Source: a virus. From it: 40,590 nt of DNA. The position numbers and the translations under genes were made by a program. Within the stretch, counting starts at the first letter, position 1, and each line of letters begins with the position of its first letter. Shown one piece after another: positions 1 to 40,590 of the stretch. Under the pieces are notes generated by a model. It ran no database searches. It was not told the DNA's origin and was given only the letters and a program-made list of their open reading frames with translations. The stretch spans positions 1 to 40,590 of IMG/VR virus record IMGVR_UViG_3300049215_000827, one strand, 5' to 3'.

Positions 1-384
1 CATCTCGTCGAGGACGTCGAAGATCACCTCACGGGGATATGACTGCATCTGGATCGCCCACTGCTTCAGGAACGGGTCGGCCTGCCCCGAGGCGATCTGG
101 CTCGCCGTCAGGTTCGATTCCCAGTAGACGACCAGAGGCTCCGTGAAGCCCTGCGCGTCCTGGCTGAACGAGTCTCCGTCTCCGACGAAGAAAGCCTGCC
201 ACTGGCCGAGCGGTTCGGCGTTCCCGGTGAAAGCGCCCCACTGTATAGATATAGCCGGGTCTGTATAGATATTAGGCGCCGGCGTCTGAGCCTGCGGCCT
301 GGATTTCCTCGAACGGTGCGCGGCGTATGCGGGCGTGAAGGCGAGGCAGGCTAGGACTACGGCGATGATGAGATATCTTTTCAT
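1..384 (-). CDS. Exported GH26-like glycoside hydrolase fragment, 3' end outside window
   Basis: The frame is open from an ATG at 384 to the window edge, giving 128 residues. The N-terminus (MKRYLIIAVVLACLAF..., AYA-A) is a typical Sec signal peptide of about 21 residues. The body has the order seen in GH26 beta-mannanase-type folds: a P-L-V-V-Y-W-E strand, then T-A-S-Q-I-A-S-G-Q-A-D around residues 90-100, then F-L-K-Q-W-A, then the hydrophobic strand VIFDVLDEM at the cut edge, where GH26 enzymes carry the E-M-N acid/base motif. The family call is inference from this pattern. The ATG overlaps the stop of the lysozyme-like gene by 4 bases (ATGA), so the two are co-translated. A role in breaking host surface polysaccharide is plausible; the nucleophile would lie outside the window. 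Confidence 0.55.
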   Translation of the reverse strand, partial: MKRYLIIAVVLACLAFTPAYAAHRSRKSRPQAQTPAPNIYTDPAISIQWGAFTGNAEPLGQWQAFFVGDGDSFSQDAQGFTEPLVVYWESNLTASQIASGQADPFLKQWAIQMQSYPREVIFDVLDEM

Positions 385-785
385 TTCAGGAATACCGGGT
401 AGTTTAGGCAGTAAATGCGGTACGTGCTCCACTGGCCGACATGCCCCTTCGCTATCCAGTCCAGCGCCCAGATCGTCGAGCTTTCGGGATCGAGCGATAC
501 CGAAATCGGGACTTCCGGGTGCCAGATCCGGCTGATCTGCCACAGACCCATGCTCTGGCCGTCGTCTCCGGGTTTCGCGGCGTCCCACTGGCTCTCGTGC
601 GAGACAATGCAGGTAGCAAGGCCGGGGTTGATGCCCCTGGCCGCCGCCTGCGATACGACGAACTCGCGTAACAGCCCCGTGCCGGCCACAGGATTCGACT
701 GGAGGGGCGATAACGTCGCGGCGTATGTCCCGGAAGGAAGAAGGACAAGAGCCAGCAGTGCGGAAACGGCGTAGATATGTTTCAT
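381..785 (-). CDS. Exported lysozyme-like / lytic transglycosylase-type endolysin
   Basis: 134 residues from ATG 785. This start is preferred over an upstream ATG at 872 because it begins directly with a signal peptide (MKHIYAVSALLALVLLP..TYA). The mature part has the lysozyme-superfamily pattern: an S-H-E-S-Q-W segment with candidate catalytic Glu64, then S-M-G-L-W-Q-I at 78-84, matching the SLT hallmark G-L-x-Q-I. The family cleaves the beta-1,4 MurNAc-GlcNAc bond of peptidoglycan. Sec export would make it a secreted endolysin, needing no holin for release. It sits between the GH26-like gene (ATGA overlap) and a terminator at 900-932. It is short for the family and probably a single catalytic domain. 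Confidence 0.7.
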   Translation of the reverse strand: MKHIYAVSALLALVLLPSGTYAATLSPLQSNPVAGTGLLREFVVSQAAARGINPGLATCIVSHESQWDAAKPGDDGQSMGLWQISRIWHPEVPISVSLDPESSTIWALDWIAKGHVGQWSTYRIYCLNYPVFLK

Positions 786-805
786 GGTCGCCCGCTTGCG
801 GCTTC

Positions 806-819
806 TCACCCACGGGTGA
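806..819. repeat. Palindromic 14-mer, copy 1 of a CACCC/GGGTG hairpin motif
   Basis: TCACCCACGGGTGA has 6-bp arms around AC. It lies about 20 bases upstream of the ATG at 785 on the minus strand. The identical 14-mer occurs at 30683-30696 and a relative (CACCC-A-GGGTG) at about 31604-31614. In each copy, read in the proper orientation, the hairpin is followed by GAG and, several bases later, CAAG. It could form a small hairpin in the leader of the lysozyme-like gene. Its function is unknown. Confidence 0.4.
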
Positions 820-899
820 ACCATCTGCCGGGCGAACCCCTTAAGGTTGCGGCATGGGGCGGGAAAGTCCATGGCATTTTGGGGATAGGTTTACGGCGC

Positions 900-932
900 A
901 AAAAATAGCCCCGAACGTCAAGGTTCGGGGCT
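900..932 (-). terminator. Rho-independent terminator, minus strand
   Basis: A perfect 10-bp stem (AGCCCCGAAC/GTTCGGGGCT at 907-916 and 923-932) with a 6-base loop is followed, on the minus strand, by A then six T. It ends transcription from the Zn-ribbon gene at 983-1243 and separates it from the two exported lysis genes at 1-785. Confidence 0.85.
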
Positions 933-982
933 GAAGCCGTCTCAGTGTCCTTCGCGGCCTGAGATCTGGCAATCGGGAAGAT

Positions 983-1243
983 TTAGATCGCCTCCCTTCG
1001 GGATCCACGGAGCTTTACGGGGCTGATGGGTCCGTAGGGCATCTCGTCCTCGGCGATCCTCTGCTTCGCGAGGGCGAGCTGGGCGCGGGCGTATTCCTCG
1101 GTCCACGCGGGCACGCTCAGAACAGGCTGAGCTGCCTTCGCCTTAGTCTGCCGGGAAAGCGGAGCGCAACGGTGGTTTGCCGCAACGAGCGGCAGAAGAA
1201 CAGAGCAAGTCTGGCAATACTTTGCCTGGTGCGTATTTTCCAT
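983..1243 (-). CDS. Small protein with a possible N-terminal zinc-binding motif
   Basis: 86 residues of unknown function. The N-terminus has C-Q-T-C at residues 10-13 followed by H-R-C at about 25-27, a spacing that could bind one zinc ion. The rest is charged and predicted helical (EEYARAQLALAKQRIAEDE). No signal peptide or membrane segment is present. It lies between the holin-like gene and the terminator at 900-932. A GGAG-type site exists only about 35 bases upstream of the ATG, too far to serve this start. Confidence 0.5.
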   Translation of the reverse strand: MENTHQAKYCQTCSVLLPLVAANHRCAPLSRQTKAKAAQPVLSVPAWTEEYARAQLALAKQRIAEDEMPYGPISPVKLRGSRREAI

Positions 1244-1399
1244 ACTAAGCGTCTCGTTGTCCAGTCCAACAAGAGTCTCCTTTCGGTTTTTGAATGTGCT
1301 GATCCGGGTGCGCCGGGAGCCGCAGGCAATGGGAGGAGTCGGGCGGAGACCGATAGTGAAATATGGCCCGTGCGGTCGTGCCTGCGGTTCCCGAGGCGC

Positions 1400-1612
1400 C
1401 TAGACGCCGGGGGAGATGGGAGCTTCGGACTGGGGCTGGGATGCCGTCTGGATGCCGGAGAGGTGGAAGTACGAGCCGAGCATCAGGAACGCGGCGTTGA
1501 TTACCGCCGATACGTCAGGATTAACCGACGGGGCGAACAGCTGCCAGACGTTGTAGGCGAAGCTGGCCACGAGCGTCCAGAACGTCCGGGACTTGAGGAG
1601 CGAGTAGTTCAT
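1400..1612 (-). CDS. Holin-like small membrane protein
   Basis: 70 residues. Two hydrophobic stretches are visible, about residues 11-28 (FWTLVASFAYNVWQLF) and 34-53 (VSAVINAAFLMLGSYF), with a short polar C-terminus. This shape fits small phage holins, which form inner-membrane holes at lysis. The ATG directly abuts the TAA of the M23 peptidase (TAAATG), so translation is coupled. Its place between a peptidase and an exported lysozyme supports a lysis role. The family assignment is by size, topology and context only. Confidence 0.6.
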   Translation of the reverse strand: MNYSLLKSRTFWTLVASFAYNVWQLFAPSVNPDVSAVINAAFLMLGSYFHLSGIQTASQPQSEAPISPGV

Positions 1613-2293
1613 TTAAAGCGACTGCAGAAATTGTTCGACCTTGGAAAGGAAATCGAGCTTGTCCTGGTGGGAGAGCTGGGCGTCGGTGGCCTGGGAGACG
1701 AGCGTGACGACCTGCGCCGACTTCTCGACGACCTGGGACTCGATGCCGACGTCCTCGGCGAAGAGGCCTGTGTAGAAAGGGGTCGGGTCAACGCACCCGA
1801 GGAACCCGTTCGCCGGGCTGAGGGCGTTCCAGTTGGAATCCGCAGGCATGACGCCGAGGTGGAGATGCGGGCCAGTCGATTCGCTCTCGGCCGGAGCCGG
1901 ATGGTATCCGCTGTCGTCCGAGTAGCCGAGGAGCTGTCCTGCCTTCACGGGCACGATGGAGCGGTCGGTAGGTATCTGGAACGGGTACTGCGCCGCCGAT
2001 GTCACGCCTTCGGGTGCCGTGGCTCCCGCCACCGGCATGTGCCAGAGGATGACGTTGTAGTTGTTCCCTTCCGGGTCGGTCGCCCTGATCCAGATGCCGT
2101 CGCCGCCCAGGGAGTCGGTGGTATAGAATGCCTGTCCGTCGCACGGGGCGTAGACCGGGGTTCCGGTGGGGGCCTCGAAGTCGTTTCCCGGATGGCCCTT
2201 CTGCCCGAGGGGCGCGTATTCGCTCGGGTTCGCGCCGAAGAGATTGCTTTGGTTTATGGGCTGGCGGACGGGGTAGCTGATGAATTTCGCCAT
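1613..2293 (-). CDS. M23 family (LytM-type) metallopeptidase
   Basis: 226 residues. The M23 zinc-binding set is complete: H34 and D38 in G-H-P-G-N-D, the W-H-M motif at 84-86, and H143-L-H145 in G-P-H-L-H-L-G. These enzymes cut peptidoglycan peptide cross-bridges. A C-terminal helical tail of about 60 residues follows. No signal peptide is seen, so release would need the holin-like protein encoded just downstream. The leader is A/C-rich (ATACCAAC before ATG) with no Shine-Dalgarno site. It is either an endolysin or a virion-borne cell-wall hydrolase; its position in the lysis block favours endolysin. Confidence 0.85.
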   Translation of the reverse strand: MAKFISYPVRQPINQSNLFGANPSEYAPLGQKGHPGNDFEAPTGTPVYAPCDGQAFYTTDSLGGDGIWIRATDPEGNNYNVILWHMPVAGATAPEGVTSAAQYPFQIPTDRSIVPVKAGQLLGYSDDSGYHPAPAESESTGPHLHLGVMPADSNWNALSPANGFLGCVDPTPFYTGLFAEDVGIESQVVEKSAQVVTLVSQATDAQLSHQDKLDFLSKVEQFLQSL

Positions 2294-2382
2294 GTTGGTA
2301 TTAATGATGCAGGTTATTTTGTTTCTGTAAAGCTGTGCGTAGCCGACTTGCGTTCCCGGGGAAACGGGATTAGGGTTCTGGC

Positions 2383-2526
2383 ATGAAGGCGTTCACGATC
2401 ATATTCCTGGCGTTCGTCGGCATAGCCGCCCCGATCACCGTGCCGCTGGTACTCTTACTCGGATTTGCGCTGGTGACGAGCTGGGACCGGAAGGAATACC
2501 CGAAGGCGAAGCACTGGTTTGACTGA
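2383..2526 (+). CDS. Possible 47-residue membrane protein on the opposite strand
   Basis: ATG 2383 to TGA 2526. It has one long hydrophobic segment (about residues 4-33, FTIIFLAFVGIAAPITVPLV) and a charged C-terminus (WDRKEYPKAKHWFD), a convincing one-helix membrane protein. It lies in the gap upstream of the M23 gene and overlaps, tail to tail, the last 92 bases of the gene at 2435-4477, whose own C-terminus there is low-complexity. A weak AGGG lies about 8 bases upstream. It would be the only plus-strand gene in the late region, so it may be spurious. Confidence 0.35.
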   Translation: MKAFTIIFLAFVGIAAPITVPLVLLLGFALVTSWDRKEYPKAKHWFD

Positions 2527-4477
2527 GAGACCCGGTGCGGCTCGCTATGAGGCCGATCTGGCTACCGTGCACGGCGGACATGATTCCGCCTATTTTGTCT
2601 TCCGCGATTCCGAGGCCCCTTAGGAACTCGAACGAGAGTCTTGGGGAAGCGAACGCAAGCCCCGCGAGAAGCTGGGGATGTATGAACGACCCAAGAAGCT
2701 CGCCGCCCGCCAGCAGGCCGTGCGGAGTCCAGCCCTGCGAATTGAAGCCGATTGAAGTGGCCTTAAGGTCGACGCCCGAAAGACCCTCAAGCTGTTTCAC
2801 GAGTCCGGCGCGGAGGTCGCCGTCGGCGGTGGCCGCTTTTCTTACCTTACTGAGGATAGTCTGCGGTCCGGCCTTGCCTCCGAGGCTGAAATCCCGCTTG
2901 AAGTCGCTGAGCACCTTCTTCTGCTCTGAGAACAGCTTGTCGCCCTCCTCGAACTCTGGGATGCGTTCCCTGAGATAGTCCTTGAGGCCGTTCGACAGCC
3001 TTGAGGACACGTAGTTCGATACCTTGCCGCCCGCGTCGGTGACTACGGGCTTGTAGTATCCGGATATTTTGTTCTCCAGGTCGTTCAGTCCCTGGGGCGT
3101 CGTGCGCGTCCACTGATTGACGTCGTCGAACATATTCTGCACGGTCCTATATTGGTCGCGCGGCACGCGGGAATTCGAGAAATTGAGCGACCCGTCGTCG
3201 TTGAACTCTATGCCGAGCTCGTTTGCCACCCTTGTCGCTATGCCCTTGGTGCCGACTGCGGATAGCGGAAACGTCTCACCGGCAGTCTGGCCTGCCGACG
3301 CCGCATCGGGGGGGAGCTTGTTGTTCTGCATGACCGTGGCGGCCGAGTTCCCTTTCTGGGTAAGGTTGGTCTCCCGATAGCTCTCGTCGACGGTCTTCAG
3401 CATCGACTTGTAGTCGTTGCGGGATTTGGAGATAAGATCCTGCTGCGCTTTCTGGAGCTTTGCGACGACATCCTCTCCCGTGGTCCCGCCCCGAGCCGCC
3501 GAGGTCATCTGCTCTAGGTCGGGAGCGCCTTCGGCACCTCGTGCCGCGTCCAGTACGTCGTTCGCGCCGGAATAGCCCAGTTTCGAGGCGACTCCTACCG
3601 TTGACGCTATGCCCTTATTCGCAAGATTAACGGCTCCCTCGCCGACTTTCACAAGTGGACTTATCGGGTTCAGGGCTTCCCCGACGCCTGACGCCATGGC
3701 GCCCGCTTTCGACAGCCCCGACGAGCCCTTGGTGAAGGCGGCCGCAGTTTCCGCGCCCATGTCCGGGAACTCCCCGGCGATGGACGCGGCCTTGGACGCT
3801 TCCGCCGCGTCCCCGGCGGCTCCGAGTCCCGCTCCCACCCCCGATGCGAGCATGGAGGCGTCGGCCAAAAAACCGATCGGGTCCCTGTACGCGGTCTGGA
3901 GGAAGTTCTGCGGGCTTCCGTACCTCTGCCTGTAGTAGTTCACGATGCTGTCCCAGCCCTGGGTCTGCGCGTTATTAAATCCCTTGCCGCCTCCGGTGCC
4001 GAGGGCGTTCAGCCCCTCCTCCACCCCTCCCACCGCCGCGCCGCCAAGGTTCTCGGCGGTCTGGATCGGGTGCATCACGGCGTTGCCTATCCCGCCGACG
4101 AAATTTCCCGCAGAGGAGACAAGGTTGCCCAGGAAGCCCCCCACGGAGGGGCTTTGGCTGTTCTGGGTCCCGCTTCCGCCGGCCGGCACGTTGCCGTCCG
4201 TCATGGACGCATACTGCGGATACTGCGCGGCCACGGCCTGCCCCACCTGGTTCGGGTCCATGTTCGCGTACTGCGGGTATTTCCGCTGGATGAGCTGGCC
4301 GAGCTGGGCGTAGCTCGCCTGCGGTGCCTGCGCCGAAGAAGCCGGAGCCGCTTGGGCCGTCGGCTGTGGCTGGGCCATGGGAGCCGCCGGGACGGAACCC
4401 GGGGGGATGCCGGGGTTCGACGCGGGGAGCTGCCCCGGCTGGGGGCTTGGCTGGGGCGCTACGAGTGGGTTGGGCAT
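2435..4477 (-). CDS. Large virion or DNA-ejection-type protein, function unproven
   Basis: 680 residues. Residues 1-55 are Pro/Gln/Ala-rich. A tandem motif follows (QRKYPQYANMDPNQVG, then AAQYPQYASM), a short helical repeat seen near the N-termini of many large phage virion proteins. Glycine-rich, weakly hydrophobic stretches come next (about 110-230), then a helical, charged half. The C-terminus is Ser/Pro-rich. This composition and its place after the lysozyme-domain virion protein suit an internal core or ejection protein, which is inference. The ATG abuts the TAG of the preceding gene (TAGATG). Confidence 0.55.
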   Translation of the reverse strand: MPNPLVAPQPSPQPGQLPASNPGIPPGSVPAAPMAQPQPTAQAAPASSAQAPQASYAQLGQLIQRKYPQYANMDPNQVGQAVAAQYPQYASMTDGNVPAGGSGTQNSQSPSVGGFLGNLVSSAGNFVGGIGNAVMHPIQTAENLGGAAVGGVEEGLNALGTGGGKGFNNAQTQGWDSIVNYYRQRYGSPQNFLQTAYRDPIGFLADASMLASGVGAGLGAAGDAAEASKAASIAGEFPDMGAETAAAFTKGSSGLSKAGAMASGVGEALNPISPLVKVGEGAVNLANKGIASTVGVASKLGYSGANDVLDAARGAEGAPDLEQMTSAARGGTTGEDVVAKLQKAQQDLISKSRNDYKSMLKTVDESYRETNLTQKGNSAATVMQNNKLPPDAASAGQTAGETFPLSAVGTKGIATRVANELGIEFNDDGSLNFSNSRVPRDQYRTVQNMFDDVNQWTRTTPQGLNDLENKISGYYKPVVTDAGGKVSNYVSSRLSNGLKDYLRERIPEFEEGDKLFSEQKKVLSDFKRDFSLGGKAGPQTILSKVRKAATADGDLRAGLVKQLEGLSGVDLKATSIGFNSQGWTPHGLLAGGELLGSFIHPQLLAGLAFASPRLSFEFLRGLGIAEDKIGGIMSAVHGSQIGLIASRTGSLSQTSASPSGIPSGPSSSPAQIRVRVPAAR

Positions 4478-6571
4478 CTATTGGGATAGGATTCCCAGCG
4501 GGTCGCCCTGGCCTGACGGCGACGGGTTGGGGTTCGACGACTGGTTGGGGAGGAGCGTGTTCTCCCATTTGTTGAGGTATCCGCTGAGGATGGCGAGCTT
4601 GCTCTGCGCGGTCTCCAGGTTGTCGGTGATGGTCGGGAGGTTATTCGTCGCCGCGTCGATCTCGGCCTGGGAGAGCCTCAGGCCTGAGCCGGAGCCGCCC
4701 GCGAGAGCCTGGATCGAGTTGAGCGCCGTCGTGCGGTAGCTGTTGTACGAGGCGATGTCGGGGTTGCTCTGCGTCATGCTTTCGAGGTTGTTCACGACGA
4801 AGCCCTGCCAGAAGCGCCCCGCGACGCCCGAGCCGAGTATCGAGGGGATGATGCTGCCGATCTGCTGGAGCGCCTGCTTCGTGTTGTCGATGCTCTGGAC
4901 CTTCGAAACCTCGTCGGTCGAGAGGATCGGTATGCCGGTCTGCGACGAGTACTCCTGCGCGAGCGCCGCGGCGGCGGACGGGATCTTGTCCTGCTCGAGG
5001 TAAGGGGTGCCGTCGCTCTGCATGGTCATGAGCGCGGGCTGGACCTGCGGGTTGGCCTGCGTCTGCGTGCCGACGGCCTGCGCCTGCGACTGGCTCACCT
5101 GCCGGATCGCGAGGTTCTGCGCCATTGCGTTGAGCCCCGCCTGCCATGAGGGGAAGGACTGCGTGGAGCTTCCCGTGTTCCCGACGTTGCCGGGGTTCAT
5201 CGTGGTCGTCGCCTGGCCTGCGGTGCCGAAATTCGACTCAAGCTGGAGCATCCCCATCATGAGCCTCGGGTCGACGCCGTAGCTCGACGACGCCTGGTAG
5301 ACCATCTGCCCGGTGATGGGGGAGTTCGGTGCCTGCGAGCTGACGTAGGACTGGAGTCCCTGGGGGCCATAGCTCGTCACGTCCTGCGAGACCTGCTGGA
5401 CGATAGGGGTGAGCTTCTGGGCGTACTGAGGGTCGGTGGCGTAGGTCGAGAGGTTGTACCCGAGGAAATCGTCGGTCGCCATCGAGGTGGACGGGTTCGC
5501 CTGCTCGATGCTGGACGGCTGCTGCTGGCCTCCCGATCCCTGGAGCGAAGAGAGGTACTGCTGCGCCATCGCCATGCCGGTCGCGAGGTCGGGGGCCTGG
5601 CCGTTCGCGACGAACTGGGAGCCGAGGGACGCGATGTCCGAGGCCGACGGCGCGGTGAATCCCGAGCCCTGGAAGGCGACCTGGCCGGTGGGCCCGACGA
5701 GGGAGGAGCCGGGCGAGACCGGCGACGGCTTCTGGAGCCCGGCCTCCTGCTGGAGCGCCTGGAGGACGTTGTTGGCCACCGTCGTCCTCACCTGGCGGTT
5801 GGTCTGCTGGAGGCCGAGGTTCGTCTGGGCGAGCGACTCCGCGTTCTGGACGTTCTGCAGCCCGATCTGGCTGTTGAAGCCCAGCTGGGCGGCGCGTCCC
5901 GTGTCAAGGGCCGCAGGCCTCCCGACGCCGTACTGGTTCAGCTCCCCTGCGGTGAGGTTCGTCTGGAAGTCCTGCGCGTTCCGGACTGCCGAGAGCAGCC
6001 CCTGCTCGGCCGCGAGTTCGTCGCTGTTCTGCTGTGCATTCGTCTCGTAGCTGCCGATGTTCTCGTTGAGGGCGTTCAGCACGTCGGCGTAGGTCGTCGG
6101 CGGCCCCGAGACGCTTGACGACCCGATTGAGTTGCTGACGCCGTCCGTCGCGTTCGTCGTGCCGGGGTTGGTCGGCTGCAGGCTGCCGTTCGCGGAGTAT
6201 GCATATCCCGGAGGGGCTGCCGGCGGCGGAAGCGGAGCGGGTGCGGCTGCGGGAGGCTGGGGCGCGGCCGGGGCCGGCGCGGGCGAAGGCGCGATGCTCG
6301 ACGGTATGCTGACGCCCAGGTTCGTCTGCACGCCGTTGCCTGCGGCGAAGTCCGGGTTGAGGACGTTGGAGAGCGAGCTGCTGTCCGTCGCCCCGACCGG
6401 GAGCGTGTTCGAGCCTGAGCTTGCGCCTATCCCGGAAGCGAGCGAAGGCGACACGCCGAGCGGCGTTATCTTCGAGGCGAACGGGGCGACGGTGGCCGCG
6501 GGCGCGGCCTGCTGGCCTACCGTCCCGAAGTTGATCGCCGGAGCGCCGGGCGTCGTGGTGTTGTTCGCCAT
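4478..6571 (-). CDS. Virion-associated protein with an internal lysozyme-like domain
   Basis: 697 residues. The first 170 are Pro/Ala/Ser-rich linker, followed by a Gln/Asn-rich helical region. At about residues 415-500 is a lysozyme-superfamily domain: a helix with Y-G-V-D-P-R-L-M-M-G-M, then L-Q-L-E-S-N-F-G with the candidate catalytic Glu, then M-N-P-G-N-V-G and S-W-Q-A-G. This N-P-x-N-x-G pattern resembles phage-tail muramidase/glucosaminidase domains. A helical C-terminal part follows. It probably locally digests peptidoglycan during DNA entry. Its stop abuts the start of the next large protein, suggesting both are injected together. Confidence 0.65.
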   Translation of the reverse strand: MANNTTTPGAPAINFGTVGQQAAPAATVAPFASKITPLGVSPSLASGIGASSGSNTLPVGATDSSSLSNVLNPDFAAGNGVQTNLGVSIPSSIAPSPAPAPAAPQPPAAAPAPLPPPAAPPGYAYSANGSLQPTNPGTTNATDGVSNSIGSSSVSGPPTTYADVLNALNENIGSYETNAQQNSDELAAEQGLLSAVRNAQDFQTNLTAGELNQYGVGRPAALDTGRAAQLGFNSQIGLQNVQNAESLAQTNLGLQQTNRQVRTTVANNVLQALQQEAGLQKPSPVSPGSSLVGPTGQVAFQGSGFTAPSASDIASLGSQFVANGQAPDLATGMAMAQQYLSSLQGSGGQQQPSSIEQANPSTSMATDDFLGYNLSTYATDPQYAQKLTPIVQQVSQDVTSYGPQGLQSYVSSQAPNSPITGQMVYQASSSYGVDPRLMMGMLQLESNFGTAGQATTTMNPGNVGNTGSSTQSFPSWQAGLNAMAQNLAIRQVSQSQAQAVGTQTQANPQVQPALMTMQSDGTPYLEQDKIPSAAAALAQEYSSQTGIPILSTDEVSKVQSIDNTKQALQQIGSIIPSILGSGVAGRFWQGFVVNNLESMTQSNPDIASYNSYRTTALNSIQALAGGSGSGLRLSQAEIDAATNNLPTITDNLETAQSKLAILSGYLNKWENTLLPNQSSNPNPSPSGQGDPLGILSQ

Positions 6572-6593
6572 TTGCGTTGATTATGCGTCCCCG

Positions 6594-8312
6594 TCACGGC
6601 TTGTCCACTTCCTCGATGACGAACTCGAGCTTCTGGAGGATCGGAGGGGTGGCGCTGACCGAGGAGTTGAGGTTCCTCACGTTGATCCAGAACTTCGACA
6701 CGTTCGGGATGAGCCTGCCCGAGCCGTACTCGGACGTCGAGGCAGTCATGTCCGTCGCGGCCCTGGGGTGCGTCGCCGCGCTGATCGTCCACGAAAGCAG
6801 GTCGTTCGCCGGGAGCCCCGACATGTTCTGGGAATAGTTCGTGTAATTGGGGATCAATGAAATGAGGACCGACGAGTCGGAGCCGAACGACGAGAAATAC
6901 GCCTTGAGCTTTATGACAGTGGCCTTGTACGGGAGCTCGATGACGCGCGTGCGGAACTCGGCGTAGCTGAGCGCCTGTGCGCCTATGATCGATTCGCCGG
7001 TGCCGTCGCCGGGCACGCCGACCACCGAGAATCCGCTCTGGCTTATCCCGGCGAACAGGTAGTTGGAGTCGAGGTTCCTGAGGAAGCCCGCCTGGGAGAG
7101 GGTGCCGGACCCCTTCGACAGGTAGTAGGGCGTGTGCAGCGCCCAGCCCTGCTGGGTCTGCATGAGGCCGAAGACCTCGTTCGTCGTCGTGTCGCCGTTC
7201 CAGACCACCATGCCGTTGAAGAGCTCAGCCTGGTTGGGGAGCGGGGCTCCGCCGACGGCGGCCGTGGGAGCCTCCCATACGGTCTGGAAGTAGGGCGGCC
7301 ACTGGGGGAGCGTCTTCGCCTTGGTCGTGCCGTTCTTGCCCTGCGTGAACGCGACGAGCTGCCCCTCGATGCTCACGAGGCAGCCGATGAACCAGTCGTC
7401 CACGCTGTAGAGCTGCGAGAAGTCGAGGTCGCTGCCGTTCCACATGATGACGCGCGACTCGGTCGCGTAGGAGGGGACGTTGTACTTCGTGCCGCACTTC
7501 ACGGCGGCTACGGCGACGTACTCCTGGCCGTAGGGCTGGACGTCCACCGCCATCCATCCGGGGCCGAGGTCGAGCGCCTGCGGGTTGAAAAGCCCGTTCG
7601 CGTCCGTGGTGTCGGAGGTGCCGTCGTAGGACGCGAGGAACTGGCCGTTCGTGACGTACATGATCCGGTCGGGGCCGACGCACATGCGGTGCGGGACGCC
7701 GAAGCTCAGGGCGGCCGCCCCGGTGGGCACCGTGCTCATGTAGTCGTCGTCGTACACGTTGTTCGCGACGTCGTACTGCCCGACGTCGCCGTGGGCGCTG
7801 TCGTTCCACGAGTAGAAGACGTAGTCGGAGTTGGAGCCCACCGATCCGTTCACGGAAGGGTAGAAGCACGCGTCCTCCCCCCAGAATCCCGTGGACGGGA
7901 GCGTGCTGAAATTGTTGACTGCCGTCACGTCGTGGTGCGATGTGACGGTGTTGGTGTTGTCCGTGACGACGAAGCGCGGGGCCTTCGACGCCGCCCCGCC
8001 GAGCATCATGTACGAGTTCGGGACGGCGTTCGGGATGTTCGCCACGTCCGAGCTGGAGACGACGGCCCTGGGGAGCGAGTTGATCGCGTTCCCGACGTCC
8101 GAGAACGAGGCCGAGGCGAAGATCTCCGCCGGGGCTATGTGGCCCTTCTTCCCGGGCCTCACGGCGGACATGCCGTACGAGTAGCGGTACTGGCCGTCCT
8201 GCCCGTCAAGCGGGACGTTCGAGTTCACGCGCTCGGATATCCAGCCGAGCAGGTGGCTGCCTATGGTTACGGTCTCCCTCTTCGGGGGCTTGGGCTGGTT
8301 CGTCGTGGGCAT
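6594..8312 (-). CDS. Tail-associated protein, probably a beta-propeller-like tube or baseplate protein
   Basis: 572 residues from ATG 8312. That start lies 2 bases after the TAA of the preceding gene; the longer frame upstream only shadows that gene. The N-terminal 20 residues are polar (MPTTNQPKPPKRETV). Repeating beta-rich units follow with recurring Y-V-F-Y-S-W-N, R-I-M-Y-V-T-N-G and V-I-M-W-N-G segments, as in propeller-like proteins of podovirus tail tubes. I do not recognise the family precisely. No signal peptide or catalytic motif was seen. The leader has no Shine-Dalgarno site. Confidence 0.55.
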   Translation of the reverse strand: MPTTNQPKPPKRETVTIGSHLLGWISERVNSNVPLDGQDGQYRYSYGMSAVRPGKKGHIAPAEIFASASFSDVGNAINSLPRAVVSSSDVANIPNAVPNSYMMLGGAASKAPRFVVTDNTNTVTSHHDVTAVNNFSTLPSTGFWGEDACFYPSVNGSVGSNSDYVFYSWNDSAHGDVGQYDVANNVYDDDYMSTVPTGAAALSFGVPHRMCVGPDRIMYVTNGQFLASYDGTSDTTDANGLFNPQALDLGPGWMAVDVQPYGQEYVAVAAVKCGTKYNVPSYATESRVIMWNGSDLDFSQLYSVDDWFIGCLVSIEGQLVAFTQGKNGTTKAKTLPQWPPYFQTVWEAPTAAVGGAPLPNQAELFNGMVVWNGDTTTNEVFGLMQTQQGWALHTPYYLSKGSGTLSQAGFLRNLDSNYLFAGISQSGFSVVGVPGDGTGESIIGAQALSYAEFRTRVIELPYKATVIKLKAYFSSFGSDSSVLISLIPNYTNYSQNMSGLPANDLLSWTISAATHPRAATDMTASTSEYGSGRLIPNVSKFWINVRNLNSSVSATPPILQKLEFVIEEVDKP

Positions 8313-8314
8313 TT

Positions 8315-9121
8315 TTATATGGGGATTATGGCTACCTGGGGTATCGATCCCACGTTCAGGGCGAACGGGCTCGCGCCCGAGTTGGCCGAGAAGCCGAACG
8401 AGGACGGCGCGCTCCCCGAGTTGAGGATCGCCGCCGTGGAGCCGCCCGGCGTGCCGAGCGCCCATTCGAGGCGCAGCGTGGCGGGGAAGGCCGGGCAGAC
8501 GTAGACGCCCTGGGCGTAGAAGGCCAGCGTCGAGCCCGTACCCAGGGGAGCCGAGACCACCGGGAGCGCGGTCAGGCCGTTCGCCGTGTCCTGCACGCGG
8601 AGGATCGGGGACGCGGTCGCCGTCATCTGGACCTCGCCGGAGAACGTCACGAGGAGCGGCGAGTTCGACGGGTATCCCGTGAGCGTCGCCTGGAGGTTCG
8701 TCGCGTCGACGGCGGAGATCGTGTTCGAGGCCGTCGTGTACGTGCCGCCTCCGCTCCCGGCGAGGTAGACCGCCGCGGCCGCCGCGCCTATGGTCACCGC
8801 GCCGGTCGACGCGGATACGGTGATCCCTGCCCCGGCCGTCAGGGAAGTGACCCCCGAGTTCGTCACCGTTATGGCCCCCGTCGAGCTGGAGAGCGTTATG
8901 CCTGTCCCTGCGGCAAGCGACGTGACGGCTCCCGCCGCGTTCACCGTCACGTTCCCCGTGCCGCCGCTCGGGGATATGGTGACGTTCGTCCCCGCGACGA
9001 TCTTGTCGACCATGGCCGAGCTTCCCGGCGCGTACTTCGCGACGAGCGCGCGGAAGTTCGCCAGCGACGCCGCGTCGAGCTGGGACGGGAAGAAGAACTG
9101 GGGCTGTTCGCTCTGGTTCAT
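8315..9121 (-). CDS. Tail fibre / receptor-binding-type protein
   Basis: 268 residues from ATG 9121. The N-terminal 45 residues are helical (SQLDAASLANFRALVAKYAPG). Short beta repeats of the type A-G-T-G-I-T-L-S-S-S-T-G-A-I-T-V-T-N follow (about 55-120), typical of trimeric phage fibres. A C-terminal globular beta domain is Ser/Gly-rich. The start lies two bases past the TAA of the gene at 9124-9477, so the two are co-translated. Receptor binding is an inference from the repeat type and location. Confidence 0.6.
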   Translation of the reverse strand: MNQSEQPQFFFPSQLDAASLANFRALVAKYAPGSSAMVDKIVAGTNVTISPSGGTGNVTVNAAGAVTSLAAGTGITLSSSTGAITVTNSGVTSLTAGAGITVSASTGAVTIGAAAAAVYLAGSGGGTYTTASNTISAVDATNLQATLTGYPSNSPLLVTFSGEVQMTATASPILRVQDTANGLTALPVVSAPLGTGSTLAFYAQGVYVCPAFPATLRLEWALGTPGGSTAAILNSGSAPSSFGFSANSGASPFALNVGSIPQVAIIPI

Positions 9122-9123
9122 GG

Positions 9124-9477
9124 TTATGGGGCTACGGGAGCGTTGCCGTAGTGCGTTATCAGCCAGTAGCCGATGAGGAAGTTGATGACGTAGAGCGCAC
9201 CGGTCGCGACCCAGAACCACTTGGTCAGGAAGTCGAGCCGGTCGTTCGCCTTCGAAGCCGCCGAATCGGCCTCGCGCATCTGCTCATGCATGTTTGCGCG
9301 GTCGGCTTTGGACGCGATGAGGTCGTGCTCCAGGGCCTCCACGCGGTCGACGAGCTGCACCGAAAGCACGTCCAGCTTCGCGGAGAAGATGTCGAACTTC
9401 GTGTTGAGCGTTATGAGCAGGTCGTGGTCCTGCGTCGTCGCGTTGTTCACCTGTACGGTGGGTACCTGGTCGCTCAT
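9124..9477 (-). CDS. Coiled-coil protein with C-terminal membrane anchor (XhlA-like shape)
   Basis: 117 residues. Residues about 20-85 form a likely coiled coil (LNTKFDIFSAKLDVLSVQLV..., SKADRANMHEQMREADSAAS). Residues about 88-108 are one membrane helix (WFWVATGALYVINFLIGYWL). This layout resembles hemolysin XhlA-type holin helpers and some spanin-like proteins. It lies between fibre genes rather than in the lysis block, so it could instead be a tail-associated membrane factor. The leader before ATG is a run of nine A then C, with no ribosome-binding site. Confidence 0.55.
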   Translation of the reverse strand: MSDQVPTVQVNNATTQDHDLLITLNTKFDIFSAKLDVLSVQLVDRVEALEHDLIASKADRANMHEQMREADSAASKANDRLDFLTKWFWVATGALYVINFLIGYWLITHYGNAPVAP

Positions 9478-9492
9478 GTTTTTTTTTGAAAT

Positions 9493-10245
9493 TTAGTCGC
9501 CCGCGAAGAAGAGCGCGTTGGGCTTCGCCGCAGACGAGGTAGCCGCTGAGGACGCCGCCCTGAACGTGCCCACGACCATCATGTTGGACGAGTTGGCCGT
9601 GTTGCCGAACGTGGAGGAGACGCCTGACTGGGTCGAGGTGACCGTCTGGTCTTCCGCCCCCAGGCTCGACGTGGAGCCGCGCGTGGACGTCGCCTCAAGC
9701 GCGTATCCCGTGCCTGCGGTCGGCGCCGACAGGTTCGCCGTCCCCATGGCCGCGACGATGACCTCATTGGCCTGGACAGTGGAGAATGGCCCCGCCGGGT
9801 AGGGGTTGAGTGCGGTCGTAGTCCCGTTGAACGCGGTCGCGTCGAGGGGAGAGGATGCCGCTATGCCGCCGTACTGCATCCCGACGAAGGCGCGGCCGCC
9901 GACCGACGACGCGAAGTTGCAGCCGACCGTGTCCGAGCCGGAGCCGGACGAAGTCGCGTAGTATCCGCTGATCGCCCCCGCATTGGAGTTCGACGCCAGC
10001 GCGAAGTTCGTGAAGGAGCTCCCGAACGTGTCCGTGACGTTCGTCGGGTTGACGAACGTCGTGCCGTGCGCGCAGAACGCCACGATCAGGTTCCCGCTCA
10101 CGACGCTCGCAAGCGTCGAGGTGATGCTCGACGCCGAGGCGTTGTTGCTCGCGGTGGACGTGCTGACGAGGAGTATGGAAGCCTTCGCCTGCGATGCGGC
10201 GATAAGGAGGACGGCGGCGATTATGGCGACTGCGGTCTTTTTCAT
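9493..10245 (-). CDS. Exported Ser/Thr/Ala-rich beta protein, function unknown
   Basis: 250 residues. A clear Sec signal peptide is present (MKKTAVAIIAAVLLIAASQAKA). The mature protein is beta-rich and low in charge (SGNLIVAFCAHGTTFVNPTN, GGRAFVGMQYGGI), like the jelly-roll-type domains often found in metagenomic phage tail loci. Two Cys may pair. Its ATG abuts the TAG of the giant fibre gene upstream, so it is translated with it. A signal peptide is unexpected for a virion component. Confidence 0.5.
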   Translation of the reverse strand: MKKTAVAIIAAVLLIAASQAKASILLVSTSTASNNASASSITSTLASVVSGNLIVAFCAHGTTFVNPTNVTDTFGSSFTNFALASNSNAGAISGYYATSSGSGSDTVGCNFASSVGGRAFVGMQYGGIAASSPLDATAFNGTTTALNPYPAGPFSTVQANEVIVAAMGTANLSAPTAGTGYALEATSTRGSTSSLGAEDQTVTSTQSGVSSTFGNTANSSNMMVVGTFRAASSAATSSAAKPNALFFAGD

Positions 10246-13200
10246 CTATTGGGCGAAGTTGTTAGGTCCGTACTCTCCGTAGCAGGATAAGGTCGTCGTG
10301 ACGTTCGGCACGAAGCACTGGAAGCTGACCTCGTCCATGGCGTTCGCTCCGGTCGAGAGGGTCGGAGCGGTGGAAGACGCCCACTGGACCCGTCCCGTCC
10401 CGGCGGAAGTCCATGAGACCGTCCTCGATCCCGAGGCGTCCTGCTGAATCCAGAGCGAGTAGGAGCCGCCGGACTGGATGTTGGAGAACGTGAACGTCGT
10501 GGAAGTGCCGAGCGCGATCTCCTGCTTGTTGCCGCTGTTCCAGTTTATGTTCGTGGTCGATGCGGAGGAGGTGGCGTTCTGGAAGACCGGCGTGAAGAAC
10601 TGGCCGCCCGTCACTTCGGAATTGCCGACGACGTGGAGAGTGGAGGACGGGCTCGCCGTGCCGATGCCGACGCCGGTATTCGTCACGGTCTCCATAAGAG
10701 TGCCGCTCGCGTCGAGGCCGAGGGTTCCGGTGGAAACGCGGGTGAGGCCGGTCCCCGTGTCGCTGGCGAACGAGAAGCCCGGAGTCGTCCCGTTGACCGC
10801 GCCGGAGGATACGAGCGCCCTCCCCGCGTTGGAGTTGCCGAGGTTGTTGTTGAGGCCGATCTCCGCGCCCGAATCGGAAGTCAGGGAGTTGAGCGTGATC
10901 ACTCCGGTAGTACCGTCCATCGTTATCTGGTGGCTCGCGGTATTGTCCGGCGCGATCACGAGGGCCTTGGCGGGCGTCGAAGTGCCGATGCCGACGTTGC
11001 CGCTGCTCGCGACGACGAGGGCGTAGGTGCTCGTAATGCCAGGATTATAGACTGTCAATGCAGGCGTCGAGGTTGAGCCGACGACGTAGAGCGTCCCGTT
11101 AGCGGTGCTCGTGCCGACGGACAGGTTCCCGGCGAAGTAGTTGTTCGATCCCGCCTGCTGCTGCTGGAAGGTTCCCCCGGTTCCCACGAGCGAATGGGTG
11201 TAGAGCGTCCCGATTTCCGTGGACACGTCGCCTGAGAAGCTTACCTTACCCGTCGAAGTGCTTATCGAAACCGTGGACGTACCGGAAAGCTGGCCGGTCG
11301 CGCTGTTCCAGTAGGGGAACTGGTACTGCGTCACGGCAGACGACGTCGTAACGGTGCCGATGCCCAACGCGACGCCGTTCGAGCTGACTGTCCCCGTCGC
11401 ATTGAGGTTCCCCTGGAGGTCGAGCGACCCGCTCACGCCGGCGATCCCCAGCGTCCAGTTGCCGGACTGGTCCACCGTCGAGACGTCGTTGTTGCCGTTC
11501 CGGGTGTGCTCGATATTGCCCGAATCGATGTAGGTCAGCGACGGGTAGCTGTTGTCGGCGTCCTCGACGCAGGTTGCCCCCACTGCGTTCGTGTACGCCT
11601 GGTTGTTCACGATGTTCGTGAGCGCACCCTGCGAAGCCTGCGTCTGGCAGACCTGCTCGGTCTCCGCGCCGTTGTTGAGGCTGTGGTCTGAGAACGTGGT
11701 GACCGTGGCTCCCCCGTAGTTGTCGATGTGGTTCCCGGCCGCGTAGAGGTTCACGCCGTGCTTCACGATCGTCTGGAAGCCGAACGACGAGGACGCCGCC
11801 GTGGGGTCGTTCGCGAACTCGTTCCCGATCACGTCGAGCATGTTCGACTGCGAGGAAGTCGCGTAGATGGGGACGTACGCCGGGGTCGTCCGCCATGACG
11901 GGTTCTCGATGTGGTTGTTGCAGACGACGAGCAGGCCGTTCGAGGTGCCGTCGTATATCTGCGCGTCGTCGATGGAGTTGAAGCAGAGGAAGGTGCTCGC
12001 GGCCGCGCCGTTCGAGAGGTAGATGTCCTTGGTGCTGGTGTTGTTCGCCGGGTCGGTGTAGCTTCCGTCGTTGAAGTCGTTGCGCTCGCCTGAGTTGTTG
12101 GCTACGTCGAACTGGAGCAGGTCTCCCGTCATGCCGCCGCCGTTCCCGCCCGAGTCCGCGCCCGTGAAGTCGTCGAGGTAGGCGTTCGCGCCCACTTCGA
12201 GGTTCCGTCCGAAGCCGTTCACGTTGTAGTCGACGTTGACTCCCACTGCCCCTGCGTTGGTCGTGGTGGCGGTGGACGTCGCGCTGACCAGGGAATACGT
12301 GCCGCCGTAGTAGATGCCCGTGCTGGTCGCCGTGTTCGCGTTGCCTGCCGCGATGAGCGCCGCGTGCCCGCGCATGTCGCACTGGCTGTCGTCGCTCGTC
12401 TGCGTGTGGCCTATGGGGTTCCCGAAGTCGAAGTTGAGGGCGATGTTCTCGCCGGAGGGGAGCCAGCCGTCGGCGTTGTCGTTCCCCGTGCCCGTGTACT
12501 GGAGGATCGTGTTCGCCGCGCAGTTCAGCTCGACCTGGTCGCCGTTGATGTTGAACGAGAGCAGCCCAGTCCAGGTTGACGTGACGTCGTTCGTGACCCA
12601 TATCGTGCCGCCGCCGAGGGGAGCCATGGAGGCGTAGATCGCGTAGACGCAGCCCTGGAAGGTGGTGGCGGTGGATGAGCCTGCGCAGCCGGCGGTGGCG
12701 AAGTTCGCCGGGACGTACTGGATGTTGTTGAAATCGGTTATGACCGAAGTCGTGGTCGCGTTGCCGGAGATCGAGGACGTGCCGTTTCCGCCTACGGAAA
12801 GGACGTCGGTCGAGCTCGCGAACGTAAGGTTGGCGTAGCCCTTGAGCGTGCCTGCCGCGCCGTACACGGGGATGTAGGTCGAGGTCCCGTTCCCGGTCAG
12901 GCCGCCGAAGTTGTTCGTCGAGGTCGTGATATACCCGGCCGGGTTCGATATCAGGTAGTAGGTATTCGATGCAGTGCTGGTGGTTACATAAGAGGAGGAT
13001 GAGAAAGTCAAAACGGCCGAAGCAGTCGTCGTGGCAACGGATATGGACGAGTTCGCGGAACTGACGCCGTAGGACGCGATCCCCGTGGAGGTCACGTATC
13101 CGCTGTTGTTCGTCCACTGGCTTATGTTCGGGGAGGCGAAATTGGCGGTCGTGAGGCCGGTGCTCGTGCTTATGTATCCGGGGTTGACGAAAAGGATGGT

Positions 13201-13695
13201 ACCCGTGGGCGACACGTTTATGTCCGTTCCTGACGTGTACTGAAGCAGGTTCAGGAAAATGCCCATGCTCGACGTCGTTATGGACGACTGCGACGACGTC
13301 CCGACTACCGAGAACGTGACGGTGCCCGGAAGTCCGTTCACCGAGGTGACTGCCGTGCTGGACGTGAGGTAGGGGACGTCGTTGGTGAACTGGCCTACGT
13401 TGTCGCTCGCGAAGCTGGAGGACGCGAGCCCGCTGATCGCCGACGAGGCGACCCTCTCGCTGCCGTACGAGGTCATGAGCGCGTTCACCTGGTAGTCGAG
13501 GGAGGAGGTCGCGGAGGAGGACGTCACGCCGATCTTGCTTTCGAGCGCGTTCGCCCACGCGGACGAGACGCACGCCCCGGTCGTGTATGCGTCGAGCGCG
13601 CCGGGGAACGTCGTGCTGCATGATATGGCGCTCGCCGCAGGCGGGGCGGCAAGGAGAGCCGCGAGCGCCGCTGTGCCGATGAGGATTCTCTTCAC
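10246..13695 (-). CDS. Giant tail fibre/spike with pectate-lyase-like beta-helix and signal peptide
   Basis: 1149 residues, GTG start at 13695. Residues 1-23 look like a Sec signal peptide (MKRILIGTAALAALLAAPPAASA). Residues about 30-330 hold many Ser/Thr fibre repeats. About 335-720 resembles a right-handed parallel beta-helix of the pectate-lyase superfamily (FATAGCAGSSTATTFQGCVY, then G-G-G-T-I-W-V). About 760-1040 carries fibre repeats with V-G-I-G-T-S-T-P and V-G-I-G-T-A-S-P, motifs typical of trimeric phage fibres. A Ser/Thr-rich beta tip ends the protein. Pectate-lyase-like spikes often degrade capsule or O-antigen, but no catalytic residues were identified here. The GTG overlaps the preceding stop (GTGA). 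Confidence 0.65.
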   Translation of the reverse strand: MKRILIGTAALAALLAAPPAASAISCSTTFPGALDAYTTGACVSSAWANALESKIGVTSSSATSSLDYQVNALMTSYGSERVASSAISGLASSSFASDNVGQFTNDVPYLTSSTAVTSVNGLPGTVTFSVVGTSSQSSITTSSMGIFLNLLQYTSGTDINVSPTGTILFVNPGYISTSTGLTTANFASPNISQWTNNSGYVTSTGIASYGVSSANSSISVATTTASAVLTFSSSSYVTTSTASNTYYLISNPAGYITTSTNNFGGLTGNGTSTYIPVYGAAGTLKGYANLTFASSTDVLSVGGNGTSSISGNATTTSVITDFNNIQYVPANFATAGCAGSSTATTFQGCVYAIYASMAPLGGGTIWVTNDVTSTWTGLLSFNINGDQVELNCAANTILQYTGTGNDNADGWLPSGENIALNFDFGNPIGHTQTSDDSQCDMRGHAALIAAGNANTATSTGIYYGGTYSLVSATSTATTTNAGAVGVNVDYNVNGFGRNLEVGANAYLDDFTGADSGGNGGGMTGDLLQFDVANNSGERNDFNDGSYTDPANNTSTKDIYLSNGAAASTFLCFNSIDDAQIYDGTSNGLLVVCNNHIENPSWRTTPAYVPIYATSSQSNMLDVIGNEFANDPTAASSSFGFQTIVKHGVNLYAAGNHIDNYGGATVTTFSDHSLNNGAETEQVCQTQASQGALTNIVNNQAYTNAVGATCVEDADNSYPSLTYIDSGNIEHTRNGNNDVSTVDQSGNWTLGIAGVSGSLDLQGNLNATGTVSSNGVALGIGTVTTSSAVTQYQFPYWNSATGQLSGTSTVSISTSTGKVSFSGDVSTEIGTLYTHSLVGTGGTFQQQQAGSNNYFAGNLSVGTSTANGTLYVVGSTSTPALTVYNPGITSTYALVVASSGNVGIGTSTPAKALVIAPDNTASHQITMDGTTGVITLNSLTSDSGAEIGLNNNLGNSNAGRALVSSGAVNGTTPGFSFASDTGTGLTRVSTGTLGLDASGTLMETVTNTGVGIGTASPSSTLHVVGNSEVTGGQFFTPVFQNATSSASTTNINWNSGNKQEIALGTSTTFTFSNIQSGGSYSLWIQQDASGSRTVSWTSAGTGRVQWASSTAPTLSTGANAMDEVSFQCFVPNVTTTLSCYGEYGPNNFAQ

Positions 13696-13856
13696 GATTT
13701 TGATAGGTAGGCGGGCGTGACTGCCGCTGACTTCGCGGCGAGCGCGGACTCGTTCGGGCCGAAGGCGGCGACGCCGAACTCGGCCTCGTCGAACTCCGCG
13801 GGCGCTCCGCCCGGCACGATCTCCGCCGATTTCGGCTGGTAGGTTGGGTTGACCAT
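13692..13856 (-). CDS. Small phage protein of unknown function
   Basis: 54 residues from ATG 13856. A longer reading up to 14012 merely shadows the next gene. The protein is acidic in the middle (EFDEAEFGVAAFGPNESALA) and ends in a Lys-Ser tail. No domain is recognised. Its stop overlaps the GTG of the giant fibre by four bases, and it follows the connector-type gene by 11 bases. It could be a small head-tail or fibre accessory protein. Confidence 0.55.
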   Translation of the reverse strand: MVNPTYQPKSAEIVPGGAPAEFDEAEFGVAAFGPNESALAAKSAAVTPAYLSKS

Positions 13857-13867
13857 TCTTGTTTGGA

Positions 13868-14656
13868 TTACGTGTAGTCCTGCTGGATAGGGGAGAGGAA
13901 ACTGACCATGTCCTGGTCCTTCATGGGGACGTACTCGCGGAGCCTGCGCTCGTAGTCCTCCACCATCGGGAGGAGCTGCATGGCCTGGCCGGGCGAGTTG
14001 ATCGAGCACCACTCGTAGCTCGCGCCTATCGGTACCATGGGCTGGAAGGGAGCGTCGATCCCCAGCGTCTTCGCGGTGTCCGTCGAGACGAACTCCGACG
14101 GCTCGCGGGTGAACTCGACGCGCATCTGGGCGCCCGCGGCGACCTGCGGGGCAGTGGCCATGGGGTAGAGGAAGATGGAGCTTGCCCTCATGTCGAAGAA
14201 CGGATTGGTGATGTCGGAGAAATCCGCGGCGTCGGTCTGGAGGTCGTTGCCGAACCCCATGTTGCTGGAGTCCGTGAACGAGCCGGAGTCGAAGGCCTGC
14301 GCCTCGTACCAGTTGGTGCCGTCGTAGGTCACGTCCACGCGCTTCACCTTCAGGAACTTCACCGCCGCCCCTATCGAGTAGTCGCGCTGGGCGGCCACGA
14401 GCGGCCAGGTCGCTATCGGGTAGTTGGCGTAGGTCGGCGTGCTCCCGTCGGTCGTGCCGATGTCGTCCCAGTCCCAGTCGGTCGATGCCGCGAGCACCAT
14501 CGTGACGACCTTCTGGTACCAGGAATTGACTATCCCCGTGAACTGCTTGAGAAGGGTCGCGTTGCCGGATATGCCTCCGTCGCCGAGGCCGGTCAGCACC
14601 TCGCAGCGCTGGATGATGCCGGCCTTTCCCGAAGTGTCGCTGAATGGGATTGCCAT
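13868..14656 (-). CDS. Probable head-to-tail connector / tail-tube-type structural protein
   Basis: 262 residues. It begins with MAIPFSDTSGKAGIIQRCE, a helical start seen in connector-like proteins of metagenomic podoviruses. A mixed alpha/beta body follows with W-Y-Q-K-V-V, a W-D-W-D-D segment near 62-66, and a C-terminal helix (MVEDYERRLREYVP). No catalytic motifs are present. It lies between the capsid-side genes and the fibres, which is where neck or tail-tube genes lie. Function rests on context and general shape. Confidence 0.5.
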   Translation of the reverse strand: MAIPFSDTSGKAGIIQRCEVLTGLGDGGISGNATLLKQFTGIVNSWYQKVVTMVLAASTDWDWDDIGTTDGSTPTYANYPIATWPLVAAQRDYSIGAAVKFLKVKRVDVTYDGTNWYEAQAFDSGSFTDSSNMGFGNDLQTDAADFSDITNPFFDMRASSIFLYPMATAPQVAAGAQMRVEFTREPSEFVSTDTAKTLGIDAPFQPMVPIGASYEWCSINSPGQAMQLLPMVEDYERRLREYVPMKDQDMVSFLSPIQQDYT

Positions 14657-14660
14657 GCCC

Positions 14661-15359
14661 TCACTGTGCGTCCCCCGTATGACCCGTCAAGCCCGCGGTC
14701 TTGTTGAAGTGGCGCTCCTCCCAGTCGGGAGGCCTGCCGCCGCAGGAGTCCTGCGAATAGCCGATGCAGCGGTTGCCGCGGTCGATGAGTATCCTTGCCC
14801 CCCTGGCCTCGGCCTGCCTTGCGGCATGCTGGTTCTCGCCGCCGTAGTGCGTGTCCATGGACTCGTCGAAGCGGGGCATCATCGCCCTGGGGCACATCGC
14901 CCAGTTCAGCTCCCAGTGGGTGTGGTTGCCGGGGCTGATCTCGCCGTCGCCGAGCGCCCTCTCGTCCGTCTCCGATATCCCCTCGAGGCCGTCCTTGGCC
15001 TTGTGCCCTACGCCGGTCACAAGCGCATCCGGGAACATGAGATAGTCGTCCCAGAACCTCTGGAGGCCGTTGGCGGGTATCCATATGAAGTCCTGGAGGA
15101 AGACAAGAAGCTCGCCCTGCGCCCTGTCGAGGCAGTCGTTGTATGCCTTGTTCAGGTTCCATGCGTCGGCCCCTGATTTCTGTCGAGGGACGAAAACAGT
15201 CCATCCGTCGTAGGGATGGCTTTCGTATCTGGGGCCGTCGGCCGCCACGACTACCTCGAAGTCTCGGAACGTCTGCCGCCTCATGTCATCCGATAGGACA
15301 GGGAGCCAGCCGATGCGGTTCGTGACGGTTATGACAGATATTTTCGGTGATCCGGCCAT
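14661..15359 (-). CDS. Family 2-type glycosyltransferase (GT-A)
   Basis: 232 residues. The start M-A-G-S-P-K-I-S-V-I-T-V-T-N-R is the usual GT2 first strand. The Q-T-F-R-D-F-E-V-V-V-A-A-D-G segment holds the nucleotide-binding region, and G-E-L-L-V-F-L-Q-D-F is the DxD-equivalent site, here with a single Asp. The enzyme would transfer a sugar from a nucleotide donor to a glycan or protein. Its start overlaps the end of the next glycosyltransferase gene by 31 bases. The position between capsid and fibre genes suggests virion or host-surface modification. Confidence 0.75.
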   Translation of the reverse strand: MAGSPKISVITVTNRIGWLPVLSDDMRRQTFRDFEVVVAADGPRYESHPYDGWTVFVPRQKSGADAWNLNKAYNDCLDRAQGELLVFLQDFIWIPANGLQRFWDDYLMFPDALVTGVGHKAKDGLEGISETDERALGDGEISPGNHTHWELNWAMCPRAMMPRFDESMDTHYGGENQHAARQAEARGARILIDRGNRCIGYSQDSCGGRPPDWEERHFNKTAGLTGHTGDAQ

Positions 15360-15901
15360 TTTCCCAGGAATAGGTCAAGGTTTTTTCGGAAGCTGGCGAC
15401 CCTGTCCTCCTCCATGAAGTAGGCGCTTATCGTCCGGGACTCCAGGTGGCTCGCGCGGATCGGTATTGCTTCCGTTGCGTAGCCCGCGTTCCTCACCCGC
15501 AGCAGGAAGTCGTTGTCGCCGTAGCCCAGGCCGCCGTCGTACGCCTCGTCCCATGGCACTGCGTCCAGGATCTCCCTCGGCATGCAGAGGCACGAAGCCT
15601 CAAGCTCAGGCTCGCCCGTGAGGTGGAACTCCGTCCACTTCCACGACGTGACGGTGCCGGGCTTGGCCAGCCTCTCCAGCCACTCGGGGTCGTCCACCAT
15701 GAAGTCGTTGCAGAGGAAGACTATGTAGTCCCCCTTCGCTTCCCTCGCGGCGCGGTTGAAGGCGCGGACGCCGCCCTTCTCGGACGCCTCGATCAGCTCG
15801 AAGTCACGCGAGTTCGCCCACACCCTCCCCCTGCACTCCGCCGTCATCTCCGCGAGGAGGCCCTGCGGGTCGTAGTTCATCAGTATCACGCTGTATCTCA
15901 T
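15329..15901 (-). CDS. Family 2-type glycosyltransferase (GT-A)
   Basis: 190 residues. It begins with a short strand M-R-Y-S-V-I-L-M-N-Y. The S-E-K-G-G-V-R-A-F-N-R-A segment is the typical GT2 helix, and G-D-Y-I-V-F-L-C-N-D-F is the donor/metal site (N-D in place of D-D). Later, G-G-L-G-Y-G-D-N-D-F resembles the E/D-D acceptor-site motif. It is short for the family, so it may be a minimal catalytic domain. It overlaps its neighbours on both sides, so the three transferases form one translational unit. Confidence 0.75.
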   Translation of the reverse strand: MRYSVILMNYDPQGLLAEMTAECRGRVWANSRDFELIEASEKGGVRAFNRAAREAKGDYIVFLCNDFMVDDPEWLERLAKPGTVTSWKWTEFHLTGEPELEASCLCMPREILDAVPWDEAYDGGLGYGDNDFLLRVRNAGYATEAIPIRASHLESRTISAYFMEEDRVASFRKNLDLFLGKWPDHRKYLS

Positions 15902-18194
15902 GGTCCCAGAGTTGCGCGACCTTTTCCCAGGAGAATTCCTTGGCCGCCCCCTTCGCCTTCGCCCGCTCGTGCGCCATAAGCCCGTCGTCCCCGGCGAAGC
16001 GCATGACGGCGTCGACGAACTGCTCCTGCCAGTTCGGGTCGTAGGGGTCGCCGGGCATGGCCAGACCCGACTTCTGCGTCTCGGCGAGCGCCGCGAAGCC
16101 GGTAGTCAAAGGGATCACGCCTGCCGCCTGCATCTCGCAGGCCGTTATGCAGTGGATCTCGGGGAAGTAGGTCGGGTAGATCCAGAACGATGACTTAAGC
16201 TGCTCGACCGCAAGCTCCCTCTGCCCCCTGCGCCCGTGGTCGAGCACTCCGGGCTGGCTCGCCATCGCCTGAATCCTCTTCATCCATGACATGCGCTCGG
16301 GGTTGTCCTTCTCCAGCCGGTAGAACGTGTTCCACCCGTAGAAGACGTGGAGTTCCGCGTCCGGCAGGCGCTCCCTGATCCTCGGCCACATGGTCAGCAC
16401 GACGTCGAGGCCGCGGTTCGGGGTCGACGAGTATATGAAGCGGTGAGGCTCACGAACGGGGACGTTCGGCATGTCCCAGCGCGATAGGTCGATGCCGTTG
16501 CCGATCACCGTGAACTTGGAGTCGGGGACTTTCGGGTAGAGCGAGCGGTGGTACGCGGTCTTCACGAATACCCTGTCAATCCGCCCAAGCCTCTCCTCCG
16601 TGAGGTCGAACTGGCTCATCGTGTCGTGGAGGTCGAGGACTGATATCCTGGCGGAAAGCGGCAGGTCAAAGAGCTCGGGATGCCGCCATACCCACAGCGC
16701 GTCGTAGTCGTCGTGCGGGTTGAACGCCCAGTAGTTCCTCCACTTGACGCCGTTTACGGTCTCGCCCTCCGGCGGCCAGTTGCCCTCGTTGAATACGGTG
16801 ACGTCCCAGCCGATCCTGGACAGCTCCTGGGTCAGCTTGATGACGGCCGTCTCGGACCCTCCGATGCCCTTGCCGTCCTCGTCGCCGGGACGCCACGGCT
16901 CGGCGGTCGCTCCGCAGTAGACGGCTATGGACTTCTCCGGCCACTCCTTCGGCTTCAGGTACGTGTGCGCGAGCGAGAGGTAGACCTCGTCGTCGGCCAT
17001 CTCCCTGGGGAACGAATGGAGCAGGGGCAGTATCTTCTGCTCCTGCTTCGAGTCCATGAGCGCCTTCGCGATCGTGACGTAGCCGTTCCTCACGCGGAGC
17101 TTCGCGAGCTCGGGGTCGATCATCGCCCTGAGCTCAAGCGCCTCCTTGAATTTCGGGTCTGCCTTCAGGGCCGCCCTGACTGCCCTGTCCGCCTCGGCGA
17201 GCATCCCGAGGTTGAGGTAGCAGGCGGAGATCCCCACGTAGACGTCGCGCCTCACCTGCATCGGGTTGTGGTACGTGGCGCCCTCCGGCTCGGCCATGCC
17301 CAGGGACGTCTTGTAGTTGTAGAGCGCCTTGTTCCACTCGCCCTTCATGAGGTACGCGGTGGCCTTCTGGACGTAGGCGTCGGGGTATTCCTCCTTCTCC
17401 AGGATCGCGTCGTTGTACGACTTCAGCGCCTCGTCCAGCTGGCCTGTCTTCACGAGCGCGTTGCCGATCAGTATCCGCGCCTCGTAGCGCTCGTCGTCCC
17501 AGCCGGATACCGAAAGGTAGTCGAAAAGCACGTCAACCGCCTTCTGGCATTCGCCCAGCGCGAGATACGTGCGGCCGAGGTAGAACTTCGTGCGCGGCTC
17601 CTTGGGGTCCCTCTCCGCCTCCCTGAGGAGGATTCTCAGGTTGCGCTCTATGCTCGCCTTCGGCCGCCCGCCCTCCGCGTGGTGGATGCGCCCGATGGCA
17701 GGCGACTTGACCCACCTGGCCTGCCCGTTCGGGAGCATGTCCTCGTGGATCGCGCCCTTCCATCGCCAGTGCCCGTCGTTCCTGGCCAGCTGGAGCTTCC
17801 AGTGGTCGTCGACGCAGTTCCCGTTCCCGTCGAACGAGTACTGGTACCGGAGATAGCAGCCGTTGATGCGGCCCCTCTCGCACTCGTCGACGAGGTCATG
17901 GAGCCTCTCGGCCCCCGCGAGCGTGTCGTCGGCGTCGAGCCACAGGTACCAGTCCGCCTTCACCTGGGAGGCGTTGAACTCCCTCGCGGCGCTGAAGTCG
18001 TCCGTCCACCCGAAATGCGACACGTTCGCCTCCCACTTCCCGCAGACCCTCTCGACCGCTTCGTTACTCCCGGTTACCGTTATCCACACGCTGTCCACGT
18101 AGGGGGCGACTGACTCCAGGCACCTGTCAAGGTGCTTCGCCTCCTCGTCCGTCGGTGCCACGATCATGCCGAGGCCGATTGTCCTGTTTTTCAT
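15804..18194 (-). CDS. Three-part glycosyltransferase: GT2 domain, TPR repeats, GT4-like domain
   Basis: 796 residues. Residues 1-190 are a GT2 domain with W-L-D-A-D-D-T-L at about 84-91 (metal/donor site) and a W-K-G-A-I-H-E-D segment. Residues about 195-365 are tetratricopeptide-like repeats (TKFYLGRTYLALGECQKAVD, VQKATAYLMKGEWNKALYNY). Residues about 430-760 look like a GT4/GT-B domain: G-I-G-G-S-E-T-A at the start, Y-S-S-T-P-N-R-G-L-D, and F-P-E-I-H-C-I-T-A-C-E-M at the donor site. It probably builds at least two linkages of a glycan. The C-terminal 30 residues overlap the next gene. Such a fusion is unusual in a phage structural block. Confidence 0.75.
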   Translation of the reverse strand: MKNRTIGLGMIVAPTDEEAKHLDRCLESVAPYVDSVWITVTGSNEAVERVCGKWEANVSHFGWTDDFSAAREFNASQVKADWYLWLDADDTLAGAERLHDLVDECERGRINGCYLRYQYSFDGNGNCVDDHWKLQLARNDGHWRWKGAIHEDMLPNGQARWVKSPAIGRIHHAEGGRPKASIERNLRILLREAERDPKEPRTKFYLGRTYLALGECQKAVDVLFDYLSVSGWDDERYEARILIGNALVKTGQLDEALKSYNDAILEKEEYPDAYVQKATAYLMKGEWNKALYNYKTSLGMAEPEGATYHNPMQVRRDVYVGISACYLNLGMLAEADRAVRAALKADPKFKEALELRAMIDPELAKLRVRNGYVTIAKALMDSKQEQKILPLLHSFPREMADDEVYLSLAHTYLKPKEWPEKSIAVYCGATAEPWRPGDEDGKGIGGSETAVIKLTQELSRIGWDVTVFNEGNWPPEGETVNGVKWRNYWAFNPHDDYDALWVWRHPELFDLPLSARISVLDLHDTMSQFDLTEERLGRIDRVFVKTAYHRSLYPKVPDSKFTVIGNGIDLSRWDMPNVPVREPHRFIYSSTPNRGLDVVLTMWPRIRERLPDAELHVFYGWNTFYRLEKDNPERMSWMKRIQAMASQPGVLDHGRRGQRELAVEQLKSSFWIYPTYFPEIHCITACEMQAAGVIPLTTGFAALAETQKSGLAMPGDPYDPNWQEQFVDAVMRFAGDDGLMAHERAKAKGAAKEFSWEKVAQLWDHEIQRDTDELRPAGPPRGDDGGVQGEGVGELA

Positions 18195-18336
18195 CTGTTT
18201 CGTTGGTTATTTTCGTGCGCCAGGCCTTCGCGCAGTCGAGGCAGACGCACTCGACCCAGCGGCGGACGCAGTAGCTCTCGTCCTCCGCCGCTATGACGGC
18301 CCTGCGCACGTCGTGGCCTTTGTGTCTCTCGTTCAT
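18127..18336 (-). CDS. Small Cys-rich protein upstream of the glycosyltransferases
   Basis: 69 residues from ATG 18336. The ATG overlaps the stop of the upstream gene as ATGA, which supports this start. A C-V-C-L-D-C cluster (about 30-35), with another Cys at 23, could bind a metal. The C-terminal third is charged and overlaps the first 68 bases of the large glycosyltransferase in another frame. No family is recognised. Confidence 0.5.
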   Translation of the reverse strand: MNERHKGHDVRRAVIAAEDESYCVRRWVECVCLDCAKAWRTKITNETDEKQDNRPRHDRGTDGRGGEAP

Positions 18337-18704
18337 ATTCGTGTCGCGGCAGACAGCCCCGGGAAGCGCTTCGCGAAGCCGTACAGCCTCTTCCCGCTCT
18401 CCAGGAACTCGGGGTCGAACGCCATGATGGCGATGAGGAGCCCGTTCGGCACCGCGATCAGGCGGCGCAGCCGCGCGTCGCCCTTCTGCCCGGTCGAGCC
18501 GAACTCGTCGATGGAGTGCCCCTTGTCCCACTCGTTCTGGGCGACGGCCTCCCTCATCTCCTCGGGGTGGATTTTCGTGTAGTCCATGACGATCTGCTCC
18601 ATGCAGTCCCAGTAGCTCCCCGTCGCCTTCGAGGCGTCGAGGACGTACAGCCCGGCGAGCGAGCCGTCCCGGTTGAACCGCAGGTGCTCCCGTTCGTTTG
18701 CCAT
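18333..18704 (-). CDS. Phage protein of unknown function between capsid and glycosyltransferases
   Basis: 123 residues, mixed charge, no signal or membrane segment. It has a compact alpha/beta look (GSLAGLYVLDASKATGSYWD, AVPNGLLIAIMAFDPEFLES). It is separated from the major capsid gene by a large hairpin at 18720-18779. The leader is A-rich with a weak AAAGG. It may be a head decoration or a protein acting with the glycosyltransferases, but nothing in the sequence decides this. Confidence 0.55.
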   Translation of the reverse strand: MANEREHLRFNRDGSLAGLYVLDASKATGSYWDCMEQIVMDYTKIHPEEMREAVAQNEWDKGHSIDEFGSTGQKGDARLRRLIAVPNGLLIAIMAFDPEFLESGKRLYGFAKRFPGLSAATRI

Positions 18705-18719
18705 GCCTTTGTTTTTTTT

Positions 18720-18779
18720 GGTTGCTGCCTTAATGCCCTCGGCTCCGCCGATTAAGGCGAACGGAGCCGAGAAGCAACC
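18720..18779 (-). other. Large two-tier hairpin just after the major capsid gene
   Basis: Inner stem CTCGGCTCCG/CGGAGCCGAG (18738-18747 with 18762-18771) is perfect over 10 bp. An outer stem GGTTGCT/AGCAACC (18720-18726 with 18773-18779) encloses it. On the minus strand it is followed by A-rich sequence, not a T-run, so it is not a classical terminator. It may protect the 3' end of the capsid message or weaken read-through. Confidence 0.55.
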
Positions 18780-18782
18780 GCG

Positions 18783-19673
18783 CTAGCTTGAGTAGCCGAA
18801 GAAGACGGCCGATGCCTTCTCCCCGCGGTTCTCCAGCGTCATCTCCGTCACGATCTGGGCGCGGCGCCGGTCGCCGTCGGGCGGCAGGGGCTGCGTCTTC
18901 GTCGGGCGGAGGTAGCTCTTCCGCCAGTAGTCCGGGTTGATCGCGACCAGCGTGAGGTTGTTCGCGGCCGACGGGACATTGCGGTGGAGGAAGATCTTGT
19001 GCACGCCGAAGTCGCTCTCGTACACCTGGACGGGGAGGTTCATGAGCCCCGCGCTCGCGTCCTGGTATCTCGTGAGCGTCGTCGTGAAGCCGGTGATGTC
19101 CCGCTTCAGCGTCGCGCCGACGTAGACCTCGGTCGCCACCTTGCTCGTGGATGCCCAGATCGTCTGCATGATGTTCTGGAACTCCGCCGAGGAGAGGGAC
19201 GTGCCCGAGTTCTTGGTCGTCGAGTTCGTCACGATGCCGTTGATGACGCCCGTCATGCGGCGCGCCGTGCCCGAGCTGCCGGACGCGGTCGACCCGCACA
19301 TGAGCGCCAGCTCGATGTCGGTGGCGTGGTCGACGAGGTTCTTCTGCAGCTGGTAGCTGTAGGGCTCGACGACGCCCTTCACCGCGATCTCGGTCTCGGA
19401 GACCTGGACCGCCTCGATGAAGATCTGGCAGATGTTCGACGCACGCACCGGCTGCGTCAGGTCGACGACGGTGAAGGAGCTCCCTTCGGGCTGCGCGTTG
19501 TCGTTGTACGTGCTGAACGTGTCAGTCGTGTACTGGTGGAGCGTGTTGTTCGCCGGGCTTCCCATGGGGAGCCTGGTGAGCAGCGGCGTCTCCGACGGGC
19601 TGATGTTCGTGACCACGTCTATCAGGTCCTCGCGCCGCGAGGTGTCCTGGTAGGTTATCAATCCTATTGCCAT
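18783..19673 (-). CDS. Major capsid protein, SU10-like (HK97 fold)
   Basis: 296 residues. The opening (T-Y-Q-D-T-S-R-R-E-D-L-I-D-V-V-T-N-I-S-P) and P-L-L-T-R-L-P segment match the SU10 major head protein group (DUF5309). Typical later features are the helix with N-L-V-D-H-A-T-D-I-E-L-A, the E-V-Y-V-G-A-T-L-K segment (P-domain side) and F-L-H-R-N-V-P near the end. It forms the icosahedral shell. The scaffold-like gene lies 23 bases upstream, and the hairpin at 18720-18779 follows it. No Shine-Dalgarno site is seen; the leader ends AACCAACAGC. Confidence 0.8.
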   Translation of the reverse strand: MAIGLITYQDTSRREDLIDVVTNISPSETPLLTRLPMGSPANNTLHQYTTDTFSTYNDNAQPEGSSFTVVDLTQPVRASNICQIFIEAVQVSETEIAVKGVVEPYSYQLQKNLVDHATDIELALMCGSTASGSSGTARRMTGVINGIVTNSTTKNSGTSLSSAEFQNIMQTIWASTSKVATEVYVGATLKRDITGFTTTLTRYQDASAGLMNLPVQVYESDFGVHKIFLHRNVPSAANNLTLVAINPDYWRKSYLRPTKTQPLPPDGDRRRAQIVTEMTLENRGEKASAVFFGYSS

Positions 19674-19696
19674 GCTGTTGGTTCGCTAAGTTTCTG

Positions 19697-20371
19697 TCAC
19701 GTTTCGCCGATCCCCTTGGGTATCGGAACCATCCCGTTCTCGACGAGGTAGGTGCCGACGTCCTTCGACGCGATCGCCGCCTTGAGCCCCTCCGCCTTCT
19801 GCTCGGGGGACGGCGGCGTCACCACGCGGGGCGACGAAACCAAAGGAGTGCGCGAGTTCCTTAGGTCATCCGCCTCCAGCACCGGCCTGAAGGCGGGCAG
19901 TTCCCTCACCTCCGCCCATGACTTGCCGGGATTCGCCGCCCTGAGCGCGCCCAGGAGTTCCTGGTGCGGCTGGAGCGACGGGTTCTGCGAGAAGAAGATG
20001 TCCCTCTCGTACTGTTCCTTCGAGACGAAGGCGTCCGGTGCGGGCGCGGGCTGGGGCGCGGGGGCCTGCGGTGCGGGCTGGTCTTTCGTTATGTCTTCCA
20101 TAATTTTGAGTGCCGCCTGTTCTCCGCCCCTGGCCTCAAGACGCTCGATGAACGGACGGTACTTGCCGAGCTTGCCGCGCATCGCGGCGTTGTCCTTGAG
20201 GCCCTGGAGGGCGGAGGCATCATCCCTGAACGACGTGCCCCACTGCTGGTTCACGACGTCCGCCAATGACTTGACCTCAGAATCATTCCCGCCTCCTTCT
20301 CCAGCCCTAACGTCCGGGGCTTGAGGTACGGAATCAACAGGGGTATTGGTTTCTGTAATTCGGTCTTCCAT
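19697..20371 (-). CDS. Probable capsid scaffolding protein
   Basis: 224 residues, acidic and helical with a Pro/Ala/Gln-rich linker (about 100-115). Its place directly before the major capsid gene, its composition and its size all fit phage scaffolding proteins. No protease triad was recognised. The C-terminal half (SPEQKAEGLKAAIASKDVGT) is helical and could contact the capsid protein. The assignment rests on context and composition. Confidence 0.6.
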   Translation of the reverse strand: MEDRITETNTPVDSVPQAPDVRAGEGGGNDSEVKSLADVVNQQWGTSFRDDASALQGLKDNAAMRGKLGKYRPFIERLEARGGEQAALKIMEDITKDQPAPQAPAPQPAPAPDAFVSKEQYERDIFFSQNPSLQPHQELLGALRAANPGKSWAEVRELPAFRPVLEADDLRNSRTPLVSSPRVVTPPSPEQKAEGLKAAIASKDVGTYLVENGMVPIPKGIGET

Positions 20372-20473
20372 GTGGAAAGATCTTATGCGTTTCCTTAGGG
20401 CTTCCCTCGACTTTTATGCGCCTTTCGGCAAGAAGCTCATCGAGAGACGGCTGGTCCCTCGATCAGATCCCTG

Positions 20474-20803
20474 CTACCCGCTTTCCTTCTCCGGGAACCT
20501 CAGGTACACCGACGGCTCGTCCCTGTCCGCCATCGATACGGCGGTGTGGACGCCCTGCTCGACGCTCCCCTCGAGGTCCCTGATCCACTGGCGCACGAGC
20601 GCTATCGCGTGCTGCCGGGTCTCCATCTCCTTCACCTTGGCCGTGGCCGTCGTGAGGGACGGGTCGAGCGTGGACCACGAGTCCAGTCTCGTCAGCATGG
20701 CCTCGAGCCGCTCCTTGGCGAGCCTCCAGGCGTCGCCGTTCACGAGCTCGGCCAGCATCCCGCCTTCGGCTATCACCTTCTGCGTGTCCCTGTCCGGCGT
20801 CAT
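20474..20803 (-). CDS. Helical phage protein near the portal, unknown function
   Basis: 109 residues with a long central helix (AWRLAKERLEAMLTRLDSWS; TAKVKEMETRQHAIALVRQW). Proteins of this size and pattern are common between portal and scaffold genes in podovirus-like genomes. Its ATG overlaps the stop of the basic small gene upstream (20800-20803, ATGA), so they are translated together. About 100 bases separate its stop from the scaffold start, and I see no extra gene in that gap. Confidence 0.6.
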   Translation of the reverse strand: MTPDRDTQKVIAEGGMLAELVNGDAWRLAKERLEAMLTRLDSWSTLDPSLTTATAKVKEMETRQHAIALVRQWIRDLEGSVEQGVHTAVSMADRDEPSVYLRFPEKESG

Positions 20804-20997
20804 TTGCGCCCTCCGGCCATGGTGCGCCGGTGCTTCCTGGCCATCCTCTCGAATACCGCGCCGGCGACCTTCTCGCCCGCGGCCTTCGAGCCGTATTCCT
20901 TCGATGCCGACTTCTCGATCTTCGAGAATCCGCCGGTCTTCTGCGCGTGGCCTATCTTCGCCACCTGCGCCCTGCCGCGCGCTCCGTTTGGTTTCAT
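20800..20997 (-). CDS. Small basic phage protein near the portal
   Basis: 65 residues, very Lys/Arg-rich (KIEKSASKEYGSKAAGEKVA, RMARKHRRTMAGGRK). It has no recognised fold. The basic charge would suit nucleic-acid binding or contact with the acidic portal or scaffold proteins. It overlaps the next gene by the usual four-base ATGA. Confidence 0.6.
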   Translation of the reverse strand: MKPNGARGRAQVAKIGHAQKTGGFSKIEKSASKEYGSKAAGEKVAGAVFERMARKHRRTMAGGRK

Positions 20998-21031
20998 CGC
21001 TGTTTCATGGTTGTTATGGTTTTCGGCCTTT

Positions 21032-22909
21032 TCACTGGGGTACCGCGTTCGCCTGCGCGACCTGCGCGGTGGGGTTCTGGGTTGGCTGGGGAGGGGGCTG
21101 CTGCTGCGGCTGCGGGGGCTGCTGCTGGACCTGCTGGGACATCTGCTGCGCCTGCTGCTGGCTGTACGGAAGCCCCAGGATGTCGAAGAGCGTGGGGAGT
21201 ATCTGGTCGGCCTGGGAAGGGGCTATCCTCAGGAGGTCGATCAGGTTCTGGGAGAGGACGCCCGAGTCGATCTTCTCGTTCGTTATCATGACCTCGCAGT
21301 CGTAGTCCAGGGGGTCGAGGACATCATCCAGCTTCATGAAGCGCTCGGTGCCGTACTTGCGGAGGCGCATCATCGCCCGCGTCCTGTCCTGCTCGACCTG
21401 CATGGGGTCGATGCGCTTGCCTTCCTCCGTCGCTTTCTCGATCTCCTCGACGATGAGCTTGTTCACGATATGCTCGTCGAGCTCGATTATCTCGCCCGGG
21501 TCGCCGGTGAGCCGGACGGTGTCTCCTACGCCCAGGTTCCGCATGACGATCGGGAGCGCCTGGTTCCTGATCCACCGCTCGAGCCACAGGCCGATGTTCT
21601 CCTTCACGAGGCCGTAGGCGCCCTGCGCCTGGTTGTTCTGGATGGCCGCGTTCGTGGCGGGTGTGGATGCCGGGAGCGGGTCGCCGGCGGTTATCTCCTG
21701 CGACTGGGTGACCCTCTGCGCCCACTGCCAGACCGTCTCCTCGTCCTTGTAGCTGGAGTCGGGGATCTCCGCAAGGTCGAACTGCATCACGTCCTCCATG
21801 GAGTTCACGAGCACCGCCCCGTTCACGGCGAGCCTCTGCATGGACTGCATGGTGACGCCGCTTCCGCGCTTGATCTTGAAGAGGCCGAGCTGGGACACCT
21901 GCGCGCGCGTCTTCCTGACGTTCACGACGAGGTTCTCGTACACCTGCATCGGCATGGCCTTCTCGGCGATGCCGCGGCCGAGCCATCTCTGGGGGACGCG
22001 CGTGAACCACGCCTCCTCGTAGCCCTTGTTCAGGTTGTCCTTCCGCATCGAGTAGTCGTGGCACCGCCATGCGGCGTTGTCCCACGAGACGACGATCTCG
22101 CCCGGCACGTAGTCGTTCCCGTCCGCCCCGTCGCCCGTGAAGATGGACTTGGGGACCATGCCCCTGAGCCGGTAGACCTCGACGTAGAGCGTGTCCGAGG
22201 GGTAGTTGTTGAGCTGGAGCCACGAGTCGTAGCGCGGCACGTTCTTCCTGCCCGAGACGCCCTCCCAGTCCTTCCATCCGCCGCGCCTTGCGGCCGCGCG
22301 GAACTCGGGCACCGTCATGGGGAAGCGCTCGGTGACCTTGTCCGCCTCGCGTATCGAGGGTGAGGTGGGGTCGATGTAGAAGTTCAGGAGGTTGACCATG
22401 CGCACGTCGACCTCCTTCCTGATCTCCTCGGTGCTCCATACGACCGTCCCCCAGATGGCGAGGTGCCTGATGGCCTCCTTCAGCTTCTCGCCGAAGAAGA
22501 TCCTGTTCAGGTGCTGCCTTACCGCCGCCCTTACGATCCTGGTGAACCCCGTCGCCTCGGGGTTCAGCGCGCGGAAGTCTATGTCCTTCGTGCCGAGGTC
22601 GGTGTTCTTGACCGTGGTCTCGACCAGGGTCTCGGTGAGGGGCACCCAGAGCTTGTCCTGGCCCGTCACGGTGTCCGTGGGCTGGTCGAATATGCCGAAG
22701 TAGTTCTTGAGGCAGGAGCGCAGCAGGACCGGCAGGTAGAAAGCCACCTGGGGGGTGACGTAGACGACCGAGTTCTCCCACGCCGTCTTCTCCTGCTGCA
22801 CGGTGCGGATGGCCAGCTCCTCCGGGGTTCCCGAAAGCGCGGGCGTGCCGACTGCCGCGTCGGTGCTCTGGGCGGGCGATGGGGACGGGAAAGGCATGGG
22901 CTTGTGCAT
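21032..22909 (-). CDS. Portal protein
   Basis: 625 residues, the usual size for podovirus/SU10-type portals. After a flexible Pro/Ser-rich start comes a helical stretch (E-N-S-V-V-Y-V-T-P-Q-V). Portal-type segments follow: L-L-N-F-Y-I-D-P near 175-182, F-R-A-A-A-R-R-G-G, the long stem helices at about 400-480 (T-A-G-D-P-L-P-A-S-T-P-A-T) and a Gln/Pro-rich C-terminal tail (QQVQQQPPQPQQQPPPQ). It forms the dodecameric channel for DNA packaging. It lies between the terminase and capsid genes, as expected. Confidence 0.75.
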   Translation of the reverse strand: MHKPMPFPSPSPAQSTDAAVGTPALSGTPEELAIRTVQQEKTAWENSVVYVTPQVAFYLPVLLRSCLKNYFGIFDQPTDTVTGQDKLWVPLTETLVETTVKNTDLGTKDIDFRALNPEATGFTRIVRAAVRQHLNRIFFGEKLKEAIRHLAIWGTVVWSTEEIRKEVDVRMVNLLNFYIDPTSPSIREADKVTERFPMTVPEFRAAARRGGWKDWEGVSGRKNVPRYDSWLQLNNYPSDTLYVEVYRLRGMVPKSIFTGDGADGNDYVPGEIVVSWDNAAWRCHDYSMRKDNLNKGYEEAWFTRVPQRWLGRGIAEKAMPMQVYENLVVNVRKTRAQVSQLGLFKIKRGSGVTMQSMQRLAVNGAVLVNSMEDVMQFDLAEIPDSSYKDEETVWQWAQRVTQSQEITAGDPLPASTPATNAAIQNNQAQGAYGLVKENIGLWLERWIRNQALPIVMRNLGVGDTVRLTGDPGEIIELDEHIVNKLIVEEIEKATEEGKRIDPMQVEQDRTRAMMRLRKYGTERFMKLDDVLDPLDYDCEVMITNEKIDSGVLSQNLIDLLRIAPSQADQILPTLFDILGLPYSQQQAQQMSQQVQQQPPQPQQQPPPQPTQNPTAQVAQANAVPQ

Positions 22910-22941
22910 GCATCATGTTTCCCCAGCGCGGCAAGTCAAGG

Positions 22942-24216
22942 TCAGGAGTAGTCCGCGGAGTAGAGTCCGGAGCCGCCGTCGTCCTGCGCGCCGCCCAGCG
23001 GCTCCGAGAGCCCCCACACGGCCAGCGCCAGCGACATGATGCGGTCGTCGGTCATGCCCTCGGGGACCATCATCCTCACCTTCGGCCTCTCGCGCTGCTC
23101 GCCCGAGCTGAGCATGTACGACATGGACTCGAGCTCGGCTATCAGGCCCTCGTCGTCGGGGAGCCTGATCCTGTCGCTGTCGAGGAGCATCGCGAGGTGC
23201 GTCAGGAGCTGCTGGCGGCTGGTCTCGGTGAACTTGAACCCCTCGGGAGGGTCGACGTTCAGCCCCAGCTCCGCCAGCCTCTCGGCTATGGGGTCGCCGA
23301 CGCCGGTGGAGTCGACCTTGATCGCCGCCCCGTTCCACCGGTACGCCGCCGCCTCGACGCGGGAGACCTGCAGGCTCCAGTCGATCCGGTTGAAGCGCTC
23401 CTGCATGCCTGCCCTGAACGTGTTCCTGTCGAATGGGGTTATGACGGTCCAGTCGTTGTACTTGGCCAGGTCCACGCCCAGCTGGTACGAGTGCGTGGAT
23501 ACGGGCTGCAGGTCGCCGCCCCAGAGGTTCTGGCGTATGCGCCTGAAGACCGCCGTCGCGTTGTCGAGGAAGTCGCACTCGTACTCCTGCTTGTAGAACG
23601 CCTCCGTGGTGCTGTGCCTCGCCTCGTCGAGCGCCTGCTCCGGTATGAGGCCGGAGACCGAGGCCTTGAGCAGGAAACGCTCCCACGACCGGTTGCCCTC
23701 CTCCCCCGCGAACGCGAACTTGCGCCAGAAGTCGTTCCTGCCCTTCGGCGTGCCCATGAACCAGCACCACGCGCCGGGGTTCGCGGTCATGATCGGCTGG
23801 ACGATCCCCGACCATACCTCCGGCTTCATGTCGCCGTACTCGTCCAGAACCACGCCCCTGGGGTTGGGTCCCCGGAGCGAGTCGGGCTTGTCGGCGCCCA
23901 TGACGTAGAGCACCGACCCGTTGGGGAACGGGACGTAGAGCTCAGAGCTGTTGCGCTTCGCCCATATCTCCGGCGGGCAGTACTTCGGCAGCATCTCCGG
24001 GTCCTGCCACACGATCTTCTTCGCCTGGCTGTAGTACGGGGCTATGTACCAGTACGTCCCCCGGTGCGCCGCCGCCCACCTGATGAGCTCGTTCAGCGCG
24101 AGCGTCGTCTTCCTGGCCTTCCGGTGCCAGACGATCACCTTGAAGCGCGCCCTGCTCTGCAGTATGGGGCGCTGGTGCGGCTCCGGCTCCCAGTTGCAGG
24201 GAATCGTTATCTCCAA
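22942..24216 (-). CDS. terL: Terminase large subunit
   Basis: 424 residues. Walker-A-like segment W-H-R-K-A-R-K-T-T (30-38), a variant of the usual G/R-x-x-x-G-K-T loop. Walker B is V-V-L-D-E (122-126), followed by Y-G-D-M. The nuclease domain has D249 in G-V-D-L-A, D302 in V-D-S-T-G-V-G-D, and a final D-D-R-I-M-S-L-A-L. This is the packaging motor and DNA cutter. The start is a TTG at 24216; an in-frame TAA lies only five codons upstream, so no other start fits the ATPase N-terminus. It starts inside the small-subunit gene, in a shifted frame. Confidence 0.85.
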   Translation of the reverse strand: MEITIPCNWEPEPHQRPILQSRARFKVIVWHRKARKTTLALNELIRWAAAHRGTYWYIAPYYSQAKKIVWQDPEMLPKYCPPEIWAKRNSSELYVPFPNGSVLYVMGADKPDSLRGPNPRGVVLDEYGDMKPEVWSGIVQPIMTANPGAWCWFMGTPKGRNDFWRKFAFAGEEGNRSWERFLLKASVSGLIPEQALDEARHSTTEAFYKQEYECDFLDNATAVFRRIRQNLWGGDLQPVSTHSYQLGVDLAKYNDWTVITPFDRNTFRAGMQERFNRIDWSLQVSRVEAAAYRWNGAAIKVDSTGVGDPIAERLAELGLNVDPPEGFKFTETSRQQLLTHLAMLLDSDRIRLPDDEGLIAELESMSYMLSSGEQRERPKVRMMVPEGMTDDRIMSLALAVWGLSEPLGGAQDDGGSGLYSADYS

Positions 24217-24616
24217 AGGTCTTGATGTTTATGGTTAGTCCGCCCTTTAGGTCATGCTCCTGGCTGTCCTTCCAGCCGTAGTTGTTCTTCAGGTTGAAGA
24301 TGGGTCCCGCCGCGTTTTTCCCGAGGTAAAGCTGCTCCTCGGCGAAATTGTGGCACCGCATCTTCGCCCTTTTTACGGTGTCAGAAAACTCAGGCCGATC
24401 CTGGTAGTCAAGCAGCGTCTCTCTCGTAGTGTCAAGGGCAAGCGCAAGCCCGGTTATGGTGTAGGGGCGGATCTGGCGCTCCCATCCCGGTATGGGCTTG
24501 CCTTCCTTGTCGACGCTCGCCGGTACCCTGGTCCAGCAGCTCTCGAAATAGGCGTCAATCGATGCCTGAAGATCCTCCGGCGTACTGAACTTGAGCGGGC
24601 GGCCTCCTTCAGCCAT
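23942..24616 (-). CDS. terS: Terminase small subunit, with an apparently extended C-terminus
   Basis: 224 residues in one open frame. The first 145 match small terminase proteins: G-R-P-L-K-F start, helix-turn-helix with Y-T-I-T-G-L-A-L-A-L-D-T-T-R-E-T-L, and N-L-K-N-N-Y-G-W-K-D, then L-K-G-G-L-T-I-N-I. The last about 80 residues lie over the large subunit in another frame and look like shadow coding (Gly/Pro/Arg/Glu-rich). Either the stop codon was lost recently, or the tail has a role, or there is a sequence error. The protein recognises phage DNA and loads the motor. Confidence 0.75.
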   Translation of the reverse strand: MAEGGRPLKFSTPEDLQASIDAYFESCWTRVPASVDKEGKPIPGWERQIRPYTITGLALALDTTRETLLDYQDRPEFSDTVKRAKMRCHNFAEEQLYLGKNAAGPIFNLKNNYGWKDSQEHDLKGGLTINIKTFGDNDSLQLGAGAAPAPHTAEQGALQGDRLAPEGQEDDARAERAHQVGGGAPGDVLVHSPVLQPGEEDRVAGPGDAAEVLPAGDMGEAQQL

Positions 24617-24797
24617 CGGATCTGATCGCCTTCATGTACTCCTCGCAGGCCTCGACCGAAGCCTCGGCGGACTTCATGAGCTGCCGCAGGTCCTCGTCCT
24701 GCATGAGGTCGAACGGAAGGAAGCGCCGCGCCTCCCTCACGGACTTGGCGGCGTTCCTGAGCATCTTCACGTAGTAGGGCGCGGGGTTCCTTCCCAT
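24609..24797 (-). CDS. Small helical protein before the terminase genes
   Basis: 62 residues, almost entirely helical and charged (KMLRNAAKSVREARRFLPFD, MKSAEASVEACEEYMKAIRS). The stop overlaps the small-terminase start by 8 bases, so it probably is translated with it. No family is recognised. Its position suggests a packaging or late-onset role, without proof. Confidence 0.55.
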   Translation of the reverse strand: MGRNPAPYYVKMLRNAAKSVREARRFLPFDLMQDEDLRQLMKSAEASVEACEEYMKAIRSDG

Positions 24798-24806
24798 GTC
24801 AGTGAG

Positions 24807-24992
24807 TCATCCGTCGTTCAGCTTCCGGTACTCTTCCTCGGTAATCACGACCCACTCGACGGGAACCCTGATGCCGTGCTTCCTGAGCAGCGCCGCGTCC
24901 TCCGGGCTCACTTTCGCGTGCAGGTGCCAGCCTTTCTCCAGAAGGAAGTCGTTCACCGCCTGCTGCGGGCTGCGTTTCTTGGTGCGGGGCAT
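24807..24992 (-). CDS. Small protein of unknown function
   Basis: 61 residues from ATG 24992 (a longer reading to 25451 is only shadow of upstream genes). A basic N-terminus (PRTKKRSPQQAVNDFLLEKG) precedes an alpha/beta part (VEWVVITEEEYRKLNDG). It may be a small DNA- or protein-binding factor. It lies 17 bases after the VRR-NUC gene and 9 bases before the next gene. Confidence 0.5.
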   Translation of the reverse strand: MPRTKKRSPQQAVNDFLLEKGWHLHAKVSPEDAALLRKHGIRVPVEWVVITEEEYRKLNDG

Positions 24993-25009
24993 TTCCCTCA
25001 CGATAACGC

Positions 25010-25351
25010 TTACGCCGCTTTTTGCAAGGGCACGCCCGCGACCAGGGGCGACAGCGCCGCTTCCACGTCCTCGATGCTCCGCGCGACTACGTATATCCCT
25101 CCGGCCTTCTCGAGCTGGCTCTGGAACTCGACCTGGTTCGGGTTCTGTCTCCCTTTGAGGTCCTTCACCTCGATGCCCACGTAGATGCCGCCTATGACGC
25201 ACACGATGTCCGGGCTTCCGAGGGCGCCGAACCGGTAGAAATGCTTGTTCGCGTCCCTGAAACCGCCGCTGTTGTTGCGGTAGTGGAATATGCGGCGGTA
25301 CCCAAGCCATTCGAGTATCGCGGCCTGGGTCGATTTCTCGGTCGATTTCAT
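25010..25351 (-). CDS. VRR-NUC domain nuclease
   Basis: 113 residues, the size of stand-alone phage VRR-NUC proteins. The PD-(D/E)xK core is visible: G-S-P-D48-I-V, then G-I-E61-V-K63, followed by a Q-x-x-F helix (VEFQSQLEKAGG). Such enzymes resolve or trim branched DNA. It is likely used in replication or packaging because it sits just upstream of the terminase genes. The start is followed by K-S-T-E-K-S-T-Q, a typical N-terminus for the family. Confidence 0.85.
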   Translation of the reverse strand: MKSTEKSTQAAILEWLGYRRIFHYRNNSGGFRDANKHFYRFGALGSPDIVCVIGGIYVGIEVKDLKGRQNPNQVEFQSQLEKAGGIYVVARSIEDVEAALSPLVAGVPLQKAA

Positions 25352-25366
25352 CGGTTCTGGGATTGA

Positions 25367-25543
25367 TTAGCCTGGGTAACTGTTGGTTTGTTTCCTCGAA
25401 GTAGGATCCATGGCTTTTGCCTTCTTCGGTCGGCCGCCTTTCTTGCCCCACTCCTTAAAGGCTTCGAGTCCGTATTTCTTCAGGGTCGCCGCGCGGCCTT
25501 TCCTTCCGAGCGATACCGCTCCTTCGTCCTTTTTCTTTTCCAT
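25367..25543 (-). CDS. Small KGG-motif protein
   Basis: 58 residues from ATG 25543 to TAA 25367. It contains two related units, S-L-G-R-K-G-R-A-A-T-L-K-K-Y-G and E-W-G-K-K-G-G-R-P-K-K, reminiscent of the repeated K-G-G motif of bacterial stress proteins. It is strongly basic. The leader shows no ribosome-binding site. A nucleic-acid-binding role is possible, but only motif similarity supports it. Confidence 0.65.
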   Translation of the reverse strand: MEKKKDEGAVSLGRKGRAATLKKYGLEAFKEWGKKGGRPKKAKAMDPTSRKQTNSYPG

Positions 25544-25546
25544 GAA

Positions 25547-25665
25547 TTAGACGTTGAGCTTTATCGCGGTGCACTCGACGCATGATTCCTCGCACTCCGC
25601 GTTGTTATGCGGCTTGCCGCATTAGTATTCATTTTGTTCTGGCAGATGTCGCAAAAGTTCTTCAT
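25547..25665 (-). pseudogene. Frameshifted small Cys-rich (Zn-finger-like) ORF
   Basis: From ATG 25665 the frame gives M-K-N-F-C-D-I-C-Q-N-K then drifts into Ser/Arg-rich sequence. From about 25630 the frame shifted by -1 instead gives C-G-K-P-H-N-N-A-E-C-E-E-S-C-V-E-C and ends I-K-L-N-V-stop at 25547, directly before the start of the KGG gene. Both halves are Cys-rich and look like one protein with two metal sites of about 39 residues, disrupted by one base (real mutation, programmed shift or sequencing error). Confidence 0.4.
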
Positions 25666-25682
25666 AGTGATTTGTGATTGAT

Positions 25683-25871
25683 TTATATGCGGTGAAGGCC
25701 GTTATGCGGGATGAACTCGTACTTCTTCGTGCCGTCAAGCGATTCAAGCTCATAGATGTCGGGAAGATAATCCTTCACCGCCCTCATTCCCGTGACCCTC
25801 AGTTTCATGAAGCCGACTTTTACCGTCTCTCCCACCTTCCACACGTTCTTCGCCAATATTGCGTTGACCAT
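25683..25871 (-). CDS. Small phage protein of unknown function
   Basis: 62 residues with an all-beta look (VWKVGETVKVGFMKLRVTGM, KKYEFIPHNGLHRI). It resembles small SH3-like or OB-like barrels, but I cannot assign a family. It starts after a 150-base gap that contains a perfect DnaA-box 9-mer. The leader (AACAAACAAAATC) is a clear example of the A/C-rich, SD-free type. Confidence 0.6.
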   Translation of the reverse strand: MVNAILAKNVWKVGETVKVGFMKLRVTGMRAVKDYLPDIYELESLDGTKKYEFIPHNGLHRI

Positions 25872-25950
25872 GATTTTGTTTGTTTATTGTTTGTTATCCC
25901 CTTCGACCCCTTAACAATAACCTAGCGGCAGGATATTGCAAGTGGCTGCC

Positions 25951-25959
25951 TGTGGATAA
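25951..25959 (-). promoter_or_regulatory. Perfect DnaA-box 9-mer (TTATCCACA)
   Basis: On the plus strand the text is TGTGGATAA, the reverse complement of the consensus TTATCCACA. It lies in a 150-base gene-free gap between 25872 and 26022, which also holds an AT-rich stretch (CATAAAATCGTCCTTTTAGC). Only one such box is seen here, so an origin is unproven. Confidence 0.3.
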
Positions 25960-26022
25960 CTCAAAACGCCGAAATTGCATCATAAAATCGTCCTTTTAGC
26001 ATGTTATGAGGGGATAGTTACC

Positions 26023-26325
26023 TTAGTCTGCCTCGTCCTTGGGCGATCCGTCTTTCGGCCTTTCGATCCGCTTCCTTACCAGGGATATCGCGTGGTTCAG
26101 GCCGGCGTTGTAGCCCTCGCGGAACCTGTCCATGAGGGCATAGGACGGGACGAATTTGCGCTCCTGGAATATGCCGCAGAGTGCGCATTTCCTGGGAACC
26201 CAACACTCCGCCGATCCGGTAAGTAAAGCGGCTATCTTCTCAAAAAGGGATATTGCATGGCCGGTTTCGTCATCCCACAATCTCTTGTGTGTGACGAATT
26301 GGTCGCTTTCGATGGTTGGCTTCAT
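26023..26325 (-). CDS. Small accessory protein with a Cys pair
   Basis: 100 residues. A C-A-L-C motif (about 47-50) sits after a polar N-terminal half, with another Cys at 41, suggesting a small metal site. The C-terminal part is helical and basic (VRKRIERPKDGSPKDEAD). No family is recognised. The start overlaps the stop of the gene at 26322-26846 by four bases (ATGA), placing it in the same operon. Confidence 0.55.
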   Translation of the reverse strand: MKPTIESDQFVTHKRLWDDETGHAISLFEKIAALLTGSAECWVPRKCALCGIFQERKFVPSYALMDRFREGYNAGLNHAISLVRKRIERPKDGSPKDEAD

Positions 26326-26846
26326 GGATGGGGTGGATTAGTTTTTATTGCGGGGCCGAGCCTCTCGTAATGGTCGAACTCCTCTTTGGACATGTCGGCG
26401 GCCTTTCCCGATTCGGGCAGGAGGGCTTGGAGGGCGGCGATGAATTCCCTCTTTGCGACGTTATATCCAAGATTCAGCCTTATGCCCTCGCCGGTCGCCT
26501 TTGTCCATTTCGGCTCGAACTTCTCCAATGCCGCGATGCACTCCCTCACCTTCTCGGCTTCGGCGCGGGCGATGGCTTCATACAAGAACTGTTCGAGGTG
26601 AGCCTGCAAGGAATGAGAGTTCATCACTGCTATCCTGTGTCGCCCTCCATTATCGACATGGACAAACTTCTTGCGAAATTCCGCAATCAGTTCTTCCCTC
26701 GCTCCCCCTTCCTGCGGCGCGGCGGCTTTGATTTCTTGAACGGGTGTTGCGTTGGCCTTGAATGGTTCCTTATGCGGATGGATGTCGCACCCCCAAGGCC
26801 AGCAAGCTATCCCGTTGCATTTTTCCTTCATCTCTTCCGTGCTCAT
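26322..26846 (-). CDS. Accessory protein of unknown function
   Basis: 174 residues. The N-terminus is Cys/Trp/His-rich (C-N-G-I-A-C-W-P-W-G-C), a possible metal-binding or disulfide patch. A helical body follows (EELIAEFRKKFVHVDNGGRH; HLEQFLYEAIARAEAEKV). Similar Cys-rich starts occur in phage accessory proteins. The leader before the ATG is A/C-rich (ACCCACCCACATCC). Confidence 0.55.
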   Translation of the reverse strand: MSTEEMKEKCNGIACWPWGCDIHPHKEPFKANATPVQEIKAAAPQEGGAREELIAEFRKKFVHVDNGGRHRIAVMNSHSLQAHLEQFLYEAIARAEAEKVRECIAALEKFEPKWTKATGEGIRLNLGYNVAKREFIAALQALLPESGKAADMSKEEFDHYERLGPAIKTNPPHP

Positions 26847-26867
26847 GGATGTGGGTGGGTTAGTTAT

Positions 26868-27296
26868 TTAGCTGAAATCGCCGTCGCTTTCGGTTTCTTC
26901 TATCACGTCGAAGAACATATCCTTGAACTGCCGGCTAGTCCATAGCTTGCCGTATTCCGTCCTGAACTTACCGAGCCTCATGGCTTTCTTTTTGGCATTC
27001 GTCCCTAAGCCCGTCGCCTCGTCCGTGCACCAGATGAATCCGCTCGCCCCGTCCACGCCGGTGCGCTTGCGGGGCTTCGATTCGTCGAAGCCAAGCTCGC
27101 GCAATGCCGGATTGAATAATGTCTTATCGCTGGCCCGTGCGCCGCAATTGGGACAGAACCAGAAAAAGCCGAGATGATCGCGTTCCGCCCTTGCCTTGCA
27201 GTCCCAGCACCATATGCCGTCCGCGAAACGCTTTCCTATGTGGCGATACCCCTCCTTTTTAGTTGTATAGATGTTCATTCCCATATTCTTGTTCAT
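26868..27296 (-). CDS. Zn-ribbon-containing accessory protein
   Basis: 142 residues from ATG 27296. That ATG overlaps the YopX gene stop by four bases (ATGA), so the longer reading upstream is rejected. Two CxxC pairs, C-W-D-C and C-P-N-C, separated by about 18 residues, form a typical Zn ribbon (about 28-50). A conserved-looking tail contains W-C-T-D-E-A-T-G. A nucleic-acid-linked role is plausible. Confidence 0.6.
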   Translation of the reverse strand: MNKNMGMNIYTTKKEGYRHIGKRFADGIWCWDCKARAERDHLGFFWFCPNCGARASDKTLFNPALRELGFDESKPRKRTGVDGASGFIWCTDEATGLGTNAKKKAMRLGKFRTEYGKLWTSRQFKDMFFDVIEETESDGDFS

Positions 27297-27715
27297 TCCG
27301 CTTCCTTCGGGGCGGCCTTGGAAGGGGAAGGGTTTATGAGTTCGGGATTCTCGTAGACGTTGCCGATTATTTCGCCGTACCCGAAGCAATCATCGGTCAT
27401 TCGGTTTTGCAAGAGATGGCCGTCATATCCCCGCTCCTGCCATTCGACAAGATACGAGTTATGGTGCCAAAGCACTTGGCCGCGCTGCTTCTTGCCGTCT
27501 TCAAGCACATCGCCCTCGTAGATATATTTCCCTTTGGCGTCCTCTATGCCAGTCATTTGCATAAGCACGAAGTCATGCTGTTGCACTATTTCGGTTTCCT
27601 CGTTATTCCAAACTCCGACCTTGAATATTCCGTCGAGCAACGTGATTGCCTCGAACGGAACCATACGCTGTTTTTCAATGTCCCACGCCCTGAATCTTAT
27701 TTCCCTTTGTTTCAT
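27293..27715 (-). CDS. YopX-like phage protein
   Basis: 140 residues. The pattern M-K-Q-R-E-I-R-F-R-A-W-D, then Q-R-M-V-P-F, later L-M-Q-M-T-G-I-E-D and G-K-Y-I-Y-E-G-D-V, is the hallmark of the YopX family (PF09643) of phage proteins. Its molecular function is unknown. It sits amid small accessory genes and shares a four-base overlap with the Zn-ribbon gene downstream. Confidence 0.9.
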   Translation of the reverse strand: MKQREIRFRAWDIEKQRMVPFEAITLLDGIFKVGVWNNEETEIVQQHDFVLMQMTGIEDAKGKYIYEGDVLEDGKKQRGQVLWHHNSYLVEWQERGYDGHLLQNRMTDDCFGYGEIIGNVYENPELINPSPSKAAPKEAE

Positions 27716-27752
27716 GGTTCGTTTCCGTCCGCCCCTGCGGGTGGGGATGGGG

Positions 27753-28052
27753 TTAGTTCTGGTAGTCCAGGCAGTCGATCCTGCCTATCTCGCCGTTCGC
27801 AACACCAAACTCTAACGTAGGGCTTGCGTTCCACAACTCGAAAGTCACGCAACCGTAACTGGATGTCGATTTGCACGGCGGAGGGGTCACGGGATGCTCG
27901 TACTGGTAGTCCCACTGGAGGCACGCTGACCTCACGAGCGTGGCGGCCGTACTGTCCAGACTCTGCTGGCTCTGCCTGCGCATCAGCACGAAATGCCCGG
28001 CTACCACGAACGCGAGCGAAGTTGCGAGGACTGCGATTGCTACATTTTTCAT
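27753..28052 (-). CDS. Membrane-anchored or exported small protein
   Basis: 99 residues. The N-terminal segment MKNVAIAVLATSLAFVVAGH is a signal peptide or membrane anchor. The rest has four Cys (C-L-Q-W, P-P-C, Y-G-C, D-C) that could form disulfides outside the cytoplasm, as expected for a periplasmic or surface protein. Superinfection exclusion or envelope modification is possible, but there is no direct evidence. Confidence 0.55.
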   Translation of the reverse strand: MKNVAIAVLATSLAFVVAGHFVLMRRQSQQSLDSTAATLVRSACLQWDYQYEHPVTPPPCKSTSSYGCVTFELWNASPTLEFGVANGEIGRIDCLDYQN

Positions 28053-28061
28053 ATTTGTTTT

Positions 28062-28373
28062 CTACAGCAGCCTCCGCGCCGGTTCGGCTTCCGGCGGCCT
28101 GGGCTTATAGGGCGCGATCTGATTGATGATCCTCACTGATTCCGGCAGGCTGTCCTTCCACCTGTCCTCCGGGGCGATCCAGTACTCTTTCCATCTGCCG
28201 CGCCTCCCTGTGACCCACCGGCTCTGCACCTTCCACCCGTCCTTGACAAGATAGCTGCAGTACTGCACCACGCACCTGAACCCGAACCGGGCGAAGCTCA
28301 TGTTGTCGTCAAGGGTCTCGCCCGCGAGGAGCGCCCGGAGGACTCTGGCCTTGTGGGACTGGGAGTGGGTCAT
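28062..28373 (-). CDS. Winged-helix-like accessory protein
   Basis: 103 residues. The N-terminal part (SHKARVLRALLAGETLDDNM, then FGFRCVVQYCSYLVKDGWKV) has the helix-turn-helix plus wing pattern of small phage regulators that begin with a conserved S-H-K-x-R-V-L. A basic Arg/Trp segment (RWVTGRRGRWKEYW) may be the wing. A DNA-binding role is inferred. Confidence 0.5.
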   Translation of the reverse strand: MTHSQSHKARVLRALLAGETLDDNMSFARFGFRCVVQYCSYLVKDGWKVQSRWVTGRRGRWKEYWIAPEDRWKDSLPESVRIINQIAPYKPRPPEAEPARRLL

Positions 28374-28388
28374 GGTTCCGGGCTATTT

Positions 28389-28784
28389 TCAGTATTCCCC
28401 GATCCCCGGCTCGCGCTCCGACTCAAGCGCGGCGACCCTGGCTTCGAGCGCGGCGAACTCCGCGCGGGTGACGGAGAAGCCGATGCCGGGCTTCGTGCTG
28501 GCCTCCGCGGCCTTCGGGGTCTCGGCGTATCCGACGATCTCGTAGTCCTTGTAGGGCTGACCGGTGTTCGGGTTCACGTTCCTGCCGTCGGTAACGCTCA
28601 CCTCGTAGAATTTGGGTATCCCGATCGAGGAGGCCATGTTCGAGAACGACTTGTATCGGTTCGAGTCCTCCTGCACGGCGTACTCCCACATCGTCCATGG
28701 GGTCACGCCGTCCTTCCTGAACCCGGTCTTCACCTGCTTCACCGAGGCGAGGGTTAGCCTTACGGGGTTGGTGTTTTTGGTCAT
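28389..28784 (-). CDS. Accessory protein of unknown function, possible OB-like fold
   Basis: 131 residues from ATG 28784. The upstream gene ends in ATGA overlap at 28781-28784, which fixes this start. It is beta-rich in the middle (W-T-M-W-E-Y-A-V-Q-E-D, then Y-K-D-Y-E-I-V-G-Y-A-E) and ends in an acidic coiled tail (AALEARVAALESE). Acidic C-termini after a beta domain are seen in some ssDNA-binding proteins, but the core motif is not clear enough to assign. Confidence 0.5.
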   Translation of the reverse strand: MTKNTNPVRLTLASVKQVKTGFRKDGVTPWTMWEYAVQEDSNRYKSFSNMASSIGIPKFYEVSVTDGRNVNPNTGQPYKDYEIVGYAETPKAAEASTKPGIGFSVTRAEFAALEARVAALESEREPGIGEY

Positions 28785-29110
28785 GTTGGTGGGTTGGTGT
28801 TTTCTTTGTCCTTCGGAGGGGTGGCGAGCTTGCGCCATTCCTCTATGTAGCGGGCGGCGGATTCGCTGTTCTGCCCTGAGCAGAACTCCGCGAGGGCCTT
28901 CGACGTGGCCTCCGCCTCGGACGGCAGGCATTCCGCCTTTTGCGAGCAGAAGAAGTCCTTCTTCATGAACTTGACCCCTATGCCCCTGCCGCCCAGGTAG
29001 GCTACCTGCTCCATCGTGAGCTGGAACTCGATGTGTATGCTGAACGAGTCCGCCCGCGTTATCTCGACCAGCCGCTCCTTCGGCTTGCGCTTCGTCTTTT
29101 TCTTTTCCAT
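28781..29110 (-). CDS. Accessory protein of unknown function
   Basis: 109 residues, starting with a run of Lys/Arg (EKKKTKRKPKERLVEITRAD). A central alpha/beta part contains V-A-Y-L-G-G-R-G-I-G-V-K-F, and the remainder is acidic and helical. No recognised domain. The four-base overlap with the next gene supports co-translation. Confidence 0.55.
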   Translation of the reverse strand: MEKKKTKRKPKERLVEITRADSFSIHIEFQLTMEQVAYLGGRGIGVKFMKKDFFCSQKAECLPSEAEATSKALAEFCSGQNSESAARYIEEWRKLATPPKDKENTNPPT

Positions 29111-29115
29111 GGAAG

Positions 29116-29343
29116 TCAGAAGATGTTCGCCGTTTCCTCCGACCTTTCGCCCATGGGCGAGAGATGCCGATCCTTCTGGATCTCCGCCCGCAGCCAGTCC
29201 GTCGCCGTCGATATGTCGTCCGCCGCCAGGTGGAGGAGATACGCCTCCGCGTCCGTGAGCATCGCGCCCGTGCCCAGGATCTCCGCCATGTATCCGAGCC
29301 TCTGCTCTATGACCTTCTGGTACGTTTCTTTTTTGTCCTGCAT
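29116..29343 (-). CDS. Small helical protein of unknown function
   Basis: 75 residues, mostly helical (KKETYQKVIEQRLGYMAEIL; AEAYLLHLAADDISTATDWL). It lacks any recognised motif. The leader ends with CACAAAAAC before ATG. The 126 bases upstream hold three TTATCA/TGATAA hexamers (29400-29405, 29438-29443, 29454-29459) that could be half-sites of a repressor. Confidence 0.5.
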   Translation of the reverse strand: MQDKKETYQKVIEQRLGYMAEILGTGAMLTDAEAYLLHLAADDISTATDWLRAEIQKDRHLSPMGERSEETANIF

Positions 29344-29469
29344 GTTTTTGTGGACGGCGGACGGAACGTCAAAGTGTAGGCTGTGCGCCCCGGAGAAACT
29401 TATCAGAAGCCCGGGACTCCCGACGCTCCGCCTGCCGTGATAACTTTACTTGTTGATAAAAATGCCTCC

Positions 29470-29607
29470 CTATCTCCCGCTCAGCGCCCACGCATACAGC
29501 GCGAGCATCACGAGCGCTATCCCCGCCGCGCCTCCCAGCGCCTCAGCCCATTCCCGGACGGATTCCTTCCGTGATTTCCGGTAGGGCGAGTAGTAGTTTC
29601 TGTTCAT
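29470..29607 (-). CDS. Small single-pass membrane protein
   Basis: 45 residues from ATG 29607. A basic N-terminus (YRKSRKESVREWAEALGG) precedes one membrane helix (AAGIALVMLALYAWAL). It starts one base after the stop of the upstream 38-residue gene, so the two are coupled. The function is unknown; early phage genes of this type often act on the host membrane. Confidence 0.5.
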   Translation of the reverse strand: MNRNYYSPYRKSRKESVREWAEALGGAAGIALVMLALYAWALSGR

Positions 29608-29608
29608 G

Positions 29609-29725
29609 CTATTCGTTCTGCGCATCGTACCGGTGGCTCTCGGCCTCCACTGCATTGAAATTGTCCCGGTAGGCGTCGCCCGCTTCCTCGAACTGGCTCG
29701 GCCAGTCCTCGCGTTGGTATTCCAT
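29609..29725 (-). CDS. First gene of the early minus-strand operon, tiny acidic protein
   Basis: 38 residues, ATG 29725 to TAG 29609 (MEYQREDWPSQFEEAGDAY...). Acidic and compact, no known motif. It follows a gene-free leader of about 150 bases downstream of the promoter candidate at 29884-29911, with A/C-rich sequence (ACTAACCAATCGCATTTAC) directly before the ATG. Confidence 0.5.
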   Translation of the reverse strand: MEYQREDWPSQFEEAGDAYRDNFNAVEAESHRYDAQNE

Positions 29726-29883
29726 GTAAATGCGATTGGTTAGTTTTTTTTACGACCTTTTCGTGTGAGGGCATGGCGGGCGCAAGGTTCCGTTCGCCAG
29801 ATCGGAAAAGCCGAGACCTTTCCGTCTTTGCCTATGCGGCTTGAGCTTGGGACGCGCCCGCTTTCTTCCTGCCCTACGAGATA

Positions 29884-29911
29884 AGTATGATCCTTTGCCG
29901 TAAAGAGTCAA
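29884..29911 (-). promoter_or_regulatory. Candidate sigma-70 promoter for the minus-strand accessory operon
   Basis: Minus-strand TTGACT (29906-29911) and CATACT (29884-29889), separated by 16 bases, with transcription expected from about 29876 leftwards. The adjacent 10-mer GTAAAGAGTC (29900-29909) recurs at 30144-30153 before the gene at 29946-30113. A 150-base leader without genes follows; it contains GC-rich inverted sequence, but no known RNA element was recognised. Confidence 0.45.
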
Positions 29912-29945
29912 GTTTCGGCAGGGCGTCCTATAAGTGCGGTAAATC

Positions 29946-30113
29946 CTATCTTTTCTTTGCGCTATCCACAGCCCGCTTCCGCGCCTTTGCCCTGCGCATC
30001 CTCTTGCCGTGGCTTTTCCGCTCCTCGTCAGTCGCGTTCGCCCAGCGCTCTTTCGCTATCGTGCGCATCACTTCGCTTCTCATTTCCCGCGCGGTCATTT
30101 CTGTTTTTGCCAT
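29946..30113 (-). CDS. Small basic helical protein, first after the control region
   Basis: 55 residues, ATG 30113 to TAG 29946. It is rich in Arg/Lys (ERKSHGKRMRRAKARKRAVD) after an acidic N-terminal helix (TEMTAREMRSEVMRTIAKER). The body could bind nucleic acid. A promoter candidate lies only 6 bases upstream of the ATG, so the message could be nearly leaderless. Confidence 0.55.
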   Translation of the reverse strand: MAKTEMTAREMRSEVMRTIAKERWANATDEERKSHGKRMRRAKARKRAVDSAKKR

Positions 30114-30119
30114 GCACGA

Positions 30120-30148
30120 ACCCTAGCGCGGAAAGTCTTTTCTGTAAA
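30120..30148 (-). promoter_or_regulatory. Candidate promoter for the gene at 29946-30113
   Basis: Minus-strand TTTACA (30143-30148) and TAGGGT (30120-30125) with a 17-base spacer; the -10 box is weak. It overlaps the box GTAAAGAGTC (30144-30153) shared with the promoter at 29884-29911. The predicted start of transcription falls at or next to the ATG. Confidence 0.35.
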
Positions 30149-30227
30149 GAGTCGCAAGACCGGCGTGACCGTATGATCGACTTAGCGTTCGGTGCAGTTC
30201 GAGTCTGGACTTAGTGACCGTTCCGTC

Positions 30228-30262
30228 GTAACTTATGGACAGTTACTCACCAAGGAGGTGAC
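30228..30262 (+). promoter_or_regulatory. Inverted repeat and strong Shine-Dalgarno of the plus-strand operon
   Basis: GTAAC (30228-30232) and GTTAC (30242-30246) form an inverted repeat directly before AAGGAGGTGA (30253-30262), an almost full match to the 16S rRNA 3' end. The ATG follows at 30268. The spacing and GTAAC theme suggest an operator next to a strong start; the same GTAAC/GTTAC pair recurs in the palindrome at 37298-37378. Confidence 0.5.
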
Positions 30263-30267
30263 TTCAC

Positions 30268-30321
30268 ATGGATGATTCGGACACCGGCCGGGCGGTCAGT
30301 TTCGCGGAGGCAAGGAACTGA
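30268..30321 (+). CDS. 17-residue leader peptide coupled to the primase
   Basis: ATG 30268 to TGA 30321, preceded by AAGGAGGTGA with a 5-base gap, the strongest ribosome site in the window. Its stop overlaps the primase ATG by one base (TGATG). The peptide MDDSDTGRAVSFAEARN has no motif. It may serve to set the rate of primase translation by coupling. Confidence 0.45.
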   Translation: MDDSDTGRAVSFAEARN

Positions 30322-30725
30322 TGCGGGACGGGAAACCATACCTCGACTACAGGGCGATCAAGGGGACAGCGAAAGTGGAAGCCGTGCTCGCACGGTACGG
30401 GAAGACCCTGCGGCGGCTCACGGCCGCGCAGCTCGTCTGCGACTGCCCCCTGCCGTCGCACGACAACCCGAAGAGCAGGGGCACGTTCAAGGTGAGCGAG
30501 CCGAAGAACGCATGGATGTGCCACCACTCGTCGTGCAAAAAGCTGGGCGGCGGGAACGTGATCGACCTGGTCATGCGGCTGGAGGGCGTGGACACCTACG
30601 GTGCGGCGAGACTGCTCTCAGAGTGGTTTCCCGTTAACGGGAATCCGAACGGAAAGAAGCCCGAACCGAAACCGGCGGAGGGTCACCCACGGGTGAGGCA
30701 AACAAGCCGCTCGCCTGGACTCTGA
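30321..30725 (+). CDS. Primase, N-terminal zinc-binding part (reading frame 1 of 2)
   Basis: 134 residues. The CHC2 zinc-binding domain of DnaG-like primases is clear: C42-P-L-P-S-H47, then W-M-C67-H-H-S-S-C72, followed by G-G-G-N-V-I-D-L-V-M. The domain binds template DNA. After about residue 115 the sequence becomes Arg/Ser-rich and ends, whereas in the -1 frame coding continues into the TOPRIM part. The protein would thus be a truncated DNA-binding primase subunit unless a frameshift joins the two. The start is the TGATG overlap with the leader peptide. Confidence 0.8.
   Translation: MRDGKPYLDYRAIKGTAKVEAVLARYGKTLRRLTAAQLVCDCPLPSHDNPKSRGTFKVSEPKNAWMCHHSSCKKLGGGNVIDLVMRLEGVDTYGAARLLSEWFPVNGNPNGKKPEPKPAEGHPRVRQTSRSPGL
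30683..30696. repeat. Palindromic 14-mer, copy 2 (at the primase frame switch)
   Basis: Same TCACCCACGGGTGA as at 806-819. It lies within the overlap where the primase changes frame. The flank (GAGGCAAACAAG) matches the flank of the shorter relative at about 31604-31624 (GAGACAACAAG). Its closeness to the frame switch makes an effect on translation conceivable. Confidence 0.4.
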
Positions 30726-30730
30726 AGGAC

Positions 30731-31222
30731 GTGAACCCGGTCCATCCCATGATCCAGGACCGCGGCATATCGGTGGAGACAGCCGTGAAGTGGAACGTCG
30801 GCTACTTCCCGGGCAAGGGAAGCATGGAGGGTCGGATAGTCTTCCCGCTCTACGAGGACGGCCATCTGATCGGCTATGCCGGCCGCACGACCCTCGAAGT
30901 CACCGACGCTAACCCGAAATGGAAGCTGCCGGCTGGCCTTCACAAGACCTTCCTCTACGGGCTTGAGCGCTGCGACCCCAAACGCACCCTCCGCCTGGTC
31001 GAGTCCCCGTGGACTGTTTTGCAGATGGAGGAGACGGGCTACCAGGCGGCCTCGCTGCTGGGCAGCTCCATGACGCCCGAGCAGGAGAAGCGGCTTGACC
31101 CGTTCCGAACGATCGTGGTCGAGATGGACGACGACCCCGCAGGGCGCGAGGCAAACGAAGCGATCGCCGCCCGTCTGAAACGGGACGGACGGCTCATCTA
31201 CAGGTCGCTGTGGAAAGGATAG
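30731..31222 (+). CDS. Primase, RNA-polymerase core / TOPRIM part (reading frame 2 of 2)
   Basis: 163 residues from a GTG at 30731, but the frame is open from 30638 and the upstream codons (A-N-K-P-L-A-W-T-L-K-D) already look like primase. It has the RPD segment G-R-I-V-F-P-L-Y (34-41) and a TOPRIM domain: V-E91-S-P-W, then V-E-M-D133-D-D135-P-A-G. These residues bind metal for primer synthesis. The GTG lacks a Shine-Dalgarno site, so translation probably depends on a frameshift or coupling with the zinc-binding part. A terminator follows 8 bases downstream. Confidence 0.75.
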   Translation: MNPVHPMIQDRGISVETAVKWNVGYFPGKGSMEGRIVFPLYEDGHLIGYAGRTTLEVTDANPKWKLPAGLHKTFLYGLERCDPKRTLRLVESPWTVLQMEETGYQAASLLGSSMTPEQEKRLDPFRTIVVEMDDDPAGREANEAIAARLKRDGRLIYRSLWKG

Positions 31223-31229
31223 GATTTTT

Positions 31230-31254
31230 GCCCCGCACCGCGCGGGGCTTTTTA
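31230..31254 (+). terminator. Rho-independent terminator after the primase
   Basis: Perfect 7-bp GCCCCGC/GCGGGGC stem (31230-31236 and 31242-31248), 5-base loop, then TTTTTA. It closes the primase transcript on the plus strand. Confidence 0.85.
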
Positions 31255-31291
31255 TCAACGCAACTTACTTGTCCTGGAAAGGAGAACTCTA

Positions 31292-31471
31292 TTGGCGATA
31301 TGGCGCGGCAAGGTCAGGTTCAGGACGCTTCCCGAACGGTGGGGGCTTCCGAAGACGAAGAAGGATGAGGAGCGCGAGAGGCGCAGCAACGACAGCGAAA
31401 GGAGGAACGATAATGGGCGAGATCGAGATGGCGGCCAAGGCCGTCCAAGACGTGAAGGCGATCGAGGCTGA
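31292..31471 (+). CDS. Possible small basic protein with TTG start
   Basis: 59 residues from TTG 31292, 7 bases after AAGGAG, ending at TGA 31471. The N-terminal half looks protein-like and basic (WRGKVRFRTLPERWGLPKTK, then KKDEERERRS); the C-terminal half overlaps the next gene in another frame and is Gly/Arg/Asp-rich. The start is rare but the ribosome site is good. It could be a small regulatory protein or spurious. Confidence 0.35.
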   Translation: MAIWRGKVRFRTLPERWGLPKTKKDEERERRSNDSERRNDNGRDRDGGQGRPRREGDRG

Positions 31472-31598
31472 GCTTGCGCAGAGCCGCGAGAAGGCGCGGG
31501 CGCAGATCGTGGAGGACATAGGCAACCTGACGGCGAGGCTGAAAGAGCTGGGCTACGAGTACCGGCTTACGGAGGCGAACGGGAAAAAGAAGCAGTGA
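31413..31598 (+). CDS. Small coiled-coil protein
   Basis: 61 residues from ATG 31413, preceded by AAAGGAGG with a 7-base gap, a strong site that decides the start over upstream in-frame ATGs. The sequence is one long helix (AAKAVQDVKAIEAELAQSRE, then ARLKELGYEYRLTEANGKKK), suited to coiled-coil oligomerisation. No family is recognised. The following terminator ends the plus-strand block. Confidence 0.6.
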   Translation: MGEIEMAAKAVQDVKAIEAELAQSREKARAQIVEDIGNLTARLKELGYEYRLTEANGKKKQ

Positions 31599-31621
31599 CG
31601 CACCCAGGGTGAGACAACAAG

Positions 31622-31655
31622 AGCGCCGGACCCAGGGATGCAATCCGGCGCTTTA
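31622..31655 (+). terminator. Rho-independent terminator between convergent genes
   Basis: 9-bp stem AGCGCCGGA/TCCGGCGCT (31622-31630 and 31644-31652) with a 13-base loop, followed by TTTACTT on the plus strand. It overlaps the stop of the minus-strand gene at 31653. Confidence 0.65.
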
Positions 31656-31841
31656 CTTCTTCTCTACTATCCCAAGTTCCTTAAGTTTTTCTGCGATACG
31701 CTGATCCACATACCTATCCATCAGCGATCGCAGTTCACGCCGTTGACTAAGGTCATCCGGTGGTATGGCATGAGGGTTCTGAATGATCTTTCGGATATGG
31801 TTATCCAGCGAATTGATAAAGGCTTCTCGGTCGGCGCTCAT
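31653..31841 (-). CDS. Small helical protein of unknown function
   Basis: 62 residues from ATG 31841. A further in-frame ATG at 31883 would run through a terminator hairpin, so the shorter form is preferred. It is charged and helical (ADREAFINSLDNHIRKIIQN, LMDRYVDQRIAEKLKELGIV). A weak -10-like TACAAT lies 6 bases before the ATG (31848-31853), without a good -35 box. No family is recognised. Confidence 0.5.
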   Translation of the reverse strand: MSADREAFINSLDNHIRKIIQNPHAIPPDDLSQRRELRSLMDRYVDQRIAEKLKELGIVEKK

Positions 31842-31852
31842 GTGCAAATTGT

Positions 31853-31889
31853 AACAAGAAAAGCCCCGCACAGCCGAAGCCATGCGGGA
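31853..31889 (-). terminator. Rho-independent terminator with UUCG loop, minus strand
   Basis: 10-bp stem (CCCGCATGGC/GCTGTGCGGG, two G-U pairs; 31865-31874 with 31879-31888) capped by TTCG, then GCTTTTCTTGTT on the minus strand. It probably ends the transcript coming from the methylase-like gene. The 220 bases between it and 32112 contain no supported gene. Confidence 0.7.
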
Positions 31890-32111
31890 CGATTTCTTAA
31901 CGGCAATGGATTGCCGGAGATGCGTTCTTTCTAGAGCAGGAATCGGTAAAGCCTTCTGAGGATTTTAGAGCGACATTTTATCCCGTTCTATCTCTGCTGG
32001 GGCATTACTGCCCTTTGTCCCCAGCCCGGTCGGGATATCGCCTACCTCTGCCTCAGCTTGCATCTCTGAAGACCGCTTGCGAACATCCCCAGAACCCTAC
32101 CATGGAATATC

Positions 32112-32855
32112 TTAGGCCGCAAACAGCTCCTGCTGGCCTGATTTCTTGGCGGGTGCTGTTTCCCGTTCCTGCTTCGGGATCTCGCGCTCCCACATGAACC
32201 CGCCCTTGCCAATCCGCCATTCCGTGTAGAACTCCATCGTGAGCGTGTTGCCCCAGTAGATCGTCGCATTGAGGTCGAAGATGTACATGTTGAGAGCGGC
32301 CATCTTCGCGCATCGGTGGTCGAGATCGCATCCGGTGATGAGGGCGTTCGGGTTCTGCTTGCCAGCTTCGATTAGCATAGTGCCACTACCGCACGCGGGA
32401 TCATTCACACTCTCACCATCTTCAACTCCGAGCATCTTCACTATCGCTGTGCTTATATGCTGCGGCGTGAAGAACTGCCCATGCTGGCCGAAAGTGATCA
32501 TGGCCATGTAGATTTCGCCCAGTACGTCGGTGCCGCTCTCGGTCGTCGCCTTGACCAGTTCCCTGGTCGCGGCGGCAAAATAGTCTATCGCCCGCTTGCT
32601 CTTTGGATGGTCGTCGGCATAGCGCTTCGCGATTTCCATATAGCGGTCTTCATAGGTTCCGTCCAGCTTATTAGCCTTCAGCTTCTCTTCGAAGTCTGGC
32701 CGCGATAAGTTATCGGTGACGGAGAGATAGGCAGCGAGCATCAGATCGAGCCAATCTTCGAAGACGCGCTCAGCCGATCTTCCGTAAGAAACCTGCTCAA
32801 GATCCTTCCATACCTCGCGGCCGTGGTGAAGGTCGCTGACGTTTCTTTTTTTCAT
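32112..32855 (-). CDS. N6-adenine methylase-like protein, no motif IV seen
   Basis: 247 residues. It carries the HsdM-like motif X Q-F-F-T-P (127-131) and the SAM-binding motif I D-P-A-C-G-S-G (152-158), with D178 in I-T-G-C-D-L-D as the usual adenosine contact. The catalytic N-P-P-Y/F tetrad expected some 40-60 residues later is absent; the region reads Y-W-G-N-T-L-T-M-E. Comparable short proteins are found on plasmids and integrative elements. It may be an inactive SAM-binding or DNA-binding protein, or the catalytic residue may sit elsewhere. No restriction enzyme or specificity subunit was seen nearby. Confidence 0.7.
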   Translation of the reverse strand: MKKRNVSDLHHGREVWKDLEQVSYGRSAERVFEDWLDLMLAAYLSVTDNLSRPDFEEKLKANKLDGTYEDRYMEIAKRYADDHPKSKRAIDYFAAATRELVKATTESGTDVLGEIYMAMITFGQHGQFFTPQHISTAIVKMLGVEDGESVNDPACGSGTMLIEAGKQNPNALITGCDLDHRCAKMAALNMYIFDLNATIYWGNTLTMEFYTEWRIGKGGFMWEREIPKQERETAPAKKSGQQELFAA

Positions 32856-32897
32856 GTATGGGATGAATCATAGTTTTTAAAATGGAAGTATCAAGCG

Positions 32898-32922
32898 CCC
32901 GCAGTCCACAGGCGGCTGCGGG
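32898..32922. terminator. Hairpin between the methylase-like gene and a small gene
   Basis: 7-bp stem CCCGCAG/CTGCGGG (32898-32904 and 32916-32922). A short T-run (GGCTTTAT) is on the plus side only, so terminator activity on the minus strand, where the genes lie, is uncertain. Confidence 0.35.
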
Positions 32923-32937
32923 GGCTTTATGGACGCT

Positions 32938-33105
32938 TCAGAACTCCTTCCAGGCCGAAGCTTCCTTCGACATCCATTCGTACACCTTCCTGGCATACAG
33001 GTATATGTGGTCGTCCGGGCATCCCGCTTCCTGCCAGTGCGCGGCCTCGCTCTGGTAAAGATAGTTCACTACCTTCTGAAGCGCCTCAAGCGTTGCTTTG
33101 TCCAT
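32938..33105 (-). CDS. Small helical protein of unknown function
   Basis: 55 residues from ATG 33105 to TGA 32938 (MDKATLEALQKVVNYLYQSE..., then DDHIYLYARKVYEWMSKEAS). It is a compact helical protein with many aromatic residues. The leader AAACAAAAAACAACC is A/C-rich. No family is recognised. Confidence 0.6.
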   Translation of the reverse strand: MDKATLEALQKVVNYLYQSEAAHWQEAGCPDDHIYLYARKVYEWMSKEASAWKEF

Positions 33106-33184
33106 GGTTGTTTTTTGTTTAGTTTGTATTGCCCCGCCCGCGCGGATCGGACGGGGCTTGCGAGTTAGTTGATCGACAGTCGGC

Positions 33185-33487
33185 TTACTCCCCCTCTTCC
33201 TCGGTCTCCTCCGTCTTCGCCACCTGGCCTGCGAGGAACCGCATGACCTCCGACTCGAACTCGATCTTGTTGTCCATGGTTTTGGTATGTGATAGGTTCA
33301 CGACCTTTGCGCCGTTCCGCGTCGCGGCGGCTTCGGCTACGGGGAGGGTTCCCTGCATGTCAAGGTGGATCGACCGAAATTTGCCGCTCGCGTCTCCGGA
33401 CGCGGCGGCGGAGGGTCGAAGTACCTTGACATGCAAGGGAAGAGTCCCCGTAACGTTAACCGAGCGCGACGGGAACTTCCCTGTCAT
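33185..33487 (-). CDS. Small protein overlapping the large palindrome
   Basis: 100 residues from ATG 33487, which overlaps the stop of the upstream ATPase gene as ATGA. The C-terminal 30 residues are acidic (MDNKIEFESEVMRFLAG..., EETEEEGE) and could alone be the true gene: their ATG at 33278 has the local A/C-rich leader (ACATACCAAAACC). The middle of the longer form is the translated palindrome at 33338-33452, giving the mirrored peptides G-T-L-P-L-H and M-Q-G-T-L-P. The start choice is therefore open. Confidence 0.45.
   Translation of the reverse strand: MTGKFPSRSVNVTGTLPLHVKVLRPSAAASGDASGKFRSIHLDMQGTLPVAEAAATRNGAKVVNLSHTKTMDNKIEFESEVMRFLAGQVAKTEETEEEGE
33338..33452. repeat. 115-base nested palindrome at the end of the ATPase module
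   Basis: Outer arms of about 30 bases (33338-33366 and 33423-33452) pair with few mismatches, including ACCTTGACATGCA with TGCATGTCAAGGT. Inner pairs are TCGACC (33370-33375) with GGTCGA (33414-33419). The core is GCCGC-t-CGCGTC (33383-33394), loop TCCG, GACGCG-GCGGC (33399-33409). The whole can fold into one long hairpin or cruciform. A further half-copy TTCCCTGTCATG occurs at 33477-33488. Such structures serve as transfer or replication origins or recombination sites. Confidence 0.7.
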
Positions 33488-34749
33488 GCCGCAAGCTCGG
33501 CCTCGATCCTGCGCACCACGTCCTCCCTCGGCGTCCCGGTGTTGGCCTCCGCCCACGCCTTCGCCTTCCGCGCCGGCATCTCGTCGCCCTCCGTCTCCGG
33601 CTTCTCGAGCAGCCTTACGTCGTCGCTCGCGACCGGCTTCCCGTCCTCCATGGTGAGCGCCCTGAACGTGAAGTTCGGGAGCGTGACCAGCCTGTCGGCC
33701 TGACCCGCGTCGCCGAAGTTCGCGGCCACCTGCTCGGAGTCCGCGGCGCTCATCCTGAACGCGAAGATGTGGCTGGCGTTGCCGAACGCCACCGCGTCGT
33801 TGTCCTCGCCGGACTGCCGCATCTGGCGGATTGTCTGGGTGGCGAAGAGGTAGTGGACGCCGTTCTTCCGCGACTCGGCCAGCATGGTCTCGAAATCAAC
33901 TCCGGCCAAAAATTTGTGTACCTCGTCCACGACGACAAGCACCGGGCGGTTGCGCTTCTTCCGGCGGAAGCTGGCCAGGTTTATTTTGGAAAGAATGAGC
34001 GAACCGAGCACCCGCGCCGGGCGCTCGCCCATCACGCCCTTGGGGAGCCGGCACAGAAGTATCTTCTGCCGGTCGAGCATCGACTTGAAGTTGAGCGAGC
34101 GCGGCTGGCACAGGAACTCGCGGAGGCCGGGGCGAAGCATCTCCTCCACCTTGTTCGCCGGGTGGCTCCACGCCCTCGCCCGGTCGAGCGGCTTGAACTC
34201 CACGAAATACTTCCAGTGGAAAGCCTTCACTGCCGGATTCCTGCATGCGCCGAGCATCCTGTTGGCGTACCGGCTCTCCGTCAGGAACCGCGCCAGGTGG
34301 AGCATGGTGGGACGGGACTGCGTCTCCATCACGGCGTCGATCGCGTTCCTGAAGATGCTCGCGGTCTCGGGCCCCCAGCCTATCCCCGAAAGCGATTCGA
34401 GCAGGGACATCAGCGACTGAACGGTCTGCTCGGCGTCGGGGCCGTCGAACACGCCGATGTCGGGGACGCAAGGGGAATCGGGCGCCAGGTACATCAGGTC
34501 GCCCTTCCTGGAATTGGGGACGTAGTTCAGGCAGTCGTACACCAGGTCGCCGTGCGGGTCGATGACGGCCACGCCCCACGATTCGCGCAATGCGGCGGCG
34601 ACTATGCCGCGGAGGAGCGTCGACTTGCCCGTTCCCGACTTGCCGAGCAGCCATCCGTGGCGGAAATTGGCCCTGTCGATCGATACCTCGAACGGGACAG
34701 GCCTGTCCCCGAAGAGCGGGGTTTCGGCGTGGCCGAGGGTGACTTGCAT
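33484..34749 (-). CDS. VirD4/TraD/HerA-like ATPase
   Basis: 421 residues from ATG 34749 (longer readings shadow the upstream gene). Walker A is G36-K-S-G-T-G-K-S43, followed by I-D-P-H-G-D-L-V (63-70), a segment typical of HerA/TraD-like DNA pumps. Walker B is V-L-V-V-V-D275-E-V-H, and F-A-T-Q-T-I-R-Q-M follows as the sensor. Such ATPases move DNA through a hexameric ring, in conjugation, partition or resection. A 100-base gap with a hairpin (34780-34804) separates it from the Replic_Relax gene. No T4SS genes are in the window. Confidence 0.8.
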   Translation of the reverse strand: MQVTLGHAETPLFGDRPVPFEVSIDRANFRHGWLLGKSGTGKSTLLRGIVAAALRESWGVAVIDPHGDLVYDCLNYVPNSRKGDLMYLAPDSPCVPDIGVFDGPDAEQTVQSLMSLLESLSGIGWGPETASIFRNAIDAVMETQSRPTMLHLARFLTESRYANRMLGACRNPAVKAFHWKYFVEFKPLDRARAWSHPANKVEEMLRPGLREFLCQPRSLNFKSMLDRQKILLCRLPKGVMGERPARVLGSLILSKINLASFRRKKRNRPVLVVVDEVHKFLAGVDFETMLAESRKNGVHYLFATQTIRQMRQSGEDNDAVAFGNASHIFAFRMSAADSEQVAANFGDAGQADRLVTLPNFTFRALTMEDGKPVASDDVRLLEKPETEGDEMPARKAKAWAEANTGTPREDVVRRIEAELAA

Positions 34750-34849
34750 GGTTGCATGGTTAGGATTCCCGCCGTCACTCCCGCTCCCCTTAGTCGGGGG
34801 CGGGAATAATGGACGGGCTATCCCGCGCTTCCGCGCGATTAAGCTAACT

Positions 34850-35719
34850 CTAATGCGAATCGCCGAAAAAGCCATACGCCTCGCCGCGGAAGTCCTTCGG
34901 AGTCCAGAAGATCTTGCCGGAGAGGTCCGACTTCCACATCGCGGAGTGCGTGAGCCAGAACCGGCGCGCGCACAGCGCCTTGTCGTCTTCCAGCTTGGAG
35001 AGAAGCCGGGCGACGCGCTCCTCGGTGGGAAGCAGCAGTATGACCCTGAAGTCGGGATGCCCGTAGCGCTTCCTGAACCCGTCGCGGTAGGCGAGATACG
35101 CTTCGAGCTTGCGCACCAGGTTCGACTTCCCTTTCCTGTATTCCGACTCGTGCGAGCGCACCATCTCGACGAACCAGCACGACTCGCCGATCCTGAAGTA
35201 GGCGTCCGGGATGATCGACTCGTGGCCTTCCACCTTGTCCAGAAGGTCGCCGCGCCACTGCTTCCATTCAAAATCACGGATACTGTTTCTGGAAGCAAGA
35301 TGCACTTTGAGCGCAAGGTGGAACTGGGTTATCGCCGTATCGTGCTCGACGGTCATGCGGGACTTGTCCTGGACGAAACGGACTGACGGGGCGAGCCCCA
35401 TGTCGGCGGCAAGCCTGGCTCCGCGCTCCGCGAGGTAGTACACCCATGGGGGAGAGATCGACGAAAGCGAGTCGTCGTCGGCGGGCCTGACCCGGTTCAC
35501 GACCGCGCCCCGGTGCATGGCGAGCAGGCGGTGCCTGACCCCGGAGTCCCTGAGCCCGGTGGCCTCGCAGACCTGCTCCGCCGTCATGAAGACGTACTCC
35601 GAGAGCGCCTCAATGATCGGCCGGTCGAGGGGGCTTGAACAGAGCCGCCGGTTTCTTCTTTCCGGCGGCTTTTCCGCCGCCGTTTCCGTTCGCGTGGTTT
35701 CCGTCTGAGTTTTTTCCAT
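34850..35719 (-). CDS. Replication-relaxation family protein
   Basis: 289 residues. The N-terminal third has a winged helix (LDRPIIEALSEYVFMTAEQV, then GLRDSGVRHRLLAMHRGAVV). The central part has an H-D-T-A-I-T-Q-F-H segment and a PD-(D/E)xK-like core, I-I-P-D-A-Y-F-R-I then W-F-V-E-M-V-R, as in the Replic_Relax group (PF13814) of plasmid proteins linked to DNA relaxation. The start overlaps the preceding ATPase gene by 110 bases, so it must be co-translated with it. This is an unusual gene for a tailed phage. Confidence 0.7.
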   Translation of the reverse strand: MEKTQTETTRTETAAEKPPERRNRRLCSSPLDRPIIEALSEYVFMTAEQVCEATGLRDSGVRHRLLAMHRGAVVNRVRPADDDSLSSISPPWVYYLAERGARLAADMGLAPSVRFVQDKSRMTVEHDTAITQFHLALKVHLASRNSIRDFEWKQWRGDLLDKVEGHESIIPDAYFRIGESCWFVEMVRSHESEYRKGKSNLVRKLEAYLAYRDGFRKRYGHPDFRVILLLPTEERVARLLSKLEDDKALCARRFWLTHSAMWKSDLSGKIFWTPKDFRGEAYGFFGDSH

Positions 35720-37211
35720 AGTCCGGTGGTGAAACTGGTGGGGCTGGCGGCGCGATCTGGCGCCGGGATTCCCTGAACTCTAGCACCCTTTCCTCGGTTT
35801 TCAAGTGGCCGGGCGCCAGGAACTCGGTGAGCTCGGGCGTCTCCCCGGCGGTGGCCTTCCCGCCGCGCCAGACCCAGTGGCGCCGGGGCTGCGACACCCA
35901 GTTCATGGCGTGCTCGGCCGCCATGCCTATCTTGTCCTCGCGGCTCCATTCCATGATCGACGCAAGCCGCTCCTCGATCACGGACAGGTAGCGCACGTCG
36001 AGCCGGCGGTGGACAGACCTGGTGAGGGCGCCGTTCGACCCGAGAAGCACGTTGCCCTCGGCGTCCTCGCGCTCGCTCTCGCCCTCGGTCTCCGCCTCGG
36101 CTGAATCCTCCATCTCCTCCTCGACGCGCTCGTGGCCCACGGTCATGGGGACGTATATCCGCTCCTTCTCCATGCGCCGGTTGACCTCGGACAGGAACGC
36201 GAGCTCGGCGAACTCCTTGGCGTCGGGGAGGCTCGGGAATCCGAACCAGAGCTGGGTGGCGCAGTTGGCCTCGATCGAGGCCCAGAGCCTGGCGTTGGAC
36301 TCCCTGAACTGCCTGGGCGAGTGGCCGATGATCGTGACCGGCAGCCCCCCGCCCAGGGCGGAGTCGAGCATGTCGCACGCCTCGGGCGGGAGCCACCGCT
36401 GCGCCTCGTCGAGGTACGTATAGAAATAATGTTCGGGCTTGGCGCCGGCGGCCGCCCGCTCCATCGCGGCATCGAGGAACGCGTACGCCAGAGCGGCCAT
36501 CGCCGCGCGCGAAGCGTCCGCGTCGAGCATGGTGAGGTTCGGCGCGAAGTTCGCTATGACGATCTCGCGGTTGGCCAGGCATTCGCGCGGGTCGAGCGGG
36601 CGCGGAGCCGCGGCGCACTTCATGAGCGCCTTCGAGTCGGCGAACCGGCTGAGCCTCCGCAGGGCGGACCCGGTCTTCCCCTCCCATTCGCGGTCGGGGG
36701 TGCTCATGAGTGCGACCCATTTCTGGCGGAGCATGGTGTCGGGCAGGCGTTCGAGTATCCACTCGCGCACGGTGCCGTTGTGGCGGTAGAGCGCGAGCGC
36801 CGCGTCCCGGAGCGGCATGCCGGTCACGGCAATCGATCCGAACACGGCCTCCGCCGTCTCCCTGAACTGGGGCATGAGGTCGGTGTCGGCCCTGCCGGAA
36901 CCCCATCCGGCGGCCGCGATGTCCGTCATCCTGCGCCCGAATACGCCGGGGTCTGCGCCCGGCGCCGGCCGGAACGGGTCGAACGCCGCGTCGCCGGCGC
37001 TGAAGTCGAGCAGCCAGACCCTGCGCATCGGGCGCACGAAGGCGAGCCACCGCTCCATGAAGCGGTAGCCCTCGCCCTTGGGGTCGGCGTACATGAACCC
37101 GCTGCCGGATACGGTATGTTGCCGCATGCACCAGTGGGCGTGGCGCGACTTGCCGCGCTGCGAGGGGCCGTAGTAGACGGCATGGGTGATGGGTCTCCAG
37201 TCTGGGTGCAT
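35610..37211 (-). CDS. TraG/VirD4-like coupling ATPase
   Basis: 533 residues. Walker A is G15-P-S-Q-R-G-K-S22 near the N-terminus, then Y-A-D-P-K-G-E-G at 41-48. Walker B is Y-T-Y-L-D268-E-A-Q-R-W, followed by a sensor-like G-H-S-P-R-Q-F. A Glu/Asp-rich segment (about 355-385) and a Lys/Gly/Pro-rich tail end the protein. No N-terminal membrane helices are seen, unlike classical coupling proteins. The upstream base AGGA suits a weak ribosome site. It heads the three-gene module, next to the palindrome-rich gap 37212-37508. Confidence 0.75.
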   Translation of the reverse strand: MHPDWRPITHAVYYGPSQRGKSRHAHWCMRQHTVSGSGFMYADPKGEGYRFMERWLAFVRPMRRVWLLDFSAGDAAFDPFRPAPGADPGVFGRRMTDIAAAGWGSGRADTDLMPQFRETAEAVFGSIAVTGMPLRDAALALYRHNGTVREWILERLPDTMLRQKWVALMSTPDREWEGKTGSALRRLSRFADSKALMKCAAAPRPLDPRECLANREIVIANFAPNLTMLDADASRAAMAALAYAFLDAAMERAAAGAKPEHYFYTYLDEAQRWLPPEACDMLDSALGGGLPVTIIGHSPRQFRESNARLWASIEANCATQLWFGFPSLPDAKEFAELAFLSEVNRRMEKERIYVPMTVGHERVEEEMEDSAEAETEGESEREDAEGNVLLGSNGALTRSVHRRLDVRYLSVIEERLASIMEWSREDKIGMAAEHAMNWVSQPRRHWVWRGGKATAGETPELTEFLAPGHLKTEERVLEFRESRRQIAPPAPPVSPPDYGKNSDGNHANGNGGGKAAGKKKPAALFKPPRPADH

Positions 37212-37272
37212 ACCGTCCTGGAAAGGGCAGTCGCCGTTGCCGTTTCCGCGCCGGTAGGCTGGCGGTCGGTGG

Positions 37273-37390
37273 CGCGACTCCGGAGGCCGTAGGCCGTCCT
37301 GTTCGGGTAACTGCCGTCGGTCGCGGTAGCGAAAGCGCAGCCGGTAGGTTGCGGTTAGACGGTAGTTACCCGAACAGGGAAGGAGTCGCG
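37273..37390. repeat. 118-base palindrome with GTAAC-type repeats, putative origin region
   Basis: The gap 37212-37508 (297 bases) holds no gene. The arms CCTGTTCGGGTAACTGCCGTC-like (37298-37318) and its inverse (37358-37378) match at 20 of 21 positions, and outer 9-mers CGCGACTCC (37273-37281) and GGAGTCGCG (37382-37390) extend the symmetry. TAACTGCCG-type 9-mers recur at 37308, 37360 (inverse), 37412 and 37456 (inverse). A replication or transfer origin, or the operator of the ATPase operon, is plausible. Confidence 0.6.
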
Positions 37391-37508
37391 AACCAGTGGA
37401 ACCGGCGGCGGTAACCGACGGAACCTATTGGGTTTTCCGCGTAGCGGAACGTAGTCGGCAGTTATTGGTTTCGTGCCCCCCGAGGCATGGGCGCGGCACA
37501 GGACGGTT

Positions 37509-38027
37509 TTATGGTTTCCCGCCGGTGAGTATGGACATCCGCATGCCGTCGAGCATGGTCTTGACGCCGGAATCCATGTCGGGGTTCTCCTTGATAAGCT
37601 TCTCTATTCCGTTCAGCGTCGCCACGTCGGCGGATACGCCTGGGGCGCTGAGATACGCGGACTCGAACGCCGCCAGCTTGGCGTGCGCGTCGTCGCCGTC
37701 CTTGGCGTCGATGCCGTAGTGCCGCAGCTCGGTTAGTTTCCGCCTAATGTCGTTCTCTGCGGAAGCCAACGAACGGCGCTCGCTCTCCAGATGATCGCGC
37801 TTTCTTTGGGGATCGTCGCAGAAGCAATGGTGCGGATGCTCGATTTCCGAGCGGTGTTTCCATATATGGTGCTCGTCTGAGTAGATGCCGCTGACGATGC
37901 CATGCAGGCGCCGGATGCGGTCCTCGCGGCGGGTGCTGTTTTCTTCCAGTTCGCGCCTGCGGCTGCGCTCCTTCAACCTGTCGATTGCAGCGAGCGTATG
38001 CTCGTGAGGGGTGAGGGGGGCGCTCAT
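37509..38027 (-). CDS. Coiled-coil protein of unknown function
   Basis: 172 residues, highly charged with several helical heptad-like stretches (RLKERSRRRELEENSTRRED, then ESERRSLASAENDIRRKLTE) and a C-F-C cluster in P-H-H-C-F-C-D-D. The C-terminal part is less charged. It could be a DNA-binding or structural accessory for the ATPase module encoded downstream. The start overlaps the stop of the upstream small gene (ATGA). Confidence 0.55.
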   Translation of the reverse strand: MSAPLTPHEHTLAAIDRLKERSRRRELEENSTRREDRIRRLHGIVSGIYSDEHHIWKHRSEIEHPHHCFCDDPQRKRDHLESERRSLASAENDIRRKLTELRHYGIDAKDGDDAHAKLAAFESAYLSAPGVSADVATLNGIEKLIKENPDMDSGVKTMLDGMRMSILTGGKP

Positions 38028-38188
38028 GATGCCCCATCCTTATCGCAAACTTCGCCCTCGTAAGCCCATTGCAGTGCTTCGATCATGGGCTCAAGCGCCT
38101 TGCGGGAGGCTTCCTTCTCCTCGGGAGTACGCCGGTCAAGCCGCTCCTTGATCTCCCGATACCGCTCGACCGAAAATGGGGCGCTCAT
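38024..38188 (-). CDS. Small helical protein of unknown function
   Basis: 54 residues from ATG 38188 to TGA 38024 (MSAPFSVERYREIKERLDRR..., EALQWAYEGEVCDKDGAS). It overlaps both neighbours by four bases (ATGA each), so it belongs to one operon. The first four residues are the same as in the next gene (M-S-A-P). No motif is recognised. Confidence 0.55.
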   Translation of the reverse strand: MSAPFSVERYREIKERLDRRTPEEKEASRKALEPMIEALQWAYEGEVCDKDGAS

Positions 38189-38415
38189 GGCGCCCCGCCT
38201 TCATCTTCAGGATCGCCGCCGATCTGGTCGGCGATCGTCCGAAGCACTTCGACTATCTTCTCGATGCCCTCCCTGATGAGGGCGTTGCGCTCGGAATCGC
38301 GCGACTTCATCGACTCGATCCTGGAGTTGACTTCGTCGCGGATATCTTCCAGTTCTCGGGCGTCAAGGCGGACCGTCAGCAGTCCGTACGTCAGCTCTGC
38401 TTCCACGGTTTTCAC
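38185..38415 (-). CDS. Small helical regulator-like protein
   Basis: 76 residues, GTG start at 38415 overlapping the upstream stop (GTGA). Helical and charged (ARELEDIRDEVNSRIESMKS; EGIEKIVEVLRTIADQIGGD) with a short beta start (AELTYGLLTVRLD). It could be a small dimeric regulator; the function is not clear. Confidence 0.5.
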   Translation of the reverse strand: MKTVEAELTYGLLTVRLDARELEDIRDEVNSRIESMKSRDSERNALIREGIEKIVEVLRTIADQIGGDPEDEGGAP

Positions 38416-38645
38416 CGGCGGCCTCCGTTCCGGCGCAGCCACGCGGAGAACTTGGCTGCCTGGGACTCGGACGGCCACCGTGTGACGTGGTCCTCGCCCG
38501 TCTTGAATACGTCTTCGCCGGACACGCGGAGCCAGGCGATGAATCGCCGGCGCAGCGTGTCGTACTTTATGTTCCATGACCTTGAGAGTTCGGTGAGCTT
38601 GAAGTGGCGCTCGCCGGGGGGTTGGTGGAGTGTTGGGGCGTTCAT
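38412..38645 (-). CDS. Small HTH protein, possible excisionase
   Basis: 77 residues from ATG 38645. The central part F-K-L-T-E-L-S-R-S-W-N-I-K-Y-D-T-L-R-R-R-F resembles a MerR/Xis-type helix-turn-helix, followed by a basic tail (KFSAWLRRNGGRR). Location opposite the repressor gene and near the integrase fits an excisionase or Cro-type regulator. The 81 bases up to 38727 form the divergent control region. Confidence 0.55.
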   Translation of the reverse strand: MNAPTLHQPPGERHFKLTELSRSWNIKYDTLRRRFIAWLRVSGEDVFKTGEDHVTRWPSESQAAKFSAWLRRNGGRR

Positions 38646-38662
38646 GCAACCAGCTTGCGCTG

Positions 38663-38668
38663 TATAAT
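38663..38668 (+). promoter_or_regulatory. -10-like element for the repressor gene
   Basis: A perfect TATAAT lies 58 bases before the repressor GTG. No convincing -35 box is seen (GTTCAT at 17 bases), though the element is preceded by TG, so a weak or activator-dependent promoter is possible. The overlapping minus-strand motif TTATAC could serve the divergent HTH gene. Confidence 0.4.
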
Positions 38669-38726
38669 CCGGTATGACCAGAGAAGCTAGACCCATTGTT
38701 TTCCATATTTTTCCAAGGAGGATGAG

Positions 38727-39542
38727 GTGGCGCGCTGGATTATAGACAAGAAAGGCTACGAAACGGAGCGCGACAAAAGGGGATGGAACAACGCCGACGT
38801 AACCGAGCATGCAAAGGTATACGGCGTAAGCATCTCTGACTCGACCATCTCAAACTGCTACAGCCCGCACATAGGCTGTTCGCAGAAATATGCGTTCGCG
38901 GTCTGCACGGCTCTTGGCTTCAGACCTTGGTGGAAGGGGCTCATCAAGGAACACCAGGAAATCTTCGCGGATACTGAACCGCTGGCAGGGACGGAATTTG
39001 TTCCCGTGATCATGTCCCACCGTTCCGAAGAAATCGGCGACGAATACTACCGGAAAGCTCTGGCCAGCGGACGCGACGTGATCTACGTGAGCATAATGTC
39101 GGAACACTCGTTTCCTTATTTCGAGGAATGGCTTAACCCCGAGACAAAAGTATCGGTCCTCACATGGAACCCTGAGACGACAAACGAGATACGTGCGTTC
39201 GAGACGCACATAAACGAGGCAGGCGACCACGTAAAACAGACACGGAACGCGCTGGATATGTGGGACCGCGTCGCTAAGTCCAATGGGAACGTCAAAATAT
39301 TCACCTATAGGTCAACGCCGACACTGCAGGGCGTCGTGGTTATGGGCGGATGGGCGAAGGTCGAGCTGATGACCTACGCAACCCCCACGCAACTGAGATC
39401 GGCAATCCTTCTTCGTGAGAGTGAAGCTTCAGAGCGCCGAATGTTCAGGTTCATGGCCGGCGCTTTCGCCGACCTCCTGAAATCGGCCAAGAAAAGAGAT
39501 CCAGGCGATCCGCCGGACTGGGAACGCCCTACTTCACCCTGA
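38727..39542 (+). CDS. Repressor-like protein: N-terminal HTH-type domain, novel C-terminal domain
   Basis: 271 residues from GTG 38727, 6 bases after AAGGAGG. Residues 1-70 look like a DNA-binding domain (RGWNNADVTEHAKVYGVSIS, then CSQKYAFAVCTALGF). The C-terminal 170 residues have alternating beta/alpha segments: D-V-I-Y-V-S-I-M-S, V-S-V-L-T-W-N-P-E, V-V-V-M-G-G-W-A. No phosphotransfer, protease (S24) or RecA-dependent dyad motifs were seen. The pattern is reminiscent of phospholipase-D-like ligand-binding folds without catalytic HKD motifs, which is weak inference. Its place divergent to the HTH gene and next to the integrase fits a lysogeny repressor. Confidence 0.6.
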   Translation: MARWIIDKKGYETERDKRGWNNADVTEHAKVYGVSISDSTISNCYSPHIGCSQKYAFAVCTALGFRPWWKGLIKEHQEIFADTEPLAGTEFVPVIMSHRSEEIGDEYYRKALASGRDVIYVSIMSEHSFPYFEEWLNPETKVSVLTWNPETTNEIRAFETHINEAGDHVKQTRNALDMWDRVAKSNGNVKIFTYRSTPTLQGVVVMGGWAKVELMTYATPTQLRSAILLRESEASERRMFRFMAGAFADLLKSAKKRDPGDPPDWERPTSP

Positions 39543-40590
39543 CAAGCTTGGGCGACCTGTCCCAGGTGGACTGCACGGCGAGCTCCAAAGCGTCCTGCCG
39601 CGCCTTGATCCACGGCGCATAGTGACGCTCGCAGACGCGCACCGTATTTGAAAGCAGGATCGCCACGTTCTCGATCGAGACGCCGTTCACCAGAAGGCGG
39701 CAGGCGAACGAATCCCTGAACCGGTGCGGGTGCGCGTGCTTCACCCCCGCTTTCTTCGCCGCGTTCTTCAGCCTCACGCGGTAGCGCTCGGCCACCGACA
39801 CCGGGTTCTCGGACTCCACCACGAAATAGAAACCCCCGGTGAGGGGGATCTTCGATAGGTCGGAAATTAAGTCGGGCGGAAGCGGGACCCATACGGGATG
39901 CCCCGTCTTCTGCGCGTACAGGAACAGCTTGCCGTCCGTGATGCGCTCCGGCCTGAGCGACGCCGCGTCGATGATGCGGAGGCCGGAATGGAGAAGCACG
40001 CGGAAGAACACCTGCGAGCGGAAATCGGAGTTGGCCAGGATCCCGGCGATCTCGCCGTCCGTGAATGGCAGCGTGGGGTTCGGCCTTACCTGCGGGGCCT
40101 TGATGGCTTTCGCGGGGTTCGCGGCGATCCAGCCGCTTTCCTGGCAGAAGCGGAAGAGTGAGCGGATGCGCTCAATTTCCTTAGATGCCGTCCGAGGACC
40201 GAGTTTGGATGAATTTCGATAGACACGAAGCGTTTCCGGGGTGATTTCCGCAACATCATCAATGCCGCGCGAAACAAGGAAGGCGGAAAGGCTGCCTGAC
40301 AGTCGCCGATATTTCCCGAGGGTCGATCGGTTGAGATTCCGGCTTTCGCAGTCCTGGACGAACGCGGCGAGCGCGGCTTCGACGGTGACTTCTTTTTCCT
40401 CTTCCTTCCCATGTTCGATGTCTGATTTGATTTCTTCGGCGCGCTCCCAGCTCGTGACGTCGAGCGATTTGCGCACCGGTTTTCCCTCCGTCGTCCCCTG
40501 AATCCAGATCGGGCACTTGCACCGCTTGAACGTCCGCCCTTTGGCTTTGTGCTGGCAGACCGCCAGGTGGCGGCGGTAGAGGGTGAGCAA
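39529..40590 (-). CDS. int: Tyrosine recombinase integrase
   Basis: 353 residues visible; the TTG at the window edge may not be the true start. An N-terminal C-x-H...C-x-C-P-I-W cluster (12-29) is typical of a subfamily of bacterial/phage integrases. A SAM-like core-binding domain follows (75-165). Catalytic residues: R205 in H-S-G-L-R, K228, H289-R-F-R292, and Y324 in E-R-H-Y-A-P-W. The usual L-G-H before the tyrosine is L-S-N here. It converges with the repressor gene, overlapping by 14 bases. It would integrate the genome into the host chromosome; the att site should lie just outside the window. Confidence 0.85.
   Translation of the reverse strand: MLTLYRRHLAVCQHKAKGRTFKRCKCPIWIQGTTEGKPVRKSLDVTSWERAEEIKSDIEHGKEEEKEVTVEAALAAFVQDCESRNLNRSTLGKYRRLSGSLSAFLVSRGIDDVAEITPETLRVYRNSSKLGPRTASKEIERIRSLFRFCQESGWIAANPAKAIKAPQVRPNPTLPFTDGEIAGILANSDFRSQVFFRVLLHSGLRIIDAASLRPERITDGKLFLYAQKTGHPVWVPLPPDLISDLSKIPLTGGFYFVVESENPVSVAERYRVRLKNAAKKAGVKHAHPHRFRDSFACRLLVNGVSIENVAILLSNTVRVCERHYAPWIKARQDALELAVQSTWDRSPKLVRVK

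Follow-up and report, generated by a model that had tools for sequence, protein, structure and literature searches.

A conserved hairpin and a MOBC-type gene module, probably for copying or moving the genome by plasmid-style DNA nicking, in a temperate soil phage and acidobacterial phages

Coluzzi et al. 2017 (PMC5357655, Table 1) equate Replic_Relax (PF13814) with the MOBC relaxase superfamily. Members of that family combine a winged helix-turn-helix (wHTH) with a restriction-endonuclease-like domain, and the bind site of pAD1 consists of five repeats (PMC12857230). The module reported here lies in a 40,590-nucleotide viral sequence (the window, that is, the whole stretch analysed). It resembles the MOBC systems of pAD1 (TraX/TraW) and CloDF13 (MobC/MobB) in its PF13814/MOBC protein with a wHTH and a putative restriction-endonuclease-like domain, in an adjoining coupling-protein ATPase and in a large inverted repeat with short repeated motifs near the genes. 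Unlike them, it is found in tailed-phage genomes without type IV secretion system (T4SS) genes and comprises two ATPases, a DnaG-type primase and, in the relatives, a separate subunit with two transmembrane segments (2-TM).

A comparable pair, in which an FtsK/SpoIIIE ATPase gene is followed by an overlapping Replic_Relax gene, occurs in Bacillus Pagevirus (Pony, Page, Pascal, Pavlov) and in the Bacillus phages Novomoskovsk and Bolokhovo; in their sequences, a short hydrophobic ORF precedes the ATPase. Unlike the window module, the Bacillus pair has one ATPase only, and the two show almost no sequence similarity. In addition, Pagevirus encodes a separate DnaA-like initiator, and therefore the pair is not the initiator there. 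The inverted repeat upstream of the Pagevirus pair is not kept within the genus and has no mini-hairpins. That of Pony, upstream of FtsK and of similar span, was considered as a counterpart and rejected as due to chance or unrelated, since it is absent in Pascal. Integrative mobilisable elements and rolling-circle ICEs (ICEBs1, MOBT) are also similar in holding an integrase, a relaxase-type protein, an FtsK/VirD4-class ATPase and a hairpin origin (a proposed one in our module) in a small cassette; in ICEBs1-type elements one origin serves both replication and transfer, and an FtsK-like coupling protein accompanies MOBT. The carrier of our module differs from them in encoding capsid, tail and terminase, and its relaxase family is another one. 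TraI/TraJ of pIP501 form a split coupling protein, in which the ATPase is soluble and a second, small protein bears the membrane segment. By analogy, the second ATPase and the 2-TM protein of the relatives would have the same split layout, the pIP501 T4SS being missing here.

In the window, the module consists of three minus-strand genes in the order ATPase2 (35610..37211, 533 aa), Replic_Relax (34850..35719, 289 aa) and ATPase1 (33484..34749, 421 aa). A previous sequence-only reading had described two Walker A/B ATPases on either side of a Replic_Relax-like gene in one overlapping operon. The flanking was borne out by the Walker A and B motifs of ATPase2, the Pfam matches of ATPase1 and the PF13814 match of the middle gene; the overlap holds for ATPase2 and Replic_Relax, which share 110 nt, but not for Replic_Relax and ATPase1, separated by a 100-nt gap. 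The carrier is a temperate tailed phage, as TerL, the major head protein and an integrase are all present; TerS and a portal-like protein were also recognised. The tyrosine integrase (39529..40590, minus strand; Pfam Phage_integrase, 4e-11) has relatives in the phages G001, G402 and G404, whose integrases adjoin the module or lie opposite it on the circle, and tRNA remnants adjoin the module in G001. An attachment site and an integrase beside the module recall integrative mobilisable elements; the features of such an element present in the window are the integrase, a relaxase-family protein and an oriT-like hairpin, with putative nicking.

Replic_Relax and ATPase1 were found in ten relatives, and ATPase2 in all of these except G004. 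Seven of the ten are further phage records of IMG/VR, two are contigs of Acidobacteria MAGs and one is an apparent chromosomal prophage. It must be noted that the relatives were chosen by the presence of the module, so that its recurrence in every one of them is a weak point. The trio is nonetheless found together in other phages, contrary to the prospect that homologues would never co-occur. VirB4 (PF03135) is absent from the window, G001, G402, G404 and G405, in agreement with the earlier description of a conjugation-like DNA-processing module within a temperate phage and against a trio placed beside T4SS genes by misassembly. A misassembled chromosomal ICE was rejected, since nine more contigs, which have phage terminases or an attachment-site context, show the same arrangement. 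The trio in the window is genuine and no assembly accident. A VirB4 gene is present in the host MAG of G004, and none was found in three other, incomplete, MAGs. When IMG/VR was scanned with Replic_Relax or ATPase2 as a single sequence, nothing was retrieved, as both are too diverged; relatives came only from ATPase1 and the hairpin pattern. At the DNA level no GenBank phage matched the module, and the best matches among GenBank phage proteins were SPO1-type VirD4-like proteins (~24%). Plasmids searched with a Replic_Relax relative gave no match, and neither did the CloDF13 mobilisation proteins give a convincing one by profile (MobC was not identified among the CloDF13 ORFs).

The Replic_Relax protein was assigned from its PF13814 match (4.5e-17), an AlphaFold2 (AF2) model with a pLDDT of 80 and alignment; PF13814 is matched by all nine of its nine homologues. 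The previous statement that no relaxase gene is present is thus not supported, PF13814 being the MOBC family (PMC5357655) and the middle gene a relaxase candidate. Residues 27-108 of the model form an N-terminal wHTH that superposes on the MarR-type 7el3_B (Z ~12, rmsd 1.7, 75 residues), while the C-terminal domain has the alpha-beta-beta-beta-alpha-beta order of PD-(D/E)XK nucleases. This secondary structure agrees with the MOBC architecture and favours a MOBC-type reading. A fold search with the full model returned wHTH proteins only, the wHTH filling the list. In the relatives, PD and ExE fall at the expected strands of the PD-(D/E)XK-like domain; the window protein keeps P171 D172 and E185, and the second acidic residue of ExE is replaced (E185-M-V187). 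The lack of this residue counts against a nickase role in the window.

ATPase1, a soluble coupling-protein/HerA-type ATPase, is conserved more strongly than any other gene of the module. It matches TrwB_AAD_bind, TraG-D_C and DUF87 at E-values of 4e-7 to 6e-6, the first two above the Pfam cut-off, and belongs to the TraG/TrwB class of P-loop ATPases. Its ORF of 610 aa is over-extended; homologues start at ~34749, which gives 421 aa. Identity is 52-63% to G001, G002, G004 and G005 and 32-34% to the other group, and the gene is kept in phages that otherwise have few matching genes. Many plasmid ATPases match it at 20-30%. ATPase2 is a diverged coupling-protein-like ATPase that retains the Walker A (GPSQRGKS) and Walker B (YTYLDEA) motifs. 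Alone it matches Pfam marginally (TraG-D_C, E=0.055) and its AF2 model is poor (pLDDT 54.6), but the profile of its family finds DotL (1e-8) and TrwB (2e-6) among PDB sequences, and five of the nine family members have a TraG/TrwB-class Pfam match. In most relatives a 2-TM gene adjoins ATPase2, and in G402 it is fused to it; the window ATPase2 is the equivalent of this ATPase, whether placed after the 2-TM segment or joined to it. No transmembrane segments were read by eye in window P0001 and P0003, and no 2-TM gene was found upstream of, or beside, the window ATPase2. The window copy of the module is diverged, lacking one nuclease-motif acidic residue and any membrane subunit that could be found.

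Upstream of the operon, in gene orientation, lies a two-tier hairpin (37274..37388) proposed as the origin, i.e., the nick-site region, from its palindrome, its folding and the match of its tiers to the relatives. Its outer arms are 37274-37281/37381-37388 and its inner arms 37298-37318/37358-37378; the inner palindrome (37298-37378) has 21-nt arms, 95% complementary, and folds with a z of -6.2 relative to dinucleotide shuffles. The order and polarity of the tiers match those of nine relatives. Across nine loci the stem has 14 covarying columns, and of its 261 cells five are unpaired and none is G-T. A signature scan revealed four C(G[N]TA)G mini-hairpins on the plus strand, opposite to the operon, at 37250..37449, the sole cluster of at least three in the window. 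C(GNNA/GNA)G mini-hairpins number 25 on the non-coding strand vs. 2.6 in shuffles, with none on the other strand; in the window alone there are 4 vs. 0.4. Covariation without G-T pairs, together with mini-hairpins on one strand, indicates that the hairpin is selected as DNA. To our knowledge, no such C(G[N]TA)G array has been described for a MOBC oriT. When viral contigs were scanned with the hairpin-arm pattern only, 27 loci were found; seven had matching flanks, and all seven were on contigs carrying all three genes. A similar pattern gave three matches in 396 Acidobacteriota genomes, two of them adjoining the module. The hairpin and the gene trio are linked. With the hairpin as a DNA signature, such modules can be located in metagenomes even where protein similarity is lacking. 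No origin was indicated by GC skew.

A DnaG-type primase, split into a zinc-finger half (30321..30725, plus strand; 34% identical to the N-terminal portion of the primase of G259) and a TOPRIM half in a separate ORF and another frame (30731..31222, plus strand; 36% to its C-terminal part), is convergent with the operon. The sequence-only reading mentioned neither this primase nor the membrane subunit of the relatives. A convergent downstream primase is present in the window, G001, G002, G004, G401-G405 and G259, i.e., in nearly all relatives. DnaB_C was absent from eight phage records, and the window proteins of at least 120 aa with a Walker A motif are only the two motors of the trio; missing replication genes were judged by this single Pfam family and by the scan for Walker A motifs, which initiators without a P-loop would escape.

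Altogether, it is probable that these phages copy or move their genomes by nicking DNA in the manner of plasmids. The likeliest reading, with a probability of roughly 0.42, is a nick-and-displace, relaxosome-like module (origin hairpin, MOBC-type Replic_Relax, one or two coupling-protein-type motors and DnaG-type primase) by which the phage would process its own genome or replicate it in a rolling-circle-type manner, since the module, together with its primase, occupies the early region and a further replicative helicase was not found. After excision or entry of the phage, Replic_Relax would bind the C(G[N]TA)G mini-hairpin array through its wHTH and then nick one strand at the large hairpin; the ATPases, judging from their family, may pull or displace the nicked strand, and the primase would begin the complementary strand. 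Against this reading, we know of no coupling-protein-like ATPase that acts as a replicative helicase, the Pagevirus pair is accompanied by an initiator of its own, and a phage can rely on host helicases.

This putative role in replicating the phage genome is slightly favoured over conjugative mobilisation, a real though tentative possibility in which the hairpin would be an oriT, Replic_Relax the relaxase, and the 2-TM protein with ATPase2 a split coupling protein, so that the excised phage would leave via the T4SS of another element by a second cell-to-cell route. The MOBC identity of PF13814, the DotL/TrwB affinity of the ATPase2 profile and the neighbouring attachment site and integrase are consistent with it, and primases serve conjugation too. 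A membrane-anchored ATPase2, with its 2-TM neighbour or the G402 fusion, speaks for transport of DNA and not for its replication, but no 2-TM gene was found in the window and G004 has no ATPase2. The VirB4 gene of the G004 host is likewise set against the absence of VirB4 from the three other, incomplete, MAGs and the phage records tested, and no profile similarity to the CloDF13 proteins, among which MobC was not identified, was seen. Mobilisation would also be dispensable for a phage, yet the module is present in every relative, a weak point as these were chosen by it. That the hairpin is only an RNA leader or terminator, functionally unrelated to the trio proteins, is very unlikely; its position upstream of the operon and its strong RNA fold would suit this, but there was no Rfam match, the covarying stem lacks G-T pairs, the mini-hairpin signature is confined to the non-coding strand, and the hairpin of G259 lies at a distance of 2.5 kb, adjoining the primase.

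Two further roles suggested for the trio found no positive support. Defence or superinfection exclusion, in which HerA-like ATPases and a PD-(D/E)XK protein would destroy incoming DNA, is improbable. ATPase1 weakly matches PADLOC mad8 (8e-16) and HerA models, and a downstream N6-methyltransferase weakly matches mad2 among many methyltransferase models; but these are generic matches to an incomplete HerA-based/MADS set, the window Replic_Relax and ATPase2 match no PADLOC model, and among the neighbours tested the methyltransferase alone does. The HerA partners NurA and DUF4297 were not seen, and a conserved DNA hairpin with a 2-TM/coupling-protein architecture would be unexpected. An extrachromosomal prophage that is partitioned or maintained like a plasmid is the reading given for Novomoskovsk and Bolokhovo, where similar pairs were described as plasmid replication/segregation genes (PMC9658697), and the wHTH resembles, among many other folds, that of the pNOB8 centromere-binding protein AspA. 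It is quite improbable here, as the integrases of the window, G001, G402 and G404 and the tRNA remnants of G001 indicate integration of these phages, ParA, ParM and TubZ were not recognised, and the nuclease-like domain of Replic_Relax is foreign to partition.

Extending the replicative reading, a conjugation-derived relaxosome (MOBC-type nickase, single-stranded mini-hairpin origin, a coupling-type ATPase replacing DnaB, and phage primase) might start replication in otherwise unrelated Acidobacteriota temperate phages, with an origin that may also permit conjugative exit; we regard this combination as rather doubtful. If true, phages would use conjugation machinery on their own genome, which would blur the boundary between phage replication and plasmid transfer. 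The hairpin supplies what phage Replic_Relax proteins had been missing, a defined and conserved candidate DNA target, and the role of phage Replic_Relax/FtsK pairs becomes open to direct binding and nicking assays.

The trio had also been described as bracketed by two palindromes. Both exist and fold far below dinucleotide shuffles, but bracketing as one design was dropped: the upstream palindrome is kept in the relatives and bears mini-hairpins, whereas the downstream one is not kept in the relatives and has no mini-hairpin signature. The latter, recognised 3' of ATPase1 as an inverted repeat at 33318..33470 (core 33351-33438), has 25-nt arms, 84% complementary, and folds with a z of -10.6.

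The carrier of the module, a single 40,590-base virus record from IMG/VR, is confirmed as a temperate tailed phage because an integrase, TerS, TerL, a portal-like protein and a major head protein are encoded in the window. The gene order on the minus strand is ATPase2 (35610-37211), the Replic_Relax gene (34850-35719) and ATPase1 (33484-34749). ATPase1 matched Pfam TrwB_AAD_bind, TraG-D_C and DUF87, and the middle gene matched Pfam Replic_Relax (4.5e-17); ATPase2 gave a weak match alone, and its family profile matched DotL and TrwB. Elsewhere in the window, a 796-aa protein (15804-18194) with two glycosyltransferase matches (phrog_13126, phrog_2170) adjoins the major head gene, and a 271-aa protein encoded on the plus strand between integrase and module (38727-39542) had no noteworthy Pfam, PHROG or PADLOC match.

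A search with ATPase1 recovered the IMG/VR contigs G001 (54 kb), G002 (18.8 kb) and G003 and the Acidobacteria MAG contigs G004 and G005. The order of the three genes is the same in G001, G002 and G005. In G004, Replic_Relax and ATPase1 are present and the ATPase2 position holds a different ORF (8553-9003 of extracted locus L008; MDDLYYRASKETARQ...), unrelated to ATPase2; this motor appears to have been replaced there by something else. In G003 the ATPase1 copy (L007, 433-1809) is split among reading frames and continues into HNH-like sequence. Identities between the window and G001, G002, G004 and G005 were 52-63% for ATPase1, 23-28% for Replic_Relax and 14-23% for ATPase2. Outside the module, only the integrase and a small number of other proteins match between the window and the relatives, and the head and tail genes are unrelated (head protein phrog_1328 in the window versus an HK97-type head with tape measure in G001); the module therefore moves between phage types.

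A large hairpin 5' of the operon is common to all ATPase1-derived relatives with the module. It has an outer stem of 12 bp and an inner stem of at least 17 bp with CGACGGG at its base, and the region contains small hairpins with TATC, TACC or TAGC loops. To test the link between hairpin and genes, viral contigs were searched for the inner arms alone (CGACGGGCA, 50-80 bases, TGCCCGTCGC); 27 loci matched. Seven share flanks, namely G001, G002 and five new IMG/VR contigs (G401-G405). In HMM searches of the 27, module genes were located in exactly these seven, and all three are on every one (7/7). The pattern TCTANCGACGGGN{50,80}CCCGTCG had three occurrences among 396 Acidobacteriota genomes, two of which adjoin the module (G004 and G259, a 156-kb contig). 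In G259 the set lies 2.5 kb from the hairpin and is followed by ORFs resembling, as judged by eye, terminase, portal and head genes, from which this region would be a prophage in a chromosome.

RNA helices that change much usually show some G-U pairs. Across the two stems at nine loci, 14 columns change by compensation between Watson-Crick pairs and, of 261 base-pair cells, 5 are unpaired and none is G-T; the hairpin is therefore read as probably selected at the DNA level, and a mere RNA element is a less likely explanation of the upstream palindrome. On the non-coding strand the mini-hairpins have the sequences C(GATA)G, C(GGTA)G and C(GCTA)G; loops of the types C(GNNA)G and C(GNA)G have unusually high stability when the DNA is single-stranded. 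Such mini-hairpins number 25 on that strand (shuffles 2.6, maximum 9 in 300) and 0 on the other at nine loci that are related, hence not independent for counts, and on which the motif was noticed before counting.

The upstream palindrome of the window (outer arms 37274-37281/37381-37388, inner arms 37298-37318/37358-37378) shares the two-tier plan and the polarity of the relatives' hairpins without aligning to them, and its four mini-hairpins are also on the non-coding strand (0.39 in shuffles, maximum 3 in 300). Given that the motif was derived from the relatives, this count is an independent test, and these four form the sole cluster of at least three mini-hairpins across the 40.6 kb. Two palindromes had been described as bracketing the module. 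Both are in the window, and only the upstream one shares the two-tier plan and carries mini-hairpins: the downstream one (33318-33470, 3' of ATPase1), long and with a z of -10.6, contains none, and no positional equivalent was found in G001, G002 or G005. At that position G004, a Bryobacterales contig, has different inverted repeats that flank genes. There, two small genes after ATPase1 (L008, 11318-11640 and 11708-12188) each lie between the arms of a separate perfect 14-15 nt inverted repeat with shared ends GCGATTG ... CAACGC, and resemble small cassettes.

The earlier statement that no relaxase is present is not supported, since Coluzzi et al. (PMC5357655) treat PF13814 (Replic_Relax) as the MOBC relaxase superfamily, which makes this protein a relaxase candidate. 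MOBC relaxases combine a winged HTH with a restriction-endonuclease-like domain, no covalent intermediate has been detected for them, and the pAD1 enzyme binds a set of five direct repeats located 70-120 bp away from its nick (PMC12857230). For the window Replic_Relax protein, the AF2 model (pLDDT 80) shows an evident wHTH followed by helix 121-142, strands 150-154, 173-177 and 180-186, helix 200-219 and strand 224-230, an order that we infer to be that of PD-(D/E)XK enzymes. The alignment shows no variation in PD and E, and the eight homologues keep the final acidic residue of ExE, which is replaced by Val187 in the window. In most relatives a gene for a two-TM protein precedes ATPase2, and in G402 the two form a single 700-aa protein, the pattern that a coupling protein divided into two parts would give.

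G259, G401 and G402 encode a DnaG-type primase (DNAG_N, Toprim_2) that is downstream of the operon and convergent with it, and shorter or split matches occupy this position in the window, G001, G002, G004, G403, G404 and G405; none was found in the G005 fragment. In the window it is divided into a zinc-finger ORF (30321-30725) and a TOPRIM ORF (30731-31222) in different frames, both on the strand opposite nearly all other genes; the position is conserved in the relatives. An N6-adenine methyltransferase (32112-32855) is encoded between module and primase. DnaB_C was absent from eight phage records. In the window, no Walker A proteins of at least 120 aa were found besides the two motors; in G002, G402 and G405 such proteins are essentially the motors and the terminase.

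In all favoured readings the hairpin would be nicked and an ATPase would drive a strand, a primase being available nearby. Given this primase, the early-region position and the finding of no other helicase, we favour, tentatively (probability about 0.4), that the module serves replication of the phage's own genome. Mobilisation of the phage genome is a slightly less favoured reading, to which the coupling-protein architecture points, as does Bacillus Pagevirus, where a similar ATPase/Replic_Relax pair has a distinct DnaA-like initiator next to it; a single host MAG yielded VirB4. A role in defence or in partition is considered less likely. Such pairs have been described in Bacillus phages with no function assigned (PMC3853050, PMC9658697). 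As far as our searches show, the combination of two motors with a membrane subunit and a primase, the candidate conserved hairpin origin of single-stranded-DNA type and the spread of hairpin and module in Acidobacteriota phages are new.

Cumulative GC skew is near-monotonic across the whole contigs G001, G401 and G403-G405, with no switch at the hairpin, and their G-rich strand is the one opposite the module's coding strand. In addition, the module adjoins a tRNA-Ser 3' end remnant in G001 (L005, 95-120) and an intact tRNA-Ser in G002 (L004, 681-768), an attachment-site context.
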